Below are positions 1 through 64,000 of a DNA stretch of 64,000 nucleotides, piece by piece. A model generated the notes under the pieces. The model saw only the letters and a program-made list of their open reading frames with translations. It had not been told where the DNA came from and did no database searches. The position numbers were made by a program, and so were the translations under genes. Numbering within the stretch: position 1 is the first letter of the stretch; each line of letters starts with the position of its first letter. Source of the DNA: Arthrobacter sp. Edens01 (GTDB lineage: Bacteria > Actinomycetota > Actinomycetes > Actinomycetales > Micrococcaceae); NCBI RefSeq assembly GCF_001307035.1, contig NZ_LKIU01000002.1:789088-853087 (forward strand). The letters are read 5' to 3'.

Positions 1-74
1 TGGAAGAGACCTTCGTCAACCTGGTGGGCGGCCGCAGCACCTCGGAGGGCCTCTCATGGTTGCGCACCTCCTAA
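1..74 (+). CDS. ABC transporter ATP-binding protein, C-terminal end (partial)
   Basis: Only the last 23 codons and the stop (TAA at 72-74) are in the window; the frame reads EETFVNLVGGR... to the end. An 'EETFVxLV' ending is common in ATPase subunits of ABC-2 type exporters. The next gene starts inside this one (ATG at 56, 19-base overlap) and encodes a polytopic permease, which is the usual partner. The family assignment therefore rests mainly on context, because the Walker motifs lie outside the window. Confidence 0.6.
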   Translation, partial: EETFVNLVGGRSTSEGLSWLRTS

Positions 75-1633
75 AGCTCAAACTCATCCTGCTGCGCAAC
101 TCACTGCGACGCAGTCCCTGGCAGATCGTCGGCATCGTCTTCGGGGCGCTCTACGGCATCGGAATCCTGACCCTCCTGATCGGTGCGCTCTTTTTCCTTG
201 GAATGAGCGATCCCGCCCTGGCGCGCACCGTCGTCATCCTGGCGGGGTCGGCACTGCTGCTCGGCTGGGGGCTCGTTCCGCTTCTCGCCACCGGCGTCGA
301 CATGACCCTCGACCCCGCACGCTTCGTGACCTTCGCGATCCCCATGCCCCAGATGCTCACCGGTCTGGCGCTCGGATCACTGATCGGCATCCCCGGACTC
401 ATCACGCTGCTCGCTTCCCTGGCACAGGCCTTTTCCTGGTGGGCACACCCTGCTGCCGTGCTGGCGGGAATCCCGGCGGCACTCATCGCTGTGATGTCCT
501 GCGTTGTCCTGGCCAGGATGACTGTCGCCGCCACAACGTCGCTTGCCAGTTCGCGGCGGTTCAAGGACGTCGCGGGCCTGATCGCCATCGTGCCGCTGGT
601 ACTGATTGGCCCCATTTTCGGGACGATGGCCACGGCGTTTTCAGCGTCAGGGAACTTCCTGGCTGATCTGGCGGACGGACTCGCCTGGACTCCCTTTGGG
701 GCCGCGTGGGCCATCCCGGGGGATATCGCAATGGGAAATCCCGGAGCAGCCGCCGCGAGATTCGTGATCGCCGCCGCCTTCCTGGCGCTGATCACCTGGG
801 CCTGGAAAGTCCTGCTGGCCCGTGCGCTGGTTACGCCGGCACACAACGCGACTGCCCGCCGGGGCGCCGGTAAGCTGGGCTTCTTTGCCCGATTCCCGGC
901 AACACCCACCGGCGCCGTCGCCGCGCGTGCACTCACGTACTGGATCCGGGATCCCCGCTACGGCGCTTCCCTGATCATCATTCCGGCGCTTGTCGTAGTG
1001 CTGGTCTTCACCGGCATCCAGGGCGGAGAGGGAATCCCTCCGGTGGTGCTTGGCCTCGGCCCGCTGGTGGCCTTCCTGCTCGCGTTCGGCATCTCGGCGG
1101 ACATCTCCTACGACAACACCGCCTTTGCCCTCCACATTTCCACCGGGGTCTCCGGGACAGCAGACCGGGCCGGCCGTGCAATTGCCTGCGCAGTCTTCGC
1201 CCTTCCTGCCACGCTGGCGGCAGCGGTGGTGCCGCCGGTGCTGATTGGTCAGCCGGAAGCCATACCGGTTCTTCTCGGGCTCTCGCTGGGACTGCTGCTG
1301 AGCGGGCTGGGGCTCTCGAGTGTGTTCTCTGCCCGCTACACCTACAACGTGCCGCTGCCGGGGGAGAACGCCTTCAAGACCCCTCCGGGTTCCACGGGAC
1401 GCACCATGCTGGTCCAGTTCCTCTGGCTTGCAGTGCAGTTCGTGATCGCGCTGCCCCTGCTGGTCCCTGCGGCACTGTATACGTTCGGCGCGGGCGGCTG
1501 GTGGGGCTGGGTCACTCTGGTGCTGGGAGTGCTGTACGGCTCGGCGGCCATGATCGCCGGTATCCGGATTGGCGGCAAGTGGCTGGACCGGCGTGCGCCG
1601 GAGGTTCTTTTGGCTGTTTCGGTCAACAAGTAG
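56..1633 (+). CDS. ABC-2 type exporter permease (525 aa)
   Basis: Integral membrane protein. The chain alternates long hydrophobic stretches (about residues 25-50, 58-78, 100-120, 132-156, 172-196, 235-250, 300-320, 328-347, 375-395, 400-420, 450-475, 480-505) with short basic loops, so roughly 12 membrane passes are expected. The N-terminus starts in the cytoplasm with an Arg/Lys-rich segment (LRNSLRRSPWQ). It overlaps the preceding ATPase gene by 19 bases, so the two are translationally coupled and probably form one exporter. The substrate cannot be told from sequence. No extracellular domain or lipobox is visible. ATG at 56 is the only start that keeps the full basic N-terminus. Confidence 0.75.
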   Translation: MVAHLLKLKLILLRNSLRRSPWQIVGIVFGALYGIGILTLLIGALFFLGMSDPALARTVVILAGSALLLGWGLVPLLATGVDMTLDPARFVTFAIPMPQMLTGLALGSLIGIPGLITLLASLAQAFSWWAHPAAVLAGIPAALIAVMSCVVLARMTVAATTSLASSRRFKDVAGLIAIVPLVLIGPIFGTMATAFSASGNFLADLADGLAWTPFGAAWAIPGDIAMGNPGAAAARFVIAAAFLALITWAWKVLLARALVTPAHNATARRGAGKLGFFARFPATPTGAVAARALTYWIRDPRYGASLIIIPALVVVLVFTGIQGGEGIPPVVLGLGPLVAFLLAFGISADISYDNTAFALHISTGVSGTADRAGRAIACAVFALPATLAAAVVPPVLIGQPEAIPVLLGLSLGLLLSGLGLSSVFSARYTYNVPLPGENAFKTPPGSTGRTMLVQFLWLAVQFVIALPLLVPAALYTFGAGGWWGWVTLVLGVLYGSAAMIAGIRIGGKWLDRRAPEVLLAVSVNK

Positions 1634-1649
1634 CTCCACCCCGCAGTAC

Positions 1650-1655
1650 TAAGAT
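1650..1655 (+). promoter_or_regulatory. -10 box TAAGAT, leaderless promoter of the DUF3039 gene
   Basis: TAAGAT fits the actinobacterial TANNNT -10 consensus and ends 6 nt before the ATG at 1662, so transcription would begin at or next to the start codon. There is no Shine-Dalgarno sequence in the six-base gap. No clear -35 box is seen. Confidence 0.55.
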
Positions 1656-1661
1656 GGGGGC

Positions 1662-1964
1662 ATGACTCTGCCTCCTGATCCCTTCGAATCCGATCCCATG
1701 CGCCGGGCCGACAGCGGTTCCTCCACCGCAGTCATCGAGCGTGAAGAACAGCGCGAACTGGTTGAGCCCGGTGACGCGGAACGGTTCTCGCATTACGTGC
1801 GCAAGGAAAAGATCATGGAATCGGCCCTGTCCGGTGAACCGGTCATTGCCCTCTGCGGCAAGGTCTGGACCCCGGGCAGGGACCCGAAGAAGTTCCCGGT
1901 CTGCCCCACCTGCAAGGAAATCTACGAAGGCCTGCGCCCCGGCAAGGACAAAGGCGACAAATAA
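1662..1964 (+). CDS. DUF3039 domain-containing protein (100 aa)
   Basis: Small soluble protein of a family widespread in Actinobacteria with no established function. Residues 30-60 carry the family core with a run of charged residues (ERFSHYVRKEKIMESA). Residues 62-90 hold a CG...W...CPTC arrangement: C66 in ALCGKVW and C81/C84 in VCPTC could form a zinc site, though this is inference. The C-terminus is Lys/Asp-rich. The start follows a leaderless -10 box. It is followed in the same direction by an MFS gene and a helicase gene. Confidence 0.8.
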   Translation: MTLPPDPFESDPMRRADSGSSTAVIEREEQRELVEPGDAERFSHYVRKEKIMESALSGEPVIALCGKVWTPGRDPKKFPVCPTCKEIYEGLRPGKDKGDK

Positions 1965-2030
1965 GCCGCTGCACCTCCCAGCCCTTCGTCGCCGTCGCAT
2001 CCTGGCGCGGCAGTAAGTCCTGATGCCCTT

Positions 2031-3449
2031 ATGAGTGAGCCCCTGCCCGCGGACCGGCGTGAGGGCGCGATGTCCGCTGCGTTCCGGCCGCTGACCCTTG
2101 GTGTGATCGCGATCGTCACCTGCGTGGCGTTCGAAGCCATGGCAGTCACGACGGCGATGCCCGTGATCGGCGCTGACCTCGGTGCCGGTGCGGGCTACGG
2201 CCTTGCCTTTTCCATGTTCCTGACCGCTTCCCTGCTCGGGTCGGTGCTGGCCGGATCCCGGTGCGACGTTGAAGGTCCGCGCAGGTCGCTGATCACCGGC
2301 ATGGCCCTGCTGATCGCCGGGCTGGTGCTTTCTGCGGCGGCCGGTGAGTTCTGGCTGGTAACGGCCGGACGGGCCGTGTCAGGACTCGGCAGCGGTGCCA
2401 TGGTGGTGGCGCTGTACGTAATCATCGGGCAGGTCTATCCATCGAAGCTGCAGCCGGTGATTTTCGGCTGGGTGGCCACTGCCTGGATCCTGCCTTCCAT
2501 GGTGGGCCCGCTCGCAGCGGGACTGCTGGCACAGTACGCCAGCTGGCGGTGGGTTTTCGCCGTCGCCATTCCAATTGTCCTGATCGCCGCTGCGCTGGTC
2601 TGGCCTCGGGTGCGCCATCTCGGGCCGCCGGACAGCCCGGATCTTGACCGGGCGCTGGGCCGCAGGCGCGCGGTCTGGGGTGTTTTCCTGGCCGGAGGCG
2701 TCTTCGCGGCGCAGTGGGCCGGGAACGAAGCCGCTGCTGCGGGGTCCGTCTTCCTCGGAGTCCTTACGGCCGCGGGTGTCCTGGCAGCAGTGGCAGCCCT
2801 GGCCGTGCTGCTTCCGCGGGGGACACTGTGGCTGCGGAGGGGCCTTCCGTCAGTGGTGGCGACACGCGGATTGATCAACGCTGCTTTCGTGGCAGCAGAA
2901 GCCTTTATGCCGGTTATGCTCCTTGCCGTTTACGGCGTGAGCCCGGCCACGGCCGGAATCGCGCTGACCGCCGGCGCGGTAGGCTGGGCCATTGGATCCT
3001 TCCTGCAGGCCCGGGTACCCGGTGACCGGCGCCACCTGCTCCTGGCAGGCGGTTCGGGCCTGCTGACCCTGTCCATTGGCGGTACCGGACTGATGGCCGG
3101 CGCGCAGGCGCCCTTCTGGCTCCTGGTGGCTGTCTGGTCGCTGGCAGGCGTGGCCATGGGTGCGGCATTGTCCAGTACCTCCGTGCTGGTCCTGGACGCG
3201 TCCTCGGCAGCGGACCGGGGGCAGAACTCGGCGTCGCTCCAGCTCGCCGACCAGGTGGGTGCCGTGGCCGGCACCACCGTTGGGGGAGTGCTGCTCGCCG
3301 TACTGGTACAGCGTGAACCTGTGGGCCAGGAATCCGGATATGCCCTGATGTGGCTGGCCCTCGCGGCTTTTGCCGTGATTGGAACAGCTGCGGGCATCCG
3401 CAGTGCAAGTGTTAGACCAAGTACCGGAAAGGTGCATTCCCAAGCGTGA
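2031..3449 (+). CDS. MFS transporter, drug-efflux type (472 aa)
   Basis: Polytopic membrane protein of the major facilitator superfamily. TM1 lies near residues 21-42 with AMAVTTAMPVIGADL following it, which resembles DHA2-type exporters. A GSRCDVEGPRRSLI loop stands where the MFS motif A (GxxxDRxGRR) is expected, in degenerate form. About 12-14 hydrophobic segments follow. A second in-frame ATG at 2070, with GAGGG upstream, is an alternative start that removes 13 hydrophilic residues. The stop overlaps the next gene's GTG by 4 bases, so the helicase gene is translationally coupled to it. Substrate unknown. Confidence 0.8.
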   Translation: MSEPLPADRREGAMSAAFRPLTLGVIAIVTCVAFEAMAVTTAMPVIGADLGAGAGYGLAFSMFLTASLLGSVLAGSRCDVEGPRRSLITGMALLIAGLVLSAAAGEFWLVTAGRAVSGLGSGAMVVALYVIIGQVYPSKLQPVIFGWVATAWILPSMVGPLAAGLLAQYASWRWVFAVAIPIVLIAAALVWPRVRHLGPPDSPDLDRALGRRRAVWGVFLAGGVFAAQWAGNEAAAAGSVFLGVLTAAGVLAAVAALAVLLPRGTLWLRRGLPSVVATRGLINAAFVAAEAFMPVMLLAVYGVSPATAGIALTAGAVGWAIGSFLQARVPGDRRHLLLAGGSGLLTLSIGGTGLMAGAQAPFWLLVAVWSLAGVAMGAALSSTSVLVLDASSAADRGQNSASLQLADQVGAVAGTTVGGVLLAVLVQREPVGQESGYALMWLALAAFAVIGTAAGIRSASVRPSTGKVHSQA

Positions 3450-5236
3450 GTCCCGATACCCTGTTCGGCGGCGGACCGGCGCTGCCCCCTGCCTACCCGG
3501 AACGGGCAGCCTGGGGAACAGCCCCGAAGCTGCGCCAATGGCAGGCAGAAGCCCTTGAAAAGTACTTCGCCAAGAATGACAGCGATTTCCTCGCCGTCGC
3601 TACTCCGGGCGCAGGCAAGACGACGTTCGCCCTGCGTGTGGCAACCGAGCTGGTTGACCGCGGAATCGTCAACCGGATCACCGTGGTTGCTCCCACGGAC
3701 CACCTCAAGCGCCAGTGGGCGGATGCCGCAGCACGCGTCGGGCTGGCACTGGACCCGAACTTCAAGAATGCCGACGGCCGGCACGGCCACGGCTTCATCG
3801 GTGTAGCCGTTACCTACGCCCAGGTGGCAAGCAAACCCATGCTCCACCGTGCCAAGACGGAGGCAGCCCGTACCCTGGTGATCCTGGATGAGATCCACCA
3901 CGGCGGAGACGCCCTGTCCTGGGGCGACGGAATCCGTGAAGCCTTCGAACCGGCGACGAAGCGGCTGGCCCTGACCGGTACGCCGTTCCGATCCGATACA
4001 GCGCCAATTCCCTTCGTGGAGTACATCGAGGACGGTGCCGGGATCCGGCGGTCCAAGGCTGACTACACCTACGGCTACGGCCAGGCACTGAAGGACCACG
4101 TCGTCCGTCCGGTGATGTTCATGGCCTACTCCGGACAGATGCGCTGGCGCACCAGCGCCGGCGAAGAGATGGCGGCCTCCCTCGGTGAGGCAGCCGTCAC
4201 CAAGGACATCACCGCCCACGCCTGGCGCACCGCGCTGAACCCTGCCGGGGAGTGGATCCCCGCGGTCCTGGCAGCTGCCGACAGGCGGCTCAGCGAAGTC
4301 CGGCGTGCCGTTCCCGACGCCGGCGGACTGGTCATCGCCACGGACCACGAGGACGCCCGTGCCTACGCAGGGCAGCTGAAGAAGATCACGGGGGAGTCAC
4401 CCACGGTGATTTTGTCTGACGATGCGAAAGCCTCGGACAAGATCGATGAGTTCTCGGCGGGCACCCAGCGGTGGATGGTCGCCGTGCGCATGGTGTCCGA
4501 AGGCGTGGACGTGCCGCGCCTCGCCGTCGGGGTCTATGCCACCTCCACCGCGACGCCGCTGTTCTTCGCCCAGGCTGTGGGACGCTTTGTGCGTGCCAGG
4601 AAGCGGGGCGAAACGGCGTCGGTCTTCCTGCCCTCCGTGCCGCACCTGATGATCCTCGCGAATGAGATGGAACTGGAGCGTGACCACGCCCTGGACCGGC
4701 CCGAGAACCACCTCGAAGAAGAGGGATTCGGCCTGGACGATTCGCTGATGGAAGCAGCCAACCGGGAGGAAAAAGCCTCCGGCGAGCTGCAGAAGCAGAA
4801 GTTCGAGGCCCTGGAATCGCAGGCGTCCTTCGACAGGGTGCTCTTCGACGGGGGCGAGTTCGGTACCGGGGGCGAGCTGGGCAGCGAGGACGAGCTGGAC
4901 TTCCTGGGCATCCCCGGACTGCTGGACCCGGACCAGGTGACAATGCTGCTGCGTCAGCGCCAGCAGGAACAGCTCACCCGGCGCGGGCGCAAAAGAACGG
5001 AGGAAGCGGTCCCGGAGGAGCTGCCGTCCGTGGCGGACCACCGGCACCTGACGGAACTGCGGGCGCAGCTGGCCAAGAACGTCTCCGCCTGGTCGGCCCG
5101 GTCCGGCATGCCGCACGGTGTGGTGCATTCGGAGCTGCGCCGGATCTGCGGCGGCCCGGCCGTGGCGCAGGCGAACGAGGAACAGCTCCAGAAGCGGCTG
5201 GCCAAGCTGCAGGACTGGTTCATAGGCCGCAAGTAG
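3446..5236 (+). CDS. DEAD/DEAH-box (SF2) helicase (596 aa)
   Basis: ATP-dependent helicase or translocase. Motif I is ATPGAGKTT near residue 52, motif II is the DEIH variant (LVILDEIHHGGD, about 147-158), motif III is LTGTPFR (about 173-179), and the second RecA domain ends in QAVGRFVRAR (about 375-384, motif VI). This layout matches the small single-polypeptide helicases related to type III restriction and UvrB-like ATPases. The C-terminal 200 residues are charged and rich in E/Q/R, probably coiled coil. GTG start at 3446 overlaps the MFS stop. The convergent pncA gene ends only 26 bases downstream, with no obvious terminator between them. Cellular role unknown. Confidence 0.85.
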   Translation: MSPDTLFGGGPALPPAYPERAAWGTAPKLRQWQAEALEKYFAKNDSDFLAVATPGAGKTTFALRVATELVDRGIVNRITVVAPTDHLKRQWADAAARVGLALDPNFKNADGRHGHGFIGVAVTYAQVASKPMLHRAKTEAARTLVILDEIHHGGDALSWGDGIREAFEPATKRLALTGTPFRSDTAPIPFVEYIEDGAGIRRSKADYTYGYGQALKDHVVRPVMFMAYSGQMRWRTSAGEEMAASLGEAAVTKDITAHAWRTALNPAGEWIPAVLAAADRRLSEVRRAVPDAGGLVIATDHEDARAYAGQLKKITGESPTVILSDDAKASDKIDEFSAGTQRWMVAVRMVSEGVDVPRLAVGVYATSTATPLFFAQAVGRFVRARKRGETASVFLPSVPHLMILANEMELERDHALDRPENHLEEEGFGLDDSLMEAANREEKASGELQKQKFEALESQASFDRVLFDGGEFGTGGELGSEDELDFLGIPGLLDPDQVTMLLRQRQQEQLTRRGRKRTEEAVPEELPSVADHRHLTELRAQLAKNVSAWSARSGMPHGVVHSELRRICGGPAVAQANEEQLQKRLAKLQDWFIGRK

Positions 5237-5262
5237 CCCGCCCTTTCGATGTGGTGGAGGAG

Positions 5263-5880
5263 CTAGAGGTCGAGCAGCTCGACCCCTGCGTCCTCAAGTT
5301 CATCAAGGGCCGCCAGGACGTCCACCTTGTCCAGCCCGCGGCACAGCTCCGGAATGACGTAGGTGGCGTAGCCGGCGGCCACGGCGTCCAGTGCCGTTGC
5401 CTTCACGCAGTAATCAGTGGCCAGGCCTACGATCACCACTTCGTCCACACCGTTGTCCCGCAGCCAGTCGTCCAGGCTGACGGCGTCCTCGTCCGGCTCC
5501 GGCTCCGCGTCGGGGTCGCCCAGCGGAACTTCGACATCCGGGGCCAGAAGCCCTTCGAAACCGGAGTAGGCGGCCTCGTACTGCCCTTTGCGGAAATACG
5601 CGTCGATGAACTCCGTGTCCAGGTCCGGGTTCAGTGCGGCTCCGTGGGTCCCTGCCACGCAGTGCACCGGCCAGGAATCCCGGAAGTTCGGATTGTCGGA
5701 GAAATGGCTGCCGGGTTCAATATGCCAGTCCTGGGTTGCTGCGACGACGGCGTACCGGTCCCGTGAGGTCTCGATGTAGTCGCTGATTTCCGCAGCGGTG
5801 TCATTGCCTCCCGGCACGGCCAGGGAACCGCCCTCACAAAAGTCGTTCTGGACGTCAACCACAATCAGTGCACGGGTCAT
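5263..5880 (-). CDS. pncA: Nicotinamidase, isochorismatase family (205 aa)
   Basis: Hydrolyses nicotinamide to nicotinate and ammonia in NAD salvage. The catalytic triad is visible as D9 (IVVDVQNDF), K98 (YFRKGQ) and C158 (LATDYCVKA). The metal site is D51, H53, H59 (TQDWHIEPGSHF) and H73 (PVHCVAG). Length matches PncA. Residues 116-132 form an acidic insertion (GDPDAEPEPDED) near the expected active-site lid; its meaning is unclear. The ATG overlaps the pncB stop by 4 bases, so both enzymes of the route nicotinamide to nicotinate mononucleotide are made from one mRNA. Confidence 0.93.
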   Translation of the reverse strand: MTRALIVVDVQNDFCEGGSLAVPGGNDTAAEISDYIETSRDRYAVVAATQDWHIEPGSHFSDNPNFRDSWPVHCVAGTHGAALNPDLDTEFIDAYFRKGQYEAAYSGFEGLLAPDVEVPLGDPDAEPEPDEDAVSLDDWLRDNGVDEVVIVGLATDYCVKATALDAVAAGYATYVIPELCRGLDKVDVLAALDELEDAGVELLDL

Positions 5881-7211
5881 CGGGTTTCCTCCTCGAATTC
5901 GGTCGGGATCACAGGCTCGCCGCGCTGCAGGCGGTAAGCAGGCGCCGGCAGTTCAACCAGCGAAGCATCGTGCCGGACACGGGCGCGGGTGACAGCCTCC
6001 GGCCCGGTCCAGCCTTCCTGTACAACGCCGTCGGAGACGAAGGTCTCCAGCAGCTCGCGGTCATCGCCGTCGTTTGCCGGACGGGCGCCGACGCCGACTA
6101 CCTCCGCCACGGCGCGGCCGCGTTCGTTCAGGCGGCGGAGGGCGTATTTGCGTCCGCCCAGGGAAGCCTTGTTCTTCGCGGCCTTGGCAACGGAGACGAA
6201 GTTGCCGTCCGAGCCTTCCCGGCTGACCAGCTTGTAAACCAGCCCCGCAGTTGGCGCGCCGGAACCCGTCACCAGGGACGTGCCGACGCCGTAGGTGTCC
6301 ACGGGCGCGGAAGCCAGGGCTGCAATGGCGTATTCATCCAGGTCTGAGGTCACCATGATCCGGGTCGACGTGTTCCCGAGATCGTCCAGCAGCTCGCGGA
6401 CCCACTGGGCCTGGGCCACCAGGTCACCGGAGTCCAGCCGGACGCCGCCCAGCTTGTGCCCGGCAACGGCAACGGCGTTGCGGACGCCCTGTTCGACGTC
6501 GTACGTGTCCACGAGCAGGGAGGTATTGAGTCCCAGCGAAGCGGTCTGGGCCCTGAACGCATCCATCTCCGAGTCATGGAGCAGCGTGAAGGAGTGCGCT
6601 GCGGTGCCGACGGTCTTGATGCCGTAGCGAAGCCCGGCTTCCAGGTTGGAGGTGCTGTCGAACCCGGCGATGAACGCCGCACGTGCGGCGGCGACGGCGG
6701 CTTCTTCATGGGTGCGGCGCGAGCCCATTTCAATGCACGGACGGCCCCCGGCGGCGCTGGTCATCCGGGAAGCGGCGGAGGCAATCGCACTGTCATGGTT
6801 GAGCACGGACAGGATCAGGGTCTCAAGGATGCAGGCTTCACCGAAGCTGGCTTCGACCTGCAGGATGGGGGATCCGGGGAAGTACACGTCCCCTTCCGCG
6901 TACCCGGTGATGGTGCCGGTGAAACGGAAATCGGCCAGCCAGGCCAGCGTCCGGTCATCCACGACGCCGGTGGACCCGAGGAAATCCAGCTGGGCTTCCT
7001 CGAAACGGAAACTGCCCAGTGCCTCGAGCAGCCTGCCGGTGCCGGCGACTATCCCGTAGCGCCGTCCATCCGGCAGCTTCCGGGCGAAGGCCTCGAACAC
7101 TGAGCGCCTCTCGGCGGTCCCGGCGTGCAGGGCGGCCTGCAGCATGGTCAGTTCGTAGTGGTCGGTGTACAGGGCAGCATTTGGCTGCTGCCACGCGGTG
7201 GTAGCGTTCAC
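5877..7211 (-). CDS. pncB: Nicotinate phosphoribosyltransferase (444 aa)
   Basis: Converts nicotinate, PRPP and ATP to nicotinate mononucleotide, the committed step of the Preiss-Handler pathway. The N-terminus reads LYTDHYELTMLQ and the middle has GTAAHSFTLLHDSE, which contains the family's phosphorylatable active-site His. VRLDSGDL and GVGTSLVTGSG further on are phosphate-binding segments. I place the start at GTG 7211, because a TANNNT box ends 7 nt upstream and the family N-terminus begins about ten residues later; an upstream start at 7259 would add a 16-residue tail rich in Arg/Gly. First gene of the pncB-pncA operon, divergent from clpS. Confidence 0.93.
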   Translation of the reverse strand: MNATTAWQQPNAALYTDHYELTMLQAALHAGTAERRSVFEAFARKLPDGRRYGIVAGTGRLLEALGSFRFEEAQLDFLGSTGVVDDRTLAWLADFRFTGTITGYAEGDVYFPGSPILQVEASFGEACILETLILSVLNHDSAIASAASRMTSAAGGRPCIEMGSRRTHEEAAVAAARAAFIAGFDSTSNLEAGLRYGIKTVGTAAHSFTLLHDSEMDAFRAQTASLGLNTSLLVDTYDVEQGVRNAVAVAGHKLGGVRLDSGDLVAQAQWVRELLDDLGNTSTRIMVTSDLDEYAIAALASAPVDTYGVGTSLVTGSGAPTAGLVYKLVSREGSDGNFVSVAKAAKNKASLGGRKYALRRLNERGRAVAEVVGVGARPANDGDDRELLETFVSDGVVQEGWTGPEAVTRARVRHDASLVELPAPAYRLQRGEPVIPTEFEEETR

Positions 7212-7218
7212 ACCCAAA

Positions 7219-7224
7219 ACTCTA
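7219..7224 (-). promoter_or_regulatory. -10 box TAGAGT, leaderless promoter of pncB-pncA
   Basis: On the minus strand TAGAGT ends 7 nt before the GTG at 7211 (gap TTTGGGT, no ribosome site). This supports both the start choice and leaderless translation. The clpS promoter lies about 70 bases away in the opposite direction. Confidence 0.55.
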
Positions 7225-7290
7225 ACCCGCCGTCCCCGGCCTGCGCCGCACCCGCTCACCTGTTGGCCGCACCCGCACGGCGGGCCAAAC

Positions 7291-7296
7291 TACAAT
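7291..7296 (+). promoter_or_regulatory. -10 box TACAAT, leaderless promoter of clpS
   Basis: TACAAT, close to the sigma-A consensus, ends 7 nt before the clpS ATG at 7304. There is no Shine-Dalgarno sequence. No convincing -35 box stands 16-19 nt upstream. Confidence 0.6.
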
Positions 7297-7303
7297 TGGC
7301 ACC

Positions 7304-7612
7304 ATGAGCGTAGCCACCCTCCCGGGCACCGGGACACAGACCGACTCCCGGACTGCAGAGCAGACTGCCACCGATGTGCCCTGGGTCGTGATCGTCTGGA
7401 ATGATCCGGTAAACCTGATGAGCTACGTCAGCTACGTCTTCCAAAGCTACTTCGGCTATTCGGAGGCGAAGGCCAACCAGCTGATGCTCCAGGTCCACAA
7501 CGACGGCAAGTCGGTAGTGGCCACCGGCCCCCGCGAAGAAGCCGAACGACACACCCTGGCAATGCACTCCTACGGTCTCTGGGCAACGTTCCAGAAGGCC
7601 GACCAGTCCTAA
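7304..7612 (+). CDS. clpS: ATP-dependent Clp protease adaptor ClpS (102 aa)
   Basis: Delivers N-degron substrates to the ClpA/ClpC unfoldase. Residues 26-95 carry the family fold: WVVIVWNDPVNLMSYV contains the NDP segment that binds the N-end residue, and VHNDGKSVVATG and EEAERHTLAMHSYGLWA follow in the expected order. The first 25 residues are a flexible tail. In Actinobacteria clpS is regularly followed by a DUF2017 gene and murI, as here. Leaderless start. Confidence 0.95.
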   Translation: MSVATLPGTGTQTDSRTAEQTATDVPWVVIVWNDPVNLMSYVSYVFQSYFGYSEAKANQLMLQVHNDGKSVVATGPREEAERHTLAMHSYGLWATFQKADQS

Positions 7613-7642
7613 CCAGGCCCGCACACCACAGGAAAGGTCGCT

Positions 7643-8206
7643 TTGGCTACCGGATTCAAGCTCACCCGCAAGGGAATCACCGCCCAACTGGAGCCGGGGG
7701 AGCGCTCACTGCTGCGCGGCCTGTTCTCCGACGTCACAACCATGCTGGAACCGGAGTCTGCCGCCCATGAGGATCCGCTGGCAGCCATGGTGGGCCTGGA
7801 CGCCAGTGCCGAGGTCCCCGGGGATCCGGCACTGCTGCGGCTGCTGCCCGACGCGGTTCGGGAGAACGACGCCGATGCCCTCGAGTTTCGGCGGCTCACC
7901 GAACGTTCCCTGAGGGAAGGGAAAATCGGCTCGCTCCGGGCCGCCTCCCTGGCCCTTGAATCCAGCCCGCTGAACCTGGACCCGGCACAGGCCCGTCATT
8001 TCGCCCAGGCCCTGAACGACGTGCGCCTGGTGCTTGGATCCCGGCTGGGACTTGAAACGGATGAGGATGCAGAGGCCCTGCATGACATCACGGAGCCGGG
8101 TGATGCGCAGAACGTCGACGAGTACCTGGCCCTTGTCTACAACTTCGTCACCTGGCTGCAGGAAACCCTGATGAAGGCCCTGCTGGACAGCCTGCCCCGG
8201 CGCTGA
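7643..8206 (+). CDS. DUF2017 domain-containing protein (187 aa)
   Basis: Soluble protein of unknown function found next to clpS in Actinobacteria. TTG at 7643 is chosen because GGAAAGG (7631-7637) lies 5 nt upstream. The N-terminus [20 protein letters not shown] is followed by an acidic central part ([30 protein letters not shown]) and a helical C-terminal half ending in [22 protein letters not shown]. The gene lies 30 bases after clpS, so co-transcription is likely; a proteolysis role is only inferred from neighbourhood. Confidence 0.85.
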
Positions 8207-8304
8207 CGGTCCGCACGGCAGCGGCCCCGGCAGCGGCAATTGTGACCAAGACCACGGATTCCCGGGTGCGCCCTGTCCGGGCCGGGGACTATTGTCAATA
8301 CATC

Positions 8305-9279
8305 ATGAGCTCTGACCATCCGGGTACTTCGCCGCTGAAGGACGACCTGCCGAAGACCACTGACGCACCGATCGGAATTTTCGATTCGGGAGTTGGTGGC
8401 CTGACGGTTGCCCGTGCCGTGATTGACCAGCTGCCAAACGAATCCATCCTCTACGTCGGAGACACGGCACACGGACCGTATGGCCCGCTGCCGATCGCCG
8501 ACGTGCGGGCCTACGCACTGGGCGTTATGGATGAACTGGTGGACGCCGGCGTCAAGCTCCTGGTGATTGCCTGCAACTCCGCTTCGGCCGCCGTCCTGCG
8601 CGATGCCCGCGAGCGCTACACCGGCCGCTACGGAATCCCCGTCATCGAAGTCATCCAGCCGGCCGTCCGCAGGGCTGTCGCTGCGACGAGGTCCGGACGC
8701 ATCGGCGTGATTGGCACCGCCGCGACGGTGAGCTCAAGGGCCTACGACGACACGTTCGCGGCAGCCCCGCACCTGACGGTGTCCTCAGTGGCCTGCCCCG
8801 CGTTCGTCGAGTATGTGGAAGCCGGAGTTACCGCCGGACCCGAACTCCTTGAGGCGGCGGAAGAATACCTGGCACCGCTGAAGGACGACGGCGTTGACAC
8901 CCTGGTTCTGGGCTGCACCCACTATCCACTGCTTACCGGCGTTATCTCCTACGTGATGGGTGAGAACGTCACGCTGGTTTCCAGTGCGGAGGAAACCGCG
9001 AAGGACGTCTACAAGGCACTGCTCACCCACGGACTGCAGCGCGGGGCAGGGGTGCCGCCGCGGCATCGCTTCGTTGCCACCGGAGACGCGGAATCCTTCG
9101 AGCTGCTTGCCCGCCGGTTCCTCGGACCCGAAGTGGTGCGCGTGGAGCACGCAGACTCGGTTGCTGCCAGGTATCCCACGGGGGTACTGGCACGAATCAC
9201 TCCCGAAATGATCGCTGCCGCGCGTGCCCAGGCCGGTCTGCCGGCAGCCGGCGCGGCCCTGGGGAACGGTGCCCGGTGA
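8305..9279 (+). CDS. murI: Glutamate racemase (324 aa)
   Basis: Interconverts L- and D-glutamate, supplying D-Glu for peptidoglycan. The family signature [13 protein letters not shown] is near the N-terminus, the two catalytic cysteines sit in [10 protein letters not shown] and [12 protein letters not shown], and the substrate-binding GDTAHGPYG motif is present. ATG at 8305 is preferred: a TATTGT box lies 9 nt upstream, while earlier in-frame codons would add a 21-residue Arg-rich extension with no family counterpart. The C-terminal 40 residues (from about 285) are an Ala-rich extension. The stop overlaps the GTG of the next gene by 4 bases. Confidence 0.94.
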
Positions 9280-10160
9280 AACTGACAATCGTGGGCTGTT
9301 CGGGTTCCTTCCCGGGCCCGGCCTCACCCGCCTCCTGCTACCTCGTTACCGCCAATGACGGCGAACGGGACTGGCGCATCCTCCTGGACCTGGGCAACGG
9401 CTCACTCGGCACGCTCCAGCGCTACATGGACATTAAGGACATCGACGCTGTCCTCATCACTCACCTGCATCCGGACCACTTCATGGATCTCTGCGGGCTG
9501 CACGTGGCCGTGCACTGGGACCCCAATGGCTGGAACCGGGACCGCGTGAAGGTATACGGCCCGGAGGCCACCGCGGACCGGATCGCGGTTGCCTACGGCC
9601 TGGACCCGGAACCGGGTATGCATGAGGACTTCGAGTTCCTGTCCTGGACCGCCGGCGTCCCTGTCCGGATCGGACCGTTTACGGTGACCCCGTACCCCGT
9701 GTCCCACCCGGCGGAGGAAGCCTATGCGCTTCGGGTGGAAGCAGCGGTGCCTGCCAAGGACGGCACCGAGGTAATCCGTACCCTGGCCTATTCCGGGGAT
9801 ACAGATTCCTGCCCCGGGCTGGAAGAAGCAGCGCGGGACACTGATGTGTTCCTCTGCGAAGCCGCATTCCATGAAGGCCGCGACGACGCGATTGCCGGTG
9901 TGCACCTGACGGGCAAGCGTGCCGGGGCCGCTGCCACTGCTGCCGGCGCCCGCCGCCTGCTGCTGACCCACCTGCCGGTCTGGAACGACGCGAACAGGGC
10001 CGTCGCCGAGGCAAGGGAAACCTACAGCGGAGACCTCGCCGTCGCGGTCGCCGGTGTTTCCTATGATGTGGGCACCGCGTTTGTTCCGCCGCTCGCCGTC
10101 GAACGGCTCTCCCCGCCCCTTGGCCACCCCTCGGAAGGACGTCCGGTAAGCGGCCGATAG
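9276..10160 (+). CDS. MBL-fold metallo-hydrolase (294 aa), possible cyclic-nucleotide phosphodiesterase
   Basis: Metallo-beta-lactamase fold enzyme. The metal-binding motif is [13 protein letters not shown] (about residues 61-73), followed by a later His in YPVSHPAEE, the Asp in [12 protein letters not shown] and a His in LLTHLPVW. The protein corresponds in position and motifs to the mycobacterial gene between murI and rphA (Rv1339), for which cAMP phosphodiesterase activity has been reported; transfer of that function is inference. GTG start overlaps the murI stop. The final TAG is also the first three bases of the rph -10 box. Confidence 0.85.
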
Positions 10161-10163
10161 ACT
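10158..10163 (+). promoter_or_regulatory. -10 box TAGACT, leaderless promoter of rph
   Basis: TAGACT ends 7 nt before the rph ATG at 10171 and its first three bases are the stop codon of the MBL gene. It would give rph-rdgB a promoter separate from the murI transcript. Confidence 0.5.
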
Positions 10164-10170
10164 GGGGCGC

Positions 10171-10920
10171 ATGACTACAGCTTCTTCGTCTGCCCTGCGT
10201 GCCGACGGCCGCACCCCTGACCAGCTCCGCAGCATCAGCATTACCCGCGGCTGGTCCAGCCAGGCCGAGGGCTCGGCACTGATCGAGTTCGGCAGCACGC
10301 GCGTGCTGTGCACTGCCTCCCTCACGCCCGGAGTTCCCCGCTGGCTCAAGGGCGAAGGCAAGGGCTGGGTCACCGCTGAATATGCGATGCTGCCGCGGGC
10401 CACGAATACCCGCAATGACCGCGAATCGGTCAAGGGCAAGATCGGCGGACGCACCCACGAAATCTCCCGGCTCATCGGACGCTCCCTCCGCTCGGTCATC
10501 GACACCCGTGCCCTGGGCGAGAACACCGTAGTCCTGGACTGCGACGTCCTGCAGGCCGACGGCGGCACCCGCACGGCGGCCATTACGGGCGCCTATGTGG
10601 CCCTTGCGGACGCGCTGGCCTGGGCCAAGGAGAACAAGCTGGTGGCACGGAACGCAGAACCTCTGCTGGATACCGTGGCTGCGGTCAGCGTCGGCATCAT
10701 TGACGGCGTGCCGATGCTGGACCTGCCGTACGTGGAAGACGTCCGGGCGCAGACCGACATGAACGTGGTGGTGACCGGCAGCGGCAAGTTCGTGGAGGTG
10801 CAGGGCACCGCCGAAGGAGCTCCGTTCGACCGCGCCGAACTCGATGCCCTGCTGGACCTGGCACTGCTCGGCACCTCTGAGCTGGCCGATATCCAGCGGC
10901 GCACGCTCGCAGGCCAGTGA
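10171..10920 (+). CDS. rph: Ribonuclease PH (249 aa)
   Basis: Phosphorolytic 3'-to-5' exoribonuclease that trims tRNA 3' ends. The N-terminal [54 protein letters not shown] and [41 protein letters not shown] segments are in family order; the last holds the phosphate-binding Arg and catalytic Asp residues. Length is typical. The rdgB GTG overlaps the stop by 4 bases, giving an rph-rdgB pair as in many bacteria. Confidence 0.96.
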
Positions 10921-11564
10921 CCGCCCCCGGGCCCCGGCTGGTGCTTGCCACCCGCAACGCCGGAAAACTGAGGGAACTGCGCGAACTGCTGCGCGGACGG
11001 ATCGAAGGGCTCGACGTCGACACCCAGGTGATCGACGCCGCCGCTGCCGGCGTGCCCGACGTTCCCGAAACGGGAGTCACGTTCGAAGAGAATTCCCTGC
11101 TGAAGGCACGCGCCGTGGCAGCGGCCACCGGACTGCCCGCCATCGCCGATGACTCCGGGCTGTCAGTGGACGTCCTGGGCGGTGCGCCCGGCATCTTCTC
11201 GGCCCGCTGGTCCGGGGTGCACGGCAACGACCAGGCAAACCTCGATTTGCTGCTGGCACAGCTGGCCGATATCGGCCCGGAACACCGGGGTGCTGCCTTT
11301 ATCTGTGCAGCTGCGCTGGCAGTGCCGGGCGGCCAAGATGTCGTAGAGCACGGTGAGCTGCGGGGAACCCTGCTGGCGCAGCCGCGGGGGAGCGGAGGTT
11401 TCGGCTACGATCCGATCCTGCAGCCGGTCGGCGAGACGCGCAGCTGTGCGGAGCTCTCCGGGCCGGAGAAGAACGCCATCAGCCACCGGGGCCAGGCTTT
11501 CCGGGCACTGCTTCCGGCCATTGTCCGGGTGCTGGCGGGGTCTGAACCCGAGCAACTGACGTGA
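10917..11564 (+). CDS. rdgB: Non-canonical purine NTP pyrophosphatase, RdgB/HAM1 family (215 aa)
   Basis: Hydrolyses dITP, ITP and XTP to the monophosphates so that deaminated purines are not incorporated. The substrate loop [18 protein letters not shown] is at the N-terminus, [16 protein letters not shown] carries the metal-binding Glu, [23 protein letters not shown] the catalytic Asp, and [10 protein letters not shown] and ISHRGQAF complete the pocket. GTG start overlaps the rph stop. Confidence 0.95.
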
Positions 11565-11664
11565 AATACGCCACTGGCTGAGGCCGGCGGGCCCTGCGGC
11601 GCCGGTCCCGGGCGGCCCGCTTCGTTCTTGCCCCGCGGGGGGATAGGGCACAATTGGTTCCGAT

Positions 11665-12351
11665 ATGAGTATCCTGACCAGCGCCTCCGTTGACCCTGCC
11701 AGCTCCGAATCGGCCCTGGGAGGGGTCGCCCAGTGGGCCGTGGACATCATGGAGGCGATCGGCGCCCCTGGTGCCGGCCTGGCAATCGCACTCGAGAACC
11801 TCTTTCCGCCGCTTCCCAGTGAAGTAATCCTTCCGCTGGCCGGTTTCGCAGCCAGCCAGGGCAACTTCTCCCTGGTTGAGGCGCTGATCTGGACCACGCT
11901 CGGTTCACTTCTGGGCGCGTGGGCGCTTTATGGCCTGGGAGCCTGGCTGGGACGTGACCGGATGCGGGCCATCGTCGCCAAGGTTCCGCTGGTGGACATC
12001 GAAGATGTCGACAAAGTAGAGGCGTGGTTCAACCGGCACGGCTACAAAGCGGTGTTCTTCGGCCGGATGATTCCGATTTTCCGGTCCCTGATTTCAATAC
12101 CGGCGGGCATCGAGAAAATGCCCATGCTCAAGTTCCTCGGCCTCACCTTCGCGGGCAGCCTGATCTGGAATTCAATCTTCGTGTTCTCCGGCTATTTCCT
12201 GGGTGAAAGCTGGCACATCGTGGAGGAGTACGCCGGAATTTTCCAGAAGATCGTGATTGCCGCAGTTCTTGTCGGCGGCATCTGGTACCTCACCACGAAG
12301 ATCCGGTCCTACCGGCGGAGGAAGGCCCAGCGCGCGGCCGAAGAGTCCTGA
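11665..12351 (+). CDS. DedA-family membrane protein (228 aa)
   Basis: Polytopic inner-membrane protein of the DedA/SNARE-associated family, linked in other bacteria to undecaprenyl-phosphate or phospholipid translocation. The diagnostic ALENLFPPLPSEVILPLAGF is at residues 41-60 (re-entrant loop with conserved Glu and PP), and FFGRMIPIFRSLISIPAGIEKMP is the family's Gly-Arg-Pro segment at about 131-153. Four to five hydrophobic segments follow, ending in a basic tail (RSYRRRKAQRA). ATG at 11665; a CACAAT box ends 10 nt upstream. The exonuclease gene begins one base after the stop. Confidence 0.9.
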   Translation: MSILTSASVDPASSESALGGVAQWAVDIMEAIGAPGAGLAIALENLFPPLPSEVILPLAGFAASQGNFSLVEALIWTTLGSLLGAWALYGLGAWLGRDRMRAIVAKVPLVDIEDVDKVEAWFNRHGYKAVFFGRMIPIFRSLISIPAGIEKMPMLKFLGLTFAGSLIWNSIFVFSGYFLGESWHIVEEYAGIFQKIVIAAVLVGGIWYLTTKIRSYRRRKAQRAAEES

Positions 12352-12352
12352 C

Positions 12353-13360
12353 GTGGGAGTGGATTTCACCTCCATCGACTTTGAAACAGCCAATGGATTC
12401 CGCGGATCACCCTGCTCCGTTGGGCTGAGCAAAGTCCGAGGGGGACGGATCGTCGAGGAAGCCTCCTGGCTGATGCGGCCACCGGAAGGCCATGACTTCT
12501 TCGACCGGCGCAACACCCGGATCCACGGCATCGAGGAACACCAGGTGGCTGACAAGCCGCGTTTCGGGGAACTGTTTCCAGAGATCGGCGCGTTCATAGG
12601 GGATGACCTCCTCGTGGCCCACAATGCCGCGTTCGACCTGGGCGTGATTCGCTCCGCCCTGGAGGTTTCCGGCCTGGCCGGACCCGCCTACGACTACGCG
12701 TGCACGGTTGTTCTTTCCCGCCGCACGTACTCCCTGCCCTCACACTCGCTGCCGTTCGTGGCCGAGGCCGCCGGCGTCCCGCTGGAACACCACCACGACG
12801 CAACCGCAGATGCCCGGGCATGTGCCGGAATCATGATCGATATTGTTGCGCGATCAGGGGCCGGCAGCCTGGCAGAGTACTTCGCGCTGCAGGGCCTGCG
12901 CCCTAACCATGCCCCGGCGTACCGCCCGGGCCTGGACGAGCTGTCCAAAGCCACACGGGACGCGCTGGAGCGCGGAACCGGTACCGCTGCCACTGCTGGT
13001 TCATCGTTTGGCGGCTGGCCGTCCGAAGGCGTAAACCCGCCCCCGAACCCGGCGGCACAGCCGGGACATCCCCTTTACGGCCAGACCATCGTCTTTACCG
13101 GAAACCTCGGGATGCCCCGTCAAAACGCGAAGGACCGCGCCGCGGAGCTGGGTGCGCGCCCGGCCAGCAACGTTACGCGTGCCACCACCGTGCTGGTGGT
13201 GGGCGACGGCTTCGAGGCCGGAGACCTGCGCAACGGGCGGGTCACCGGGAAGGCCCGCCGCGTACTGGAATTGCATGAACGCGGACAGCGGATTGAAGTG
13301 CTGTCCGAGGCCGAGTTCCTCCAGATGATCGGCGGCACCTGGCCTGTGGGCAGCCAGTAG
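12353..13360 (+). CDS. DnaQ-like 3'-5' exonuclease with C-terminal BRCT domain (335 aa)
   Basis: Exonuclease motifs I-III are all present: SIDFETAN (about 8-15, D and E metal ligands), HNAAFDLGVI (about 90-99) and HHDATADARA (about 146-155). The last 85 residues form a BRCT domain (YGQTIVFTGNLG, FEAGDLRNGRVTGKARR, IEVLSEAEFLQMI) like that of NAD-dependent ligase and some epsilon-subunit paralogues. GTG at 12353 is chosen since it begins directly after the DedA stop and just before motif I; longer versions would lie inside dedA. Probably a stand-alone repair nuclease rather than the replicative proofreading subunit. Confidence 0.88.
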   Translation: MGVDFTSIDFETANGFRGSPCSVGLSKVRGGRIVEEASWLMRPPEGHDFFDRRNTRIHGIEEHQVADKPRFGELFPEIGAFIGDDLLVAHNAAFDLGVIRSALEVSGLAGPAYDYACTVVLSRRTYSLPSHSLPFVAEAAGVPLEHHHDATADARACAGIMIDIVARSGAGSLAEYFALQGLRPNHAPAYRPGLDELSKATRDALERGTGTAATAGSSFGGWPSEGVNPPPNPAAQPGHPLYGQTIVFTGNLGMPRQNAKDRAAELGARPASNVTRATTVLVVGDGFEAGDLRNGRVTGKARRVLELHERGQRIEVLSEAEFLQMIGGTWPVGSQ

Positions 13361-13421
13361 GCCGTACGAATACCGTGCTTCGCCCGGTTTCTCTTCCGGC
13401 ACCTTGAGCCAGGGGTGAGAG

Positions 13422-14510
13422 TTAGCCGACCGTGACGCCCAGCAGGGCCTCGGCCATCTTCTCCACGGTTACCCGGGCATCGATGGCGGCGGCCCACTCT
13501 GCAGGCATGGCCTCCCGGCCGTAGAGCACTCCGAGGATGTTTCCGGTGACTGAGGCAGTGGAGTCGCTGTCGCCGTCGTGATTTACCGCCAGCGCAGCAG
13601 CCTTGCGGAAATGCTGTTCCGGTGAACCGGCATCTGCTGTTGCCAGCGCGGCGTAGAGACCAATGGCGAGGGCTTCCTCCGCTACCCAGCCTTCACCGAG
13701 TGCCGCCTTGAGGCGTTCCGGCGAAGGACGGGACTGCCCGGCCAGGTCCTCCGAAGCGAGCGCCACGGCGGCTTCGAGCCGCTGGGCCAGTTCAGGGACC
13801 CCGCTGGCTGCGGCACGTTCGACGGCGTTGGCCGCGGCGGCCTGCAGGGTGGCATCCGCCGGCAGCAGATCATGGATGAGGGTGCTGAACACGGCGGCAC
13901 TGTGCAGGGCCGAAGGATGCCCGTGTGTCAGGGCCGCGCCGTCGGCGCTGAACTTGTAGACGGTCTCCGCGGCAACATAGGGGAGCAGCCCGAATGGTGC
14001 TGACCGCATCACGGTGCCGCAGCCCTTGGAATCCGGGTTCACCGGCCGCTTGCGGGTCCCCATTTCTCCGGTGAGCAGCCCCGAAAGGCAGGCATTGCCG
14101 GGCGCGCGGCGGTGGTGCAGGACTTCCTGCCCGTCGATCCAGCGGTCCGGCTGGTCCGGTGCGTTTACGGGCAGGGCCTCGCCCTGGGTCTTGAGCCAGC
14201 GGAGGTAGGCCAGCCAGAGGCAGGCCGTCTCGTCCGCGCCAACGCCGTCATTGGCCCATTGCAGGACTTCAACCAGGCCGTCAACGGTGTACAGCGTCAT
14301 CTGGGTATCGTCGGAAACGGGGGCGGGCAGTTCCAGCTGGTTAAAGCCGGTGAGCCCGGACGGCCCAAACCGCGCCCGGATGCCTTCAGCGGAATCGAAT
14401 TCAACCGCGTAGCCCAGGGCATCGCCCAACGCGCCGCCCAGAAGGCAGCCGTGGACCTTCGAGCGGAAACTGGATGGATCAACCGGGGGCAGGGCAGCGG
14501 AATTATTCAC
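13422..14510 (-). CDS. ADP-ribosylglycohydrolase family protein (362 aa)
   Basis: Predicted to cleave ADP-ribose from proteins or small molecules with two Mg ions. The metal motifs are present: GCLLGGALGDALGYAVEF (about 17-34), VSDDTQMTLYTVDGL (about 61-75) and NHDGDSDSTASVTGNILG (about 313-330), the DGDSDST form seen in bacterial ARH/DraG members. GTG at 14510 is preferred because a TATGCT box ends 6 nt upstream and the protein core begins 16 residues later. No DraT-like transferase is adjacent, so the substrate is unknown. Divergent from the aquaporin-like gene. Confidence 0.88.
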   Translation of the reverse strand: MNNSAALPPVDPSSFRSKVHGCLLGGALGDALGYAVEFDSAEGIRARFGPSGLTGFNQLELPAPVSDDTQMTLYTVDGLVEVLQWANDGVGADETACLWLAYLRWLKTQGEALPVNAPDQPDRWIDGQEVLHHRRAPGNACLSGLLTGEMGTRKRPVNPDSKGCGTVMRSAPFGLLPYVAAETVYKFSADGAALTHGHPSALHSAAVFSTLIHDLLPADATLQAAAANAVERAAASGVPELAQRLEAAVALASEDLAGQSRPSPERLKAALGEGWVAEEALAIGLYAALATADAGSPEQHFRKAAALAVNHDGDSDSTASVTGNILGVLYGREAMPAEWAAAIDARVTVEKMAEALLGVTVG

Positions 14511-14516
14511 TGTTCC

Positions 14517-14522
14517 AGCATA
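14517..14522 (-). promoter_or_regulatory. -10 box TATGCT, leaderless promoter of the ADP-ribosylglycohydrolase gene
   Basis: On the minus strand TATGCT ends 6 nt before the GTG at 14510 (gap GGAACA). No ribosome-binding site is present, so translation would start at the mRNA 5' end. Confidence 0.5.
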
Positions 14523-14558
14523 GGTCGCGGCGGGCCAGGTCCCTGTGCGGAGCAGCAA

Positions 14559-14701
14559 GTGTATGCTCAGTGCGCACCCAGCAGCCTCACAGGAACCGGT
14601 GGAAGGCTGGGGTGTTTGTGCGTCCGCTGCACGTTTCGCGTGCGCAGCGGGTCCGCATGAGGGACACCCGTTTTCACCAACTGACAAGGAACCACACCTC
14701 C
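14559..14701 (+). promoter_or_regulatory. Extended -10 promoter and structured 5' leader of the aquaporin-like gene
   Basis: TGTATGCT (14560-14567) is an extended -10 box with no good -35. It would produce a leader of about 130 nt. The leader contains a strong hairpin at about 14620-14646 (CCGCTGCACG ... CGTGCGCAGCGG around a TTTCG loop) and ends with AAGGAA some 10 nt before the ATG. I could not match it to a known riboswitch class. Confidence 0.35.
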
Positions 14702-15703
14702 ATGACTGCAGAGCCACATTTCCCAGCCGGCGCCCGCGCCGCAGCTGTTGAGACCGAGGGCACAATGATCACGTCCCTGCGCTCCTACGGGCTCCTGGGC
14801 CGCAGCGTCGCCGAAGCGGCGGGTTCCTTCCTGCTGGTGCTGGCAGGCCTGGGAGTCTCCTTCTTCAACCCGTCCGGCGGGCTGTCTGCCCCGCTTGCCT
14901 TCGGCCTGGTGCTGGCAGCGGCGATGATCGCTTTCGGATACATCTCCGGGGGCCACTTCCTGCCCACCATCACCATTGGCAGCGCGCTGGCCGGCCGTAC
15001 CTCCTGGAAGTCCGTGGTGCCCTACATCGTGGCGCAGCTCGTCGGTGCCCTGTTTGCGGCACTGATTCTGTGGGTCTCCATGACCGGTCACCCGCAGATT
15101 CCCGAAACCCAGCCGTTCTTCGCCGCCGTGGCCAATGGTTTTGGTGAACACTCAGCAACGCAGTTCCCGGTAGCCGGAGCACTGCTGACTGAGGTTATTG
15201 CAGCGGCGCTGCTGACCGCCGTCTTCCTCGGTGCCGGAAGCCGCCTGGCTTCCGCTGCCGGTGCCTTCGCCGTCGGCGTCACCTACGCGGCCCTGCTGAC
15301 CTTCCTGGTTCCCATCACGGGCGGCTCCATCAACCCGGCCCGCTCCACCGCAGTTGCTGTCTTCGCCGAGCCGTGGGCGCTGGAACAGCTGTGGCTGTTC
15401 TGGGCCGCACCGCTGCTGGGTGCAGCCATCACCGGGCTGATCTACCGCAGCATGGATTACGCGGCACCGGCCGTCGTGGCAATCATTGAAGACGACGAGC
15501 TCCTGGCTGAGGACGAAGACCCGGCGGCCGAGGCCGCTTCCGGGGCCTCAGCGGCAGCAGGCAGCGAACACGATGTCCGGCACACCGCTGCAGACGACGC
15601 CGATGCCCGCGGTTTCTTCGAGTCAGGGGAGCCCGGCAAGGCACCGGAGTCCGGTTCTGCAGACGCTGACGGCGACGATCCTAACGGCCGTCCCCGCAGC
15701 TGA
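14702..15703 (+). CDS. MIP/aquaporin-family channel with altered first NPA motif (333 aa)
   Basis: Membrane channel of the major intrinsic protein family, with six hydrophobic segments between residues 38 and 255. The second half-helix motif is canonical (GGSINPARST, N211-P212-A213). The first is GGHFLPTITIG, so the NPA is replaced by L87-P88-T89. The C-terminal 80 residues are hydrophilic and very acidic (DDELLAEDEDPAAEA onward), a tail absent from standard aquaporins and presumably cytoplasmic. ATG at 14702 has AAGGAA upstream; ATG at 14765, just before the first hydrophobic segment, is an alternative. Whether it carries water, glycerol or something else cannot be decided. Confidence 0.8.
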   Translation: MTAEPHFPAGARAAAVETEGTMITSLRSYGLLGRSVAEAAGSFLLVLAGLGVSFFNPSGGLSAPLAFGLVLAAAMIAFGYISGGHFLPTITIGSALAGRTSWKSVVPYIVAQLVGALFAALILWVSMTGHPQIPETQPFFAAVANGFGEHSATQFPVAGALLTEVIAAALLTAVFLGAGSRLASAAGAFAVGVTYAALLTFLVPITGGSINPARSTAVAVFAEPWALEQLWLFWAAPLLGAAITGLIYRSMDYAAPAVVAIIEDDELLAEDEDPAAEAASGASAAAGSEHDVRHTAADDADARGFFESGEPGKAPESGSADADGDDPNGRPRS

Positions 15704-15793
15704 TTGCCGGCCTTCGGCACGGATGCTGACCGCCCGCCGGTGACATTTCCCGTTCAGACATGGGTCTGGCGATGGGGTGTCACCGGCGGGCGG

Positions 15794-15799
15794 TAGTTT
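15794..15799 (+). promoter_or_regulatory. -10 box TAGTTT, probable leaderless promoter of sbcDC
   Basis: TAGTTT ends 7 nt before the sbcD ATG at 15807. Just upstream, CCGCCCGCCGGTGACA (about 15731-15746) and TGTCACCGGCGGGCGG (about 15778-15793) form an inverted repeat across about 30 bases; it could act as terminator for the channel gene or as an operator. Confidence 0.45.
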
Positions 15800-15806
15800 T
15801 ATTGGT

Positions 15807-16973
15807 ATGCGAATCCTGCACACGTCCGACTGGCATCTGGGCCGTTCCTTCCACGGTGTGGGGATGCTTCAGGCCCAGCGCTCCTTCCTTGACCAGCTGC
15901 TGGCAACCGTCCGGGAAGAGAACGTTGACGCCGTCCTCATCTCCGGTGACGTCTACGACCGCGCGCTGCCGGGCGTGGATGTGGTGGGTCTGCTGGATGA
16001 GGCCCTTGCTTCAATCACGGCTGCCGGCGCGCGTGTGGTGCTCACCAGCGGAAACCACGATTCTGCCGCGCGCCTGGGTTTCGGCGGACGGATCTTTGAA
16101 CAGGGCGGAGTGCACCTGCGAACCGGAATTGCCGGGATCACCTCTCCTGTTCTGCTGGAGACGGGCAGTTCGACAGTTGCCGTGTACGGCATTCCCTATC
16201 TTGAGCCGCGGCTTGCTGCGCCCGAACTTGGCAAGGATATTTCCCCGACGCACGCCGCAGTGCTGGGCGAAGCCGTGAACCGCATCCGCCAGGACGTGTC
16301 CGAGCGCAGGGAAGCAGGGCACCCGGTCCAGCCGGTGGTCATGGCGCATACCTTTGCTTCCGGCGGCATCACGTCGGACAGCGAACGGGACCTCACCGTG
16401 GGCGGTGTGGGAGCCGTGCCGCTGGATCTCTTCAGCGGTTTCACGTATGCGGCTCTTGGCCACCTGCACGGCAGGCAGGAACTCGCTCCGAACGTCTGGT
16501 ACTGCGGCTCGCCGCTGCCCTATTCCTTCTCCGAAGCCAGGCAGTCCAAGGGCGGACTCCTGGTGGATCTTGGGGGTGAGGGTCTGCGCTCCGTCACGCC
16601 GGTCCCCTGGACAGCACCAAAACGGCTGGAGATCCTCCGGGGAACGCTGGAGGGCCTGCTGGCAGATCCAGGTCTCACGGATGCTGAAGATGCCTGGTGC
16701 CAGGTCACTCTGACGGACGATTCACGTCCGGCCTGGGCCATGGAACGGATCCGGTCCCGGTTCCCCGGCACCCTGGTGCTTTCCTTCGAACCCGCTTCCG
16801 GCTCCCGCGGAGTCAATGAGAGTTACAGCCAGCGTCTGGCGAAGGCAACGGACGACCTCGATGTCTGCTGTGGATTCCTGGACCACGTTCGTTCACGCGA
16901 AGCCGCCCCGGAGGAAACGGATCTGTTTGCCGAAGTCCTCCGCAAGGTGAACGCTGCTGAGGTGGCCAAATGA
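15807..16973 (+). CDS. sbcD: Exonuclease SbcCD, nuclease subunit SbcD (388 aa)
   Basis: Mre11-type Mn-dependent nuclease. The phosphoesterase motifs are ILHTSDWHLGRSF (3-15), ISGDVYDRALPG (about 49-60), LTSGNHDSAARLGF (about 79-92), VMAHTF (about 178-183) and ALGHLHGRQ (about 218-226). It removes protein-blocked or hairpin DNA ends together with SbcC. ATG at 15807 begins directly with the metal-binding strand, as usual for the family; upstream in-frame codons would add a poorly supported 10-residue extension. The stop overlaps the sbcC ATG by 4 bases. Confidence 0.95.
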   Translation: MRILHTSDWHLGRSFHGVGMLQAQRSFLDQLLATVREENVDAVLISGDVYDRALPGVDVVGLLDEALASITAAGARVVLTSGNHDSAARLGFGGRIFEQGGVHLRTGIAGITSPVLLETGSSTVAVYGIPYLEPRLAAPELGKDISPTHAAVLGEAVNRIRQDVSERREAGHPVQPVVMAHTFASGGITSDSERDLTVGGVGAVPLDLFSGFTYAALGHLHGRQELAPNVWYCGSPLPYSFSEARQSKGGLLVDLGGEGLRSVTPVPWTAPKRLEILRGTLEGLLADPGLTDAEDAWCQVTLTDDSRPAWAMERIRSRFPGTLVLSFEPASGSRGVNESYSQRLAKATDDLDVCCGFLDHVRSREAAPEETDLFAEVLRKVNAAEVAK

Positions 16974-19900
16974 GGATCCACCGCCTGGAGATGCAGGCCT
17001 TCGGCCCTTTCGCTGACCGCCAGAAAATCGACTTCGACGAGCTCGGTGCCCAGGGCCTGTTCCTGCTCAACGGTCCCACGGGCGCCGGGAAGACCAGCGT
17101 CCTCGACGCGATCTGTTTCGCGCTTTACGGGGCCGTGCCCGGCGCGCGCCAGGAAGCCCGGAAACTGCGCAGCGACCATGCTGCTCCAGGGGTCCCGCCG
17201 GAAGTGGTGCTTGAGTTCAGCGCCGGACCACGGCGGTTTACCGTTGTCCGCAGCCCGCAGTGGGAACGGCCGGCCAAACGTGCGGGCAGTGCCAGGGGTA
17301 CGGTAACCGAACAGGCCAAGACGCTGCTCAGCGAACAGGTAGACGGCGAGTGGGTGCAGAAGACTGCCCGCAACGATGAGGCAGCAGCGGAGATCCAGCA
17401 GCTGCTCGGTATGAGCCGCGAGCAGTTTACCCGCGTGGTGATGCTGCCGCAGGGTGATTTCGCCGCCTTCCTCCGTGCCGATGTCACGTCACGGGCAGAG
17501 CTTCTGCAGCGTTTGTTCGGTACCTGGCATTACGAGGAAGTCGAACGTGAACTCAAGCTCCAGGCTGATGACGCAAAGGCTGAGCTGGCCCAGGCACAGA
17601 CATCAGTGGACCTGCTCCGTGCCCAGGCCCGCAACGAGGCTGCGCGCTGCGCGAAGCTGCTGGGCAGGGAAGATCCCCAGGAGCTGGTCCAGGCTGCGGC
17701 CGGGGATACCGACGCGGAGGCAGCGGACGCGCAGACGGCAGCGGCTGTACCGCCCAGCCAAAGAGCCGAGACCGGTTCGGACTGGCTCCGAACGGTCCGG
17801 GAGGCCCTTGCCGGGCACCTTTCCACGCTAAAGGCAGCGCAGGCCGTGCGGACCGTGACGCTTGCCGACGCCGAGGCATTCCTGCACAAACTTGAAGCAC
17901 GGCGTGCCCGCGGACTCGCCGTCCTGCAGCTCGAAGCTGAGGAACGCGAGCTCGCCCGCAGGCAGTCGTCCAGCCTGCCGCAGCGGGCAGCCCTCGAGTC
18001 ACATACGCGGGCGGAAGGACTCAGGGGTTACCTGGATGCTTTCGCGTCGGCCGAGGCCGGCGCGGGGAAGTCGGCTGCCGCCGCCGTCGAAGCGCTCACG
18101 GAATTGCGGATAGCAGCGGGTCCGGCCGGATTGGGAGACCTGGTTCCTGACGCAGAGTACCAGGGCAGCGGGAGCAGCGTGCTGCCCGAAGCCGATGCCC
18201 TTCAGGGCCTGGAAGAACGCACGGCCAAGGAAACCACGGCGGCTGAGAACGCACTGGCAGACGCGGAACGGGCCGCCGCCCTGGACCGCCAGGCAGCCGG
18301 GGAACGCTCCCGGGAAACCTCCCTTCGGGCTGAAGCCGCAGCGGCGGAGGAGAAAGCGGACGAACTTCGGATCGAGCAGGAATCGCTGCGGACAGACCTT
18401 CCCCGGCTAAGGGCCCTGGCCGCCGGCACTGAACCCGCCCGCCGCCGGATGGAAGACGCGGACAAGGTCCTGGCTGCGATCGAGGCCTTTACCGAGGCGC
18501 AGGCCGCTGCGGCTGCCTCGGCAGAGAAGGCCGCACTGTCGCGGCAGCGGTACCAGGACGCACGGGAGGAATGGCAGAACCTGCTGCAGCTGCGGCTGGA
18601 CCAGGCTGCGGCGGAACTGGCATCCAGTCTGGAACCGGGGGAGGGCTGCCCCGTTTGCGGCAGTGAGGCCCACCCGTCCCCGGCACCGCTCCCGGAGGAC
18701 GGAAAATTCGTCACCCGGGAAGAAGAGTCCGCGGCCCGGACCGCTGCCAGGAACGCTGAACGGTCCTGGGAAGGCGCCCGCACGGCTGCCGAAACTGATG
18801 CTTCGCACGCTGCCGCCCTGCAGGCGCAGGGCGGGGACTCCGACCCCGGTGAATCCCGCATTGCCCGGGACCAGGCCGCCGAAGACCTGCAGGCCGCGGA
18901 GGAAGCGGCTGCGATCCTGGCCGTTTCCGAAGAACGCCTCCAGGAGGTGGAAACCGAATTGGGGAGGCTGGGCGAGAAACGGTCCGGCCTCCTGCAGGAA
19001 GCCGCCCAGGCGCAGGCCCGTGCCTCGGCGGCTCAGGAAGAAATCGAAGAGCTTGCCCGCAGGGGTTCCGCGGAGCTTACCGAAACCGCTGAGCTCTCGG
19101 ACCGGCTGGAACGCCTGCGGACAGTGCGCCGTCTGACGGCTTCAGCCAAGACAGGCCTGCAGGGTTTCCAGCAGGCAGCGGTGTTCAGGGAAGAAGCCGA
19201 AGCCTCGCTTGCCCACGCGCTGGACGGGACGGAATTCGCCGATGCAGCTGCCGCCCGGAAAGCCCTCCTGCCCGCAGACGAGGCAGGCGCCCTGCGCCGG
19301 GAACTCGAAGCCCTCGATGCCCAAGCAGCCCGGCTGGCCCTCCGGCGTGAAAATGAGGACGCGCTTGCGGCGCTGGACAGCGACGGCACTCCTGAGCAAA
19401 TACCGGACGAAGAAGACGTGGCAGAAGCGTCCGAGGCCGCCGGTGCTGCCCGCCGCGCAGTTTCCGACGGAGCAGTGCAGATCGGGCAGCTGGAGGGCTC
19501 GGCCGGAACGCTGGAGGAACTCGGTGCCCAGCTGGCGGTTGCCGAGGAAGAACTCCAGCCGCTGCACAGCAGGCACGAGCTGCTGCAGTCACTGAGCGAC
19601 ACGGCCCGCGGTAACGGCGAGAACAACTACCGGATGGCACTCAGCACCTATGTGCTGGCTGCGCGGCTTGAACAGGTCGCGGCCGCTGCCACCGAGCGGC
19701 TGGCGGCAATGACTGCCGGGCGGTACTCGCTGGTCCACGACGATTCACGTTCCGGAAACCGCCGTGCCGGACTCGGACTCCACGTGATCGATGACTGGAC
19801 CGGGGTCCGAAGGGATACTTCGACCCTTTCAGGCGGGGAGTCCTTTATGGCGTCCCTCGCGCTGGCGCTGGGCCTGGCCGACGTGGTGCAGCAGGAATCG

Positions 19901-20134
19901 GGCGGAACAAGCATGGAGACCCTCTTCGTTGATGAGGGCTTCGGCAGCCTGGATGAGGAAGCACTCGAACAGGTCATGGATGCCCTGGAAGGGCTGCGCG
20001 ACGGCGGCCGGGTAGTTGGGCTCGTAAGCCACGTGGCGGAAATGAAGCTGCGCATCGCCGCCCAGCTGCAGATCACCAGGGGCCGTAACGGTTCCACTGT
20101 CCGTTACCGTGCTGCGGAAGCCCTGCCTGCCTAG
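16970..20134 (+). CDS. sbcC: Exonuclease SbcCD, ATPase subunit SbcC (1054 aa)
   Basis: SMC/Rad50-like ATPase partner of SbcD. Walker A is LLNGPTGAGKTS with K41. Long Ala/Glu/Arg-rich coiled coils run from about 190 to 540 and 600 to 900, separated by the zinc hook CPVCGSE with C560 and C563. The C-terminal ATPase lobe has the signature STLSGGESFMASLAL (about 945-959) and Walker B METLFVDEGFGSLDEEAL (about 982-999). The coiled coils are unusually Ala-rich, as expected at this GC content. A terminator follows in the intergenic region. Confidence 0.96.
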   Translation: MRIHRLEMQAFGPFADRQKIDFDELGAQGLFLLNGPTGAGKTSVLDAICFALYGAVPGARQEARKLRSDHAAPGVPPEVVLEFSAGPRRFTVVRSPQWERPAKRAGSARGTVTEQAKTLLSEQVDGEWVQKTARNDEAAAEIQQLLGMSREQFTRVVMLPQGDFAAFLRADVTSRAELLQRLFGTWHYEEVERELKLQADDAKAELAQAQTSVDLLRAQARNEAARCAKLLGREDPQELVQAAAGDTDAEAADAQTAAAVPPSQRAETGSDWLRTVREALAGHLSTLKAAQAVRTVTLADAEAFLHKLEARRARGLAVLQLEAEERELARRQSSSLPQRAALESHTRAEGLRGYLDAFASAEAGAGKSAAAAVEALTELRIAAGPAGLGDLVPDAEYQGSGSSVLPEADALQGLEERTAKETTAAENALADAERAAALDRQAAGERSRETSLRAEAAAAEEKADELRIEQESLRTDLPRLRALAAGTEPARRRMEDADKVLAAIEAFTEAQAAAAASAEKAALSRQRYQDAREEWQNLLQLRLDQAAAELASSLEPGEGCPVCGSEAHPSPAPLPEDGKFVTREEESAARTAARNAERSWEGARTAAETDASHAAALQAQGGDSDPGESRIARDQAAEDLQAAEEAAAILAVSEERLQEVETELGRLGEKRSGLLQEAAQAQARASAAQEEIEELARRGSAELTETAELSDRLERLRTVRRLTASAKTGLQGFQQAAVFREEAEASLAHALDGTEFADAAAARKALLPADEAGALRRELEALDAQAARLALRRENEDALAALDSDGTPEQIPDEEDVAEASEAAGAARRAVSDGAVQIGQLEGSAGTLEELGAQLAVAEEELQPLHSRHELLQSLSDTARGNGENNYRMALSTYVLAARLEQVAAAATERLAAMTAGRYSLVHDDSRSGNRRAGLGLHVIDDWTGVRRDTSTLSGGESFMASLALALGLADVVQQESGGTSMETLFVDEGFGSLDEEALEQVMDALEGLRDGGRVVGLVSHVAEMKLRIAAQLQITRGRNGSTVRYRAAEALPA

Positions 20135-20243
20135 GACCCGCACGGACGTCCATGCCCCTCCCGGAAAGGCTGTGTACGCCGACAGCGAGAACCGTCCCGG
20201 AGGCGGTGCTGTCCGGGTTAGGATCATTCTGTATTTGGGTTGG

Positions 20244-20276
20244 GCGCATCGGGAGGAGGGACGATGCGCGCTTTTT
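20244..20276 (+). terminator. Rho-independent terminator after sbcDC
   Basis: GCGCATCG (20244-20251) pairs with CGATGCGC (20262-20269) around a 10-nt purine loop, followed by GC and TTTTT (20272-20276). It lies just before the MFS gene start at 20294. The loop GGAGGAGGG resembles a ribosome site but is too far from that ATG to decide its start. Confidence 0.75.
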
Positions 20277-20293
20277 CCTGAACTGAGTAATCC

Positions 20294-21619
20294 ATGAGTC
20301 CTGAACCTTTCACGCAGCAGGCCGGCACCGAGTCCGGTATCTCCACGAACAGCGCTTCCGCTGTCGACGCACCGCCGGCCAAGGGCCGATATGCCCGGAT
20401 CTATGAAATCGCCGGCGCTGCCTTTTTCTCCGTGGCCTTCCTGGCCAGGCTTCCCCTGGCAATGCTGACCATCGGGGCCCTGACCCTCGTTACCAGCATT
20501 ACCGGGTCCTATGCGCAGGGCGGCTTTGCTGCCGGAGCGGTGGGCGTTGGATCGGCGCTTGGGGGTCCGGCCCTGGGGTATCTGGCGGACCGCATAGGAC
20601 AGCGGCCTGTGCTGCTGGGTGCCGCCGTCGCGAATCCCCTGCTCATTGTTGCCACTCTCCTGACTGCATCCCAGCTGCCCGACGGCGGGCCGCTCCTAGC
20701 CGTGCTGGCGGCAGCCTTCGGCATGGGTGCCACCGGCCCGCAGGTCGGTCCGCTTGCCCGCGTGCGCTGGATGGCACTCACCGCCAAGGACCGCAGCGGA
20801 CGGGAAATGGGCACGGCCCTGTCCTACGAGAGCATGGCCGACGAACTGAGCTTTGTGCTGGGCCCGGCTTTGGTGGGCCTGCTCGCCGCAGCTGTCGCAC
20901 CCTGGCTTCCGCTGGCCCTGGCAGCTCTCCTGTCCGCCACGATGGTTAGCGCCTTTGCCTTCCACCGCTCGGCTGCTGCCGTCGTCCCGTCCCGCCGCAG
21001 GGACAGCCGCGCTGCAGCGGCGGAGAGCGGAACGCCGGAACGCGGCGGTGTGTCCTGGGGGCTTCTGGCCCTTCCCGTCCTTGGGATGGTGGCCATGGGA
21101 ACCTTCTTCGGCGCCACGCAGGCGAGCCTGGCGGCCTTCGGCGGCTCATTCGGCGCAGCGGATACCGCAGGCCTCCTGTATTCGGTCATGGGCATCAGCT
21201 CGGCTGCCGCGGCACTTTCAGTTGCCTTCTGGCCGCAGCGCCTGAGCCAGTCCGTGCGCTGGGTTCTCTCGGCTGCAGCGATGACCGGGGGCACTCTGCT
21301 GCTGCTCCTGCCCTCGGGCATCCCGGGGATGCTCCTGGCGCTCTTTGTTCTCGGCATCCCGGTGGGGCCCACCATGGTCAGTATCTTCGGCATTGGTGCT
21401 GAACTTGCCCCGCGGCACCTGATGGGTACGTTCATGACGCTGCTTGCCAGCGGAACTGTTGCCGGCACTGCCGTCGGGTCGGGCCTGGCGGGGCCGCTGG
21501 CGGAAGAGTTTGGACACCCGGCAGCTTTCCTGGTGAGCGTTGGCGCGGCATGCGCGCTCCTGATCCTGGGCCTGGCGTCTGCTGTGGCTGTGCACAGGGT
21601 TAAGAGCAGGCAAGTCTAG
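20294..21619 (+). CDS. MFS transporter (441 aa)
   Basis: Twelve-helix major facilitator protein. The first 35 residues are hydrophilic and Ser/Thr-rich, then helices run from about 42 to 430. The loop after TM2 reads LGYLADRIGQRPVLLG, a good match to MFS motif A. A central cytoplasmic loop (SRRRDSRAAAAESGTPERG, about 232-250) divides the two halves. The layout resembles sugar-efflux/YcaD-like members, but the substrate is unknown. ATG at 20294 follows the sbcC terminator by 17 bases, so its promoter is not obvious and may overlap the terminator. Confidence 0.82.
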   Translation: MSPEPFTQQAGTESGISTNSASAVDAPPAKGRYARIYEIAGAAFFSVAFLARLPLAMLTIGALTLVTSITGSYAQGGFAAGAVGVGSALGGPALGYLADRIGQRPVLLGAAVANPLLIVATLLTASQLPDGGPLLAVLAAAFGMGATGPQVGPLARVRWMALTAKDRSGREMGTALSYESMADELSFVLGPALVGLLAAAVAPWLPLALAALLSATMVSAFAFHRSAAAVVPSRRRDSRAAAAESGTPERGGVSWGLLALPVLGMVAMGTFFGATQASLAAFGGSFGAADTAGLLYSVMGISSAAAALSVAFWPQRLSQSVRWVLSAAAMTGGTLLLLLPSGIPGMLLALFVLGIPVGPTMVSIFGIGAELAPRHLMGTFMTLLASGTVAGTAVGSGLAGPLAEEFGHPAAFLVSVGAACALLILGLASAVAVHRVKSRQV

Positions 21620-21710
21620 CCCAGCCCGGGCCGGTTCCAGAGACGCCCTGCGGCTGCGGGGTAACATTACGTACGCCGATCTCGATTGTGTTTCCAATCA
21701 CATCTTTTCC

Positions 21711-21739
21711 TTGACGGAGGGTGACGCATTTCATAGCGT
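21711..21739 (+). promoter_or_regulatory. Promoter of the NitT/TauT-type ABC operon (TTGACG-17-TAGCGT)
   Basis: TTGACG (21711-21716) and TAGCGT (21734-21739) are separated by 17 nt, the best two-box promoter in the window. It would give a leader of about 95 nt containing a CCCCGT/ACGGGG hairpin (21797-21817) just before AAAGGAG (21828-21834), the ribosome site of the binding-protein gene. Confidence 0.55.
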
Positions 21740-21841
21740 TTACCTGTAGAACTTCTGTTCAACATGCGAACATCCGCAGTTGCAGGACGTTCTTGGCCCC
21801 GTACCGTTCAAACGGGGTTTCCCACCTAAAGGAGCGCACTC

Positions 21842-22828
21842 GTGAAACGTACTGTCCCCGTTGTTATTGCCGCTACGGCGGCCCTGGCCCTTAGCGCCTG
21901 TGGCGGCGGGTCCCTTTCCGGTGACGACAGCTCCAGTGCCGCTGCAGGCTCGTCAGACCTGACCGCACTTTCTGTCGGTGTGATCCCGATCGTCGATACC
22001 GCACCTATCTGGCTGGGCAAGGAACAGGGTTTCTTCGAGGACGAAGGCATTGACCTGGACATCCAGACCACTACGGGCGGGGCGGCTGCCGTACCCGGCG
22101 TTGTCAGCGGTGATTTCCAGTTTGCCTTCGGCAACGTCGTCTCTGTGATGGTTGCAAATGACAAGGGCCTGAACCTCGAATTCGTTTCCAACGGAAACTC
22201 GACCACCGGCGATACCACGTCCGACTTCGGCGCAGTGGTAGTGCCGGCGGACTCCGACATTGAGACCGCAGCGGACCTCGCAGGCAAGACCGTGTCCGTT
22301 AATAACCTCTCCAACATCGGCGACACGACCATCCGCAAGGTCGTTGAAAACGCCGGAGGCGACCAGGAAAGCATCAAGTTCGTTGAAATCCCGTTCCCGG
22401 ACGCTCCTGCAGCGATCGAGGGCGGCCAGGTTGATGCGGCCTGGATCCTGGATCCCTTCCTGACCCAGTCCGTGGATGACGGTGCCCGGGTGATTGCTTA
22501 CAACTTCGCCGAAACCCACCCCAACCTGGACATCTCCGGCTACTTCACCTCGCAGCAGTATGCGCAGGAGAACCCGGAACTCGTAGAGAAATTCACCGCA
22601 GCGATGAAGAAGTCGCTGGAGTATTCACAGGAGAACCCGGACGCAGTCCGGGAAATCGTCGGCACGTACACCAAGATCGATGAAGAGATGCGCGCCAAGA
22701 TGATCCTGCCCACCTTCCGCCCCGGCTTCGACCGCGAAGGCCTGACCGTGCTCGGCGAAGCTGCAGCTAGTTACGGCACGCTGTCCAAGGCTCCTGATCT
22801 GGACGCAATGCTGCCGGCGCAGGACTAG
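21842..22828 (+). CDS. ABC transporter substrate-binding lipoprotein, NMT1/SsuA-like (328 aa)
   Basis: Exported lipoprotein of a NitT/TauT-type importer. The signal peptide ends in LALSAC with lipidated C20, followed by a Gly/Ser-rich linker to about residue 40. The binding domain starts TALSVGVIPIVDTAPIWLGKEQGFF, the pattern of NMT1/THI5-like and aliphatic sulfonate or nitrate binding proteins, with VDAAWILDPFL at about 198-208. The ligand may be an organosulfur compound, pyrimidine or other small molecule; the sequence does not decide. GTG at 21842 has AAAGGAG 7 nt upstream. First gene of a four-gene operon. Confidence 0.85.
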   Translation: MKRTVPVVIAATAALALSACGGGSLSGDDSSSAAAGSSDLTALSVGVIPIVDTAPIWLGKEQGFFEDEGIDLDIQTTTGGAAAVPGVVSGDFQFAFGNVVSVMVANDKGLNLEFVSNGNSTTGDTTSDFGAVVVPADSDIETAADLAGKTVSVNNLSNIGDTTIRKVVENAGGDQESIKFVEIPFPDAPAAIEGGQVDAAWILDPFLTQSVDDGARVIAYNFAETHPNLDISGYFTSQQYAQENPELVEKFTAAMKKSLEYSQENPDAVREIVGTYTKIDEEMRAKMILPTFRPGFDREGLTVLGEAAASYGTLSKAPDLDAMLPAQD

Positions 22829-22869
22829 CGTCAGTACCATTCCGCCCGGTCTGAAAAGAACGAGAGCAT

Positions 22870-23658
22870 ATGAAATCCGCTAAACGTCTTCCCACGGGAC
22901 CGTTGCTGGGTGTGGCAGGAATCCTCGGGTTCCTGCTCACCTGGGAACTCATCCCGCGGCTCGGGATAGTCAACCCGCGCTTCCTTCCGCCGGCCAGCGA
23001 GGTGCTGGGTGTCTTCGTAAGCAACCTGGGTCTTGGAGCCTTCTGGGCTGCTGTCCTGGACACCATGACGGGCTGGTTCCTTGGCCTGTTGATTGCCACG
23101 GTCGCTGCAGTGGTCCTGGGCCTGCTTATCGGTTCCAGCAACTTCCTGCGCAAGGCGACCAACTCCACCATTGAGTTCCTGCGTCCGATTCCGTCCGTGG
23201 CACTCATCCCGCTTGCGGTGCTGCTGTTCGGGCTTCGGCTTGAGTCGACGCTGCTGCTTGTGATCTATGCGTCCTTCTGGCAGGTCCTGATCCAGGTGCT
23301 CTACGGGGTGGCCGACGTCGATCCCGTAGCCAATAACACCGCCAAGAGCTTTGGCCTGGGCCGGCTGGCACGCATCAGGTATGTCGTATGGCCGACCACC
23401 CTTCCGTACCTCATGACCGGCGTCCGGCTTGCCGCAGCCGTTGCACTCATCCTGGCCATCACGGCGAGCCTGATTATTGGTTCTCCGGGGCTGGGCAAGG
23501 AAATTGCCAACGCACAGTCCGGCGGCGCAATCGCCCAGATGTATGCCCTGGTGCTCACCACCGGTGTGCTGGGCATCCTCATCAATATGGGAATGCGTGT
23601 GATTGAACGCCGGACCCTGTCCTGGCACAGCTCGGTCCGCGGGGAGGTCGTAGTATGA
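22870..23658 (+). CDS. ABC transporter permease, BPD type (262 aa)
   Basis: Inner-membrane subunit with six hydrophobic segments. The EAA loop that docks on the ATPase is NNTAKSFGLGRLARIRYVVWP (about 156-176). A GAxx-like pore segment, LAAAVALILAITASLIIG, follows. It matches SsuC/TauC-type permeases in size. The start is preceded by AAAGAACGAGAG. Its stop overlaps the next permease's ATG by 4 bases; the two probably form a heterodimer. Confidence 0.88.
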   Translation: MKSAKRLPTGPLLGVAGILGFLLTWELIPRLGIVNPRFLPPASEVLGVFVSNLGLGAFWAAVLDTMTGWFLGLLIATVAAVVLGLLIGSSNFLRKATNSTIEFLRPIPSVALIPLAVLLFGLRLESTLLLVIYASFWQVLIQVLYGVADVDPVANNTAKSFGLGRLARIRYVVWPTTLPYLMTGVRLAAAVALILAITASLIIGSPGLGKEIANAQSGGAIAQMYALVLTTGVLGILINMGMRVIERRTLSWHSSVRGEVVV

Positions 23659-24428
23659 ACACGCTCAAAAAAGCCGGCTACCTGGTAGGTCTTCCGGTAC
23701 TGCTGATCTTCATCTGGTGGTTCAATACGCTCGGCAGCACCAATTTCTTCGTGCCCAAGCCGGGAATGCTCGTCGATAAGCTGCTGACCGTGTGGACGGG
23801 GGAGCGGCTGGTGCAGGATGTCCTGCCGAGCCTCATCCGTTTGGTCACCGGCATCCTGCTGGCGATCGTCCTCGGTACGGTCATGGGCATTCTCATCGGC
23901 ACCACCCGGTGGCTGCGGAGCCTGCTGGAACCCGTGCTGGAGTTCTTCCGCGCCATTCCGCCGCCGGTGCTGATCCCCGTTTTGATGCTCCTGATCGGTG
24001 TCAACGACCAGATGAAGGTAGCCGTGATCGTCTCGGGCTGCATCTGGCCGGTACTGCTGAACACCATCGAGGGCGTCCGCGCCGTTGACGGGGTGCTCAG
24101 CGATTCAGCCCGGACCTTCCGCATCGGCGGATTCGCCCGGCTGCGTTACCTGGTTCTTCCGAGTGCCAGCCCCCAGATCATGGCCGGCATCCGTCAGTGC
24201 CTGTCCATTGGCCTGATCCTGATGGTCATTTCGGAGATGTTCGCTTCCTCCGAAGGCCTGGGTTTCACCATCGTTCAGTTCCAGCGTTCCTTTGCCATTC
24301 CCGAAATGTGGAGCGGCATTGTGGTCCTTGGCCTGATCGGTGTGGCCATGTCATTTTTGTTCCAGTGGTCCGAGCGCCGCATCCTTGGCTGGTACCACGG
24401 CTTGAGAGAGGTAGAACATGCAGAGTAA
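23655..24428 (+). CDS. ABC transporter permease, BPD type (257 aa)
   Basis: Second membrane subunit of the same importer, a paralogue of the preceding one. It has six hydrophobic segments and an EAA loop with SDSARTFRIGGFARLRYLVLP (about 149-169). EFFRAIPPPVLIPVLMLLIG in the middle is typical of SsuC-like proteins. It overlaps the upstream permease by 4 bases and the ATPase gene by 11 bases, so the subunits are made in a coupled way. Confidence 0.88.
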   Translation: MNTLKKAGYLVGLPVLLIFIWWFNTLGSTNFFVPKPGMLVDKLLTVWTGERLVQDVLPSLIRLVTGILLAIVLGTVMGILIGTTRWLRSLLEPVLEFFRAIPPPVLIPVLMLLIGVNDQMKVAVIVSGCIWPVLLNTIEGVRAVDGVLSDSARTFRIGGFARLRYLVLPSASPQIMAGIRQCLSIGLILMVISEMFASSEGLGFTIVQFQRSFAIPEMWSGIVVLGLIGVAMSFLFQWSERRILGWYHGLREVEHAE

Positions 24429-25329
24429 TCCCACGGAAGGCCAGGTCCAGCCGCTGCTGTCGGTCCGCGGCGTCCAGAAGATCTACAAGGTCGATGCCGG
24501 GGAGATCGAAGCTGTCCGCAACCTGACCTTCGACCTGCGTCCCGGTGAACTGGTCTGCCTGGTAGGCCCGTCAGGCAGCGGCAAGACCACACTCCTGAAG
24601 ATCATTGCCGGGCTGATGGCCCCGACTTCCGGTGAAGTCGTCCTCGCTGGCAAGAAGGTCACCGAGCCGCCGAAGGACATGGCAGTTGTCTTCCAGGAAT
24701 ACGGGCGCAGCCTTTTCCCCTGGATGACAGTCCGCGGCAACGTGGAACTGCCGCTCAAGAACGCAGGCATAGCCAAGGGCGAGCGGAACCAGCTCGTGGA
24801 TGATGCGCTGGAGGCCGTGGGCCTGGCACACGTGCCCACCAGCTATCCGTGGCAGCTCTCCGGCGGTATGCAGCAGCGCGTGGCAATTGCCCGGGCCGTT
24901 GCCTACCAGCCGAAGGTGCTGCTCATGGACGAGCCGTTTGCCGCCGTCGACGCCCAGACCCGTGCCGACCTGGAGGACCTGGTCCGCAGCGTCTGGGAGA
25001 AGCTCGGCGTGACGATCCTGTTCGTTACCCATGACATCGATGAATCCGTCTATCTGGGGGAGCGGGTGGTGGTGCTCTCGAGCTCACCGACCGTGGTCCA
25101 GGAAGACATCGTCATTGACCTGCCGGAGAAACGGGACCAGCTGACCACCCGTTCACTGCCGCGCTTCGTGGAGCTGCGGAACCACGTGTACGAGCAGATT
25201 CAGATTGCCAAGCAGAACAAGGGAGCAGTATCTGCTGAACCTGCCGCCCCCCGGACGTCGGTGCCTCATGGTGTCGCGGCAACCCACGGAGTGCTGGCAG
25301 ACGGCGGCGGAGGGGCTGACGCTTCCTAG
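24418..25329 (+). CDS. ABC transporter ATP-binding protein, SsuB/TauB-like (303 aa)
   Basis: Energizing subunit. Walker A is LVGPSGSGKTTLLK (about 49-62), the Q-loop is VFQEYGRSLFPW, the signature is LSGGMQQRVAIARA (about 146-159), Walker B is KVLLMDEPFAAVD (about 166-178) and the H-loop is LFVTHDIDE (about 201-209). All catalytic residues are present. The last 45 residues are an Ala/Pro-rich extension (PAAPRTSVPHGV...) not usual in the family. A long hairpin follows the stop. Confidence 0.93.
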   Translation: MQSNPTEGQVQPLLSVRGVQKIYKVDAGEIEAVRNLTFDLRPGELVCLVGPSGSGKTTLLKIIAGLMAPTSGEVVLAGKKVTEPPKDMAVVFQEYGRSLFPWMTVRGNVELPLKNAGIAKGERNQLVDDALEAVGLAHVPTSYPWQLSGGMQQRVAIARAVAYQPKVLLMDEPFAAVDAQTRADLEDLVRSVWEKLGVTILFVTHDIDESVYLGERVVVLSSSPTVVQEDIVIDLPEKRDQLTTRSLPRFVELRNHVYEQIQIAKQNKGAVSAEPAAPRTSVPHGVAATHGVLADGGGGADAS

Positions 25330-25355
25330 CATTGGATGAAAGCAGCATCTGCTGA

Positions 25356-25400
25356 ACAGGGCCGGTGGACTCTCCGATTCGGAGAATCCACCGGCCCTGT
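25356..25400 (+). terminator. Long hairpin terminator after the ABC operon
   Basis: ACAGGGCCGGTGGA (25356-25369) pairs perfectly with TCCACCGGCCCTGT (25387-25400); inside, TCTCCG pairs with CGGAGA around an ATT loop, giving a stem of about 20 bp with one mismatch. Only a weak T-containing tail (GTTGT) follows. It separates the ABC operon from the small acidic-protein gene. Confidence 0.7.
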
Positions 25401-25420
25401 GTTGTATCCCGCAGGTGGCT

Positions 25421-25426
25421 TAGTAT
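25421..25426 (+). promoter_or_regulatory. -10 box TAGTAT, likely promoter of the small acidic-protein gene
   Basis: TAGTAT fits TANNNT and lies 52 nt before the ATG at 25479. The predicted leader can fold: CCCGGA (25437-25442) pairs with TCCGGG (25451-25456). No good -35 is seen. Confidence 0.4.
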
Positions 25427-25478
25427 CGGTAGAGCGCCCGGACACCGGTATCCGGGCCACCCGACCGAAGGACGAACC

Positions 25479-25634
25479 ATGGCTGAAGCAGGCAAGGGCA
25501 CACCCGACGAAAAGGATGAGGACGGCGGAGCAGGGCCGGAAGGCACCATCCCCGAGACCGGCGACGGCGTCGCGGCATCCAGCACCGAGGAAGCATCCAG
25601 CTTCGAACCTGAAGAGGACGCAGACGGGGTCTGA
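25479..25634 (+). CDS. Small, highly acidic hypothetical protein (51 aa)
   Basis: ATG at 25479 has AAGGA (25468-25472) 6 nt upstream. The product is hydrophilic and acidic throughout (EKDEDGGAGPEG, EPEEDADGV), with only one aromatic residue, so it is probably disordered. Codon third positions are G/C-rich as in neighbouring real genes. I do not recognise the family. The stop is three bases from the convergent end of the kinase gene. Confidence 0.55.
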   Translation: MAEAGKGTPDEKDEDGGAGPEGTIPETGDGVAASSTEEASSFEPEEDADGV

Positions 25635-25637
25635 GGG

Positions 25638-26585
25638 TTAACCCAGGCTGGGGGCGTGCGACGGCGGGAGCGGAATGTAGATGTTCCCGGTAGTGACTCC
25701 GCCGGTGCACACCTCCTCCGCGTCTGCGTCGTCGCCGCTGGCCGGGGGCACCGCTACTTCGGGCTCCACGGCCAGGAGGCGCAGTGCGCCCGCCGCCTCG
25801 TGGGCTGCAGGACGTGCCTCGGGCAGACGGTTGGTCATGGCGCGCAGCAGTTCCACCCAGTCGCTGCCAAGCGACTCGGGGATTTCGGGGTCGCGCAGCA
25901 GCCGGGCAACGGCTGCTTCGACAATCGGACCGGGGAATGCTTTCTCTCCGGTGAGGGATTCAAGAAGTACCAGTCCAAGCGAGTAAATGTCCGTGGAGGG
26001 TGAGACTGTACCGCCCTGGGCTTGTTCGGGGCTGAGGTAGTTTGCCGTGCCGATCGTCGCACCGTGGGCTGTGGCGACGGTTGCCTCCACCATGCGGGCA
26101 ATGCCGAAATCGGTGAGCTTGGGGTAGAGCCGGGAGTCGTGCTCCGCCTGCGGGTAGAGCAGGATGTTTGCCGGCTTCACATCCCGGTGGATGACGCCGT
26201 TGGAATGGACGTAGCCCAGCGCGTCGGCCAGGTCTGCCCCCAGGGAGGCTACGGATACAGCCGGCAGCGGCCCGGATTTCAAGGTCCGGCGCAGGTCCGG
26301 GCCGTCCACAAGTTCCATGACCAGGTAATTCAGGACCTGTTCGTCTTCCTCATGGTGCAGGCCGGCGTCAAGAAGGGTGACCAGGCCCGGGTGATTCAGG
26401 GTTGCCAGCAGCAGTGTCTCGGTGTGCTGGCGGCGGTAGTCGTCGTCCTCCTGGGCGCTGGGACGGAAGACCTTGACGGCGACTTCGCGGCCAAGGTTCT
26501 CATCCATCGCCCGGTACACGGACGCAGCGCCACCGGAGCCGATCAGGTCGGTGGTGCGGTAACGCTGCCCCAGGAATAAGTCCAC
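25638..26585 (-). CDS. Serine/threonine protein kinase, cytosolic PknB-like (315 aa)
   Basis: Hanks-type kinase. The Gly-rich loop is LIGSGGAASVYRA (about 14-26), the ATP-binding Lys is in VAVKVF, the catalytic loop is IHRDVKPANILL (about 132-143), the Mg motif is LTDFGIARM (about 157-165) and the activation segment ends GTANYLSPEQ. The kinase domain fills residues 8-265. The short C-terminal tail has no transmembrane segment, PASTA or other sensor domain, unlike most actinobacterial Pkn proteins. GTG at 26585 has GAGGA 5 nt upstream; GTG at 26597 is an alternative. Substrate unknown. Confidence 0.88.
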   Translation of the reverse strand: MDLFLGQRYRTTDLIGSGGAASVYRAMDENLGREVAVKVFRPSAQEDDDYRRQHTETLLLATLNHPGLVTLLDAGLHHEEDEQVLNYLVMELVDGPDLRRTLKSGPLPAVSVASLGADLADALGYVHSNGVIHRDVKPANILLYPQAEHDSRLYPKLTDFGIARMVEATVATAHGATIGTANYLSPEQAQGGTVSPSTDIYSLGLVLLESLTGEKAFPGPIVEAAVARLLRDPEIPESLGSDWVELLRAMTNRLPEARPAAHEAAGALRLLAVEPEVAVPPASGDDADAEEVCTGGVTTGNIYIPLPPSHAPSLG

Positions 26586-26676
26586 GGGCGTCCTCACTTA
26601 GGGGTTGAACTGCGGGGATGGGTCAATGGACGGATCATGCTCGATGAATATCGAAAGCACACTTACTAATCTCATG

Positions 26677-26688
26677 TCAGTGTACTGA
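26677..26688. promoter_or_regulatory. Candidate operator TCAGT-GT-ACTGA upstream of the kinase gene
   Basis: A perfect 5-bp inverted repeat with a 2-nt spacer in an AT-richer intergenic stretch (26598-26784) between the hydrolase and kinase genes. TTACTAAT and TGATTACT flank it as a further imperfect inverted pair. No regulator is assigned. Confidence 0.3.
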
Positions 26689-26784
26689 TTACTCGATCCT
26701 ATCCTGTCCGGACACCCTTCCCGCGCAGATCTCTCCCGCCGTAACCAACTCTTGACCTGCGGCTGCCGCTGCCGGGGAGGATTC

Positions 26785-27576
26785 CTACCCGCCGAGAAAC
26801 TCGAGGGCTGCGGTCTTAAACGCCCGCGAGGTCACGGCATTCGCATGTCTGCGCCCGGGCAGGAGCAGCAGGTCAGCCTTTCCGTTCAGCTCTGCCAGCT
26901 GCGGAGCGCTCACAGCCAGTTCATCCTGGTCTCCGGCAACCAGCAGCAGCGGCATGGAGGGAACGGACTCCGCTGGACGGAAGGGCTCTTCCTTGATGGC
27001 CTCAATCAGCGTGAACAGCGCCTCGAGGTTATTGCTGGGGACTATCTGCGCCATCTTCAAAAGGTCGGCGCTGACCGGGTCCGGGACCGGAGTGCCTTCT
27101 GACAGGAACTTCCGTGCACCCTCCAGATCGAAGTCAGCCAGCGGATCGCCGGCGCCGGGACCTCCAAGGACCATGCGGTGCACCAGCTGCGGGGCAGCTG
27201 CGCCGAACTCCCAGGCGAGCCTTGAGCCCAGGGAATAACCGATCACGTCCACACCAGACGCCGGATCCGCGTCAACCAGCGGGGTAACGCCGGACTCATC
27301 CAGCAGCTCAAGAATTGCCTTACGAATCCGGCTGGGCCGGTAGTGTTCCCTCTCTTCGGGGCTGCCGCTGAGTCCGTGGCCGGGAAGGTCCACGGTGATG
27401 ACCCGGCGGCCTGCGCCGGTCAGGGCGCCTATCCATCCGGTGGAGGCCCAGTTCATCTCCGCGGAGGAGGCGAAGCCGTGCAGGGCCAGCACCGGGCGCA
27501 GCACGCTGCCGCCGTCGGGCTCGTGAATCTGGCTGTGCAGGAGCGGGGAGGTGCTGTCCAGGGTTCCGGCGCCCAT
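26785..27576 (-). CDS. Alpha/beta hydrolase, probable catalytic half of a split AcoC-like E2 (263 aa)
   Basis: Alpha/beta-hydrolase fold enzyme. HG at LALHGFASS is the oxyanion segment, the nucleophile is S115 in VIGYSLGSR, the acid D216 or D218 in LLVAGDQDEL, and the base H244 in PGRRHANAV, so the triad is intact. The ATG lies one base after the stop of the lipoyl-protein gene in an operon with E1 alpha and beta. In Pseudomonas-type AcoC the lipoyl domain and an alpha/beta hydrolase are one chain of about 370 residues; here lipoyl protein (109) plus this one (263) give 372. A role as acyltransferase or thioesterase of the complex is inference. Confidence 0.85.
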   Translation of the reverse strand: MGAGTLDSTSPLLHSQIHEPDGGSVLRPVLALHGFASSAEMNWASTGWIGALTGAGRRVITVDLPGHGLSGSPEEREHYRPSRIRKAILELLDESGVTPLVDADPASGVDVIGYSLGSRLAWEFGAAAPQLVHRMVLGGPGAGDPLADFDLEGARKFLSEGTPVPDPVSADLLKMAQIVPSNNLEALFTLIEAIKEEPFRPAESVPSMPLLLVAGDQDELAVSAPQLAELNGKADLLLLPGRRHANAVTSRAFKTAALEFLGG

Positions 27577-27577
27577 C

Positions 27578-27907
27578 TCAGTCCTCATCAAGGACCGCGG
27601 ACAGGCGGACCCGGCGGCGTGCCGGCGCCTCCTGCGGTACGGTGCCGACAATGCCGGCGGTGTCGTCGGGAACTTCGAAGACTACGAGGGGTTCGCCCAC
27701 GTTGATCTTCTCTCCGGCTTCGCCGTAGACGCGGGCAACGACGCCGGCCTGCGGGGACGGCAGCTCAACAGCAGACTTGCTGGTTTCCACCTCAACCAGC
27801 GGCTGGTTGCGCTCAACCTGGTCGCCGGGGGCAACCAGCCATTCCAGGACGGTGGCCTCGATCAGGCCTTCACCAAGGTCGGGCAGGGGGAAAGAAATTT
27901 CAGCCAC
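27578..27907 (-). CDS. Free-standing lipoyl-domain protein (E2 lipoyl carrier, 109 aa)
   Basis: Single biotinyl/lipoyl-attachment domain of a 2-oxoacid dehydrogenase complex. The N-terminus EISFPLPDLGEGLIEATVLEW is that of E2 chains, and the lipoylation site is K44 in VEVETSKSAVELP. The domain ends near residue 80, followed by about 25 residues rich in Arg/Pro and a stop. There is no peripheral-subunit-binding domain and no HxxxDG acyltransferase domain. GTG at 27907 overlaps the E1 beta stop by 8 bases; the hydrolase gene starts one base after its stop. A classical E2 would need another 300 residues. Confidence 0.9.
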   Translation of the reverse strand: MAEISFPLPDLGEGLIEATVLEWLVAPGDQVERNQPLVEVETSKSAVELPSPQAGVVARVYGEAGEKINVGEPLVVFEVPDDTAGIVGTVPQEAPARRRVRLSAVLDED

Positions 27908-28940
27908 GCCGGTACTCCAATACTCGCTGGATCCCAAAAAGGATGCGGTCAATGTTCGGGATGTATTCGTCTTCCAGGTCACCCGAGGGATACGGTACGT
28001 CGAATCCGGTCACTCGCTCCACCGGGGCCTTGAGTGTGTCGAAACAGTGCTGCGTGATGAGTGCGGCAACTTCCGCCCCCAGTCCCGCGGTGAGCGGGGC
28101 TTCATGGACGACGACGGCGCGGCGCGTCTTGGAAACCGAGGCAGCCAGGCCTTCGGCGTCGATCGGCTTCAGCCAGCGCAGGTCCAGCACCTCGATTTCG
28201 ATTCCGTCCTCGGCGGCAAGCTCGGCCACCTGCAGGCAGCGCGCCACCATGGCGCCCCAGGCGACCAGGGTCAGGTGCCTGCCCTCGCGGACCACCTGTG
28301 AACCGTGCAGGTTTCCGGGAGTGCCCGTGTCCACGGTGTCCTTCTGCCAGTAGCGGGACTTCGGCTCCATGAAGATGACCGGGTCCGGCTGGGCGGCGGC
28401 ATGCTTGAGCAGGTGGTAGGCCTGGTGGGGGCTCGACGGAGAGACGACCTTCAGGCCCGGAACGTGCGCGAAGAGCGCCTCGAGGGACTCGCCGTGGTGT
28501 TCGGGTGCACGGATGCCGCCGAAGCTGGGAACGCGGAGCGTGACCGGCATGGGCATGGTGCCGCGGCTGCGGTAGTTCATGCGTGCCAGCTGGGTGATGA
28601 TCTGGTTCACCGCGGGGTAGGCAAAACCGTCGAACTGCACCTCGGGGATGGGGTGGAAGCCGGCCATCGCCAGTCCCACGGACATACCGAGGATGCCTGA
28701 CTCGGCCAGTGGAGTATCGAAAACCCGATCAGCTCCGAACTGCTTCTGCAGTCCGTCAGTGATCCGGAAAACCCCGCCGAGCCGTCCCACGTCTTCACCC
28801 AGCACTACGGCCTTGGGATCCTCGGCCAGGATCTCGGCGAGTGCACGGTTCAGCGCAGCCTGCATGGACATGGTCTCTACGGTGCCGGCGGGGGCATCAG
28901 CCTCCATGGGCCGGGCTCCTTCGGTCAATTGGCTAGACAT
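27900..28940 (-). CDS. 2-oxoacid dehydrogenase E1 component, beta subunit (346 aa)
   Basis: Thiamine-diphosphate-dependent dehydrogenase, beta chain. VLGEDVGRLGGVFRITDGLQ carries the TPP-activating Glu, and FDTPLAESGILGMSVGLAMAG, PEVQFDGFAYPAVNQI and LRVPSFGGIRAPEHHGESLEALFAHVPGLKVVSPSSPHQAYHLL follow in family order. The C-terminal transketolase domain (LTLVAWGAMV onward) is complete. It resembles actinobacterial branched-chain (BkdB-like) and acetoin E1 beta chains alike. ATG at 28940 overlaps the E1 alpha stop by 8 bases. The substrate cannot be settled from sequence. Confidence 0.92.
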   Translation of the reverse strand: MSSQLTEGARPMEADAPAGTVETMSMQAALNRALAEILAEDPKAVVLGEDVGRLGGVFRITDGLQKQFGADRVFDTPLAESGILGMSVGLAMAGFHPIPEVQFDGFAYPAVNQIITQLARMNYRSRGTMPMPVTLRVPSFGGIRAPEHHGESLEALFAHVPGLKVVSPSSPHQAYHLLKHAAAQPDPVIFMEPKSRYWQKDTVDTGTPGNLHGSQVVREGRHLTLVAWGAMVARCLQVAELAAEDGIEIEVLDLRWLKPIDAEGLAASVSKTRRAVVVHEAPLTAGLGAEVAALITQHCFDTLKAPVERVTGFDVPYPSGDLEDEYIPNIDRILFGIQRVLEYRRG

Positions 28941-29988
28941 GCTCGGATTCCTCCCGCCAGGCGCGGGCCTGGGCCTTGAGTGCGTCGGTGGGTTCGGCGA
29001 AGACGTAGTCGAACATCTCCTGGCCGGGGCGGGGTTTCAGCGCCTGTACACCTTCGCGGACTGTTTCGGTGTGTGCCTTTGCCTCTGCTCCGGCGTTGTC
29101 CAGGAATGCCTGGTCTGCGGCACCGCTCTCCAGGAGCAGGTGTGCCAGGCGTGCAACGGGATCCTCGCCGCCGTCGCGCCGTTCCTCGTCGAGGGTGCGG
29201 TACCGCCCGGGATCGTCGCTGGTTGAATGCGGTCCGCGGCGGTAGGTCATAGCTTCAATGAGCACCGGCCCGTTCCCGGAGCGTGCGTGCTTCAGGGCCG
29301 CCCGTGTTGCCCGGACGACGGCGGGGGCGTCGTTGCCGTCGACGGTCACCGCGGCCATTCCATACCCGGCGGCCCGGGCTGCCACGGTGCCGCCTGCCAC
29401 CTGTTCCTCGGTGGGCAGCGAGATGGCCCAGCCGTTGTTTTGGACGAAGAACACCACCGGAGCTTTGAGTACGCCGGCGAAGTTCATGGCTTCATGGACG
29501 TCGCCCTGCGAGCTTGCACCGTCGCCGAAGTAGGTGATGGCCGCCGGCAGGCCGCCGGTTTCATCCTCTGACCGGACAACGTCTGCAGCGCCCAGGCGCT
29601 GGCCATGGGCCCAGCCGACGGCGTGCAGCACCGAGCCGCCCACGACGGCCTGGATCGGTGCCAGCCGGGTAGTGACCGGATTGTAAAGGCCTCCGTGCCA
29701 GCTGGCCTTGTGTGTGGACATGTACTCCACCATGTCCACGCCAAGGGTTAGGGCGACGCCCATCTCGCGGTAGGTCGGAAACGCAAAGTCGCGCGAGGTA
29801 TCCAGGGCGAACGCGCTGCCCACCTGCGCAGCTTCCTGGCCAAGTTCCGGTGCGTAGCCGGGCAGGATGCCCTGCCGCTGCCAGGCGACGGCAGCGAGGT
29901 CAAGTTCCCTGGTGGAAATAAGCAGTTTGTACAGCTGCCGCAGTTCCTCGGCGGTGAGCTCGGGGATGCTCGTTGTATCTAGGTCCAT
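28933..29988 (-). CDS. 2-oxoacid dehydrogenase E1 component, alpha subunit (351 aa)
   Basis: TPP-binding alpha chain. The TPP motif is YFGDGASSQGDVHEAMNFAGV ... VQNNGWAIS (GDG-x~27-NN, about 167-204). AFPTYREMGVALTLG and YRRGPHSTSDDPGRYR (phosphorylation-loop region in eukaryotic homologues) are in order. ATG at 29988 is chosen since a TACGTT box ends 6 nt upstream; an upstream start at 30072 would add 28 residues without family similarity. First gene of the operon E1 alpha - E1 beta - lipoyl protein - hydrolase. An Lrp/AsnC gene lies about 0.9 kb upstream, divergent, which fits branched-chain 2-oxoacid catabolism. Confidence 0.92.
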   Translation of the reverse strand: MDLDTTSIPELTAEELRQLYKLLISTRELDLAAVAWQRQGILPGYAPELGQEAAQVGSAFALDTSRDFAFPTYREMGVALTLGVDMVEYMSTHKASWHGGLYNPVTTRLAPIQAVVGGSVLHAVGWAHGQRLGAADVVRSEDETGGLPAAITYFGDGASSQGDVHEAMNFAGVLKAPVVFFVQNNGWAISLPTEEQVAGGTVAARAAGYGMAAVTVDGNDAPAVVRATRAALKHARSGNGPVLIEAMTYRRGPHSTSDDPGRYRTLDEERRDGGEDPVARLAHLLLESGAADQAFLDNAGAEAKAHTETVREGVQALKPRPGQEMFDYVFAEPTDALKAQARAWREESEHV

Positions 29989-29994
29989 GAGGGA

Positions 29995-30000
29995 AACGTA
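29995..30000 (-). promoter_or_regulatory. -10 box TACGTT, leaderless promoter of the E1 operon
   Basis: On the minus strand TACGTT ends 6 nt before the E1 alpha ATG (gap TCCCTC). The preceding GTTACGT overlaps the box and could be part of a regulator site. Confidence 0.5.
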
Positions 30001-30385
30001 ACGTGAGTCACCAGACTCTGCAATACGCATCACAAACGGTAGGCACAGTGCGCAGATCGTCAATCGCATCACTCAAGTACCTATACAAAGTGCAAAGACC
30101 CGCAAGCTGCTGAGTGTTCGGTCGGGGCGCCGGAACGTGCGGCTCCCGCGGCTGGAGCCGGATCAGGAAAACGAAAGCGCCCTCCCGGCCGGGAGTACCG
30201 GGGCGGCTCTTTTCGGGGTAAGCACATGAAGCGTTCGCAGCGCAGGACTGGCATTTATTTTATTTCCGGGTATGGTCTGGGTATCCGGTCTTTACGAATA
30301 AACCGGGTTTCTGAGTGTAGGCATAAAGTTAGGCGGCCTGAGGAAATTCCCGGCCCGCCGCTTACCAGTCGCTGAGGAGTGCACA
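30001..30385. other. Intergenic region between the E1 operon and the 36-aa protein gene
   Basis: About 385 bases with no convincing gene. It holds the E1 alpha promoter at one end and, presumably, the promoter of the small basic-protein gene at the other (AT-rich stretch 30250-30335). In the middle, CTCCCGGCCGGGAG (about 30182-30195) is a perfect 14-base palindrome inside a longer imperfect hairpin flanked by CGAAA and TTTTCG (about 30171-30217), which looks like a terminator reading rightward although no gene upstream needs one. Confidence 0.5.
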
Positions 30386-30496
30386 TTGTCGGGAAACGCA
30401 AAAAAGCCAGGCAAGTCCATCAAGGAGAAACGCGCCGAGAAGCGGGCCAAGTCGGCCGGTGCTGAGCCGGCCCCCCGTAAGCGCAAGGGCCAGTAG
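30386..30496 (+). CDS. Small basic protein (36 aa), conserved-looking
   Basis: TTG at 30386 has GAGGAG (30374-30379) 6 nt upstream. The product begins SGNAKKPGKSIKEKRAEKRA and continues through a short acidic/proline spacer to PRKRKGQ. It is 36% Lys/Arg and probably nucleic-acid- or ribosome-associated, but this is inference. I recall similar 'KxPxKSxKEKRAxKRAK' short proteins in other Actinobacteria. It is too short for routine gene calling. A hairpin at 30514-30564 follows the stop. Confidence 0.7.
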   Translation: MSGNAKKPGKSIKEKRAEKRAKSAGAEPAPRKRKGQ

Positions 30497-30895
30497 CAGC
30501 CCTACGTAGTTGAGCAGGTGCGGCCGGTGCGTGGCCATGAGGCTGCGCACCGGCCCGCACCTGCGCAAACGCTTCAGGCGGACGGGCAGCGGACGTTACT
30601 TTCCTGCCTTGATTTTTCACCCGCATCACTTACTGCATGGGGAATTCCGCAATTCACCGCGGCTGCGTTTTATATCCGCGGGAACGGAATTTCCGGCGGC
30701 AAATAGTATTTTCAATTCTGTGCCCGCAGGTCCGTTTTTCGCTTCTTGCACGGTGCCGGCCTGTAATTCATTCCGTGCGTGGCGCGCTGCAGCAGGGCTG
30801 CCGTGCCGCTAAAGTTCCCACAGGGGCAGTGCCACGTCCCTGATCCGGACGGTTGTCCGGTTCTTCTCCGGAACTTCCTGTACGGAAAGGTTGCC
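30497..30895. other. Structured, AT-richer intergenic region upstream of the Lrp gene
   Basis: About 400 bases without a convincing gene. Contents: (1) a hairpin at 30514-30564, GCAGGTGCGG/CCGCACCTGC enclosing CCGGTGCG/CGCACCGG, which may terminate the 36-aa gene but lacks a T-run; (2) an AT-rich stretch 30600-30780, clearly lower in GC than its surroundings; (3) a nested hairpin at 30641-30694 (GGAATTCCG with CGGAATTTCC, enclosing CCGCGG with CCGCGG). It probably carries the lrp promoter and regulator sites, or a small RNA. Confidence 0.5.
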
Positions 30896-31393
30896 ATGGC
30901 AACAGATCAGCTTGACGCCCGGATCGTGTCCCTTTTTACCGATGACCCTCGGATGTCGGTCCTGGAGGCTTCGCGGAAGCTGAAGGTTGCACGGGCAACC
31001 GTGCAGGCCAGGCTGGACCGCATGCAGCGAAGCGGCGTCATTGCAGGTTGGGGACCCCGGTTGGATCCGGCCGCGCTGGGCTATGTTGTCACCGCGTATT
31101 GCTCCCTGACGATCCGCCAGGACATGGGCCATGATGCTGTGGTAGCCGCGCTGGCAGAGATCCCCGAAGTGCAGGAAGTTCATACCGTGTCGGGGGAAAG
31201 CGACCTCATTGCCCGTGTCGCCGCTCGGTCAAACTCAGACCTGCAGCGGGTAATCGACTCCATGGTTGCCACTGGCGCCGTGCTCAGGTCTTCCTCGGTC
31301 ATTGTGCTCAACACCCACTTCGAGGGACGCATGCTCCCGCTTCTGCACGCGGCAGCCGGTGCCGAGGCCAAGGAGTCCGGGCAAAGCGCGTAA
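30896..31393 (+). CDS. Lrp/AsnC-family transcriptional regulator (165 aa)
   Basis: Feast/famine regulator. Residues 5-60 hold the winged helix (LDARIVSLFTDDPRMSVLEASRKLKVARATVQARLDRMQRSGVI), then VTAYCSLTIRQ begins the RAM ligand-binding domain with EVHTVSGESDLIARVAA (about 96-112). ATG at 30896 has GGAAAGG ending 5 nt upstream; upstream in-frame starts would add a 39-residue Cys/Pro-rich stretch. It is divergent from the E1 alpha/beta operon, and Lrp-type proteins (BkdR) regulate branched-chain 2-oxoacid dehydrogenases in Pseudomonas, so that operon is the likely target. Confidence 0.9.
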   Translation: MATDQLDARIVSLFTDDPRMSVLEASRKLKVARATVQARLDRMQRSGVIAGWGPRLDPAALGYVVTAYCSLTIRQDMGHDAVVAALAEIPEVQEVHTVSGESDLIARVAARSNSDLQRVIDSMVATGAVLRSSSVIVLNTHFEGRMLPLLHAAAGAEAKESGQSA

Positions 31394-31431
31394 CGTTCCC
31401 GGTTCAAAGCGCCTGGAACCCAGGGTGATGA

Positions 31432-31454
31432 GTTAGAGTCGGCATGACTCTTAC
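31432..31454. promoter_or_regulatory. Candidate NrtR operator overlapping the nad operon promoter
   Basis: GTTAGAGTC and GACTCTTAC form a 9-bp inverted repeat with one mismatch and a 5-nt spacer (GGCAT). The left arm contains a TAGAGT -10 box (31434-31439), so a bound repressor would block RNA polymerase. It lies 47 bases before the nrtR ATG. The link to NrtR is by position only. Confidence 0.55.
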
Positions 31455-31500
31455 TTAGCTCCTGCGGGCACAGGCCCGCGTCCCGGGAAGGCCACGACTG

Positions 31501-32235
31501 ATGAGCCCCAGATATGCCAACGTCTCGGAGCGGGAGCAGGAACCGCCGTCGCTGGCCATCTCAACGGTGATTTTCGCGCTCCGCCCGGATCCTGACACGG
31601 GCAGCCTGACGCTCTGGCTGCCGCTCGTCCGTCGGATCCGGCAGCCTTACCTCGATCTGTGGGCACTGCCGGGAGGGCCGCTGCAGCCCAGCGAATCACT
31701 CCAGGATGCCGCAGCGCGCAACCTGCAGGAGACCACCGGGCTGCAGCCAAGCTATCTGGAACAGCTGTACGCCTTCGGCGGCCCGGACCGCTCTCCGTCC
31801 CCCAGGGTTGTCTCGATCGTGTACTGGGCCCTGGTGCAGCCGGACGAGGCCGCCCTGGCCCGGCAGGACGAAAACGTTGCCTGGTTCCGGGCGGACAAAG
31901 TTGGAACGCTGGCCTTTGACCACAACCAGATTGTTGACTATGCGCTCTGGCGGCTCCGGAACAAGCTTGAATACGGCACCGTGGCCTATGCGTTCCTGGG
32001 TCCCACTTTCACCCTGGCGCAGGTCCGGGAGGTCTACGAGGCTGTTCTGGGGCGTGGCCTGGACCCTGCCAACTTCCGCCGCCAACTCCAGGCCTCCGTG
32101 CACATTGAACCCACCGACGGATACCTTCAGGGCGGCCGCCACCGCCCGCCGCGGCTGTACCGGTATGCGGGCCCGGATCCCCGGACGGATTCATTCCCCG
32201 CGAGCCAGGCACGCCCTCAAGCAACGGAGCACTGA
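31501..32235 (+). CDS. nrtR: NrtR-like Nudix-domain transcriptional regulator of NAD synthesis (244 aa)
   Basis: N-terminal Nudix-like domain (about 18-150) fused to a C-terminal winged helix (about 155-235: LEYGTVAYAFLGPTFTLAQVREVYEAVLGRGLDPANFRRQL). The Nudix box is degenerate: GGPLQPSESLQDAAARNLQETTGL has RNLQET where active enzymes have REUxEE, so it is expected to bind an NAD-related ligand such as ADP-ribose without efficient hydrolysis, as NrtR proteins do. ATG at 31501 follows GGGAAGG. The gene heads an operon with nadA, nadC and a desulfurase; the nadA ATG lies one base after its stop. Confidence 0.9.
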   Translation: MSPRYANVSEREQEPPSLAISTVIFALRPDPDTGSLTLWLPLVRRIRQPYLDLWALPGGPLQPSESLQDAAARNLQETTGLQPSYLEQLYAFGGPDRSPSPRVVSIVYWALVQPDEAALARQDENVAWFRADKVGTLAFDHNQIVDYALWRLRNKLEYGTVAYAFLGPTFTLAQVREVYEAVLGRGLDPANFRRQLQASVHIEPTDGYLQGGRHRPPRLYRYAGPDPRTDSFPASQARPQATEH

Positions 32236-32236
32236 G

Positions 32237-33544
32237 ATGAACGAAACGATCCAGCCCTCCGGCGGCAGCGTTGCCACCAGGAACGCCCTGCTTTCCGGAC
32301 CCGGGGAAGCACAGGTGGTGTCCGCAGCGTCGACCTGCACACCGGGACTGGCCGCCGCGCCCTGGGACTTCGACGCCGCACCCGGCTACGGCCCCGGGGC
32401 TTCCCTGTCAGATCCGGTCCCTGCCGGAACACCCCGGCAGGATGAGCTCCCGCAGGAATACCGGCAGGCGACGGACACGGAGCTGGAAGAACGGATTGCC
32501 AGGGCGAAGGATGCGCTGGGGGAGAGGGCCGTGATCCTGGGGCACTTCTATCAGCGCGACGAGGTGGTCCGGCACGCAGACTTCGTGGGGGACTCGTTCC
32601 AGCTGGCAAGGGCAGCCAGGAGCCGGCCGGAGGCGGAAGCGATCATCTTCTGCGGCGTGCACTTCATGGCCGAAACTGCTGATCTTCTTTCCGGCCCTGA
32701 ACAGGCAGTGCTGCTCCCGAACCTGGCGGCCGGATGTTCAATGGCGGACATGGCCGATGCCGATTCTGTCGCTGAATGCTGGGAGCAGCTGACAGCGCTC
32801 TACGGCGAAACCCCGGACGCAGACGGACGGCAGCAGGTCATACCCGTGACCTACATGAACTCCTCCGCTGCATTGAAGGCCTTCTGCGGAGAGAGCGGCG
32901 GGATCGTCTGCACCTCCTCCAACGCGGCGGCTGTCCTGGAATGGGCCTTCGAACGCGGCTGCCGGGTGCTGTTCTTTCCGGACCAGCATCTGGGGCGGAA
33001 CACGGCCAGGGCCATGGGTATTCCGCTTGAGAAGATGCCCATGTGGAATCCCCGCCTGCCCCTGGGCGGCAACACCGCCCAGTCCCTGCTGGAAGCCAGG
33101 GTGCTCCTGTGGAACGGGTTCTGTTCGGTGCACAAGCGCTTTACCGTGGACCAGATTGCCAGGGCACGCGCAGAACATCCCGGCGTCCGGGTGATCGTGC
33201 ATCCCGAATGTCCCATGCCGGTGGTCGATGCCGCGGATGAATCCGGGTCCACCGACTACATCCAGAAAGCCGTCGCCGCAGCGGAGCCCGGAAGTACGTT
33301 CGCGGTTGGCACGGAGATCAACATGGTGAACCGGCTTGCCGCGCAGTACCCGGAGCACACCATTTTCTGTCTTGATCCCGTCGTCTGCCCCTGTTCCACG
33401 ATGTACCGCATCCACCCCGGCTACCTTGCGTGGGTTCTTGAGGGCCTGCTCGACGGGCAGACCCGCAACCGGATCACAGTTCCCGGACACACCGCTGCGG
33501 CCGCCCTCACCGCACTGGAACGGATGCTGGCGGTCCGGCCGTGA
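32237..33544 (+). CDS. nadA: Quinolinate synthase A (435 aa)
   Basis: Condenses iminoaspartate with dihydroxyacetone phosphate to quinolinate, using a [4Fe-4S] cluster. Likely cluster cysteines are in IIFCGVHFMAE, NGFCSVHKRF and DPVVCPCSTMYRIHP. LGHFYQRDEVVRHADFVGDS, VTYMNSSAALKAFC and FFPDQHLGRNTA are substrate segments. An N-terminal extension of about 85 Ala/Pro-rich residues precedes the core (E. coli NadA has 347 residues). ATG at 32237 is one base after the nrtR stop. The TGA overlaps a GTG that opens the nadB remnant. Confidence 0.95.
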   Translation: MNETIQPSGGSVATRNALLSGPGEAQVVSAASTCTPGLAAAPWDFDAAPGYGPGASLSDPVPAGTPRQDELPQEYRQATDTELEERIARAKDALGERAVILGHFYQRDEVVRHADFVGDSFQLARAARSRPEAEAIIFCGVHFMAETADLLSGPEQAVLLPNLAAGCSMADMADADSVAECWEQLTALYGETPDADGRQQVIPVTYMNSSAALKAFCGESGGIVCTSSNAAAVLEWAFERGCRVLFFPDQHLGRNTARAMGIPLEKMPMWNPRLPLGGNTAQSLLEARVLLWNGFCSVHKRFTVDQIARARAEHPGVRVIVHPECPMPVVDAADESGSTDYIQKAVAAAEPGSTFAVGTEINMVNRLAAQYPEHTIFCLDPVVCPCSTMYRIHPGYLAWVLEGLLDGQTRNRITVPGHTAAAALTALERMLAVRP

Positions 33545-33609
33545 CAATAGCCGTGGCCGGCAGCGGCATAGCCGGAAAGCTTTCCAGACTAGTGAAGGGA
33601 CACAGATGA
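33541..33609 (+). pseudogene. nadB: nadB remnant: 22-codon stub of L-aspartate oxidase
   Basis: GTG at 33541 overlaps the nadA stop by 4 bases (GTGA) and opens a frame reading VTIAVAGSGIAGKLSRLVK..., closed by TGA at 33607-33609, which overlaps the nadC ATG (ATGA). VAGSGIAG is the FAD-binding GxGxAG motif that begins L-aspartate oxidase, whose gene usually lies exactly here in nadA-nadB-nadC operons. After that motif similarity ends abruptly, so about 500 codons appear to have been lost while both 4-base junctions were kept. The identification from 12 residues is strong by position but short. Confidence 0.65.
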
Positions 33610-34562
33610 CCAACACAGAGCCAATGAGCGATTCGGAGCGCGGCTTCGGCACCGGGGTGCTGCCCCCGGACGGCGCAGCGCAGCCTATGCCGCTTCCCGT
33701 CACCGAAGTGGAAACAGTAGTCACGGCGGCGCTCGCAGAAGACTCACCTTGGGGCGACCTCACCTCACATGCGCTGGTTCCTGAAGCCGCGGAGGTTACT
33801 GCCTTCCTCACGGCGCGGGAAGAAGGCATTTTTTGCGGTGAACAGATTCTTGAGGCGGCCTTCCGGCTCGCCGGCCCGGGCACTTCCGTCATGTGCCTTG
33901 TGCGCGACGGCGAACGGTTCGACGCGGGCGGAATCCTCGCCGAGGTCTCCGGCCCGGCCCGGAGCGTCCTCACAGGGGAAAGGGTGGCACTGAATCTGGT
34001 GCAGCGGCTCTCAGGCATCGCTACCCAGACCGCCCGCTTCGTAGCGCAGGCAGCTGGAACCCGGGCCCGTATTGCGGACACGCGTAAAACAACACCGGGA
34101 CTGCGGGCGCTTGAACGCTATGCGGTGCGCTGCGGGGGCGGGTTCAACCACCGCTACTCGCTCTCCGACGCCGTCATGGCAAAGGACAACCACCTGGCCG
34201 TTATCGCCGCAGCAGGGATGGACCTGGCAACGGCGCTTCGCCAGGCAAAGGACAGGCTGCCCCACACAGTGCACTTCGAGGTGGAGGTGGACTCGCTGGA
34301 CCAGATCGAACCGGTGCTGGCAGGAGGAGCAGATACGGTGCTTCTGGACAACTTCAGCATCGAAGACCTCCGGCGCGGGGTGGCGGTTGTCAACGGGCGG
34401 GCACTTGTGGAGGCCAGCGGGAATGTCCGGCTCGACACCGTTGCAGCGATTGCGGACACGGGCGTGGACATCATCTCCGCAGGTGCCCTGACCCACAGCG
34501 TCCGTGCCCTGGACCTGGGACTGGACATCCGCGCGACGGTGCCTCAGGCGCAGCCGCGATGA
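33606..34562 (+). CDS. nadC: Nicotinate-nucleotide pyrophosphorylase (carboxylating), 318 aa
   Basis: Converts quinolinate and PRPP to nicotinate mononucleotide. The family segments EDSPWGDLTSHAL, LTGERVALNLVQRLSGIATQTA, ADTRKTTPGLRALERYAVRCGGGFNHR and VEVDSLDQ are in order; the Arg, Lys and His residues of the quinolinate site are visible in the third. A 35-residue Ser/Pro-rich N-terminal tail precedes the core; ATG at 33606 has GAAGGGA 5 nt upstream. It overlaps the desulfurase ATG by 4 bases. Confidence 0.95.
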   Translation: MTNTEPMSDSERGFGTGVLPPDGAAQPMPLPVTEVETVVTAALAEDSPWGDLTSHALVPEAAEVTAFLTAREEGIFCGEQILEAAFRLAGPGTSVMCLVRDGERFDAGGILAEVSGPARSVLTGERVALNLVQRLSGIATQTARFVAQAAGTRARIADTRKTTPGLRALERYAVRCGGGFNHRYSLSDAVMAKDNHLAVIAAAGMDLATALRQAKDRLPHTVHFEVEVDSLDQIEPVLAGGADTVLLDNFSIEDLRRGVAVVNGRALVEASGNVRLDTVAAIADTGVDIISAGALTHSVRALDLGLDIRATVPQAQPR

Positions 34563-35710
34563 TCTACTTCGACGCCGCAGCCACAACACCGGTTCGTCCG
34601 GAAGTACTGGCAGCCCTGGCCCCGCTGTACACCAGCGACTTCGGCAACCCGTCCAGCGTCCATTCAGCCGGTGAGACCGCTGCCCGCGCCCTGGACTACG
34701 CCCGCCGCACTGCAGCGGGTGTCCTGGGCTGCCGTCCCGGAGATATCGTCTTCACCTCAGGCGGAACCGAGTCGGACAACCTTGCCATCAAGGGCCTGGC
34801 GCTCGCCGCCCCGCAGGGACGGCACATTGTCTCCAGCGCCGTCGAGCATCCGGCCGTCCTCGAATCCCTGGCCTACCTTCAGCGCCTGCACGGGTTCCGG
34901 ATCACCCTGGTTCCGGTGGACGGGACCGGACGGGTTGATCCCGCTGGAGTTGAAGCTGCGCTGACGCGTGACACGACTCTGTGCACCATCATGACGGCGA
35001 ACAACGAGGTAGGAACCCTGCAGCCGGTCAGCGAGATTGCCGAAGCCTGCCGCGCCCGGGGAATACCGTTCCACACCGACGCCGTGCAGGCTGCAGGCTG
35101 GCTGCCCGTGTCCGTGGCCGGCACCGGCATCGACGCGCTGAGCATCTCCGGGCACAAACTCGGTGCTCCCAAGGGCTGCGGACTGCTCTACGTCCGCGGA
35201 GTGCTGCCGCTGGAACCGCTGATCCACGGCGGCGGGCAGGAACGCGGCCGGCGCGCGGGCACCGAGAACGTGGCAGGAGCAGTTGCGCTGGCCACCGCAC
35301 TGTCCCTGGCCGAGCAGGAGCGCCCGGCCGCCGCTGAGCGGGCCCGGAAACTGCGGGACTACCTGATCGACACGGTGCTGGAACAGGTACCGGGCGCACT
35401 GCTGACCGGCCACCGCACCGAACGGCTGCCGGGACACGCCTCATTCTGCTTCCCGGGTACGAGCGGCGAAGCCGTGCTCCTGGAAGCCGAGCGGGCCGGG
35501 GTGCTCTGCTCCTCGGGGTCGGCGTGCGCCTCCGGGGCGGACGAACCTTCCCCCGTGCTCACGGCAATGGGCCTGGACCGGGAAACGGCACAGACCGCCG
35601 TCCGCCTGACCTTTGCCCCTACTGTGCGGGAGAACGAGGTGGCACTGGCCGCCCGGGCACTCAGCGGTGCCGTGAAACGCCTCCGGGACCTGCAACAGGC
35701 GCCGTCGTAG
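34559..35710 (+). CDS. Cysteine desulfurase, NifS/IscS type (383 aa)
   Basis: PLP enzyme that releases sulfur from cysteine. The PLP lysine is K200 in SISGHKLGAPKG, the active-site cysteine C323 in SSGSACASG (short class-I-like loop), and TSGGTESDNLAIKG and HTDAVQAAGW are cofactor segments. It is the last gene of nrtR-nadA-nadC, overlapping nadC by 4 bases; in other bacteria a NifS-like protein in the nad operon serves the NadA Fe-S cluster, which is the likely role here. It is not in an isc/suf cluster. Confidence 0.93.
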   Translation: MIYFDAAATTPVRPEVLAALAPLYTSDFGNPSSVHSAGETAARALDYARRTAAGVLGCRPGDIVFTSGGTESDNLAIKGLALAAPQGRHIVSSAVEHPAVLESLAYLQRLHGFRITLVPVDGTGRVDPAGVEAALTRDTTLCTIMTANNEVGTLQPVSEIAEACRARGIPFHTDAVQAAGWLPVSVAGTGIDALSISGHKLGAPKGCGLLYVRGVLPLEPLIHGGGQERGRRAGTENVAGAVALATALSLAEQERPAAAERARKLRDYLIDTVLEQVPGALLTGHRTERLPGHASFCFPGTSGEAVLLEAERAGVLCSSGSACASGADEPSPVLTAMGLDRETAQTAVRLTFAPTVRENEVALAARALSGAVKRLRDLQQAPS

Positions 35711-35747
35711 TATCGCGTCGCAAAACTCATCCGTAACACGGCGGCCC

Positions 35748-35753
35748 TACACT
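35748..35753 (+). promoter_or_regulatory. -10 box TACACT, leaderless promoter of the M20 peptidase gene
   Basis: TACACT ends 6 nt before the ATG at 35760 (gap TCTGCC). No ribosome-binding site is present. Confidence 0.5.
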
Positions 35754-35759
35754 TCTGCC

Positions 35760-37124
35760 ATGTACACGAGCACACCGGCAGAAGCGCTGCCCCGGGACTT
35801 GGGCGAGGCTGCAGCCCCCAGGCTTGCCCGGCTAATTACCTGCCGCACGGTTTCCTCACGCAGCCCGGAGGAAGTGGATGACGCCGAGTTCGCCCGTTTC
35901 CGCGCTGAACTCGCCGCCCTGTACCCGGGGGTCCACAACAGCCTCACCGTGGAAGAAGTTGGCGGAGGCCTCCTGTTTCACTGGGCAGGCCGGAACCCCG
36001 GGCTTGAACCGGTGGTGCTGATGGCGCACTACGACGTTGTGCCCGTCGAGGACGAGGCAACATGGGACTACCCGCCCTTCGCCGGCGTTGTGGCCGGCGG
36101 TTATGTCCATGGCCGGGGAACCCTGGATGACAAGGGGTCCCTGGCAGCTGTCATGGAGGCCGTGGAAACGCTGCTGGCAGAGGGCTTTGTTCCCGAACGC
36201 AGTGTCTACCTCTCCTTCGGCGACAACGAGGAAACAGCGGGGGAGACCGCAGCGAAGGCAGCGGCCCTGCTGGAAACACGCGGGATACGCCCCTGGCTGG
36301 TCCTGGATGAAGGCGGTGCCGTGGCCGCGCAGGCCTTCCCCTTCGTGAAATCCCCGGTGGCGGTCGTTGGGGTCTCGGAGAAAGGGATCCTCGACGTCGA
36401 ACTCTCGGCAGAGGATCCGGGCGGACACGCCTCGACTCCCAGCCGCATGGGCGCCACCGCACGGGTGGCACGCGCCGTCGTGCGCCTGGACCGGCGCCCG
36501 TTCCCGGCCGCACTGCATCCGGTAACCATCGAAATGCTGAACCGGCTTGCCGCCGGCGCAGGGTTTCCGGCGCGGCTCGTGTTTTCCCGCGCCGGAACCC
36601 TGCGGGGTCCGCTGACCCGGATCTTTGGCGCCCTTGGAGGAGAACCGAATGCGCTGACCCGCACAACGGTCGCGGTCACCCAGCTGCAGGGATCCAAAGC
36701 CTCCAACGTCCTGGCAACCCGGGCAAGTGCCAACGCCAACGTGCGGATCGCGCCGGGCGAGAGCATCGAAACGGCGCTGGAGCGGCTGCGCCGAACGGTC
36801 CGGGACCGCAAAATCACCCTCCGCGTAGTGGAAGGCACAGAACCTTCCCCCGTCTCACCGACGTCGAACGCACAGTTCGCTGCGCTGGAGCGGACCATCC
36901 GTGAAGTGTTCCCTGACGCCATTCCGGCTCCTTACATCATGCTTGGCGGGACTGATTCCCGCCGTTTCACCGGGATCAGCGGTGCGGTGTACCGCTTTGC
37001 CCCGTTCCGGATGGACAGGGCCGCCCGCGCCTCCATCCATGCGGACAATGAGAAGCTCTCCATCCAGGCACTGGGCGAAGGAATCACCTTCTACCGCCGC
37101 CTCCTGCAGAACCTGGCGCCCTGA
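35760..37124 (+). CDS. M20-family zinc peptidase/amidohydrolase (454 aa)
   Basis: Di-zinc hydrolase of the ArgE/DapE/CPG2 superfamily, closest in layout to the long 'PM20D1-like' carboxypeptidases. Zinc ligands: MAHYDVVPV (His/Asp, about 88-96), RGTLDDKGSL (bridging Asp, about 118-127), GDNEETAGE (catalytic Glu pair, about 157-165; GHDEE is commoner), LDEGGAV and the late GGTDSRRFTGISG (about 395-407). The dimerization domain is inserted at about 205-320. Substrate unknown. The stop overlaps the MFS gene start by one base (TGATG). Confidence 0.88.
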   Translation: MYTSTPAEALPRDLGEAAAPRLARLITCRTVSSRSPEEVDDAEFARFRAELAALYPGVHNSLTVEEVGGGLLFHWAGRNPGLEPVVLMAHYDVVPVEDEATWDYPPFAGVVAGGYVHGRGTLDDKGSLAAVMEAVETLLAEGFVPERSVYLSFGDNEETAGETAAKAAALLETRGIRPWLVLDEGGAVAAQAFPFVKSPVAVVGVSEKGILDVELSAEDPGGHASTPSRMGATARVARAVVRLDRRPFPAALHPVTIEMLNRLAAGAGFPARLVFSRAGTLRGPLTRIFGALGGEPNALTRTTVAVTQLQGSKASNVLATRASANANVRIAPGESIETALERLRRTVRDRKITLRVVEGTEPSPVSPTSNAQFAALERTIREVFPDAIPAPYIMLGGTDSRRFTGISGAVYRFAPFRMDRAARASIHADNEKLSIQALGEGITFYRRLLQNLAP

Positions 37125-38605
37125 TGCGCGCGCTCGGGCCGGTGGTGCTGTTCCTGGTGCTCGTGGAGATCACCAGTGGAATCCTGCAGGGGTATTACAC
37201 GCCGATCCTCACCGACATCGCACGGAACCTCGGAATCGCCGACGGCGACGTGAACTGGTTCGAGGCAGCCCAGCTGATGTTCAGCGCACTGGCCGTTCCG
37301 GTGCTGTCCCGGCTGGGGGATATGTTCGGACACAAACGGATCCTGCTGGTATCCACGGTGCTGACTGCCGCTGCGTCCTGGGGGGTGGCATTCGCTCCGG
37401 ACTTCTGGACCTTCCTGGTTGCCTGGTCCCTGCAGGGCTTCTACGTGGTGTGGCTTCCGTTGGAGGTCGCGCTGATCTTTGCCCGGGCTGCGTCCGCGCC
37501 AAACCGCGCAGCGCTGACCCGCAAGGCGGCCGGTGTGCTGGTGGGAGGCCTGCAGTTCGGCGTGATCGCCGGAGCGCTCGCGGCCGGTGCACTGGTGGAT
37601 GTGTTTGGCGGCGACCTGCGGCTGACCCTGATGGTGCCGGCGGCGGCCGCGACGCTCTGTGTGTTCGCTGTCTGGTTTGGCGTGCCGGAAACCGGGCTGC
37701 GGGCAGGCGGCGCGCTTGATGTCCGCGGGTTTACGCTGCTGGCCATTGGACTGCTGCTGCTGACTTCCGGGCTCACCTTCATGCGCATCAACGGAGCCGG
37801 GACCTGGTGGGTCTGGGCTGTCCTTGCGGCCGGGCTGGCGGCGTTCGTTCCCTTTGTGCGGTACCAGCTGCGGATCTCCGAACCGCTGGTGGACATCCGT
37901 ATGCTCTGCGCCCCAACCATGTGGCCGGTGCAGCTCACTGCGGGACTGTTCGGCATCTCCGTACTGGGAGCACAGGCACCGATGTCCACTTTCGCCCGGA
38001 CCGACCGCGAGCTGCACGGCTACGGGCTGGGGCTGGAAGCGGGTTCCGTGTCCCTCATCATCGGTGCCTACGTGCTTTCGGTGCTGACCGGTGCGCTCCT
38101 GTTCCCCCTGGCGGCCAGGCTTACGACGCCGAGGATCACTCTCTGCGGTGCCGCAGCGGTGGTGGGGACCGGCTACGGGCTGTTCCTGCCGTTCCATGAT
38201 TCGCTGGGGCAAACCCTGACAAACATGGTGATCGCCGGCCTTGGGTCAGGCGCCCTGGTGGCGGCGCTGCCTTCGGCTGCTGCTGCAGCCGCTCCGCTGA
38301 ACCGGACAGGAATGGCGACCGGCCTGACCAACACCACTAAGACAATCGGAGGGTCCTTCGCATCGGCGGTTTTCGGGATCGCGCTGCTCAGTGCTGCCGG
38401 GGAGACGCTGGGAGAGGTTGCCGGTGCGGCAACTGCCGCGCCGCTCACGGGGTACCTCACGGTGTGGTCGGTCTGCTCCGTGACCGCGTTCGTGGCGGCG
38501 GCAGCTCTCCTGTTTGTGCCGAAGCTGGCGTTCGCGGATCCGCCGCTGGTGCCGGGCAGTGGGAACAGCCCTATCGGGGTGCCTGGAGATAACGCACCCC
38601 GCTGA
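37124..38605 (+). CDS. MFS transporter, DHA2-like (493 aa)
   Basis: Exporter of the 14-helix drug:H+ antiporter-2 type, judging from length and hydrophobic pattern. SRLGDMFGHKRILL after TM2 matches MFS motif A and LQFGVIAGALAAG in TM5 resembles the antiporter motif C. Segments at about 200-255 supply the two extra helices. It shares a stop/start codon with the M20 gene, so both may be involved in handling the same peptide-like compound; that is inference. Confidence 0.82.
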   Translation: MRALGPVVLFLVLVEITSGILQGYYTPILTDIARNLGIADGDVNWFEAAQLMFSALAVPVLSRLGDMFGHKRILLVSTVLTAAASWGVAFAPDFWTFLVAWSLQGFYVVWLPLEVALIFARAASAPNRAALTRKAAGVLVGGLQFGVIAGALAAGALVDVFGGDLRLTLMVPAAAATLCVFAVWFGVPETGLRAGGALDVRGFTLLAIGLLLLTSGLTFMRINGAGTWWVWAVLAAGLAAFVPFVRYQLRISEPLVDIRMLCAPTMWPVQLTAGLFGISVLGAQAPMSTFARTDRELHGYGLGLEAGSVSLIIGAYVLSVLTGALLFPLAARLTTPRITLCGAAAVVGTGYGLFLPFHDSLGQTLTNMVIAGLGSGALVAALPSAAAAAAPLNRTGMATGLTNTTKTIGGSFASAVFGIALLSAAGETLGEVAGAATAAPLTGYLTVWSVCSVTAFVAAAALLFVPKLAFADPPLVPGSGNSPIGVPGDNAPR

Positions 38606-38665
38606 CCACCGCCGCGGTGCCGTGCAGCTCCCCGTTGGGGACCCCGCGGCGCTGCGGCGTTGTGG

Positions 38666-39148
38666 TCATTCCGTGCCGGGCTTGCCTTCAGAAGCGAGGC
38701 TGGCGAGGAGCTTGTCCATGAGTTCCTTGACCTGGTCCAGCTCCTCCGCCGTCAAAGCCGGTGCCAGCAGGTCATGGATGCCGCGCACATGGATCCGGCC
38801 CAGCCGTTTCTGCATGGCCCGGCCCTCGTCGGTGAGCGCAAGCTCCACGCCGCGCTGGTCGTTCCGCGCTGGCCGGCGCTGGACCAGGCCCTTGTTCTCC
38901 AGCCGTTCCACCATCCTGCTGAGACTGGGCTGGCTGATGAGCAGGTGCTCGTTGAGCTCGTTGAGCCTGGTCCAGCCGGTGGGGCAGCGGCTGAGGTTGA
39001 ACAGCACGTCGTACTCCCGCATGGTCAGTTCCTTGAACTCCGGATCCCGCTGAAGCCTGCGCATAACACCGACCTGGGCGCGGAAGAGTGACTCCCAGGC
39101 CTCAGCGGTCTGTTTTACGTTGGATACCTGGCTGGTCTCGGAACTCAT
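38666..39148 (-). CDS. MarR-family transcriptional regulator (160 aa)
   Basis: Winged-helix regulator. LTMREYDVLFNLSRCPTGWTRLNELNEHLLISQPSLSRMVERLENKGLVQRRPARNDQRGVELALTDEGRAM (about 41-111) contains the helix-turn-helix and wing with the conserved DxRG. Long dimerization helices flank it. It lies 4 bases after the LLM oxidoreductase gene on the same strand, so it is probably co-transcribed with its target and autoregulated through the operator at 40323-40334. Confidence 0.9.
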   Translation of the reverse strand: MSSETSQVSNVKQTAEAWESLFRAQVGVMRRLQRDPEFKELTMREYDVLFNLSRCPTGWTRLNELNEHLLISQPSLSRMVERLENKGLVQRRPARNDQRGVELALTDEGRAMQKRLGRIHVRGIHDLLAPALTAEELDQVKELMDKLLASLASEGKPGTE

Positions 39149-39152
39149 TGCT

Positions 39153-40265
39153 TTAGCCTACTGAAGATGGTGCGTCGGTGGTGGACAAAGCTGCTGCGCG
39201 AGCCGCCGCACGTGCAGCATGCGTGGGGCCGTCAGGTACGTGTGCCGGACGCCGCGAGTCGAGTTCCCGGCGCAGCTCCGGCAGGACGAGCTCGCCGAAG
39301 AGGTCCAGCTGTTCCAGGACCGTCTTGAGCGGCAGGCCCGCGTGGTCGATGAGGAAGAGCTGCCGCTGGTAGTCCCCGAAGTACTCCTGGAACGTGAGGG
39401 TTTTCTCCAGGACTTCCTGCGGGCTGCCTACCGTCAGCGGCGTCTGGGCCGTGAAGTCTTCCATCGACGGTCCGTGGCCGTAAACCGGGGCGTTGTCGAA
39501 GTAGGGCCGGAATTCGTTGACGGCGTCCTGGGAGTTTTTCCGCATGAAGAACTGTCCGCCCAGGCCAACGATCGCCTGGTCCGCGGAGCCGTGGCCGTAG
39601 TGCTCGTAGCGTTCCCGGTACAGCCCGATCAGCTGCATGTAGTGCTCCTTGGGCCAGAAGATGTTGTTGGCAAAGAAACCGTCACCGAAGTAGGCGGCAA
39701 TTTCCGCCACCTGGGGAGTGCGGATCGAGCCGTGCCACACAAACGGGGCAACGCCGTCGAGCGGGCGTGGGGTGGCGGTGAAATTGTTCAGCGGAGTACG
39801 GAACTTGCCCTGCCAGTTCACGGTCTCGTTGTCCCAGAGCTGGCGAAGCAGGTTGTAGTTCTCCACGGTGAGGTCCACTGAGTCCTGGGCATTCTTCCCG
39901 AACCACGGGTACACCGGTGCTGTGTTGCCGCGGCCCAGCACCAGGTCGGTGCGCCCGTCGGAGAGATGCTGGAGCATGGCGAAGTCCTCCGCGATCTTCA
40001 CCGGGTCATTGGTGGTGATCAGCGTGGTTGCCGTGGAAAGAATAATGCGTTCGGTCTGGGCCGCAATGTAGCCCAGCAGGGTAGTGGGGGAGGATGCATA
40101 GAACGGCGGGTTGTGGTGCTCACCCGTGGCATAGACATCCATTCCGATCTCTTCGACCTTGCGTGCGATTGCCACCGCGGCCTTGATGCGTTCGCCTTCG
40201 GTGGGCATCCGCCCGGTCACCGGGTCCCGGGTGATGTCGCTGACGCTGAATACGCCGATCTGCAT
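39153..40265 (-). CDS. LLM-class flavin-dependent oxidoreductase (370 aa)
   Basis: Luciferase-like FMN/F420-dependent monooxygenase with a TIM-barrel. MQIGVFSVSDITRD begins the barrel; DVYATGEHHNPPFYASSPTTLLGYIAAQTERIILSTATTLITTNDPVKIAEDFAMLQHLSDGR and LVLGRGNTAPVYPWFG are flavin-binding segments. ATG at 40265 is preceded by CAGGAGGCCACC, a strong ribosome site; an upstream start at 40334 would add 23 residues. The Ala-rich C-terminus (AARAAARAAALSTTDA) is a low-complexity tail. Substrate unknown. Confidence 0.9.
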   Translation of the reverse strand: MQIGVFSVSDITRDPVTGRMPTEGERIKAAVAIARKVEEIGMDVYATGEHHNPPFYASSPTTLLGYIAAQTERIILSTATTLITTNDPVKIAEDFAMLQHLSDGRTDLVLGRGNTAPVYPWFGKNAQDSVDLTVENYNLLRQLWDNETVNWQGKFRTPLNNFTATPRPLDGVAPFVWHGSIRTPQVAEIAAYFGDGFFANNIFWPKEHYMQLIGLYRERYEHYGHGSADQAIVGLGGQFFMRKNSQDAVNEFRPYFDNAPVYGHGPSMEDFTAQTPLTVGSPQEVLEKTLTFQEYFGDYQRQLFLIDHAGLPLKTVLEQLDLFGELVLPELRRELDSRRPAHVPDGPTHAARAAARAAALSTTDAPSSVG

Positions 40266-40322
40266 GGTGGCCTCCTGTTGTCCTGCACTCTTGGGAAGCG
40301 GTCTCGACGCTTCGAAAGATAT

Positions 40323-40334
40323 ATGCATTTGCAT
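40323..40334. promoter_or_regulatory. Candidate MarR operator ATGCA-TT-TGCAT
   Basis: A perfect 5-bp inverted repeat with 2-nt spacer, 58 bases upstream of the oxidoreductase ATG in an AT-rich patch (GATATATGCA...). It is the only palindrome of this kind near the oxidoreductase-marR operon and has the size of a MarR half-site pair. Confidence 0.45.
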
Positions 40335-40440
40335 CTAATGGAAGTCTACAACAGGGGCCGCGGGAAATTCATTCCCTGTGCTTAACGCCGCAGTGCCGGG
40401 TCCGTTGCGGGACCCGGCACTGCTGTTGGAGTGCAGGAGA

Positions 40441-43400
40441 TCAGCCGGCTGCTTCTGCCCGCAGCCGGGCTGCTTCTTCCTTGGCGGCCTGTTCCTTTGC
40501 GAGGGCGCGGCGTTCCCGCGGTCCTTCGACGAGCTGGTACAGCACCGGCACCAGGACCAGGGTCAGGAGCGTCGAGGAGATCAGGCCTCCGATGACCACA
40601 ATCGCCAGCGGCCGGGAAATGAATCCGCCTTCCCCGGTCACGCCCAGAGCCATGGGGGTCAGGGCCAGAATCGTGGCCATCGCCGTCATAAGGATTGGCC
40701 GCAGCCGCTGCCGGGCACCGCGGAGGATTGCTTCCCGGACGTTCATTCCGGGTTCTCCGTCCCGTGGCCTGCGGTACTGGTTAATGAGGTCCATCAGCAC
40801 GATCGCGTTCGTCACCACAATACCCACCAGCATGAGCAGGCCCACCAGCGACGGCAGCCCCAGGGGAACGTTCGCGACAAGCAGCAGGATGACGGCACCG
40901 GTCGCCGCGAAGGGCACGGAGACCAGCAGGATCAGCGGCTGCACCAGGGACTTGAAGGTGGCAACCATGATGACGTAAACGATCGCGATTGCCGCCAGCA
41001 GGGCCAGGCCAAGCTGCGTGAAGGACTCGTTTTGCTGGGTTGCAGCGCCACTGAGCGTGGCGGTTACCGAGGCAGGCAGGTCCACGTTCTCCAGCTCCGC
41101 CTGGACTGCGGCAATAGGACCGCCCAGGTCTTCCCCGGACGGGGTTACGGAGACGACGGCGGTACGTTCCCCGCCGGAGGAGGAGACCGTGGTGGGGACC
41201 TCGACTTCCTCAACCACCGCGAGGTCACTGAGGGGGACCGGTCCTGCGGCGGTGGGAATCACGATGCCGGCAAGCTGCTCGGTAGTGGTTACCTCCGTGC
41301 CCTCCCCGATGAGTACGGGCAGATCGTCAGTGCCCAGCCGTACCGTACCGGCGGGGAGGGGGCTCAGGGTCGATGCCAGGATCCCGGCCACCTGCTGCTC
41401 GTCCAGCCCCGCCGCCACTGCCTTGGCGCGGTCGATGCTGACCTGCACAACCGGCTCGGAGCTTGCCAGGTTGGAAGTCGCTTCGGCTACGCCGGGCAGG
41501 TCCGACATCGCTTCAACCAGGGCCTCTGAGGCCGGCTGAAGGTCGGCCGGATCTCCGGCGGAGATCTCGATGTCCACGGTGTTTGAGGTGCCGAAGCCGC
41601 CACCCTGGGTCCCGAGTGAGACAGTCCCGGCCTCTTCACCCAGGTCTTCGAGTTCGCGGCGGACGGTGTCGCGCAGGGCTACCTGGTCCACACCCTCATC
41701 CGTAATGACCGTGAAATTCGCAACGGAAGCACCTCCGGCGGTAAAGGCGGCGATCCCGGAGGTGGATGTTCCCATCGTGACCTGTACGTCCTTGATGCCC
41801 TCTGTTCCGGAGAGCACGTCCTCCACGCTTTCGGCGGCGGCGGAGGTGGTCTCCAGCGAGCTGCCCGCCGGCAGCTCCTGGCGGACGCTGAAGGTGTTCT
41901 GTCCGGTGTCACCCAGCAGGTTGGTCTGCAGCAGAGGCGTCAGGGCAGCCGTACCGCCCAGGATCAGTACCCCGGCCAGCAGCGTGTATACCGGATGGCG
42001 CTGTGTGCCGCGCAGGATCGGAAGGTAGCCGCGCTGGAGGAAGGTTTTCTGTTCGCGTTCCTCTGCCTCGGCGCGGTACGCCTCCGGATCAGCAACGGGC
42101 TTGGACGACTTGAGGAACCAGTAGGCGAGCACCGGGACGATGGTCAGTGACACCAGCAGCGAAGCCAGCAGGGCCAGCGACGTAGTCACGGCGAACGGAC
42201 GGAACAGCTCACCGGCCAGTCCGCCTACCAGGGCGATTGGCGCGAATACCGCAACAGTGGTGAGGGTGGAAGCTGTGACGGCGCCGGCCACTTCGCGGAT
42301 GGCCGTGAGGATCGCGGTACGTTTTTCCTCGCCATAACCCAAATGCCGCTTGATGTTCTCGATCACCACAATCGAGTCATCCACCACCCGGCCTATGGCG
42401 ATGGTCAGGGCGCCGAGCGTGAGGATATTCAGTGAGTAGCCAAACGCGAGCAGGCCAATGAAGGTGACCAGCAGGGAGAGCGGGATGGAGACTGCCGTGA
42501 CCAGGGTGGACCGGACCGAGAGCAGGAACACCAGGATCACCAGGACGGCGAAGCCCAGGCCCAGCAGTCCCTCGGTGGTGAGGTCCGAGATGGACTTTTC
42601 GATGAACGGAGCCTGATCGAAGATCACGGTGAACTTGGCGCCGTTGCCCAGCTCGTCCTGGAGCGACGGAATGAGGTCCAGGACCTCGTGGGAGATGCCC
42701 ACAGTGTCTCCGGCAGGCGTTTTGGTAATCGAAATGGCCAGCGTGGCTTCGCCGTTGGTCCGGGTAATCGAGGTCTGTTCGTCGTCCGTGATCTCCACCG
42801 TGGCGACGTCGCCGATGGTCGGAGGCGCTTCTCCCGGCGTCGCTCCTTCCGCCTCAATCGGCAGGGCGGAAACCTTCTCCAGGGAATCAAGCGGGCTGCC
42901 AACCTGGATGGAGAGCGAGCGGCTTTCCTCCTGCACCGTTCCAGCCGGAATAAGCGCACCGCTGTTCTCCAGCGCATCGGCAATGGCCGACGGCGATGCA
43001 CCCAGGGCTGCCAGTGCGGCCTGGTCCGGTGAGATGGCGATGTGCCGCTGGGAGCCGCCGGTTACTTCAGCGGTGCGGACACCTTCGATTTTCTGCAGCC
43101 GCGGAACCGTGAGCCGCTGCAGCTCCGAGTTCAGTTCGCTCAGGGACTGGTCGCTGGACACCGCAAGGTAAACGATGGGGAAGTCGCTGATGCTGCCGGC
43201 CAGCGACTGCGGGTTCGCATCTTCGGGCAGGGCCTGGCGGGCGTTTGAAATGGCGCGGTCCACCTGGCCGCGGGCACGGTCCAGGTCAGTGCCGTAGGCA
43301 AAGGTCAGGGTGATGGCGGAGATGGAGGACCGTGACGTCGCCGAGGATGATTCGAGGCCTTCGACGGCGGTAAGGGCAGCTTCCAGGGGTTCGCTGATCT

Positions 43401-43587
43401 GTGCGTCCACCACCTCCGGCGAAGCCCCGGGAAGGGCCGTAATAACGCTGATCTGCGGGAATTCAAGTGCCGGGATGAGTTCCTGCTTGAGGGAGTTCAG
43501 CGAGATCACGCCGAACACCGCTACAAAGACGGTGATAAGGGCGATGAGTGCCCGGTTGGAGAGGGAGAGCTTGGCCAGACGATCCAT
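40441..43587 (-). CDS. RND-superfamily efflux pump, HAE1/SwrC-like (1048 aa)
   Basis: Large proton-driven exporter. TM1 follows the N-terminus (NRALIALITVFVAVFGVISL), then the first porter loop (about 32-330), TM2-6 (about 335-480), TM7 near 530, a second porter loop (about 555-850) and TM8-12. The proton-relay Asp pair is in IAIGRVVDDSIVVIENIKRHL (TM4). The size and Asp pair match AcrB-type pumps in Gram-positives rather than MmpL. ATG at 43587 has AAGGCAGG upstream; ATG at 43617 is an alternative. No membrane-fusion partner gene is adjacent. Confidence 0.9.
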   Translation of the reverse strand: MDRLAKLSLSNRALIALITVFVAVFGVISLNSLKQELIPALEFPQISVITALPGASPEVVDAQISEPLEAALTAVEGLESSSATSRSSISAITLTFAYGTDLDRARGQVDRAISNARQALPEDANPQSLAGSISDFPIVYLAVSSDQSLSELNSELQRLTVPRLQKIEGVRTAEVTGGSQRHIAISPDQAALAALGASPSAIADALENSGALIPAGTVQEESRSLSIQVGSPLDSLEKVSALPIEAEGATPGEAPPTIGDVATVEITDDEQTSITRTNGEATLAISITKTPAGDTVGISHEVLDLIPSLQDELGNGAKFTVIFDQAPFIEKSISDLTTEGLLGLGFAVLVILVFLLSVRSTLVTAVSIPLSLLVTFIGLLAFGYSLNILTLGALTIAIGRVVDDSIVVIENIKRHLGYGEEKRTAILTAIREVAGAVTASTLTTVAVFAPIALVGGLAGELFRPFAVTTSLALLASLLVSLTIVPVLAYWFLKSSKPVADPEAYRAEAEEREQKTFLQRGYLPILRGTQRHPVYTLLAGVLILGGTAALTPLLQTNLLGDTGQNTFSVRQELPAGSSLETTSAAAESVEDVLSGTEGIKDVQVTMGTSTSGIAAFTAGGASVANFTVITDEGVDQVALRDTVRRELEDLGEEAGTVSLGTQGGGFGTSNTVDIEISAGDPADLQPASEALVEAMSDLPGVAEATSNLASSEPVVQVSIDRAKAVAAGLDEQQVAGILASTLSPLPAGTVRLGTDDLPVLIGEGTEVTTTEQLAGIVIPTAAGPVPLSDLAVVEEVEVPTTVSSSGGERTAVVSVTPSGEDLGGPIAAVQAELENVDLPASVTATLSGAATQQNESFTQLGLALLAAIAIVYVIMVATFKSLVQPLILLVSVPFAATGAVILLLVANVPLGLPSLVGLLMLVGIVVTNAIVLMDLINQYRRPRDGEPGMNVREAILRGARQRLRPILMTAMATILALTPMALGVTGEGGFISRPLAIVVIGGLISSTLLTLVLVPVLYQLVEGPRERRALAKEQAAKEEAARLRAEAAG

Positions 43588-43711
43588 GAACCTGCCTTTA
43601 TTCGTAGACTGATTCATCATACGTGCGCGCAGCACTCTCCCTGACGGTGTGCGGTGCCCCGGCCGGCCCGATGGCAGGGTGCCTGCTTTGGCTTTAACAT
43701 TGGCGTTAACG

Positions 43712-43755
43712 CAGGAGTGCCCCGGTCCGCTTATGCGGTCCGGGGCACTCCTGCA
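43712..43755 (-). terminator. Strong hairpin terminator after mqo
   Basis: GCAGGAGTGCCCCGGTCCGC (43712-43731) pairs with GCGGTCCGGGGCACTCCTGC (43736-43755) around a TTAT loop: 20 bp with one T-T mismatch. It lies 12 bases after the mqo stop. No strong T-run follows, as is common in high-GC Actinobacteria. Confidence 0.7.
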
Positions 43756-43767
43756 TGCGCGGGCGGT

Positions 43768-45264
43768 TTAGCCAAGTTTCAGTACGCGGTTCGTCTCGGC
43801 CAGGATCTCATCGGCCAGGGACTCGTTTTCGTTGAGCTTGACGCCGTAGCCCGGGATCATTTCCTTGATCTTGGCTTCCCAGGCCGGGAACTCGGCCGGG
43901 AAGCAGCGCTTCATCAGGTTGATCATGATGGGAGGTGCGGTGGAAGCTCCGGGGGAAGCGCCCAGCAGGGCTCCCACGGTGCCGTCGGCAGAAGTGATCA
44001 GCTCGGTGCCGAACTGCAGCACGCCGCCGCTCTTCGGGTCCTTCTTGATGACCTGGACGCGCTGGCCCGCAGTGATCAGGTCCCAGCCCTCAGTGATGGC
44101 TTCGGGGTAGAACTCGCGCAGGGCCTTGGTCTTGCCCTCGCGGGACTTCAGGACCTCGGTGACCAGGTACTTCACCAGGGACATGTTGTCCTTGGCCACG
44201 GCCAGCATGGGAAGGAGGTTGTGCGGGCGCACCGAGAACGGGAGGTCCGTGAAGGAACCGTTCTTGAGGAACTTGGGAGAGAAACCGCCGTACGGTCCGA
44301 ACAGCAGGGACTTCTTGCCGTCCACAAAACGGGTGTCCAGGTGGGGAACGGACATGGGCGGTGCGCCGACCGAAGCCTGCCCGTAGACCTTCGCATTGTG
44401 GGCGGAAATGATCGACTCGTCGGTGGAGCGCAGGAACTGGCCGGAGACCGGGAAGCCGCCGAAGCCCTTGCCCTCGGGGATGCCGGAGCGCTGCAGCAGG
44501 TGCAGTGCGCCGCCGCCGCCGCCGATGAAGACGAAGCGGGCCGAGACGGTGCGCGTGGTCTTGGTGGCACGGTTGCGGACGGTGACGTCCCATCCGCCGT
44601 TTGAATTCCGGGTGAGGTTGGTGACTTCGTGGCCGAAGTTGAGGTCCGCGCCGTTGGCCCCAAGGTAGTTGACCAGCTCCCGGGTGAGGGCACCGAAGTC
44701 GACGTCCGTGCCGCCGGCAACACGGGATGCAGCCACACGCTGGCCTGAGTCGCGGCCCTGCATCAGCAGCGGGGCCCACTCTGCGATCTTGCTGTGGTCC
44801 TCGGAGAACTCCATGGACTTGAACAGCGGCTGGGCGCTCAGTGACTCCCAGCGCTTGCGCAGGTACTCCGAATGCGCGTCGCCCCAGACGAAGCTCATGT
44901 GGGGGAGGGGGTTGATGAAGTTTCCGGAGATGTCGCCCTGACCCACCATGTGGGCCCAGAACTGCCGGGAAACCTGGAACTGCTCGTTGATGCCAATGGC
45001 CTTGGCCGGATCAACGGTTCCGTCAGGTCCTGCCGGGCTGTAGTTAAGTTCGCACAGGGCGGCGTGGCCGGTGCCAGCGTTGTTCCACGGATCGGAACTT
45101 TCGGTTCCTGCCCGGTCCATCCGCTCGAAAAGGGAAATGTCCCAGTCCGGAGCCAGCTGCTTCAGGAACGCACCAAGGGTTGCGCTCATGATGCCGCCGC
45201 CGATCAGCAGTACATCAGTTCTGTTTGCGGACTTCTCCGCCGGGCTATCAGCAGTCAACTTCAT
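43768..45264 (-). CDS. mqo: Malate:quinone oxidoreductase (498 aa)
   Basis: FAD-dependent, membrane-associated enzyme oxidizing malate to oxaloacetate and reducing menaquinone in the TCA cycle. The FAD motif [17 protein letters not shown] is at about 19-35, followed by [18 protein letters not shown], the Mqo signature. [29 protein letters not shown] and [14 protein letters not shown] are further family segments. ATG at 45264 is preceded by TGGAGAT. Length is typical. It stands alone between two terminators. Confidence 0.95.
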
Positions 45265-45320
45265 ATCTCCAGTCGCGTGGACGCTAGCCTTAGAAGCCTA
45301 TCTCTCACAGTGGTGCTTAC

Positions 45321-45351
45321 TAAAATTGCCGGGTCCGTTTGCGGGACCGGC
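45321..45351 (-). terminator. Hairpin terminator after the first peptide-binding protein gene
   Basis: On the minus strand GCCGGTCCCG and CGGACCCGGC pair around a CAAA loop (45328-45351; one mismatch, one G-U) and are followed by AATTTTAG. Confidence 0.6.
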
Positions 45352-45369
45352 GAGGCAGACAACTACACG

Positions 45370-47040
45370 CTAGTCCGCAAGACGGATGTTGTTGAAGACC
45401 TCGTTCAAGAGAGGCGAGGTGGGGTACTGCGCTACGCGGGGCGAGACAGTCAGGGTTGAGATGGGGAACGCCAGGGGGACGGCCGGAACGCGGGTGGAGA
45501 TCCGGTCCGATATCGAACGGTATGCCTCCGCCCTTTCCTCGGAGTCGGCCAGGGTCCTGGCGCGGTCGACCTTCGTGAAGAGCTGCGCGTCGTCGTACCC
45601 GAATTCCTCGATATAGGACCCGAACAGGCTGCCCACAAAGTTGTCCGCGTCCATATAGCTTCCGGACAGCCCGGAAAGGTGCAGTGCACGGTCCCCGTTC
45701 TTGGAAACCGCTTCAATGTAGCCCTCGGACCACTCCATGGGTACGGGACGGATGTTGAACCCGGCGGCGGTGAGCTGCCTGCTCAGCTCGGCATATACCT
45801 TTTCCGGATTCGGCAGGTAGGCACGGGTAACCCGGCGGGGATAGTAGAACGGCAGTTCTTCCCCGGCGTAGCCTGCTTCCTTGAGCAGTTCCTGCGCACG
45901 CTCAGGATTGTGGCCGTAGTTCGTGACGTTGTCGGACCGCAGGCCGAGCTTCTCCGGAAGGAACTGGTTCGCTGACTTGGATCCGTTCAGGAAAATGCCT
46001 TCAAGCAGGGCAGGCTTGTCGATCGCGTGGGCAATGGCCTGGCGCATCTTGGGCTCGTCCATGCCGGGGAAGTTCTGGTTGATGCCCAGATACAGGATCG
46101 AGTAGGGATCCCGCTGCAGGATCTGCATTCCTGCCCGCGCGAGCTCACCCACGTCGGAGACCGTCACCAGGTCATAGCCGTCGACGTCGCCGTTCTTCAG
46201 TGCCCGCAGCCTGGACTCCGGGCTGGTGATGGTCCGGAAGACCAGGTCCTGGATCTGGCCGCGGTCGCCCCAGTACCCGGGGTAGGAAACCAGTGCCAGT
46301 TCGTCCTCAACCCAGCTCGAGAACATAAACGGTCCGGTTCCGACGGGGTGCCGGGCATAGGCGGAGAGCCGTGTGCCGTTTAGTTCCTGGTCCAGTTCGT
46401 CGGCGCGGCCCTCTGACAGGGCACGGGGCGAGGAAATCGCGAATTCGGGTGATGCCAGGGCCGGAACCAGTCCGGGAAGGCGGGTGTTGAGTTCCAGTTT
46501 CACCGTGTACTCCCCGGCGGGGGAGCAGGACTTGAACGCTGAGAGATCCGGCGTGTCAGCGAATCCCCTGAACACTGAACCGAACATCAGGACTTCATGT
46601 CCGCGTGCTGATTCGGGCAGGTTGTACCAGCGGTCAAAGTTGGCGCAGACCGCTTCGGCGTTGAAGGGTTCCCCGTCATGGAAGGTGACGCCGCGGCGCA
46701 GGACGAACTCGTAGGTCCGGCCGTCCTCAGATTCCGACCATTCCTCGGCCAGTGCAGGCACGGGGGCGGATGTCAGGGGATCGACGCCGACCAGGGTTTC
46801 CAGCACCTGTCTCGTCACACGGTGGGATTCGGTGTCGACGGCCAGGAACGGATCCAGGCCGGAGGGCCGCGCGGCGGTGGCGAAGGCGAATGCTGCAGAA
46901 GGGCCGCCGGTTTCGGCGGGTGACGGTGAAACGCTGGGGGACTCTTCTTCCGGCCGCGCAGCGGTGCACCCGGTCAGGGCGAGCGCGGCGGCGATGGCGG
47001 AAGCTTTGATCACGGAGCGCCGCGTGGCGGATTTGGTCAC
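45370..47040 (-). CDS. Oligopeptide/dipeptide-binding lipoprotein, DppA/OppA type (556 aa)
   Basis: Solute-binding protein family 5. TRRSVIK (6-12) followed by a hydrophobic stretch and LALTGC with C25 suggests a Tat-exported lipoprotein. The family signature GVTFHDGEPFNAEAVCANFDRWYN is at about 119-142, and KMRQAIAHAIDK at about 331-342. It resembles the second binding protein at 51716-53410 over its whole length, so they are paralogues. It has no permease gene of its own on this strand; it is divergent from the double-ATPase gene. Confidence 0.88.
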   Translation of the reverse strand: MTKSATRRSVIKASAIAAALALTGCTAARPEEESPSVSPSPAETGGPSAAFAFATAARPSGLDPFLAVDTESHRVTRQVLETLVGVDPLTSAPVPALAEEWSESEDGRTYEFVLRRGVTFHDGEPFNAEAVCANFDRWYNLPESARGHEVLMFGSVFRGFADTPDLSAFKSCSPAGEYTVKLELNTRLPGLVPALASPEFAISSPRALSEGRADELDQELNGTRLSAYARHPVGTGPFMFSSWVEDELALVSYPGYWGDRGQIQDLVFRTITSPESRLRALKNGDVDGYDLVTVSDVGELARAGMQILQRDPYSILYLGINQNFPGMDEPKMRQAIAHAIDKPALLEGIFLNGSKSANQFLPEKLGLRSDNVTNYGHNPERAQELLKEAGYAGEELPFYYPRRVTRAYLPNPEKVYAELSRQLTAAGFNIRPVPMEWSEGYIEAVSKNGDRALHLSGLSGSYMDADNFVGSLFGSYIEEFGYDDAQLFTKVDRARTLADSEERAEAYRSISDRISTRVPAVPLAFPISTLTVSPRVAQYPTSPLLNEVFNNIRLAD

Positions 47041-47127
47041 AGCTGCTGGGTTCTCCTTGAGACACGCACCGTCCCGGCCTGGGCGGTGGATTTCTTAGTC
47101 TAAATGATTAAAAAGCGGTAAAGGCGG

Positions 47128-47143
47128 GTGAGAGTTGCCTCAC
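47128..47143. promoter_or_regulatory. Candidate operator GTGAG-N6-CTCAC in the divergent promoter region
   Basis: A perfect 5-bp inverted repeat between the binding-protein gene (minus) and the ATPase gene (plus), next to an AT-rich stretch (47096-47122) likely to hold promoters for both. It lies 30 bases before the ATPase start. Confidence 0.3.
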
Positions 47144-47173
47144 AACAGGGCTTTGGTAAGGCAGGATATGGAA

Positions 47174-48913
47174 ATGACTGAAACCAGCCCTGAATCTCCG
47201 CTGCTCGAAGTGACCGATCTCGCCGTCGGCTTCCAGACCATGGAAGGCCCCGTGCAGGCCGTGCGCAAGGCCGGATTCAGCCTCGGTGCCGGGAAAACCC
47301 TGGCGATCGTTGGCGAATCCGGTTCCGGTAAGTCCACCACCGCAATGGCGGTGATCGGGCTGCTGCCCGGCAATGGAAAGGTCTCGGCGGGAAGTATCCG
47401 CTTCGACGGCCAGGAACTGGTGGGGCTGCCCGAATCCAAGATGCGGGCTATCCGGGGCCGTTCGATCGGGCTGGTGCCGCAGGACCCGATGTCCAACCTG
47501 AATCCGGTGACAAAGATCGGCACCCAGGTTGCCGAAACCCTGCTGGTGCACGGCATGGCTACATCCAAGGACGTTGACCGGAAAGTGGTGGAGGTGCTTA
47601 CCGCCGCCGGACTTCCCGACGCCGCTGAGCGCGCCAAGCAGTATCCGCATGAGTTCTCCGGGGGTATGCGCCAGCGTGCACTGATTGCCATTGGCCTGGC
47701 CTGCCGGCCCCGTCTGCTGATCGCGGATGAGCCCACCAGCGCACTGGACGTCACGGTGCAGCGCACCATCCTGGACCAGATCGGCCGGATGACGGAGGAA
47801 CTGGGAACGTCCGTGCTGCTGATCACCCACGACCTTGGGCTTGCCGCTGAGCGTGCATCCGACCTGGTGGTGATGCACCGCGGCGAAGTGGTTGAGACCG
47901 GTCCGGCCCGCCAGCTGCTCGAAGATCCCCAGCACCCCTACACAAAGTCCCTTGTCAGCGCCGCACCCAGCGTCGCTGCTGTCCGGCTCAGCCCGGGGGC
48001 TTTCGCGGCTCCCGCTGCCGAGCGCCTGACCCTCGTGGACGGCAACGCCACGGAGCCTGCTGCCCCGGCCGCTGAACCGGCCAGCGGTCCCGATGCCGGA
48101 GAGGGGGCTGCGCCGGACAACATCGTTGAGATCCGTGACCTTAATAAGGTGTTCAAGATCCGCGGCAAATCGGGAGACTTCCACGCTGTACGGAACGTTA
48201 GCCTGGAGATTCCCCGCGGCCGGACCGTGGCGATCGTGGGGGAGTCCGGGTCAGGCAAGACCACTACCGCCCGAATGCTGCTCAAGCTCATCGAACCGAC
48301 CAGTGGTTCCATGACCTTCGACGGCGTGGACATTGCCTCGCTGGCAAAGGGCCAGCTGACCGACTTCCGCCAGCGGGTCCAGCCGATTTTCCAGGACCCG
48401 TATTCATCGCTGGATCCGATGTTCACCATCGAACGGATCCTCGACGAGCCGCTGAAGACCTACAAACGCGGTGACCGCCGGGAACGGGCGGCCCGCGTCC
48501 GCGAGCTTATGGAACAGGTTGCCCTGCCGGCCTCCATGCTGCGCCGGTATCCGGCAGAGCTATCCGGCGGGCAGCGGCAGCGCGTAGCGATTGCGCGTGC
48601 GCTGGCGCTGAATCCGGAGCTCATTGTCTGTGACGAACCCGTGTCCGCTCTCGATGTGCTGGTCCAGGCGCAGATCCTGAAGCTCCTCGGTGATCTTCAG
48701 CGCGATCTTGGCCTGAGCTACCTCTTTATCAGCCACGACCTCGCCGTCGTCCGGCTGATCTCGGACTACGTGTGCGTGATGAAGGACGGGGAACTGGTGG
48801 AGGCAGCAACCTCGGAGGAAGTGTTCCAGAACCCGCGCCATCCCTACACCCGCAAGCTGCTGGCTTCGATCCCGGGCAACGAACTGAATATTGAAGGCGA
48901 ACTGGCGTCCTAG
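47174..48913 (+). CDS. Double ABC ATPase of an oligopeptide importer, DppD-DppF fusion (579 aa)
   Basis: Two complete ATPase domains in one chain. Domain 1: Walker A VGESGSGKSTTAM (about 43-55), signature FSGGMRQRALIA, Walker B LLIADEPTSALDVT. Domain 2: Walker A VGESGSGKTTTAR (about 354-366), signature LSGGQRQRVAIA, Walker B LIVCDEPVSALDVL. The linker (about 280-315) is Ala/Pro/Glu-rich. Each half has the typical DppD/DppF ending (NPRHPYTRKLLASIPG). ATG at 47174 is 7 nt after AAGGCAGGA; ATG at 47168 is too close to it. It probably energizes the permeases at 49678-51620. Confidence 0.93.
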   Translation: MTETSPESPLLEVTDLAVGFQTMEGPVQAVRKAGFSLGAGKTLAIVGESGSGKSTTAMAVIGLLPGNGKVSAGSIRFDGQELVGLPESKMRAIRGRSIGLVPQDPMSNLNPVTKIGTQVAETLLVHGMATSKDVDRKVVEVLTAAGLPDAAERAKQYPHEFSGGMRQRALIAIGLACRPRLLIADEPTSALDVTVQRTILDQIGRMTEELGTSVLLITHDLGLAAERASDLVVMHRGEVVETGPARQLLEDPQHPYTKSLVSAAPSVAAVRLSPGAFAAPAAERLTLVDGNATEPAAPAAEPASGPDAGEGAAPDNIVEIRDLNKVFKIRGKSGDFHAVRNVSLEIPRGRTVAIVGESGSGKTTTARMLLKLIEPTSGSMTFDGVDIASLAKGQLTDFRQRVQPIFQDPYSSLDPMFTIERILDEPLKTYKRGDRRERAARVRELMEQVALPASMLRRYPAELSGGQRQRVAIARALALNPELIVCDEPVSALDVLVQAQILKLLGDLQRDLGLSYLFISHDLAVVRLISDYVCVMKDGELVEAATSEEVFQNPRHPYTRKLLASIPGNELNIEGELAS

Positions 48914-48962
48914 ACCTGCGCACCAGGAGGGCTGTGGCCGGTAGCCGCACGGGAGATTGAGC

Positions 48963-49571
48963 GTGATGACAAAGATCGAAGAAGGCCGGATTGCCTGGGA
49001 CCGGGGGACGTGGCGTAACCCGCCGGTCCGGGTCGTGGATGACGGGAACTGTCTGCAGGTGACCGCGGCCGGGCAAAGTGATGCGTGGAGGCACACCTCT
49101 TATGGGTTTGTCCATGACAGTGCACATGCCCTCCTTGCCCCGCTCGGCGCTGAGGGTGCAGTGGAAGTCTCGTTTCTCCTGGACTACTCGGAGCAGTTCG
49201 ACCAGGCGGGAATCTTCCTTCACGTCTCGGAGCCGGTGTGGGTCAAGGCCGGGGTAGAGGTCTCCGACGGGATTCCGCAGGTTGGTGCCGTTGTGACACA
49301 TGAAGTCTCGGACTGGTCGGTGGCACCTGTTCCGGAGTGGACCGGCCAGGAGATCACAGTGAGGCTGAGCAGGGCCGGTGACGCTGTCACGATCAGAGCC
49401 CGCGCCGGCGATGAACCTTTTCGCCTCATCCGCGTCGCACCCCTGAGTAAGACCGCCCGCGCCCAGGCCGGTCCGTTTTGCGCTTCGCCCACGCGGGATG
49501 GCCTCACTGTCACCTTCACCCGATGGGTCGAAACCGAAGCGGATCGGTCGCTTCACCCTGAGCCCGGCTAG
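48963..49571 (+). CDS. DUF1349 domain-containing protein (202 aa)
   Basis: Predicted soluble beta-sandwich protein of the DUF1349/concanavalin-like group, possibly a carbohydrate-binding or glycan-related protein. WxRGTWRNPPVRV, GFVHDSAHALLAPL, VSFLLDYSEQFDQAGIFLHVSEPVWVKAGVE and DWSVAPVPEW are the recognisable blocks. GTG at 48963 has GGGAG 7 nt upstream; ATG at 48966 is equally possible. It follows the ATPase gene by 49 bases and may be co-transcribed. No signal peptide is present. Confidence 0.82.
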   Translation: MMTKIEEGRIAWDRGTWRNPPVRVVDDGNCLQVTAAGQSDAWRHTSYGFVHDSAHALLAPLGAEGAVEVSFLLDYSEQFDQAGIFLHVSEPVWVKAGVEVSDGIPQVGAVVTHEVSDWSVAPVPEWTGQEITVRLSRAGDAVTIRARAGDEPFRLIRVAPLSKTARAQAGPFCASPTRDGLTVTFTRWVETEADRSLHPEPG

Positions 49572-49623
49572 AGTCGCGTGCTCCGGCAGGGGAGCCGTGC
49601 TCCCGGATCCCGGCCGGAACGGC

Positions 49624-49663
49624 AAAGGGTCCGCTTTCCCGGGAGGGAAAGCGGACCCTTTTT
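49624..49663. terminator. Bidirectional terminator between convergent genes
   Basis: AAAGGGTCCGCTTTCCC (49624-49640) pairs perfectly with GGGAAAGCGGACCCTTT (49645-49661), loop GGGA, followed by TT on the plus strand and preceded by AAA, so it can stop transcription from both the DUF1349 gene and the permease operon. Confidence 0.9.
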
Positions 49664-49677
49664 AGCGGAACCGCCGG

Positions 49678-50619
49678 CTACTTGCGCCTGGTCTTGGGAT
49701 CCAGCGCCTCACGCAGGGACTCGCCCAGCAGGGTGAATCCAAGAGCCGTAATGGCAATGCAGATGCCCGGCAGGAACGCCAGCTGCGGGGCCACCGCCAG
49801 TTCGTTCTGCGCGTAGGTCAGCATCCGGCCCCATTCGGCGCTCTCCGGACGTCCGCCGCCGAGCCCCAGGAAGGACAGGGCCGCGGCGTCGATCACTGCC
49901 GTAGCCAGGGTGAGGGTGGCCTGGACAATCACGGGGCCAACGCTGTTGGGCAGCAGATGGCTCATGGTGATGGTCCGGGTGCTCAGCCCCAGTGCCTGCG
50001 CGGACAGGACGTAGTCTGCTCCGCGCTGGCTGATCATGGAGGAACGCAGCAGCCGGGCGAAGATCGGCACCTGCGATACACCGATGGCAATCATGACCGC
50101 GGAGGGTGTCTGTCCCAGTACTGCAGCGATGCTCACGGCCAGCAGCAGGTTGGGCACCGAAAGCAGGATGTCCACGAAACGCATAATGACGTTGTCCACC
50201 CAGCCGCCGAACCCGCCGGCGATCACACCGAGCAGCATGCCGCCCAGCAGGCCGAGCGCCGTGGAGATGACACCGATCAGGAGGGACGCGCGTGCTCCCC
50301 AGATGAGCTTGGAGAGGACGTCTCCGCCGAACCGGTCGAGGCCCAGGGGGAAACCCTCAACCTCGCCCGGACCGGGAATCGACGTCGGCGTGATTTGGGT
50401 ACGCCCGGGCAGTTCCTCACCGCCGTAGGGAGCAAGGATCGGCGCGAAGACAGCGACCAGGATGAACAGGCCCACGATGACTGCGCCCGCGATTGCCGCG
50501 GGGTTGCGGCGCAGCCGCCGGAAGGCGTCCTGCCACATTCCGCTCCCGCGTGTGTCCGGCGCTGAAGGCTCGTCCGGTCGGACTGCCCCGCCGGAAGGAG
50601 GGGGAAGAACTGTACTCAT
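49678..50619 (-). CDS. Oligopeptide ABC transporter permease, DppC type (313 aa)
   Basis: Second membrane subunit of the importer. A proline-rich hydrophilic N-terminus of about 35 residues leads into FRRLRRNPAAIAGAVIVGLFIL (first TM, OppC_N segment). The LDRFGGDVLSKLIWGARASLLIG segment and the EAA loop YVLSAQALGLSTRTITMSHLLPN (about 200-222) are standard for DppC. The GLGGGRPESAEWGRML region near the C-terminus is also typical. Its start overlaps the DppB stop by 4 bases. Confidence 0.92.
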   Translation of the reverse strand: MSTVLPPPSGGAVRPDEPSAPDTRGSGMWQDAFRRLRRNPAAIAGAVIVGLFILVAVFAPILAPYGGEELPGRTQITPTSIPGPGEVEGFPLGLDRFGGDVLSKLIWGARASLLIGVISTALGLLGGMLLGVIAGGFGGWVDNVIMRFVDILLSVPNLLLAVSIAAVLGQTPSAVMIAIGVSQVPIFARLLRSSMISQRGADYVLSAQALGLSTRTITMSHLLPNSVGPVIVQATLTLATAVIDAAALSFLGLGGGRPESAEWGRMLTYAQNELAVAPQLAFLPGICIAITALGFTLLGESLREALDPKTRRK

Positions 50620-51620
50620 TGCACCCTCACCCTCGGGTCGATGAAGCCGTAGGACACGTCAACCAGCAGGTTGATCAGTGAATACGCTACGGCGATGAAA
50701 ATGATGAAGCCCTGCAGCACGGGGTAGTCGAGGTTGAAGATGGCATCCCGCAGGAATCTGCCAACCCCGCTGAATGCGAAGACTGTTTCCGTCAGCACCG
50801 CTCCGGAGATGAGCAGCCCGGTCTGCAGGCCGATCGTCGTCGTAACGGGAAGCATGGCGTTGCGCAGCACGAACCGGTTGCGGATGGTCCGTTCCATCAG
50901 GCCTTTGGCCCGGGCAGTGCGGACGTAGTCTGCACCCTGGACTTCAAGGACCGAGGCACGCGTAATGCGCACGATAATCGCCAGCGGAATGGTGCCCAGC
51001 GCGATGCCGGGCAGTATCAGGTGCATCAGGGCGTCCCAGGACGCGTCCCATTCCCGGGTTAACAACCCGTCCAGGACGTAGAAGTCCGTCACGTGCGTGG
51101 CGTTGATCCTCGGATCCTGCCGGCCGTCCGTGGGGAAGAGGGGAATCTGGATGGCCAGGAGCCATTTGAGGATGAAGGCCAGGAAGAAGACCGGCACGGT
51201 GATGCCAATCAGCGAGAGCACCACGGAAGAGTGGTCCCAGAAACGGCCGTAGTGCCTGGCTGCCAGGTAGCCCAGGGGGATGCCGATGCCGATCGCGAAG
51301 ATGAGCGCGACGGCGGCGAGTTCCAGGGTGGCCGGGAAACGGGTGGCGAACTCTTCGAGGACGGGCCGGCCGGTCACTGTGGACGTACCGAAGTCGCCCT
51401 GGAGGAGCTTGCCGACGTAGGTGAAGTACTGCTCGATGAGCGGCCGGTCGAAGCCGTAGGCCTCATTGATCCGGGCGATGGCCTCAGGTGTGGCCTTGTC
51501 TCCCAGGAGGGCGGTTGCTGGGCCGCCGGGAAGGCTGCGGACCCAAATGAAAAGAAGGATGGACAAGCCGATCAGGGTCGGGATCAGCATTAACAGGCGC
51601 TTGCCTATAACTCGCAGCAC
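50616..51620 (-). CDS. Oligopeptide ABC transporter permease, DppB type (334 aa)
   Basis: First membrane subunit. The N-terminus MLRVIGKRLLMLIPTLIGLSILLFIWVRSLPGGPA is the usual DppB signal-like first helix with the PGGPA loop. GDFGTSTVTGRPVLEEFATRFPATLELA and the EAA loop YVRTARAKGLMERTIRNRFVLRNAMLP (about 229-255) are present. The gene starts 95 bases after the binding-protein gene, with a hairpin terminator in between, so permeases are probably made at a lower level than the binding protein. Confidence 0.93.
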   Translation of the reverse strand: MLRVIGKRLLMLIPTLIGLSILLFIWVRSLPGGPATALLGDKATPEAIARINEAYGFDRPLIEQYFTYVGKLLQGDFGTSTVTGRPVLEEFATRFPATLELAAVALIFAIGIGIPLGYLAARHYGRFWDHSSVVLSLIGITVPVFFLAFILKWLLAIQIPLFPTDGRQDPRINATHVTDFYVLDGLLTREWDASWDALMHLILPGIALGTIPLAIIVRITRASVLEVQGADYVRTARAKGLMERTIRNRFVLRNAMLPVTTTIGLQTGLLISGAVLTETVFAFSGVGRFLRDAIFNLDYPVLQGFIIFIAVAYSLINLLVDVSYGFIDPRVRVQ

Positions 51621-51669
51621 GAGTGTCCTTTCTCAGCCGGTTGTGCGGCTGCTGAAAAGGTAAGGACAG

Positions 51670-51710
51670 AACGGACCGGGACCCAGCGCAAGCTGGATCC
51701 CGGTCCGTTT
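51670..51710 (-). terminator. Intra-operon hairpin between binding-protein and permease genes
   Basis: AACGGACCGGGACCCAGC (51670-51687) and GCTGGATCCCGGTCCGTT (51692-51709) pair over 18 bases with one mismatch, loop GCAA. On the minus strand it follows the binding-protein stop by 6 bases and precedes dppB. It may partly terminate transcription or protect the upstream mRNA 3' end. Confidence 0.75.
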
Positions 51711-51715
51711 CGCCG

Positions 51716-53410
51716 CTACTTGTTGAGCTTGATCTGGTTGAACACTTCGTCGTTCACGGGGGAGGCCGGGTATGAATCCACCCGCTCCGAGAATGCGAGC
51801 GACGGCGCCGGGTGCGCCAGCGGGACGGCCGGGACGAACTTGGCGATGTCGTCGTTGATCTTCTCGTACATCGGAGTCTGCTCCTCCAGGCTGCTCACCT
51901 GGCGGGCTGCCTCGAGCTGGTCGAAGATCTCCGCGTTGGTGAAGCCGAACTCGGGCTTCTCCTGGCCGAAGAACACGCCTACGAAGTTATCCGTGTCGTT
52001 GTAGTCACCGGTCCAGCCCAGCAGGTGGATGCCGTGGTCTTCGGTGGCCTGCACGCGGTCAAGGTAGTCCGGGGACCACTTGCTCGGCTGCGGGTTGACC
52101 TTGATGCCGACTTCCTCCAGCTGTGCGGAGATGTTGGAGAAGACCTGCTCAGGAGTCGGCATGTACGGGCGGGAAACACCCGTCGGGTAGTTGAAGTCCA
52201 CGGTAAAGCCGTCCGGGTAGCCGGCCTCGGCCAGCATTTCCTTTGCCTTCTCCGGGTCGTACTCGTACGTGGTGACGTCTTCGTTGTAGCCGTTGACGAC
52301 GTCGGGAATGAACTGCGTTGCAACCTTGGTGCCTTCGGGAAGGGTCTGGTTGACCAGTGCTTCCTTGTCGATCGCGTGTGCGATTGCCTGGCGGACCAGC
52401 GGATCGGCGAGCTGCTCGACCTTCTGGTTCATGCCCAGGTAAAGGATGGTGAAGGGGTCACGCGGAATGACCTTGAATCCGGCGTCTGCCAGCGCCTGGG
52501 TATCGGCCGGAGCCACCAGGTCGTAACCGTCAATGTCACCGGACTGCAGGGACTGGCGGCGGGAGTTGGGGTCGTCGATCACGCGGAAGATGATGTCCGT
52601 GACCTGTCCCTGGTCGCCCCAGTAATCCTCGTAGGCGGACAGGGTGATCTGGTTGCCGACTTCCCAGCCTTCGAACTTGAAGGGACCGGTGCCGGTGGGG
52701 TGTTCCTTGGCGTAGGTCGTCAGCGTGGGGGCTTCCGCAGTGCCGGAGGCTTCATCGGCTGCGTACTCTTCCATCGCCGTCGGGCTCTGCATGGAGAAGG
52801 CGGGGAGCGAGAGAGCTGCAATGAACCCTGCGAAAGGCTTGGCCAGGGTGATGACGGCCTGGTTCTCGGCCGGCGCCTCACACGACTCGTAGGTGGCGGT
52901 CTCGGGGCTGTCAGCGAAGCCCTTGAACAGCTTGCTGTAGTAGTAGGCCAGGCTTTCGGCCTGCTGGATGCCGGTGAAGTTGTACCACCGGTCGAAGTTC
53001 GCGCAGACCGCTTCGGCGTTGAACGGGGTCCCGTCGTGGAAGGTAACCCCTTCTTCGAGATCGAAGGTGTAGGTCAGGGCGTCCTCGGACGTTTCCCAGG
53101 ACTTGGCCAGAAGAGGGGCAGGATCGGCGGTGCCCGGTTCCACGCCCACAAGGCCTTCGAAGATCTGTCGGCTGACGCGGAAGGATTCGCCGTCGGAGGC
53201 GAATGCCGGGTCCAGGGTCTTGGGATCCGAGGAGGCTGCAAAGACGAACGTGCCGTCAACCTCGGAGGCGGTGGCGCCGTCGTCTGCGGCATCCCGGTTG
53301 CTTTCGGCGCAGCCGGAGAGCACCAGGGCGCTCATGGCCAGCCCGGCGGTTAGGGCGGCAGCCCGTCGCCGGGTCTGCCGGCTGAGAGTGAATCTGCCAG
53401 CAAGGGTCAT
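51716..53410 (-). CDS. Oligopeptide/dipeptide-binding lipoprotein, DppA type (564 aa)
   Basis: Solute-binding protein family 5, second copy. Signal peptide with LVLSGC, lipidated C34. GVTFHDGTPFNAEAVCANFDRWYN (about 129-152) and LVRQAIAHAIDKEALV are the family signatures, nearly the same as in the copy at 45370-47040. ATG at 53410 has AGAGGAGAT 6 nt upstream; an earlier in-frame start would add 24 residues before the signal peptide. It is the first gene of the operon binding protein - dppB - dppC. Confidence 0.92.
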   Translation of the reverse strand: MTLAGRFTLSRQTRRRAAALTAGLAMSALVLSGCAESNRDAADDGATASEVDGTFVFAASSDPKTLDPAFASDGESFRVSRQIFEGLVGVEPGTADPAPLLAKSWETSEDALTYTFDLEEGVTFHDGTPFNAEAVCANFDRWYNFTGIQQAESLAYYYSKLFKGFADSPETATYESCEAPAENQAVITLAKPFAGFIAALSLPAFSMQSPTAMEEYAADEASGTAEAPTLTTYAKEHPTGTGPFKFEGWEVGNQITLSAYEDYWGDQGQVTDIIFRVIDDPNSRRQSLQSGDIDGYDLVAPADTQALADAGFKVIPRDPFTILYLGMNQKVEQLADPLVRQAIAHAIDKEALVNQTLPEGTKVATQFIPDVVNGYNEDVTTYEYDPEKAKEMLAEAGYPDGFTVDFNYPTGVSRPYMPTPEQVFSNISAQLEEVGIKVNPQPSKWSPDYLDRVQATEDHGIHLLGWTGDYNDTDNFVGVFFGQEKPEFGFTNAEIFDQLEAARQVSSLEEQTPMYEKINDDIAKFVPAVPLAHPAPSLAFSERVDSYPASPVNDEVFNQIKLNK

Positions 53411-53615
53411 TGTTCTATCTCCTCTGGGCGGTGAGGTCCGCTCCTGCCGGTCGGCCAGAGCGGGATGTGCTGTGGAACACACATATGTAATCCCAGAGCC
53501 TAACCGCAGAGACGGAGTGCTTTGGGACGCTAAGCATGTGCGGCGCGGTCACAATTCGGTTACACACCGGCGCAGTCTTTTGCCGCATCCCGTGGACAGG
53601 GCCCGGGGCCGGCCT

Positions 53616-53621
53616 TAGCGT
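53616..53621 (+). promoter_or_regulatory. -10 box TAGCGT before the 133-aa protein gene
   Basis: TAGCGT ends 3 nt before ATG 53625 and 6 nt before GTG 53628. The 6-nt spacing seen at other leaderless genes here favours GTG 53628 as the true start. Confidence 0.4.
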
Positions 53622-53624
53622 CGA

Positions 53625-54026
53625 ATGGTGGGTACTTCTTCGGCAGATAACGGACGCCCGGCGCTTACTGCACTGGCAGCGGGGGCCGCCCTTGGGCTCA
53701 CCGCAGCGGCAGCCGGTGCGGTGGTGCAAAGACTGCGCAGGAACCCCGTGCTGGTCCGCGCCGGCCGCTTTCGCCCAGATCACGGGTCCGGGCCGGACCC
53801 TGAGGCCGTGACCGCACGCAAGGAAGCGGACATGCCCGGCTGGAAGCAGGGAATGCCGGGGAGTTTTGATGCGGGAACCCTGGAAATCAGCTCCCTGGAC
53901 GCCGCGACAGGTACTCCGGGCCGCACCTGGATTGTCCATAACGGACCCGAATGGCAGGGACTTCCCGGTGAGCGGGTAGTGCTGCCATGGGAGAGAGGAC
54001 GCGGGCCCGGACGTCCTGCGATGTGA
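53625..54026 (+). CDS. Hypothetical protein with one N-terminal membrane segment (133 aa)
   Basis: Residues 12-33 (ALTALAAGAALGLTAAAAGAVV) form a single hydrophobic helix followed by QRLRR, suggesting an anchor with the rest in the cytoplasm. The C-terminal part has RTWIVHNGPEWQGLPGERVVLPWERG, with no family I recognise. G/C at third positions supports coding. Start is either ATG 53625 or GTG 53628. Upstream lies the divergent promoter region of the binding-protein operon. Confidence 0.6.
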   Translation: MVGTSSADNGRPALTALAAGAALGLTAAAAGAVVQRLRRNPVLVRAGRFRPDHGSGPDPEAVTARKEADMPGWKQGMPGSFDAGTLEISSLDAATGTPGRTWIVHNGPEWQGLPGERVVLPWERGRGPGRPAM

Positions 54027-54075
54027 ATCAGCTCTCAAAATGCCGGTTCGATTTCTCCCCGCGGAAAAGTGCTGG

Positions 54076-54081
54076 TAGAGT
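54076..54081 (+). promoter_or_regulatory. -10 box TAGAGT of the first tRNA-Lys gene
   Basis: GCTGGTAGAGT precedes the tRNA by 61 nt. The identical GCTGGTAGAGT stands at the same distance before the second copy (54306-54316). A GTGCTGG/CCAGCAC hairpin (54105-54122) lies in the 5' leader. Confidence 0.6.
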
Positions 54082-54142
54082 TTCATGTCGTTGCCGAGCG
54101 CAAAGTGCTGGTTTTCCAGCACGGTGAGCACAGCAGCTGCCA

Positions 54143-54215
54143 GCACCTCTAGCTCAATTGGCAGAGCAATTGACTCTTAATCAATGGGTTCCGGGTTCAA
54201 GTCCCGGGGGGTGCA
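54143..54215 (+). tRNA. tRNA-Lys (anticodon CUU), copy 1
   Basis: 73 nt. Acceptor GCACCTC pairs with GGGGTGC (one G-U), D-arm TAGCTCAATTGGCAGAGC, anticodon stem ATTGA/TCAAT with loop CTCTTAA giving anticodon CTT, T-arm CCGGGTTCAAGTCCCGG, discriminator A. The CCA end is not encoded. It decodes AAG, the main Lys codon at this GC content. Confidence 0.95.
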
Positions 54216-54220
54216 CAGTC

Positions 54221-54260
54221 AAAGCCCGCTGTACCAGGATTCTGGTGCAGCGGGCTTTTT
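54221..54260 (+). terminator. Terminator after tRNA-Lys copy 1
   Basis: AAAGCCCGCTG (54221-54231) pairs with CAGCGGGCTTT (54248-54258), with ACCAG/CTGGT inside around GATT, then TT. Starts 5 bases after the tRNA. Confidence 0.9.
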
Positions 54261-54310
54261 GCTGCGCACCGGGGCAGTGCGAGCGGTTCGTGTGCACGCG
54301 AAAAAGCTGG

Positions 54311-54316
54311 TAGAGT
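54311..54316 (+). promoter_or_regulatory. -10 box TAGAGT of the second tRNA-Lys gene
   Basis: Same GCTGGTAGAGT element and same 61-nt distance as copy 1. A CGCCG/CGGCG hairpin (about 54340-54357) replaces the copy-1 leader hairpin. Confidence 0.6.
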
Positions 54317-54377
54317 AACTTGTCGTTGCAGATCGAAACGCCGGAGAAAAACGGCGGGAAAACTGCACAGACTGCCA

Positions 54378-54450
54378 GCACCTCTAGCTCAATTGGCAGA
54401 GCAATTGACTCTTAATCAATGGGTTCCGGGTTCAAGTCCCGGGGGGTGCA
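54378..54450 (+). tRNA. tRNA-Lys (anticodon CUU), copy 2
   Basis: 73 nt, identical in sequence to copy 1, 235 bases downstream, with the same -10 element. The flanks have diverged apart from the promoter core and TGTCGTTGC. Confidence 0.95.
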
Positions 54451-54462
54451 CAGATACGAGGG

Positions 54463-54508
54463 AGCCCCGTTCCGGGGAGGCTGCGGCCAGACCGGGACGG
54501 GGCTTTTT
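54463..54508 (+). terminator. Terminator after tRNA-Lys copy 2
   Basis: AGCCCCGT (54463-54470) pairs with ACGGGGCT (54497-54504); CCGG/CCGG extends the stem inward; TTTTT runs 54504-54508. Confidence 0.85.
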
Positions 54509-54690
54509 CATTGCCTCTGCACGGCCTGCACAGTCCCGCCGCTGCCGCATGCAGCCCGAAGCGGTCTATCGCCGCCCCGGAGACCCCGCGTAGACTTCCG
54601 CGGTAAGCCTTCCAGTGCCGGCATACCCGGGTTTGAACAGCACATCCACGGTGCGGCGCTGAGGGTTCCGGCGACTATGGGAGCGCACTC

Positions 54691-54951
54691 ATGAGCAGTG
54701 AAGTCCGCATTGAAAGCCCGGCCAAAGACACCTACGTACTCCGCAACACCAGCGGCAGGGAACTTCAGCACGTCATGGTGGACCTGGCCCGGACCGGCGC
54801 TACTTCCCAGGATCTTCCGGCGGGTATGACCCTGGTTCCGGAGGAAGGCGTCGAGTTCCACCTGCACCACCACGGCGGTTACTCCCCGCCGGCCAGCATG
54901 CACGTCCGGTGGGACGGCGGCCCGGAGTGGGTGGAAGTGCCGGTCGCCTAG
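54691..54951 (+). CDS. Small hypothetical soluble protein (86 aa)
   Basis: ATG at 54691 is 7 nt after GGGAG. The sequence alternates charged and hydrophobic residues (SEVRIESPAKDTYVLRNTSG, HVMVDLARTGA) and ends HVRWDGGPEWVEVPVA, with HLHHH at 56-60. It looks like a compact beta-rich domain. Family not recognised. The codon bias fits a real gene. It is convergent with the DUF1206 gene, 24 bases apart. Confidence 0.6.
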   Translation: MSSEVRIESPAKDTYVLRNTSGRELQHVMVDLARTGATSQDLPAGMTLVPEEGVEFHLHHHGGYSPPASMHVRWDGGPEWVEVPVA

Positions 54952-54975
54952 TGTGGGCATCCGGCTTTCCCTGCG

Positions 54976-55815
54976 CTACATCCTGCCCCAGCGGGCCCGT
55001 GCCAGGGCGAAAATGCCGTAGCAGATAAGCCCGACGGCGATCGCCAGGATCAGCGGTGCCCCCAGCGGGTACTGGAGCAGGGACTGCAGGCTGCCGTCCA
55101 GTCCCGTCGACTCGTCCGCCCGGTGGTTGACGGCTGCGGTGATGAACAGCGATCCAACCAGTACCAGTGCGATTCCCTTGGCAACATGGCCTGCTACCCC
55201 CAGTGCATTGAGCAAATGGCCTCGGCGGGTGTCCTCGAAGTACCTCAGTTCGGGACGGAAGCGCCGCGCTGAGCCTTTAAAAACGAAGTACGCTCCGATG
55301 CCCAGTACCAGTGCACCCACGCATCCAAGTGCCGGGGCGCCGGCGGGGGAGTCCAGTACGGCGGCACTGAAATCAGCAGTGCGGTCCCCGGAGTCCTTCC
55401 CGCGGCCGCTGGCGAAGGCAGCAAACGTGAGTGCCACGCTGCCGTAGATGAAGAAGAGCGAACCGGAAGAGATGCCCTTGGACACGCGCTCCTTTCCAGG
55501 TTTGTGCCGGGCACGGACAGTCGCCTCAGCCAGCTGCCACAGTGCCAGCGAGGAGCAGAAGGCACATCCAGCCCACATCAGTGCCGGACCAAACGGTTCC
55601 GACCGTGCCAGTGGCCCGATCGCGCCGCTGGTTTCGGCTTCGCCGTATCCGCCGAAGGCCACGCTGACTGCGATGGCGCCGATGAGAATGTGCAGCAGTG
55701 CCATGACCGCGAAACCGGTGCGGGCCATAACATCCAGCCCGGTATTGTCCGCCGCCTCTTCCAGGGACTCCGCGGCCTCGCTGCCGGAGGTGTCCCGGCC
55801 GGGTTGCGCAGTCAT
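54976..55815 (-). CDS. DUF1206 membrane protein (279 aa)
   Basis: Integral membrane protein of an uncharacterized family made of three two-helix repeats. Hydrophobic segments: about 30-50, 72-92 (repeat 1), 112-130, 155-178 (repeat 2), 204-226, 250-270 (repeat 3). Each repeat opens with a GxxxxA(L)xxxx pattern (ARTGFAVMALLHILIG, GISSGSLFFIYGSVALTF, GVAGHVAKGIALVLVG). The N-terminus is hydrophilic. ATG at 55815 has GGGAGG upstream. Confidence 0.85.
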   Translation of the reverse strand: MTAQPGRDTSGSEAAESLEEAADNTGLDVMARTGFAVMALLHILIGAIAVSVAFGGYGEAETSGAIGPLARSEPFGPALMWAGCAFCSSLALWQLAEATVRARHKPGKERVSKGISSGSLFFIYGSVALTFAAFASGRGKDSGDRTADFSAAVLDSPAGAPALGCVGALVLGIGAYFVFKGSARRFRPELRYFEDTRRGHLLNALGVAGHVAKGIALVLVGSLFITAAVNHRADESTGLDGSLQSLLQYPLGAPLILAIAVGLICYGIFALARARWGRM

Positions 55816-55893
55816 TGTGGATCCTCCCGCAGCGTCGATCCGGTTCGTGGCTCAACCATAATGCCGGCAGGTGCTGCGGGGCAGTATTAAACA

Positions 55894-55927
55894 CTTGAAG
55901 GGCGCACCCGCAGGTACGCCCTTCAAG
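55894..55927 (-). terminator. Hairpin terminator after the second MarR gene
   Basis: CTTGAAGGGCG (55894-55904) pairs perfectly with CGCCCTTCAAG (55917-55927), 12-nt loop; on the minus strand it is followed by TGTTTAAT. Confidence 0.75.
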
Positions 55928-55952
55928 GGAAAACTAAACGTCCGCTTCGCTG

Positions 55953-56459
55953 CTAGGCAGTCTGGGAAGCGGTGTCAGCCGGTATGTCCAGAGGTGCATC
56001 CAGCGGGACCGGGAGACCCGGAACATCAACCGCCATGTGCCAGCGCGGATTGCCGAGTTCCCTGATGACGGTGCGCAGCTGGCTGCGCAGGTCTTCCGAA
56101 AGGAGCTCTCCGCCATCGAGCAGCGTTCGCTCAATATCCTGGGCCTCATGCAGGGCTTCAATGCCCGCCGGAGTAATGGACACCATGTGGCTGCGCTTAT
56201 CCAGGTCATTCCGTACACGGGTAACGTGCCCGTGTGCTTCCAGCCTGGCCAGGGTCTTACCCATGGTTTGTGCTTGAACGCGGACCAGCTGCGCGAGATG
56301 CGCCTGTGTCATGGGACCCTGGGAATCCAGGACTCCCAGGGCGATAACGCCCGCGTGGGTCACTCCTATACGGACAAGTCGCTCGTTCCAGGCATGCTCA
56401 ACCAGGCGGGCGGCTGTTGATAAGAGGCGACCGGTGGGCCAATGCTCCATATCCGGCAT
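55953..56459 (-). CDS. MarR-family transcriptional regulator (168 aa)
   Basis: Winged-helix regulator. THAGVIALGVLDSQGPMTQAHLAQLVRVQAQTMGKTLARLEAHGHVTRVRNDLDKRSHMVSITPAGIEAL (about 34-103) contains helix-turn-helix and wing; the wing has DLDKRS, so the usual DxR is slightly altered. The C-terminal tail (DVPGLPVPLDAPLDIPADTASQTA) is Pro/Asp-rich. Two possible starts, ATG 56459 and ATG 56450. It is divergent from bcp and could regulate it, e.g. in oxidative stress; that is a guess. Confidence 0.85.
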   Translation of the reverse strand: MPDMEHWPTGRLLSTAARLVEHAWNERLVRIGVTHAGVIALGVLDSQGPMTQAHLAQLVRVQAQTMGKTLARLEAHGHVTRVRNDLDKRSHMVSITPAGIEALHEAQDIERTLLDGGELLSEDLRSQLRTVIRELGNPRWHMAVDVPGLPVPLDAPLDIPADTASQTA

Positions 56460-56606
56460 AAAACTGAACTCTTCCTTTCGAGTGCGGATTCACGCGGCCT
56501 GATCGGATAGCCTACAAATCCAGTGTCTAGGATAACCAACCGCAAGCCTGCTGTCGTCCTGCGACACAGCCTTTGCTCAATCGATCCCTAAGGAGCCCCG
56601 TCTTTT

Positions 56607-57074
56607 ATGTCGAAACTCACCAGCGGTGACCCGGCGCCTGATTTCACCCTGACCGCCTCGGACTCCTCAGTTGTGTCTCTCGCAGACCTGCGCGGACGCA
56701 GCGTAATTGTTTACTTTTACCCGGCCGCAGCAACTCCGGGCTGCACTAAGGAAGCCTGCGACTTCCGTGACAACCTGAATTCGCTGGCCGCCTCCGGCTA
56801 CTCCGTGCTTGGCGTTTCGCCGGACAAGGTGGAGAAGCTCGCCAAGTTCGCTGCGGACGAGGCCCTGAACTTCCCGCTTCTCTCCGACCCGGACCACGCA
56901 GTCGCTGAGGCATACGGTGCCTGGGGAGAGAAAAAGAACTACGGCAAGGTCTACGAAGGCCTCATTCGCTCCACCATCGTCGTTGATCCCGAGGGCAAAG
57001 TTTCCCTCGCACAGTACAACGTCAAGGCGACCGGACATGTTGCCAAACTGCGGCGTGATCTCGGTCTCGACTAA
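56607..57074 (+). CDS. bcp: Thioredoxin-dependent thiol peroxidase, Bcp/PrxQ type (155 aa)
   Basis: Reduces hydrogen peroxide and organic hydroperoxides. The peroxidatic cysteine is C46 in ATPGCTKEAC and the resolving cysteine C51, five residues on, as in PrxQ enzymes. GDPAPDFTL and LSDPDHAVAEAYGAWGEKKNYGK are family segments. ATG at 56607 has AAGGAG about 11 nt upstream. It lies 53 bases before the tRNA-Leu gene, without a clear terminator between them. Confidence 0.95.
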   Translation: MSKLTSGDPAPDFTLTASDSSVVSLADLRGRSVIVYFYPAAATPGCTKEACDFRDNLNSLAASGYSVLGVSPDKVEKLAKFAADEALNFPLLSDPDHAVAEAYGAWGEKKNYGKVYEGLIRSTIVVDPEGKVSLAQYNVKATGHVAKLRRDLGLD

Positions 57075-57127
57075 GTGTCAGGTACACTAAAGGCTGGCTT
57101 TGGCCGGGTAACCGGCCTGCCGGCCGC

Positions 57128-57209
<82 letters not shown>

Positions 57210-57216
57210 CATAAGT

Positions 57217-57249
57217 AAAACGCCCTGGTCTTCCGGACCGGGGCGTTTT
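57217..57249 (+). terminator. Terminator after tRNA-Leu
   Basis: AAAACGCCC (57217-57225) pairs with GGGCGTTTT (57241-57249), GGTC/GACC inside, loop TTCCG. Confidence 0.9.
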
Positions 57250-57277
57250 CGTTTGCCGGAGCCGCCGGCCGCACCGC

Positions 57278-57283
57278 TAGGCT
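57278..57283 (+). promoter_or_regulatory. -10 box TAGGCT, leaderless promoter of the 2-hydroxyacid dehydrogenase gene
   Basis: TAGGCT ends 6 nt before ATG 57290 and supports that start over TTG 57284, which would begin inside the expected promoter gap. Confidence 0.55.
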
Positions 57284-57289
57284 TTGGGC

Positions 57290-58264
57290 ATGTCACCAGA
57301 GCCGCAGAAAATCCGCACCATCACCGTGCCCACCGCCGAACTCTACGAGGCGCTCCAGCCGCTTCCCGCCGGAATCAGCGCCGCGGTCTGGGATTTCGAC
57401 GGCGATCCGGACGGGATCGAGTATGCGGACATCGATGCGGTGGTAGCTCCCTATACCGGAGGCAAGGTCTGGCAGGAGAGCCTTGTCCGCGTCCCGAACC
57501 TCAAGCTGCTCCAGGCCCAGACCACGGGATATGACGGCCTTCCCGAGCTGGCGGGGGAGTCCACCGCCGTCGCCAGTGCTGCCGGAGTCCACGCTGCCGC
57601 GACAGCGGAACTTGCACTCGGCCTGATCCTGGCATCGCTGCGCGGCATCGATGCCGCGGTGCGGGACCAGCTGCGGGCCAACTGGAATCCGCAGCGTTAT
57701 CCGGGCCTTGCTGACCGCAGGGTGCTGCTGGTTGGCGTGGGCGGGATCGGACAGGAAATAGCGGCCCGCCTTGAGCCGTTCGAGGTGGAGCTCACCAGGG
57801 TGGGAAGCACGGCACGTGACGACGACGCAGGCCATGTCCACGGCGTAGCCGAACTCCCGGTGCTTGCCGCGGAAGCTGAAGTGCTGGTGGTCATTACACC
57901 GCTGAACGAGAAGACCAGGCACCTCATTGATGCCAAGGTGCTGGCGGCACTGCCGGACGGGGCGCTGGTGGTCAATGTCGCCCGGGGACCTGTTGTGGAT
58001 ACCGCTGCGCTGACCAAAGAGGTCACATCCGGGCGGCTGCGGGCAGCCCTGGATGTGGTGGACCCCGAACCCCTTCCCGCGGATCATCCGCTCTGGAACT
58101 GCACGAACGCCATCATCACACCGCACAACGGCGGCAACTCAGGAGCCTTCACCCCACGGATCCAGGGTTTCCTGCGCCGGCAGGTGCAGCGGCTGGCGGA
58201 CGGCCGGGAACCGGTGAACCTGGTGCAGGCCGGTCCGTGGAAACAGTCCCGGGACGCGGACTAG
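57290..58264 (+). CDS. D-isomer-specific 2-hydroxyacid dehydrogenase (324 aa)
   Basis: NAD(P)-dependent 2-hydroxyacid dehydrogenase. The nucleotide motif is VLLVGVGGIGQEIAARL (about 142-158). Catalytic residues: Arg in VNVARGPVVD (about 226-235), Glu in DVVDPEPLPADHPL (about 250-263), His in IITPHNGGNS (about 271-280; TPHIAG is commoner). It is not SerA, which is longer with an ACT domain; phosphonate, glyoxylate or hydroxypyruvate are possible substrates. The stop overlaps the convergent gene end by 4 bases. Confidence 0.9.
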   Translation: MSPEPQKIRTITVPTAELYEALQPLPAGISAAVWDFDGDPDGIEYADIDAVVAPYTGGKVWQESLVRVPNLKLLQAQTTGYDGLPELAGESTAVASAAGVHAAATAELALGLILASLRGIDAAVRDQLRANWNPQRYPGLADRRVLLVGVGGIGQEIAARLEPFEVELTRVGSTARDDDAGHVHGVAELPVLAAEAEVLVVITPLNEKTRHLIDAKVLAALPDGALVVNVARGPVVDTAALTKEVTSGRLRAALDVVDPEPLPADHPLWNCTNAIITPHNGGNSGAFTPRIQGFLRRQVQRLADGREPVNLVQAGPWKQSRDAD

Positions 58265-58707
58265 GCCAGCTCCAGGAAAGTCTCCAGGAACAGCCGGAAG
58301 TCCTCCCGGTCTCCGTGCTGGACCAGCACACGGCGCTGGCCGCCGGAAACCGGGGGCAGTTCAGGTGAGGGCTCAACACCGAACCTGAAGATCCGGCCCG
58401 TGCTGGTACCGACCTCGTAGCTTCCGGGGGAGACCTCGTCAGTGTGGGACAAATTCGTGGTGTTGACCGCGGTGGGTGCCTCGAGGCTCACCATTGAGTC
58501 CGCGGCGAAGGGGGCGAATATGAGTTCCGGCGGACTCCAGCGGTAGCCCAGCACGTAGTACCCGGCCGAGTCGGCCAGCGGTGTGGCACAGACCAGGTTG
58601 TAGTCGCCGTAATTGGGGATCTGCGAATCGAAAACCCGGCGAAGCGAAGACTTGAGGGAGTCACTGGACGTGGACTGGCCGTCTGGCGGCCCGGTTTCCG
58701 TGCTCAT
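58261..58707 (-). CDS. Hypothetical protein (148 aa)
   Basis: Soluble protein. A Ser/Thr-rich N-terminus of 25 residues, then NYGDYNLVCATPLADSAGYYVLGYRWSPPELIFAPFA, EVGTSTGRIFRFGVEPSPEL and REDFRLFLETFLELA. I do not recognise a family. ATG at 58707 is supported by a TAGACT box ending 7 nt upstream. The same frame stays open far upstream across ilvD, but that part is antisense noise. Convergent with the dehydrogenase gene. Confidence 0.75.
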   Translation of the reverse strand: MSTETGPPDGQSTSSDSLKSSLRRVFDSQIPNYGDYNLVCATPLADSAGYYVLGYRWSPPELIFAPFAADSMVSLEAPTAVNTTNLSHTDEVSPGSYEVGTSTGRIFRFGVEPSPELPPVSGGQRRVLVQHGDREDFRLFLETFLELA

Positions 58708-58714
58708 GGTCCCC

Positions 58715-58720
58715 AGTCTA
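58715..58720 (-). promoter_or_regulatory. -10 box TAGACT, leaderless promoter of the 148-aa protein gene
   Basis: On the minus strand TAGACT ends 7 nt before the ATG (gap GGGGACC), the same arrangement as at rph. Confidence 0.55.
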
Positions 58721-58854
58721 TGGACTGATACCCCCATCCGTGGAAGGGCCCCGGGCCCGGCGGGAAAGTTCATCAAGCTGTGCTGCCCTCGTAACCAGGG
58801 CGTAACAAGCCGCGGCCGCCGCAGCCGGATGTCCGGGCCGGGGCGGAGAAGGAA

Positions 58855-58860
58855 TAGGAT
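58855..58860 (+). promoter_or_regulatory. -10 box TAGGAT, probable leaderless promoter of ilvD
   Basis: TAGGAT ends 6 nt before the ilvD ATG at 58867. The preceding GAAGGA lies too far upstream (gap of 12 or more nt) to be the only ribosome signal. Confidence 0.5.
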
Positions 58861-58866
58861 TTTGCT

Positions 58867-60570
58867 ATGACCACGGAGAGCACCCCTGACATCAAACCCC
58901 GCAGCCGAGTCGTAACCGACGGGATCCATGCGGCGCCCGCGCGCGGTATGTTCCGTGCGGTCGGCATGGGCGATGACGATTTCGCCAAGCCCCAGATCGG
59001 CATTGCCAGTTCCTGGAACGAAATTACCCCCTGCAACCTCTCCCTGAACCGTCTGGCCCAGGGCGCCAAGGAAGGCGTCCACGCCGGCGGAGGGTTCCCG
59101 ATGCAGTTCGGCACCATTTCCGTTTCCGACGGTATTTCGATGGGCCACGAAGGCATGCACTTCTCCCTGGTGTCCCGCGAAGTCATTGCCGACTCGGTGG
59201 AAACCGTCATGATGGCCGAGCGCCTTGACGGCTCCGTCCTGCTCGCCGGCTGCGACAAGTCGCTGCCCGGCATGCTCATGGCTGCGGCGCGCCTGGATCT
59301 CTCCAGCGTTTTCCTCTACGCCGGTTCGATCATGCCCGGCTTCGCCAAGATGGAAGACGGCACCGAACGCGAAGTCACCCTGATTGATGCCTTCGAAGCG
59401 GTCGGTGCCTGCGCTGCCGGGAAAATGAGCCTCAAGGACCTGGACACCATCGAACGTGCCATCTGCCCGGGTGAAGGTGCCTGCGGCGGCATGTACACCG
59501 CCAACACGATGGCCTGCATTGGTGAGGCACTCGGTATGTCCCTGCCGGGTTCCGCGGCTCCGCCCTCGGCTGACCGCCGCCGCGACGAGTTCGCCCGCAA
59601 GTCCGGCGAAGCCGTGGTGAACCTGCTGCGCAAGGGCATCACTGCCCGCGACATCATGACCAAGAAGGCGTTTGAGAACGCCATCGCCGTGACCATGGCC
59701 TTCGGCGGCTCCACCAACGCCGTCCTGCACCTGCTGGCAATCGCACGCGAAGCCGAAGTCGACCTCACGCTGGAAGACTTCAACCGCATCGGCGACAAGA
59801 TCCCGCACCTGGGCGACCTGAAGCCGTTCGGCCGCTACGTGATGTTCGACGTCGACAAGATCGGCGGCGTCCCGGTCATCATGCGTGCCTTGCTGGACGC
59901 CGGGCTGCTGCACGGCGACTGCCTCACCGTCACGGGCAAGACCGTCGCTGAAAACCTCGAAGCGATTAACCCCCCGGATCCTGACGGCAAGGTGCTGCGC
60001 GCACTGGACAACCCGATCCACAAGACCGGCGGTATCACCATCCTCAAGGGATCGATGGCTCCTGAAGGTGCCGTTGTGAAGTCCGCAGGGTTCGACGCCG
60101 ATGTCTTCGAGGGCACTGCCCGTGTCTTCGAGCGTGAGCAGGGTGCACTCGATGCACTCGACGCCGGAGAGATCCACGCCGGCGACGTCGTCGTCATCCG
60201 TTACGAAGGCCCCAAGGGCGGCCCGGGTATGCGCGAGATGCTCGCCATCACCGGTGCTATCAAGGGCGCAGGCCTGGGCAAGGACGTGCTCCTGCTGACC
60301 GACGGACGGTTCTCCGGCGGCACCACCGGCCTGTGCATCGGCCACGTTGCACCCGAAGCGGTCGACGGCGGCCCCATCGCCTTCGTCAACGACGGCGACC
60401 GGATCCGCGTGGACATCGCAGCCCGCACCTTCGACCTGCTGGTGGAGCCCGAAGAGCTCGAAGCCCGCAAGGTTGGCTGGGAGCCGCTGCCCGCCAAGTT
60501 CACCAAGGGCGTCCTGTCCAAGTACGCCAAGATGGTCAACTCGGCTTCCACCGGCGCTTACTGCGGTTGA
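58867..60570 (+). CDS. ilvD: Dihydroxy-acid dehydratase (567 aa)
   Basis: Fe-S enzyme of the third step of valine and isoleucine synthesis. The cluster cysteines are in [24 protein letters not shown] and [16 protein letters not shown]. The C-terminal [21 protein letters not shown] is the family signature. Length is typical. It is separated from ilvBNC by about 485 bases holding a long hairpin and the ilv leader, so it probably has its own transcript. Confidence 0.97.
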
Positions 60571-60633
60571 AACCCTTCCCCAGCCGCAAGGCGCTGAGCG
60601 CCTTGCGGCTGGGGCCCCTAAAGGGTTTCAACC
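60565..60633 (+). terminator. Composite 30-bp hairpin over the ilvD stop codon
   Basis: Outer stem GGTTGAAACCCTT (60565-60577) with AAGGGTTTCAACC (60621-60633), directly continued by an inner 17-bp stem CCCCAGCCGCAAGGCGC (60578-60594) with GCGCCTTGCGGCTGGGG (60598-60614), loop TGA. Only a 6-nt bulge (CCCCTA) interrupts it on the 3' side. It starts before the ilvD TGA (60568-60570) and lacks a T-run. Likely terminator or 3'-end stabilizer. Confidence 0.8.
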
Positions 60634-60787
60634 TTATTAAGCCCTGCCGCCTCGGGTGGTCAGGGTTTACACCACCTCCGGCACCCGCGTCTTCGAGTTG
60701 GAGGTGTCTGCCCTGGAAGGTAGGGGCTAATGCTCCCTGCACGCAGCGCAACATCTGGGTGTCCACACAGCGGACTGGAAAGTCCAT
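60634..60787. other. Upstream region of the ilvBNC promoter
   Basis: No gene seen. It contains a GGTGGT/ACCACC inverted repeat (about 60654-60677) and, directly upstream of the -10 box, GGACT-GGAAA-AGTCC (60772-60786), a 5-bp inverted repeat with 5-nt spacer that could bind a regulator over the promoter. Confidence 0.4.
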
Positions 60788-60793
60788 ATAATG
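60788..60793 (+). promoter_or_regulatory. ilvB: -10 box TATAAT, promoter of ilvBNC
   Basis: A perfect sigma-A -10 consensus. No TTGACA-like box is found 16-19 nt upstream. The start of transcription would be near 60800, giving a leader of about 255 nt before ilvB. Confidence 0.65.
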
Positions 60794-60848
60794 AGACGCA
60801 TCACCCTCTGGTTGACACCGTAACCGGAGGAGGGGAACACTGATCTCT

Positions 60849-60890
60849 ATGCAGATCGTAACCGTCGTCCTTAGCAAGCGCGTGGCGTAA
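60849..60890 (+). CDS. ilvL: ilv leader peptide (13 aa), attenuation
   Basis: ATG at 60849 opens MQIVTVVLSKRVA, stop TAA 60888-60890. Six of 12 residues after Met are Ile, Val or Leu (one I, four V, one L), the end products of the pathway, clustered at codons 3-8. GGAGGAGGGG (60827-60836) is a strong ribosome site about 12 nt upstream. The peptide is followed by alternative hairpins and a terminator, the layout of a transcription attenuator like the one upstream of ilvBNC in Corynebacterium. Confidence 0.85.
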   Translation: MQIVTVVLSKRVA

Positions 60891-60919
60891 CAGCCCGACT
60901 TGAAAGAGACGTCACGCGC
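60878..60919 (+). promoter_or_regulatory. Pause/anti-terminator region hairpin of the ilv attenuator
   Basis: GCGCGTGGCGT (60878-60888, the end of the leader peptide gene) pairs with ACGTCACGCGC (60909-60919) over 11 bp with one G-U. A ribosome stalled at the Val/Leu codons would cover the left arm. The alternative anti-terminator pairing is not clear by eye. Confidence 0.6.
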
Positions 60920-60921
60920 GG

Positions 60922-60957
60922 ACCCCTACGGAGCCAACAGGCACGAGGGGTTTTTTT
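60922..60957 (+). terminator. ilv attenuator terminator
   Basis: ACCCCT (60922-60927) pairs with AGGGGT (60946-60951), with GCC/GGC inside around AACA, and is followed by seven T (60951-60957), the strongest T-run in the window. It lies about 100 bases before ilvB. Confidence 0.85.
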
Positions 60958-61055
60958 ATTGGCTTCAGAAAGCACAGAGACCGCACCGGGCTTACCCTCC
61001 GGGCGGTACGCCGCATCAGAACTAAATGGATATGTATCCGCAAAGGAAGTTTCCG

Positions 61056-62960
61056 ATGAGTAAGGGATCGCCAATCAGCCCGTCGCTGATGGCACACAAG
61101 ACTGGCCCTGCACGGTCCGTGCAGACCAAGAGCAAAGATGCAGCTTTTTCTGTCAACCCGGCTGAAGCCATGGACACCCGCGTCCAGGGCCCCAACAACG
61201 TAGTACCGCCAACTGAGATGACCGGTTCGCAGGCCATCGTCCGTGCGCTGGAAGAACTTGGAGTCGAAGACGTCTTCGGTCTGCCCGGCGGCGCGATCCT
61301 GCCGACCTACGACCCGCTGATGGACTCCACCAAGCTGCGGCACATCCTGGTCCGCCACGAACAGGGCGCCGGCCACGCAGCCGAAGGCTACGCGATGGTT
61401 ACCGGCCGTGCAGGCGTCTGCATTGCGACGTCGGGCCCCGGTGCCACCAACCTGGTGACCGCCATTGCCGACGCCCACATGGACTCCGTTCCCATGGTTG
61501 CCATCACCGGACAGGTCAACAGCTCCGTCATTGGTTCCGACGCGTTCCAGGAAGCGGACATCGTCGGCATCACCATGCCGATCACCAAGCACTCGTTCCT
61601 CGTGACCAATGCCGACGAGATCCCCAGGATCCTCGCCGAGGCGTTCCACATTGCCACCAGCGGCCGTCCCGGTCCTGTGCTGGTGGATATCACCAAGGAC
61701 GCACAGCAGGGCAAGACCACTTTCTCCTGGCCGCCGAAGATCGACCTCCCCGGCTACCGCACAGTGGTGCGCGGACACTCCAAACAGGTGCGCGAGGCTG
61801 CGCGGCTGATCGCAGCTTCGCAGCGCCCGGTGTTCTACGTCGGCGGCGGTGTGCTGAAGGCAGACGCTTCCGCGGAACTGCTGGAACTGGCAGAGGCGGT
61901 TGGTGCCCCCGTGGTCACCACGCTGATGGCGCGCGGTGTGTTCCCCGACTCCCACGCCCAGCACATGGGCATGCCCGGCATGCACGGTTCCGTTTCCGCG
62001 GTCACGGCACTGCAGCAGTCGGACCTGCTGATCACCCTGGGCGCACGCTTCGATGACCGCGTCACCGGCGTGCTGTCCTCCTTCGCCCCCGGCGCCAAAG
62101 TCATCCACGCGGACATCGATCCGGCGGAGATCTCCAAGAACCGCACGGCGGACGTGCCGATCGTCGGATCGGTGAAGGAAATCATTCCTGAACTCACCGA
62201 AGCTGTCCGCAGCCAGTTCGAGTCCACCGGCACCCCGGAGCTCGGGGCCTGGTGGTCGGTACTCAACCGGCTGAAGGAAACCTACCCCACCGGCTGGACC
62301 GAACCCGAAGACGGCCATGTTGCCCCGCAGCAGGTGATCAAGCGGATTGGTGAACTCACCGGTCCCGAAGGCGTCTACGTGGCGGGCGTGGGACAGCACC
62401 AGATGTGGTCTGCCCAGTTCATCAACTATGAGCGTCCCAGGGCATGGCTGAACTCCGGCGGCCTGGGCACCATGGGCTACTCCGTTCCGGCAGCCATGGG
62501 CGCCAAGGTCGGAAACCCGGACCGCGTGGTCTGGGCGATCGACGGCGACGGCTGCTTCCAGATGACCAACCAGGAACTGGCCACCTGCCTGATCAATAAC
62601 ATCCCGATCAAGGTTGCCATCATCAACAATTCCTCACTGGGCATGGTCCGGCAGTGGCAGACCCTGTTCTACGAGTCCCGGTATTCAAACACGGACCTGA
62701 ACACCGGCCATGACACCGTGCGTGTTCCGGACTTCGTGAAGCTCGCCGATGCCTACGGCTGCGTGGGCCTGCGCTGCGAACGCGAAGAGGACATCGACGC
62801 CACCATCGAAAAGGCGCTGTCCATCAACGACCGCCCGGTGGTCATCGACTTCGTGGTCAGCCGCGACTCGATGGTCTGGCCCATGGTCCCGTCCGGGGTC
62901 AGCAATGACCTCATCCAGATTGCCCGCAACATGACACCCACCTGGGAAGAGGAGGACTAG
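61056..62960 (+). CDS. ilvB: Acetolactate synthase, large subunit (634 aa)
   Basis: TPP/FAD enzyme, first common step of branched-chain amino acid synthesis. The TPP Glu is in [16 protein letters not shown] (about 97-112), the Mg-TPP motif is [14 protein letters not shown]...NNSSLGMV (about 495-530), and FDDRVTG and GMPGMHG are FAD/active-site segments. The first 50 residues are a hydrophilic extension. ATG at 61056 has AAAGGAAG 6 nt upstream, after the attenuator. ilvN follows 5 bases after its stop. Confidence 0.97.
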
Positions 62961-62965
62961 GGAAC

Positions 62966-63478
62966 ATGGCACGCCACACCCTTTCAGTGCTCGTAGAAGA
63001 CGTTCCCGGTGTCCTGACCCGGGTCGCGTCCCTGTTCGCCCGCCGGGCGTTCAACATCAATTCTTTGGCCGTCGGCCCGTCGGAGGTTGCGGGTCTTTCC
63101 CGCATCACCGTGGTGGTCGAGGCCGAAGGTGACCTGCTGGAGCAGGTCACCAAGCAACTGAACAAGCTCGTCAACGTCATCAAGATTGTCGAACTTGTTC
63201 CCGAGTCTTCCGTGCAACGAGACCACATCTTGGTCAAGGTTCGCGCGGATGCCGCAACCCGGCTGCAGGTAACCCAGGCGGCCGAGCTGTTCCGTGCTTC
63301 AGTGGTAGATGTGTCTACAGACTCCCTGATCGTTGAAGCCACTGGCACCGCCGATAAGCTCAATGCACTGCTCTCAGTGCTGGAGCCCTTTGGCATCCGC
63401 GAAATAGTTCAATCCGGAACCCTGGCCGTCGGCCGCGGTGCGAAGTCGATGTCCGACCGCGCGCTGCGCAGCGCCTAG
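62966..63478 (+). CDS. ilvN: Acetolactate synthase, small regulatory subunit (170 aa)
   Basis: Regulatory subunit giving valine feedback. The N-terminal ACT domain [38 protein letters not shown] (about 3-40) is followed by the C-terminal domain ([28 protein letters not shown]). ATG at 62966 with AGGGAAC upstream. Between ilvB and ilvC as usual. Confidence 0.97.
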
Positions 63479-63522
63479 TTCCCCTCAAAACCTTTATCCA
63501 AGACCAAACAGGAGATATTGAA

Positions 63523-64000
63523 GTGACTGACATGTATTACGACGACGACGCAGACCTGTCCATCATCCAGGGACGCAAAGTCGCCGTCATCGGCTACGGC
63601 AGCCAGGGCCACGCACACGCCCTGAGCCTGCGCGATTCCGGTGTTGATGTCCGCGTTGGCCTGAAGGAAGGCTCCAAGTCCCGCGCCAAGGCAGAAGCCG
63701 AGGGCCTGCGCGTCCTCAACGTTGCCGACGCCGTTGCCGAGGCCGACCTGATCATGGTCCTCACGCCGGACCAGGTCCAGCGCTTCGTCTACGCAGAGGA
63801 TATTGCCCCGAACCTGAAGTCCGGCGACGCGCTGTTCTTCGGCCACGGCTTCAACATCCGTTACGGCTACATCCAGCCGCCGGCCGACGTCGACGTCGCA
63901 CTGGTTGCTCCGAAGGGCCCGGGCCACATTGTCCGCCGCGAATTCGAAGCCGGCCGCGGTGTCCCCGACCTCATCGCCGTCGAGCAGGACGCTTCGGGCA
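63523..64000 (+). CDS. ilvC: Ketol-acid reductoisomerase, N-terminal part (runs off the window)
   Basis: GTG at 63523 has AGGAGA (63510-63515) 7 nt upstream. The product reads [19 protein letters not shown], then the NADPH motif [13 protein letters not shown] with GLKEGSKS binding the 2'-phosphate, and [10 protein letters not shown]. The first 159 codons of about 340 are present. ATG at 63532 is an alternative start. Second step of the Val/Ile/Leu pathway, third gene of ilvBNC. Confidence 0.96.

Follow-up and report, generated by a model that had tools for sequence, protein, structure and literature searches.

The window analysed here is the whole 64,000-nt stretch of DNA from Arthrobacter sp. 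Edens01 (genome G000). It carries an operon in the order nrtR, nadA, a stub of 22 codons, nadC and a nadS-like gene, together with the niacin salvage genes pncA and pncB.

5263-5880, reverse strand: pncA (NF008623, 145.2 bits, below the cut-off of 174)
5877-7259, reverse strand: pncB (TIGR01513 and NF006698, above cut-off)
31431-31455, forward strand: putative NrtR operator AGTTAGAGTCGGCATGACTCTTACT, upstream of nrtR
31501-32235, forward strand: NUDIX regulator of the nrtR/ndnR type, at the head of the operon (NrtR_WHD PF21906 and NUDIX PF00293, both above cut-off)
32237-33544, forward strand: nadA, quinolinate synthase, intact (NF006884 and TIGR00550, above cut-off)
33541-33609, forward strand: near-certain nadB deletion scar of 22 codons (GTG to TGA), its first 12 codons corresponding to the nadB start
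33606-34562, forward strand: nadC, quinolinate phosphoribosyltransferase, intact (TIGR00078, above cut-off)
34559-35710, forward strand: nadS-like cysteine desulfurase (Aminotran_5, above cut-off)

The best NCBIfam models for the nadS-like protein are of the NifS/IscS type, all under their own cut-offs. The stub start overlaps the nadA stop in GTGA and the stub end overlaps the nadC start in ATGA, the two 4-base overlaps that a sequence-only reading of the window had described, and a Shine-Dalgarno-like GAAGGGA for nadC, read by eye, sits within the stub. In each of the 20 operons that we compared, nadA is preceded by a homologue of the NrtR-type regulator. The pncA-pncB pair is 26 kb from the stub, in agreement with the same reading, and positions 20294-25329 hold an MFS transporter and, after it, a probable ABC importer with an NMT1/THI5-type binding protein.

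Anatomy and origin of the nadB scar

The Edens01 operon was compared with those of 19 relatives, of which G022, G025 and G005 are the nearest nadB-positive congeners. In these three, a full nadB begins at the same nadA overlap, and the nadA-nadC gap is 1642-1676 nt. Their nadB start is LSIAVVGSGIAG and the stub start is VTIAVAGSGIAG; 10 of 12 residues match when both start codons are read as Met, and 9 of 12 letter by letter. The G022 product is an L-aspartate oxidase by TIGR00551 (above cut-off). In Edens01 the nadB start with the FAD-binding GxGxxG motif is found at the nadA overlap as a remnant only. Because the nearest nadB-positive congeners start their full nadB alike at the same overlap, it is nearly certain from these alignments that the 22-codon frame is a scar of nadB, and the intact N-termini of the relatives bear out the likeness of its first 12 codons to a nadB start that had been noticed earlier. 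Across the 20 operons, the nadA-nadC gap measures 1438-1783 nt in 16 and is short in four: 62 nt in Edens01, 86 nt in G003, 155 nt in G023 and a direct ATGA overlap in G036.

In G022, G025 and G005, nadB ends in its own TGA, followed by a spacer before nadC. The last three nadB codons and the stop of G022 align to AAG CTT TCC AGA in Edens01, although the aligned region is short and diverged and this is the least secure point of the scar anatomy. The old TGA position reads AGA, and the stub frame runs on into the ATGA of nadC. As aligned, the sequences show a deletion in the nadB frame that ended just before nadC, with ~534 codons gone relative to the 549-codon nadB of G022. The earlier proposal that about 500 codons were lost with both junctions intact holds for the in-frame loss and for the nadA-side junction, which is ancestral, but not for the nadC side, where the ATGA overlap appears to be new.

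Since the stub overlaps both neighbours with its start and stop and holds the Shine-Dalgarno-like site for nadC, it might be regarded as a functional short gene, either a leader or a small protein, selected for itself. However, it matches the nadB start of relatives, it contains rare codons, and the stubs of G003 and G023 differ from it in length and tail; nor were the same 69 bases seen as a conserved short gene, a possibility that the sequence-only reading had raised. We regard a function of this kind as very improbable. An assembly or culture artefact is less probable still, as the assembly has 10 contigs and a completeness rating of 100%, the scar lies ~47 kb within one of these contigs, and comparable deletions occur in other assemblies, one of them (G003) a single contig.

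In G003, ~28 nadB codons run in frame straight into the last codon and the native stop; a TCACCG-like sequence at the join is common to both sides. G023 retains 12 nadB codons, which continue in frame into a 3' tail and the native stop. The genus therefore holds three different nadB deletions (Edens01, G003 and G023), all in frame; the chance of this would be 1 in 27 if frame were irrelevant, which is suggestive only. It is possible that the scars of Edens01 and G023 go back to one shared ancestral event, with nadB regained in the G022 group, as both 5' breakpoints fall after codon 12. The two genomes are never sisters in four gene trees (14, 14, 14 and 11 genomes), and support at the nodes parting them is 76, 77, 89 and 96.

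Recurrence of nadB loss and the search for a replacement

Both nadA and nadC were present at 44 of the 50 loci examined out of 80 listed, a set that includes MAGs and may lack near records of the window; because 43 of those 44 have nadB, its presence is ancestral. We then turned to a family sample of 295 genomes, 226 of which have nadA. Genomes were called nadB-less when no nadB stood between nadA and nadC and their TIGR00551 matches did not exceed the SdhA level. Operons were read for the 53 nadA-positive genomes with weak TIGR00551 scores (best E worse than 1e-118, listed by eye), among which nadB stood beside nadA in 13 and was absent in 39, while G209 (71% complete) was left out. A low TIGR00551 score alone was not used as proof of absence, because of those 13. 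As better-scoring genomes were not read singly, nadB is absent in at least 39 of the 226. These belong to genera g1, that of Edens01 (2, namely Edens01 and G003), g4 (7), g6 (1, G215), g9 (1), g33 (2), g34 (19), g36 (6) and g38 (1); G023, also of g1, is outside the sample.

Several genera thus carry nrtR-nadA-nadC-nadS without nadB, and in g34 (19 genomes read) and g36 (6 read) every nadA-positive genome read is nadB-less, mostly nadX-less too, and keeps nadA, nadC and nadS. A NadA+NadC+NadS tree of 80 operons (a chosen sample of 41 without nadB and 39 with; a single FastTree run, support not examined) requires 10 nadB losses if the gene was never regained. Judged from these sequences, nadB loss is recurrent in the relatives of Edens01, often without a known replacement enzyme. 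An uncultured Agrococcus MAG (L156) has nrtR-nadA-nadC-nadS without nadB, and Agrococcus sp. KRD186 (L152) has nadB. In G215 (L225, 4091-4311) a 221-nt nadA-nadC spacer shows no recognisable nadB start or stub.

A copy of nadB elsewhere in the genome, one of the options considered in the sequence-only reading, was not found: the sole TIGR00551 match in Edens01 scores 367 bits (cut-off 452.75), and we rejected it as nadB and assigned it to SdhA by this score and, by eye, by its SdhB and membrane-subunit neighbours. The aspartate dehydrogenase gene nadX provides a known route to iminoaspartate without NadB. PF01958 (Asp_DH_C) detects it in 16 of 78 genomes, comprising 13 of 39 nadA-positive, nadB-negative genomes, 2 of 27 nadB-positive and 1 of 12 nadA-negative ones; the 39 tested here are the nadB-less set except that G023 replaces G215, whose nadX test was run separately. 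Systems with nadX in place of nadB are therefore represented by those 13 genomes, and the other 26, including Edens01, lack it. It accompanies the nadB losses in g4, g9 and g33 and is present in G066 (g38, nested in g34), but occurs in only 1 of 19 g34 and 1 of 6 g36 genomes. PF01958 has no match in Edens01, G003 or G023, and the best Edens01 match to a profile of 11 NadX proteins is partial (23.4 bits, one third of the model covered). NadX, the alternative enzyme suggested earlier, was consequently rejected as the NadB replacement in Edens01. Over 29 genomes, the 11-sequence profile gave a full match in G207 only. The nadX of G207 (L098, 3565-4395), the only one among the 19 g34 genomes, has 29-35% identity to the ten other NadX aligned; our guess is a separate gain.

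Other routes and signals were also considered. PF06052 (3-hydroxyanthranilate dioxygenase, of the kynurenine route to quinolinate) matched in none of 33 genomes, though the control also matched in no genome. Gene calls were made at ten nadB-less loci, and among the neighbours in G136 and G093, the two for which translations were read by eye, no obvious candidate enzyme was seen. The operator occurs at one place only in the Edens01 genome (C2:820518-820542, the window starting at C2:789088) and is likewise single-site in each of five other genomes with up to 3 mismatches allowed (reversed control, 0), so that none of the six genomes searched has a further NrtR operator, which could have pointed to the missing enzyme. 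Taken together, the pattern may reflect an iminoaspartate route in Micrococcaceae that is neither NadB nor NadX and would make nadB dispensable, hence about ten excisions from an operon that is maintained in other respects, in several genera as well as in Edens01; we rate this broader proposal as plausible, at somewhat under an even chance.

Continued use or early decay of the pathway

The sequences show that a deletion removed nadB, kept its start overlap with nadA, held the reading frame and stopped just short of nadC, while nrtR, nadA, nadC, nadS and the operator stayed intact. We propose that the operon is still translated as a coupled unit, nadA-scar-nadC-nadS, and still used, the scar serving only to hand ribosomes on to nadC. 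The iminoaspartate for NadA would be made by neither NadB nor NadX but, for instance, by another dehydrogenase or oxidase; oxaloacetate and ammonia are a less likely origin. That Edens01 carries a nadB scar in a still-used operon supplied in this way seems to us an evenly balanced proposition. The competing explanation is that loss of nadB ended de novo NAD synthesis, that niacin is salvaged through PncA and PncB, and that nadA, nadC and nadS are uneroded relics. We give it a substantial probability, though short of one half.

Several observations support early decay. Within g1, 17 of 29 genomes have no nadA match, and pathway loss is accordingly well tolerated in the genus. In G005 (L035) nadA is split into two overlapping frames with nadB present, another way in which pathway loss has begun within this genus. 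pncB is present in 62 of 62 genomes tested, including all 29 of g1, and therefore niacin can be salvaged. These three points count against a bypass of NadB, as do the failure to find a candidate enzyme, the lack of a second operator site in six genomes and the missing stub in G215, where loss occurred without nadX. In all, five tip losses lack nadX (Edens01, G003, G023, G215 and the Agrococcus MAG), which favours early decay.

Signs of decay were then sought in the remaining genes. Between Edens01 and G022, dN/dS is 0.089 for nadA and 0.085 for nadC, and for the nadB-positive pair G022-G025 it is 0.100 and 0.112, respectively; close g34 pairs give 0.09-0.10 for nadA. In distant g34 and g36 pairs the nadA and nadC values rise to 0.26-0.45, which speaks against continued use, but nadS is raised as well in those pairs (0.27-0.48). 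Edens01 shows no deviation at 191 near-invariant NadA columns and none at 79 NadC columns (40 sequences). At 307 near-invariant columns in 80 operons, deviations number 0 in Edens01, 0 in G003 and 1 in G023. The mean is 1.54 (median 1) in nadB-less operons versus 1.00 (median 0) in nadB-positive ones, compared without a significance test; this small excess is in line with early decay and counts against a bypass. The highest values, in G036, G113, G061, G154 and G183, lie mostly on long branches, as judged by eye.

The scar itself behaves differently. Two of its three Ile codons are ATA, versus 5 of 218 in 14 window genes (P=0.0016), and it has a V-to-A change at a residue common to G022, G025, G005 and G023. 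The operator is recognisable by eye, with few changes, upstream of nrtR in the 12 nadA-positive congeners. By sequence, then, the scar has drifted, whereas NadA, NadC and the operator of Edens01 show no decay. This contrast and the three in-frame deletions of the genus argue against early decay and favour a bypass, as does the stability of the nadB-less state in g34 and g36, where nadA, nadC and nadS are kept. On the other hand, the absence of decay in Edens01 may reflect only a recent loss of nadB. On about even terms, we slightly favour the bypass.

Comparison with known systems

Leaf isolates offer a comparison: in Table 1 of PMC9666465, nadA, nadB and nadC are each found in 0% of 5 niacin-auxotrophic isolates, compared with 83-87% of 30 prototrophs. 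These auxotrophs lost the whole set, not nadB alone, which favours a bypass where nadA and nadC remain. In a literature search that covered few subscription papers, the text available described neither nadB scars nor Micrococcaceae that lack both nadB and nadX. An operon that holds nadA, nadC and nadS but neither nadB nor nadX would mark a missing enzyme in NAD synthesis, and the genus of Edens01, with sister species with and without nadB, offers a clean background for finding it. If decay is the true explanation, a first step towards NAD auxotrophy has been caught with its scar. Either way, in genome-based predictions nadA and nadC alone do not equal prototrophy, and missing nadB does not equal auxotrophy.

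Corynebacterium glutamicum, whose genome is not known to have an annotated nadB, is a close comparison, and Teramoto in 2010 reportedly found that its nadA, nadC and nadS mutants need nicotinate. In our searches its control genome was matched by TIGR00551 (position relative to the cut-off not given) and was not among the three control genomes matching for nadX; Corynebacterium flavescens (L160) has nadB within the operon. The C. glutamicum ndnRnadACS operon is described in PMC11995493 as required for de novo NAD synthesis, and this ndnR-nadA-nadC-nadS precedent favours a bypass; PMC1590026 conflicts with a nadB-less account, placing nadA next to nadB and nadC in this species. Edens01 has the same order as the actinobacterial nrtR-nadA-nadB-nadC-nadS operon around the scar, with nadB deleted. 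Like C. glutamicum, it has an NrtR-type regulator, nadA, nadC and nadS contiguous in one operon with no working nadB between; unlike C. glutamicum in this comparison, it retains a nadB scar, and some of its sister species have a full nadB.
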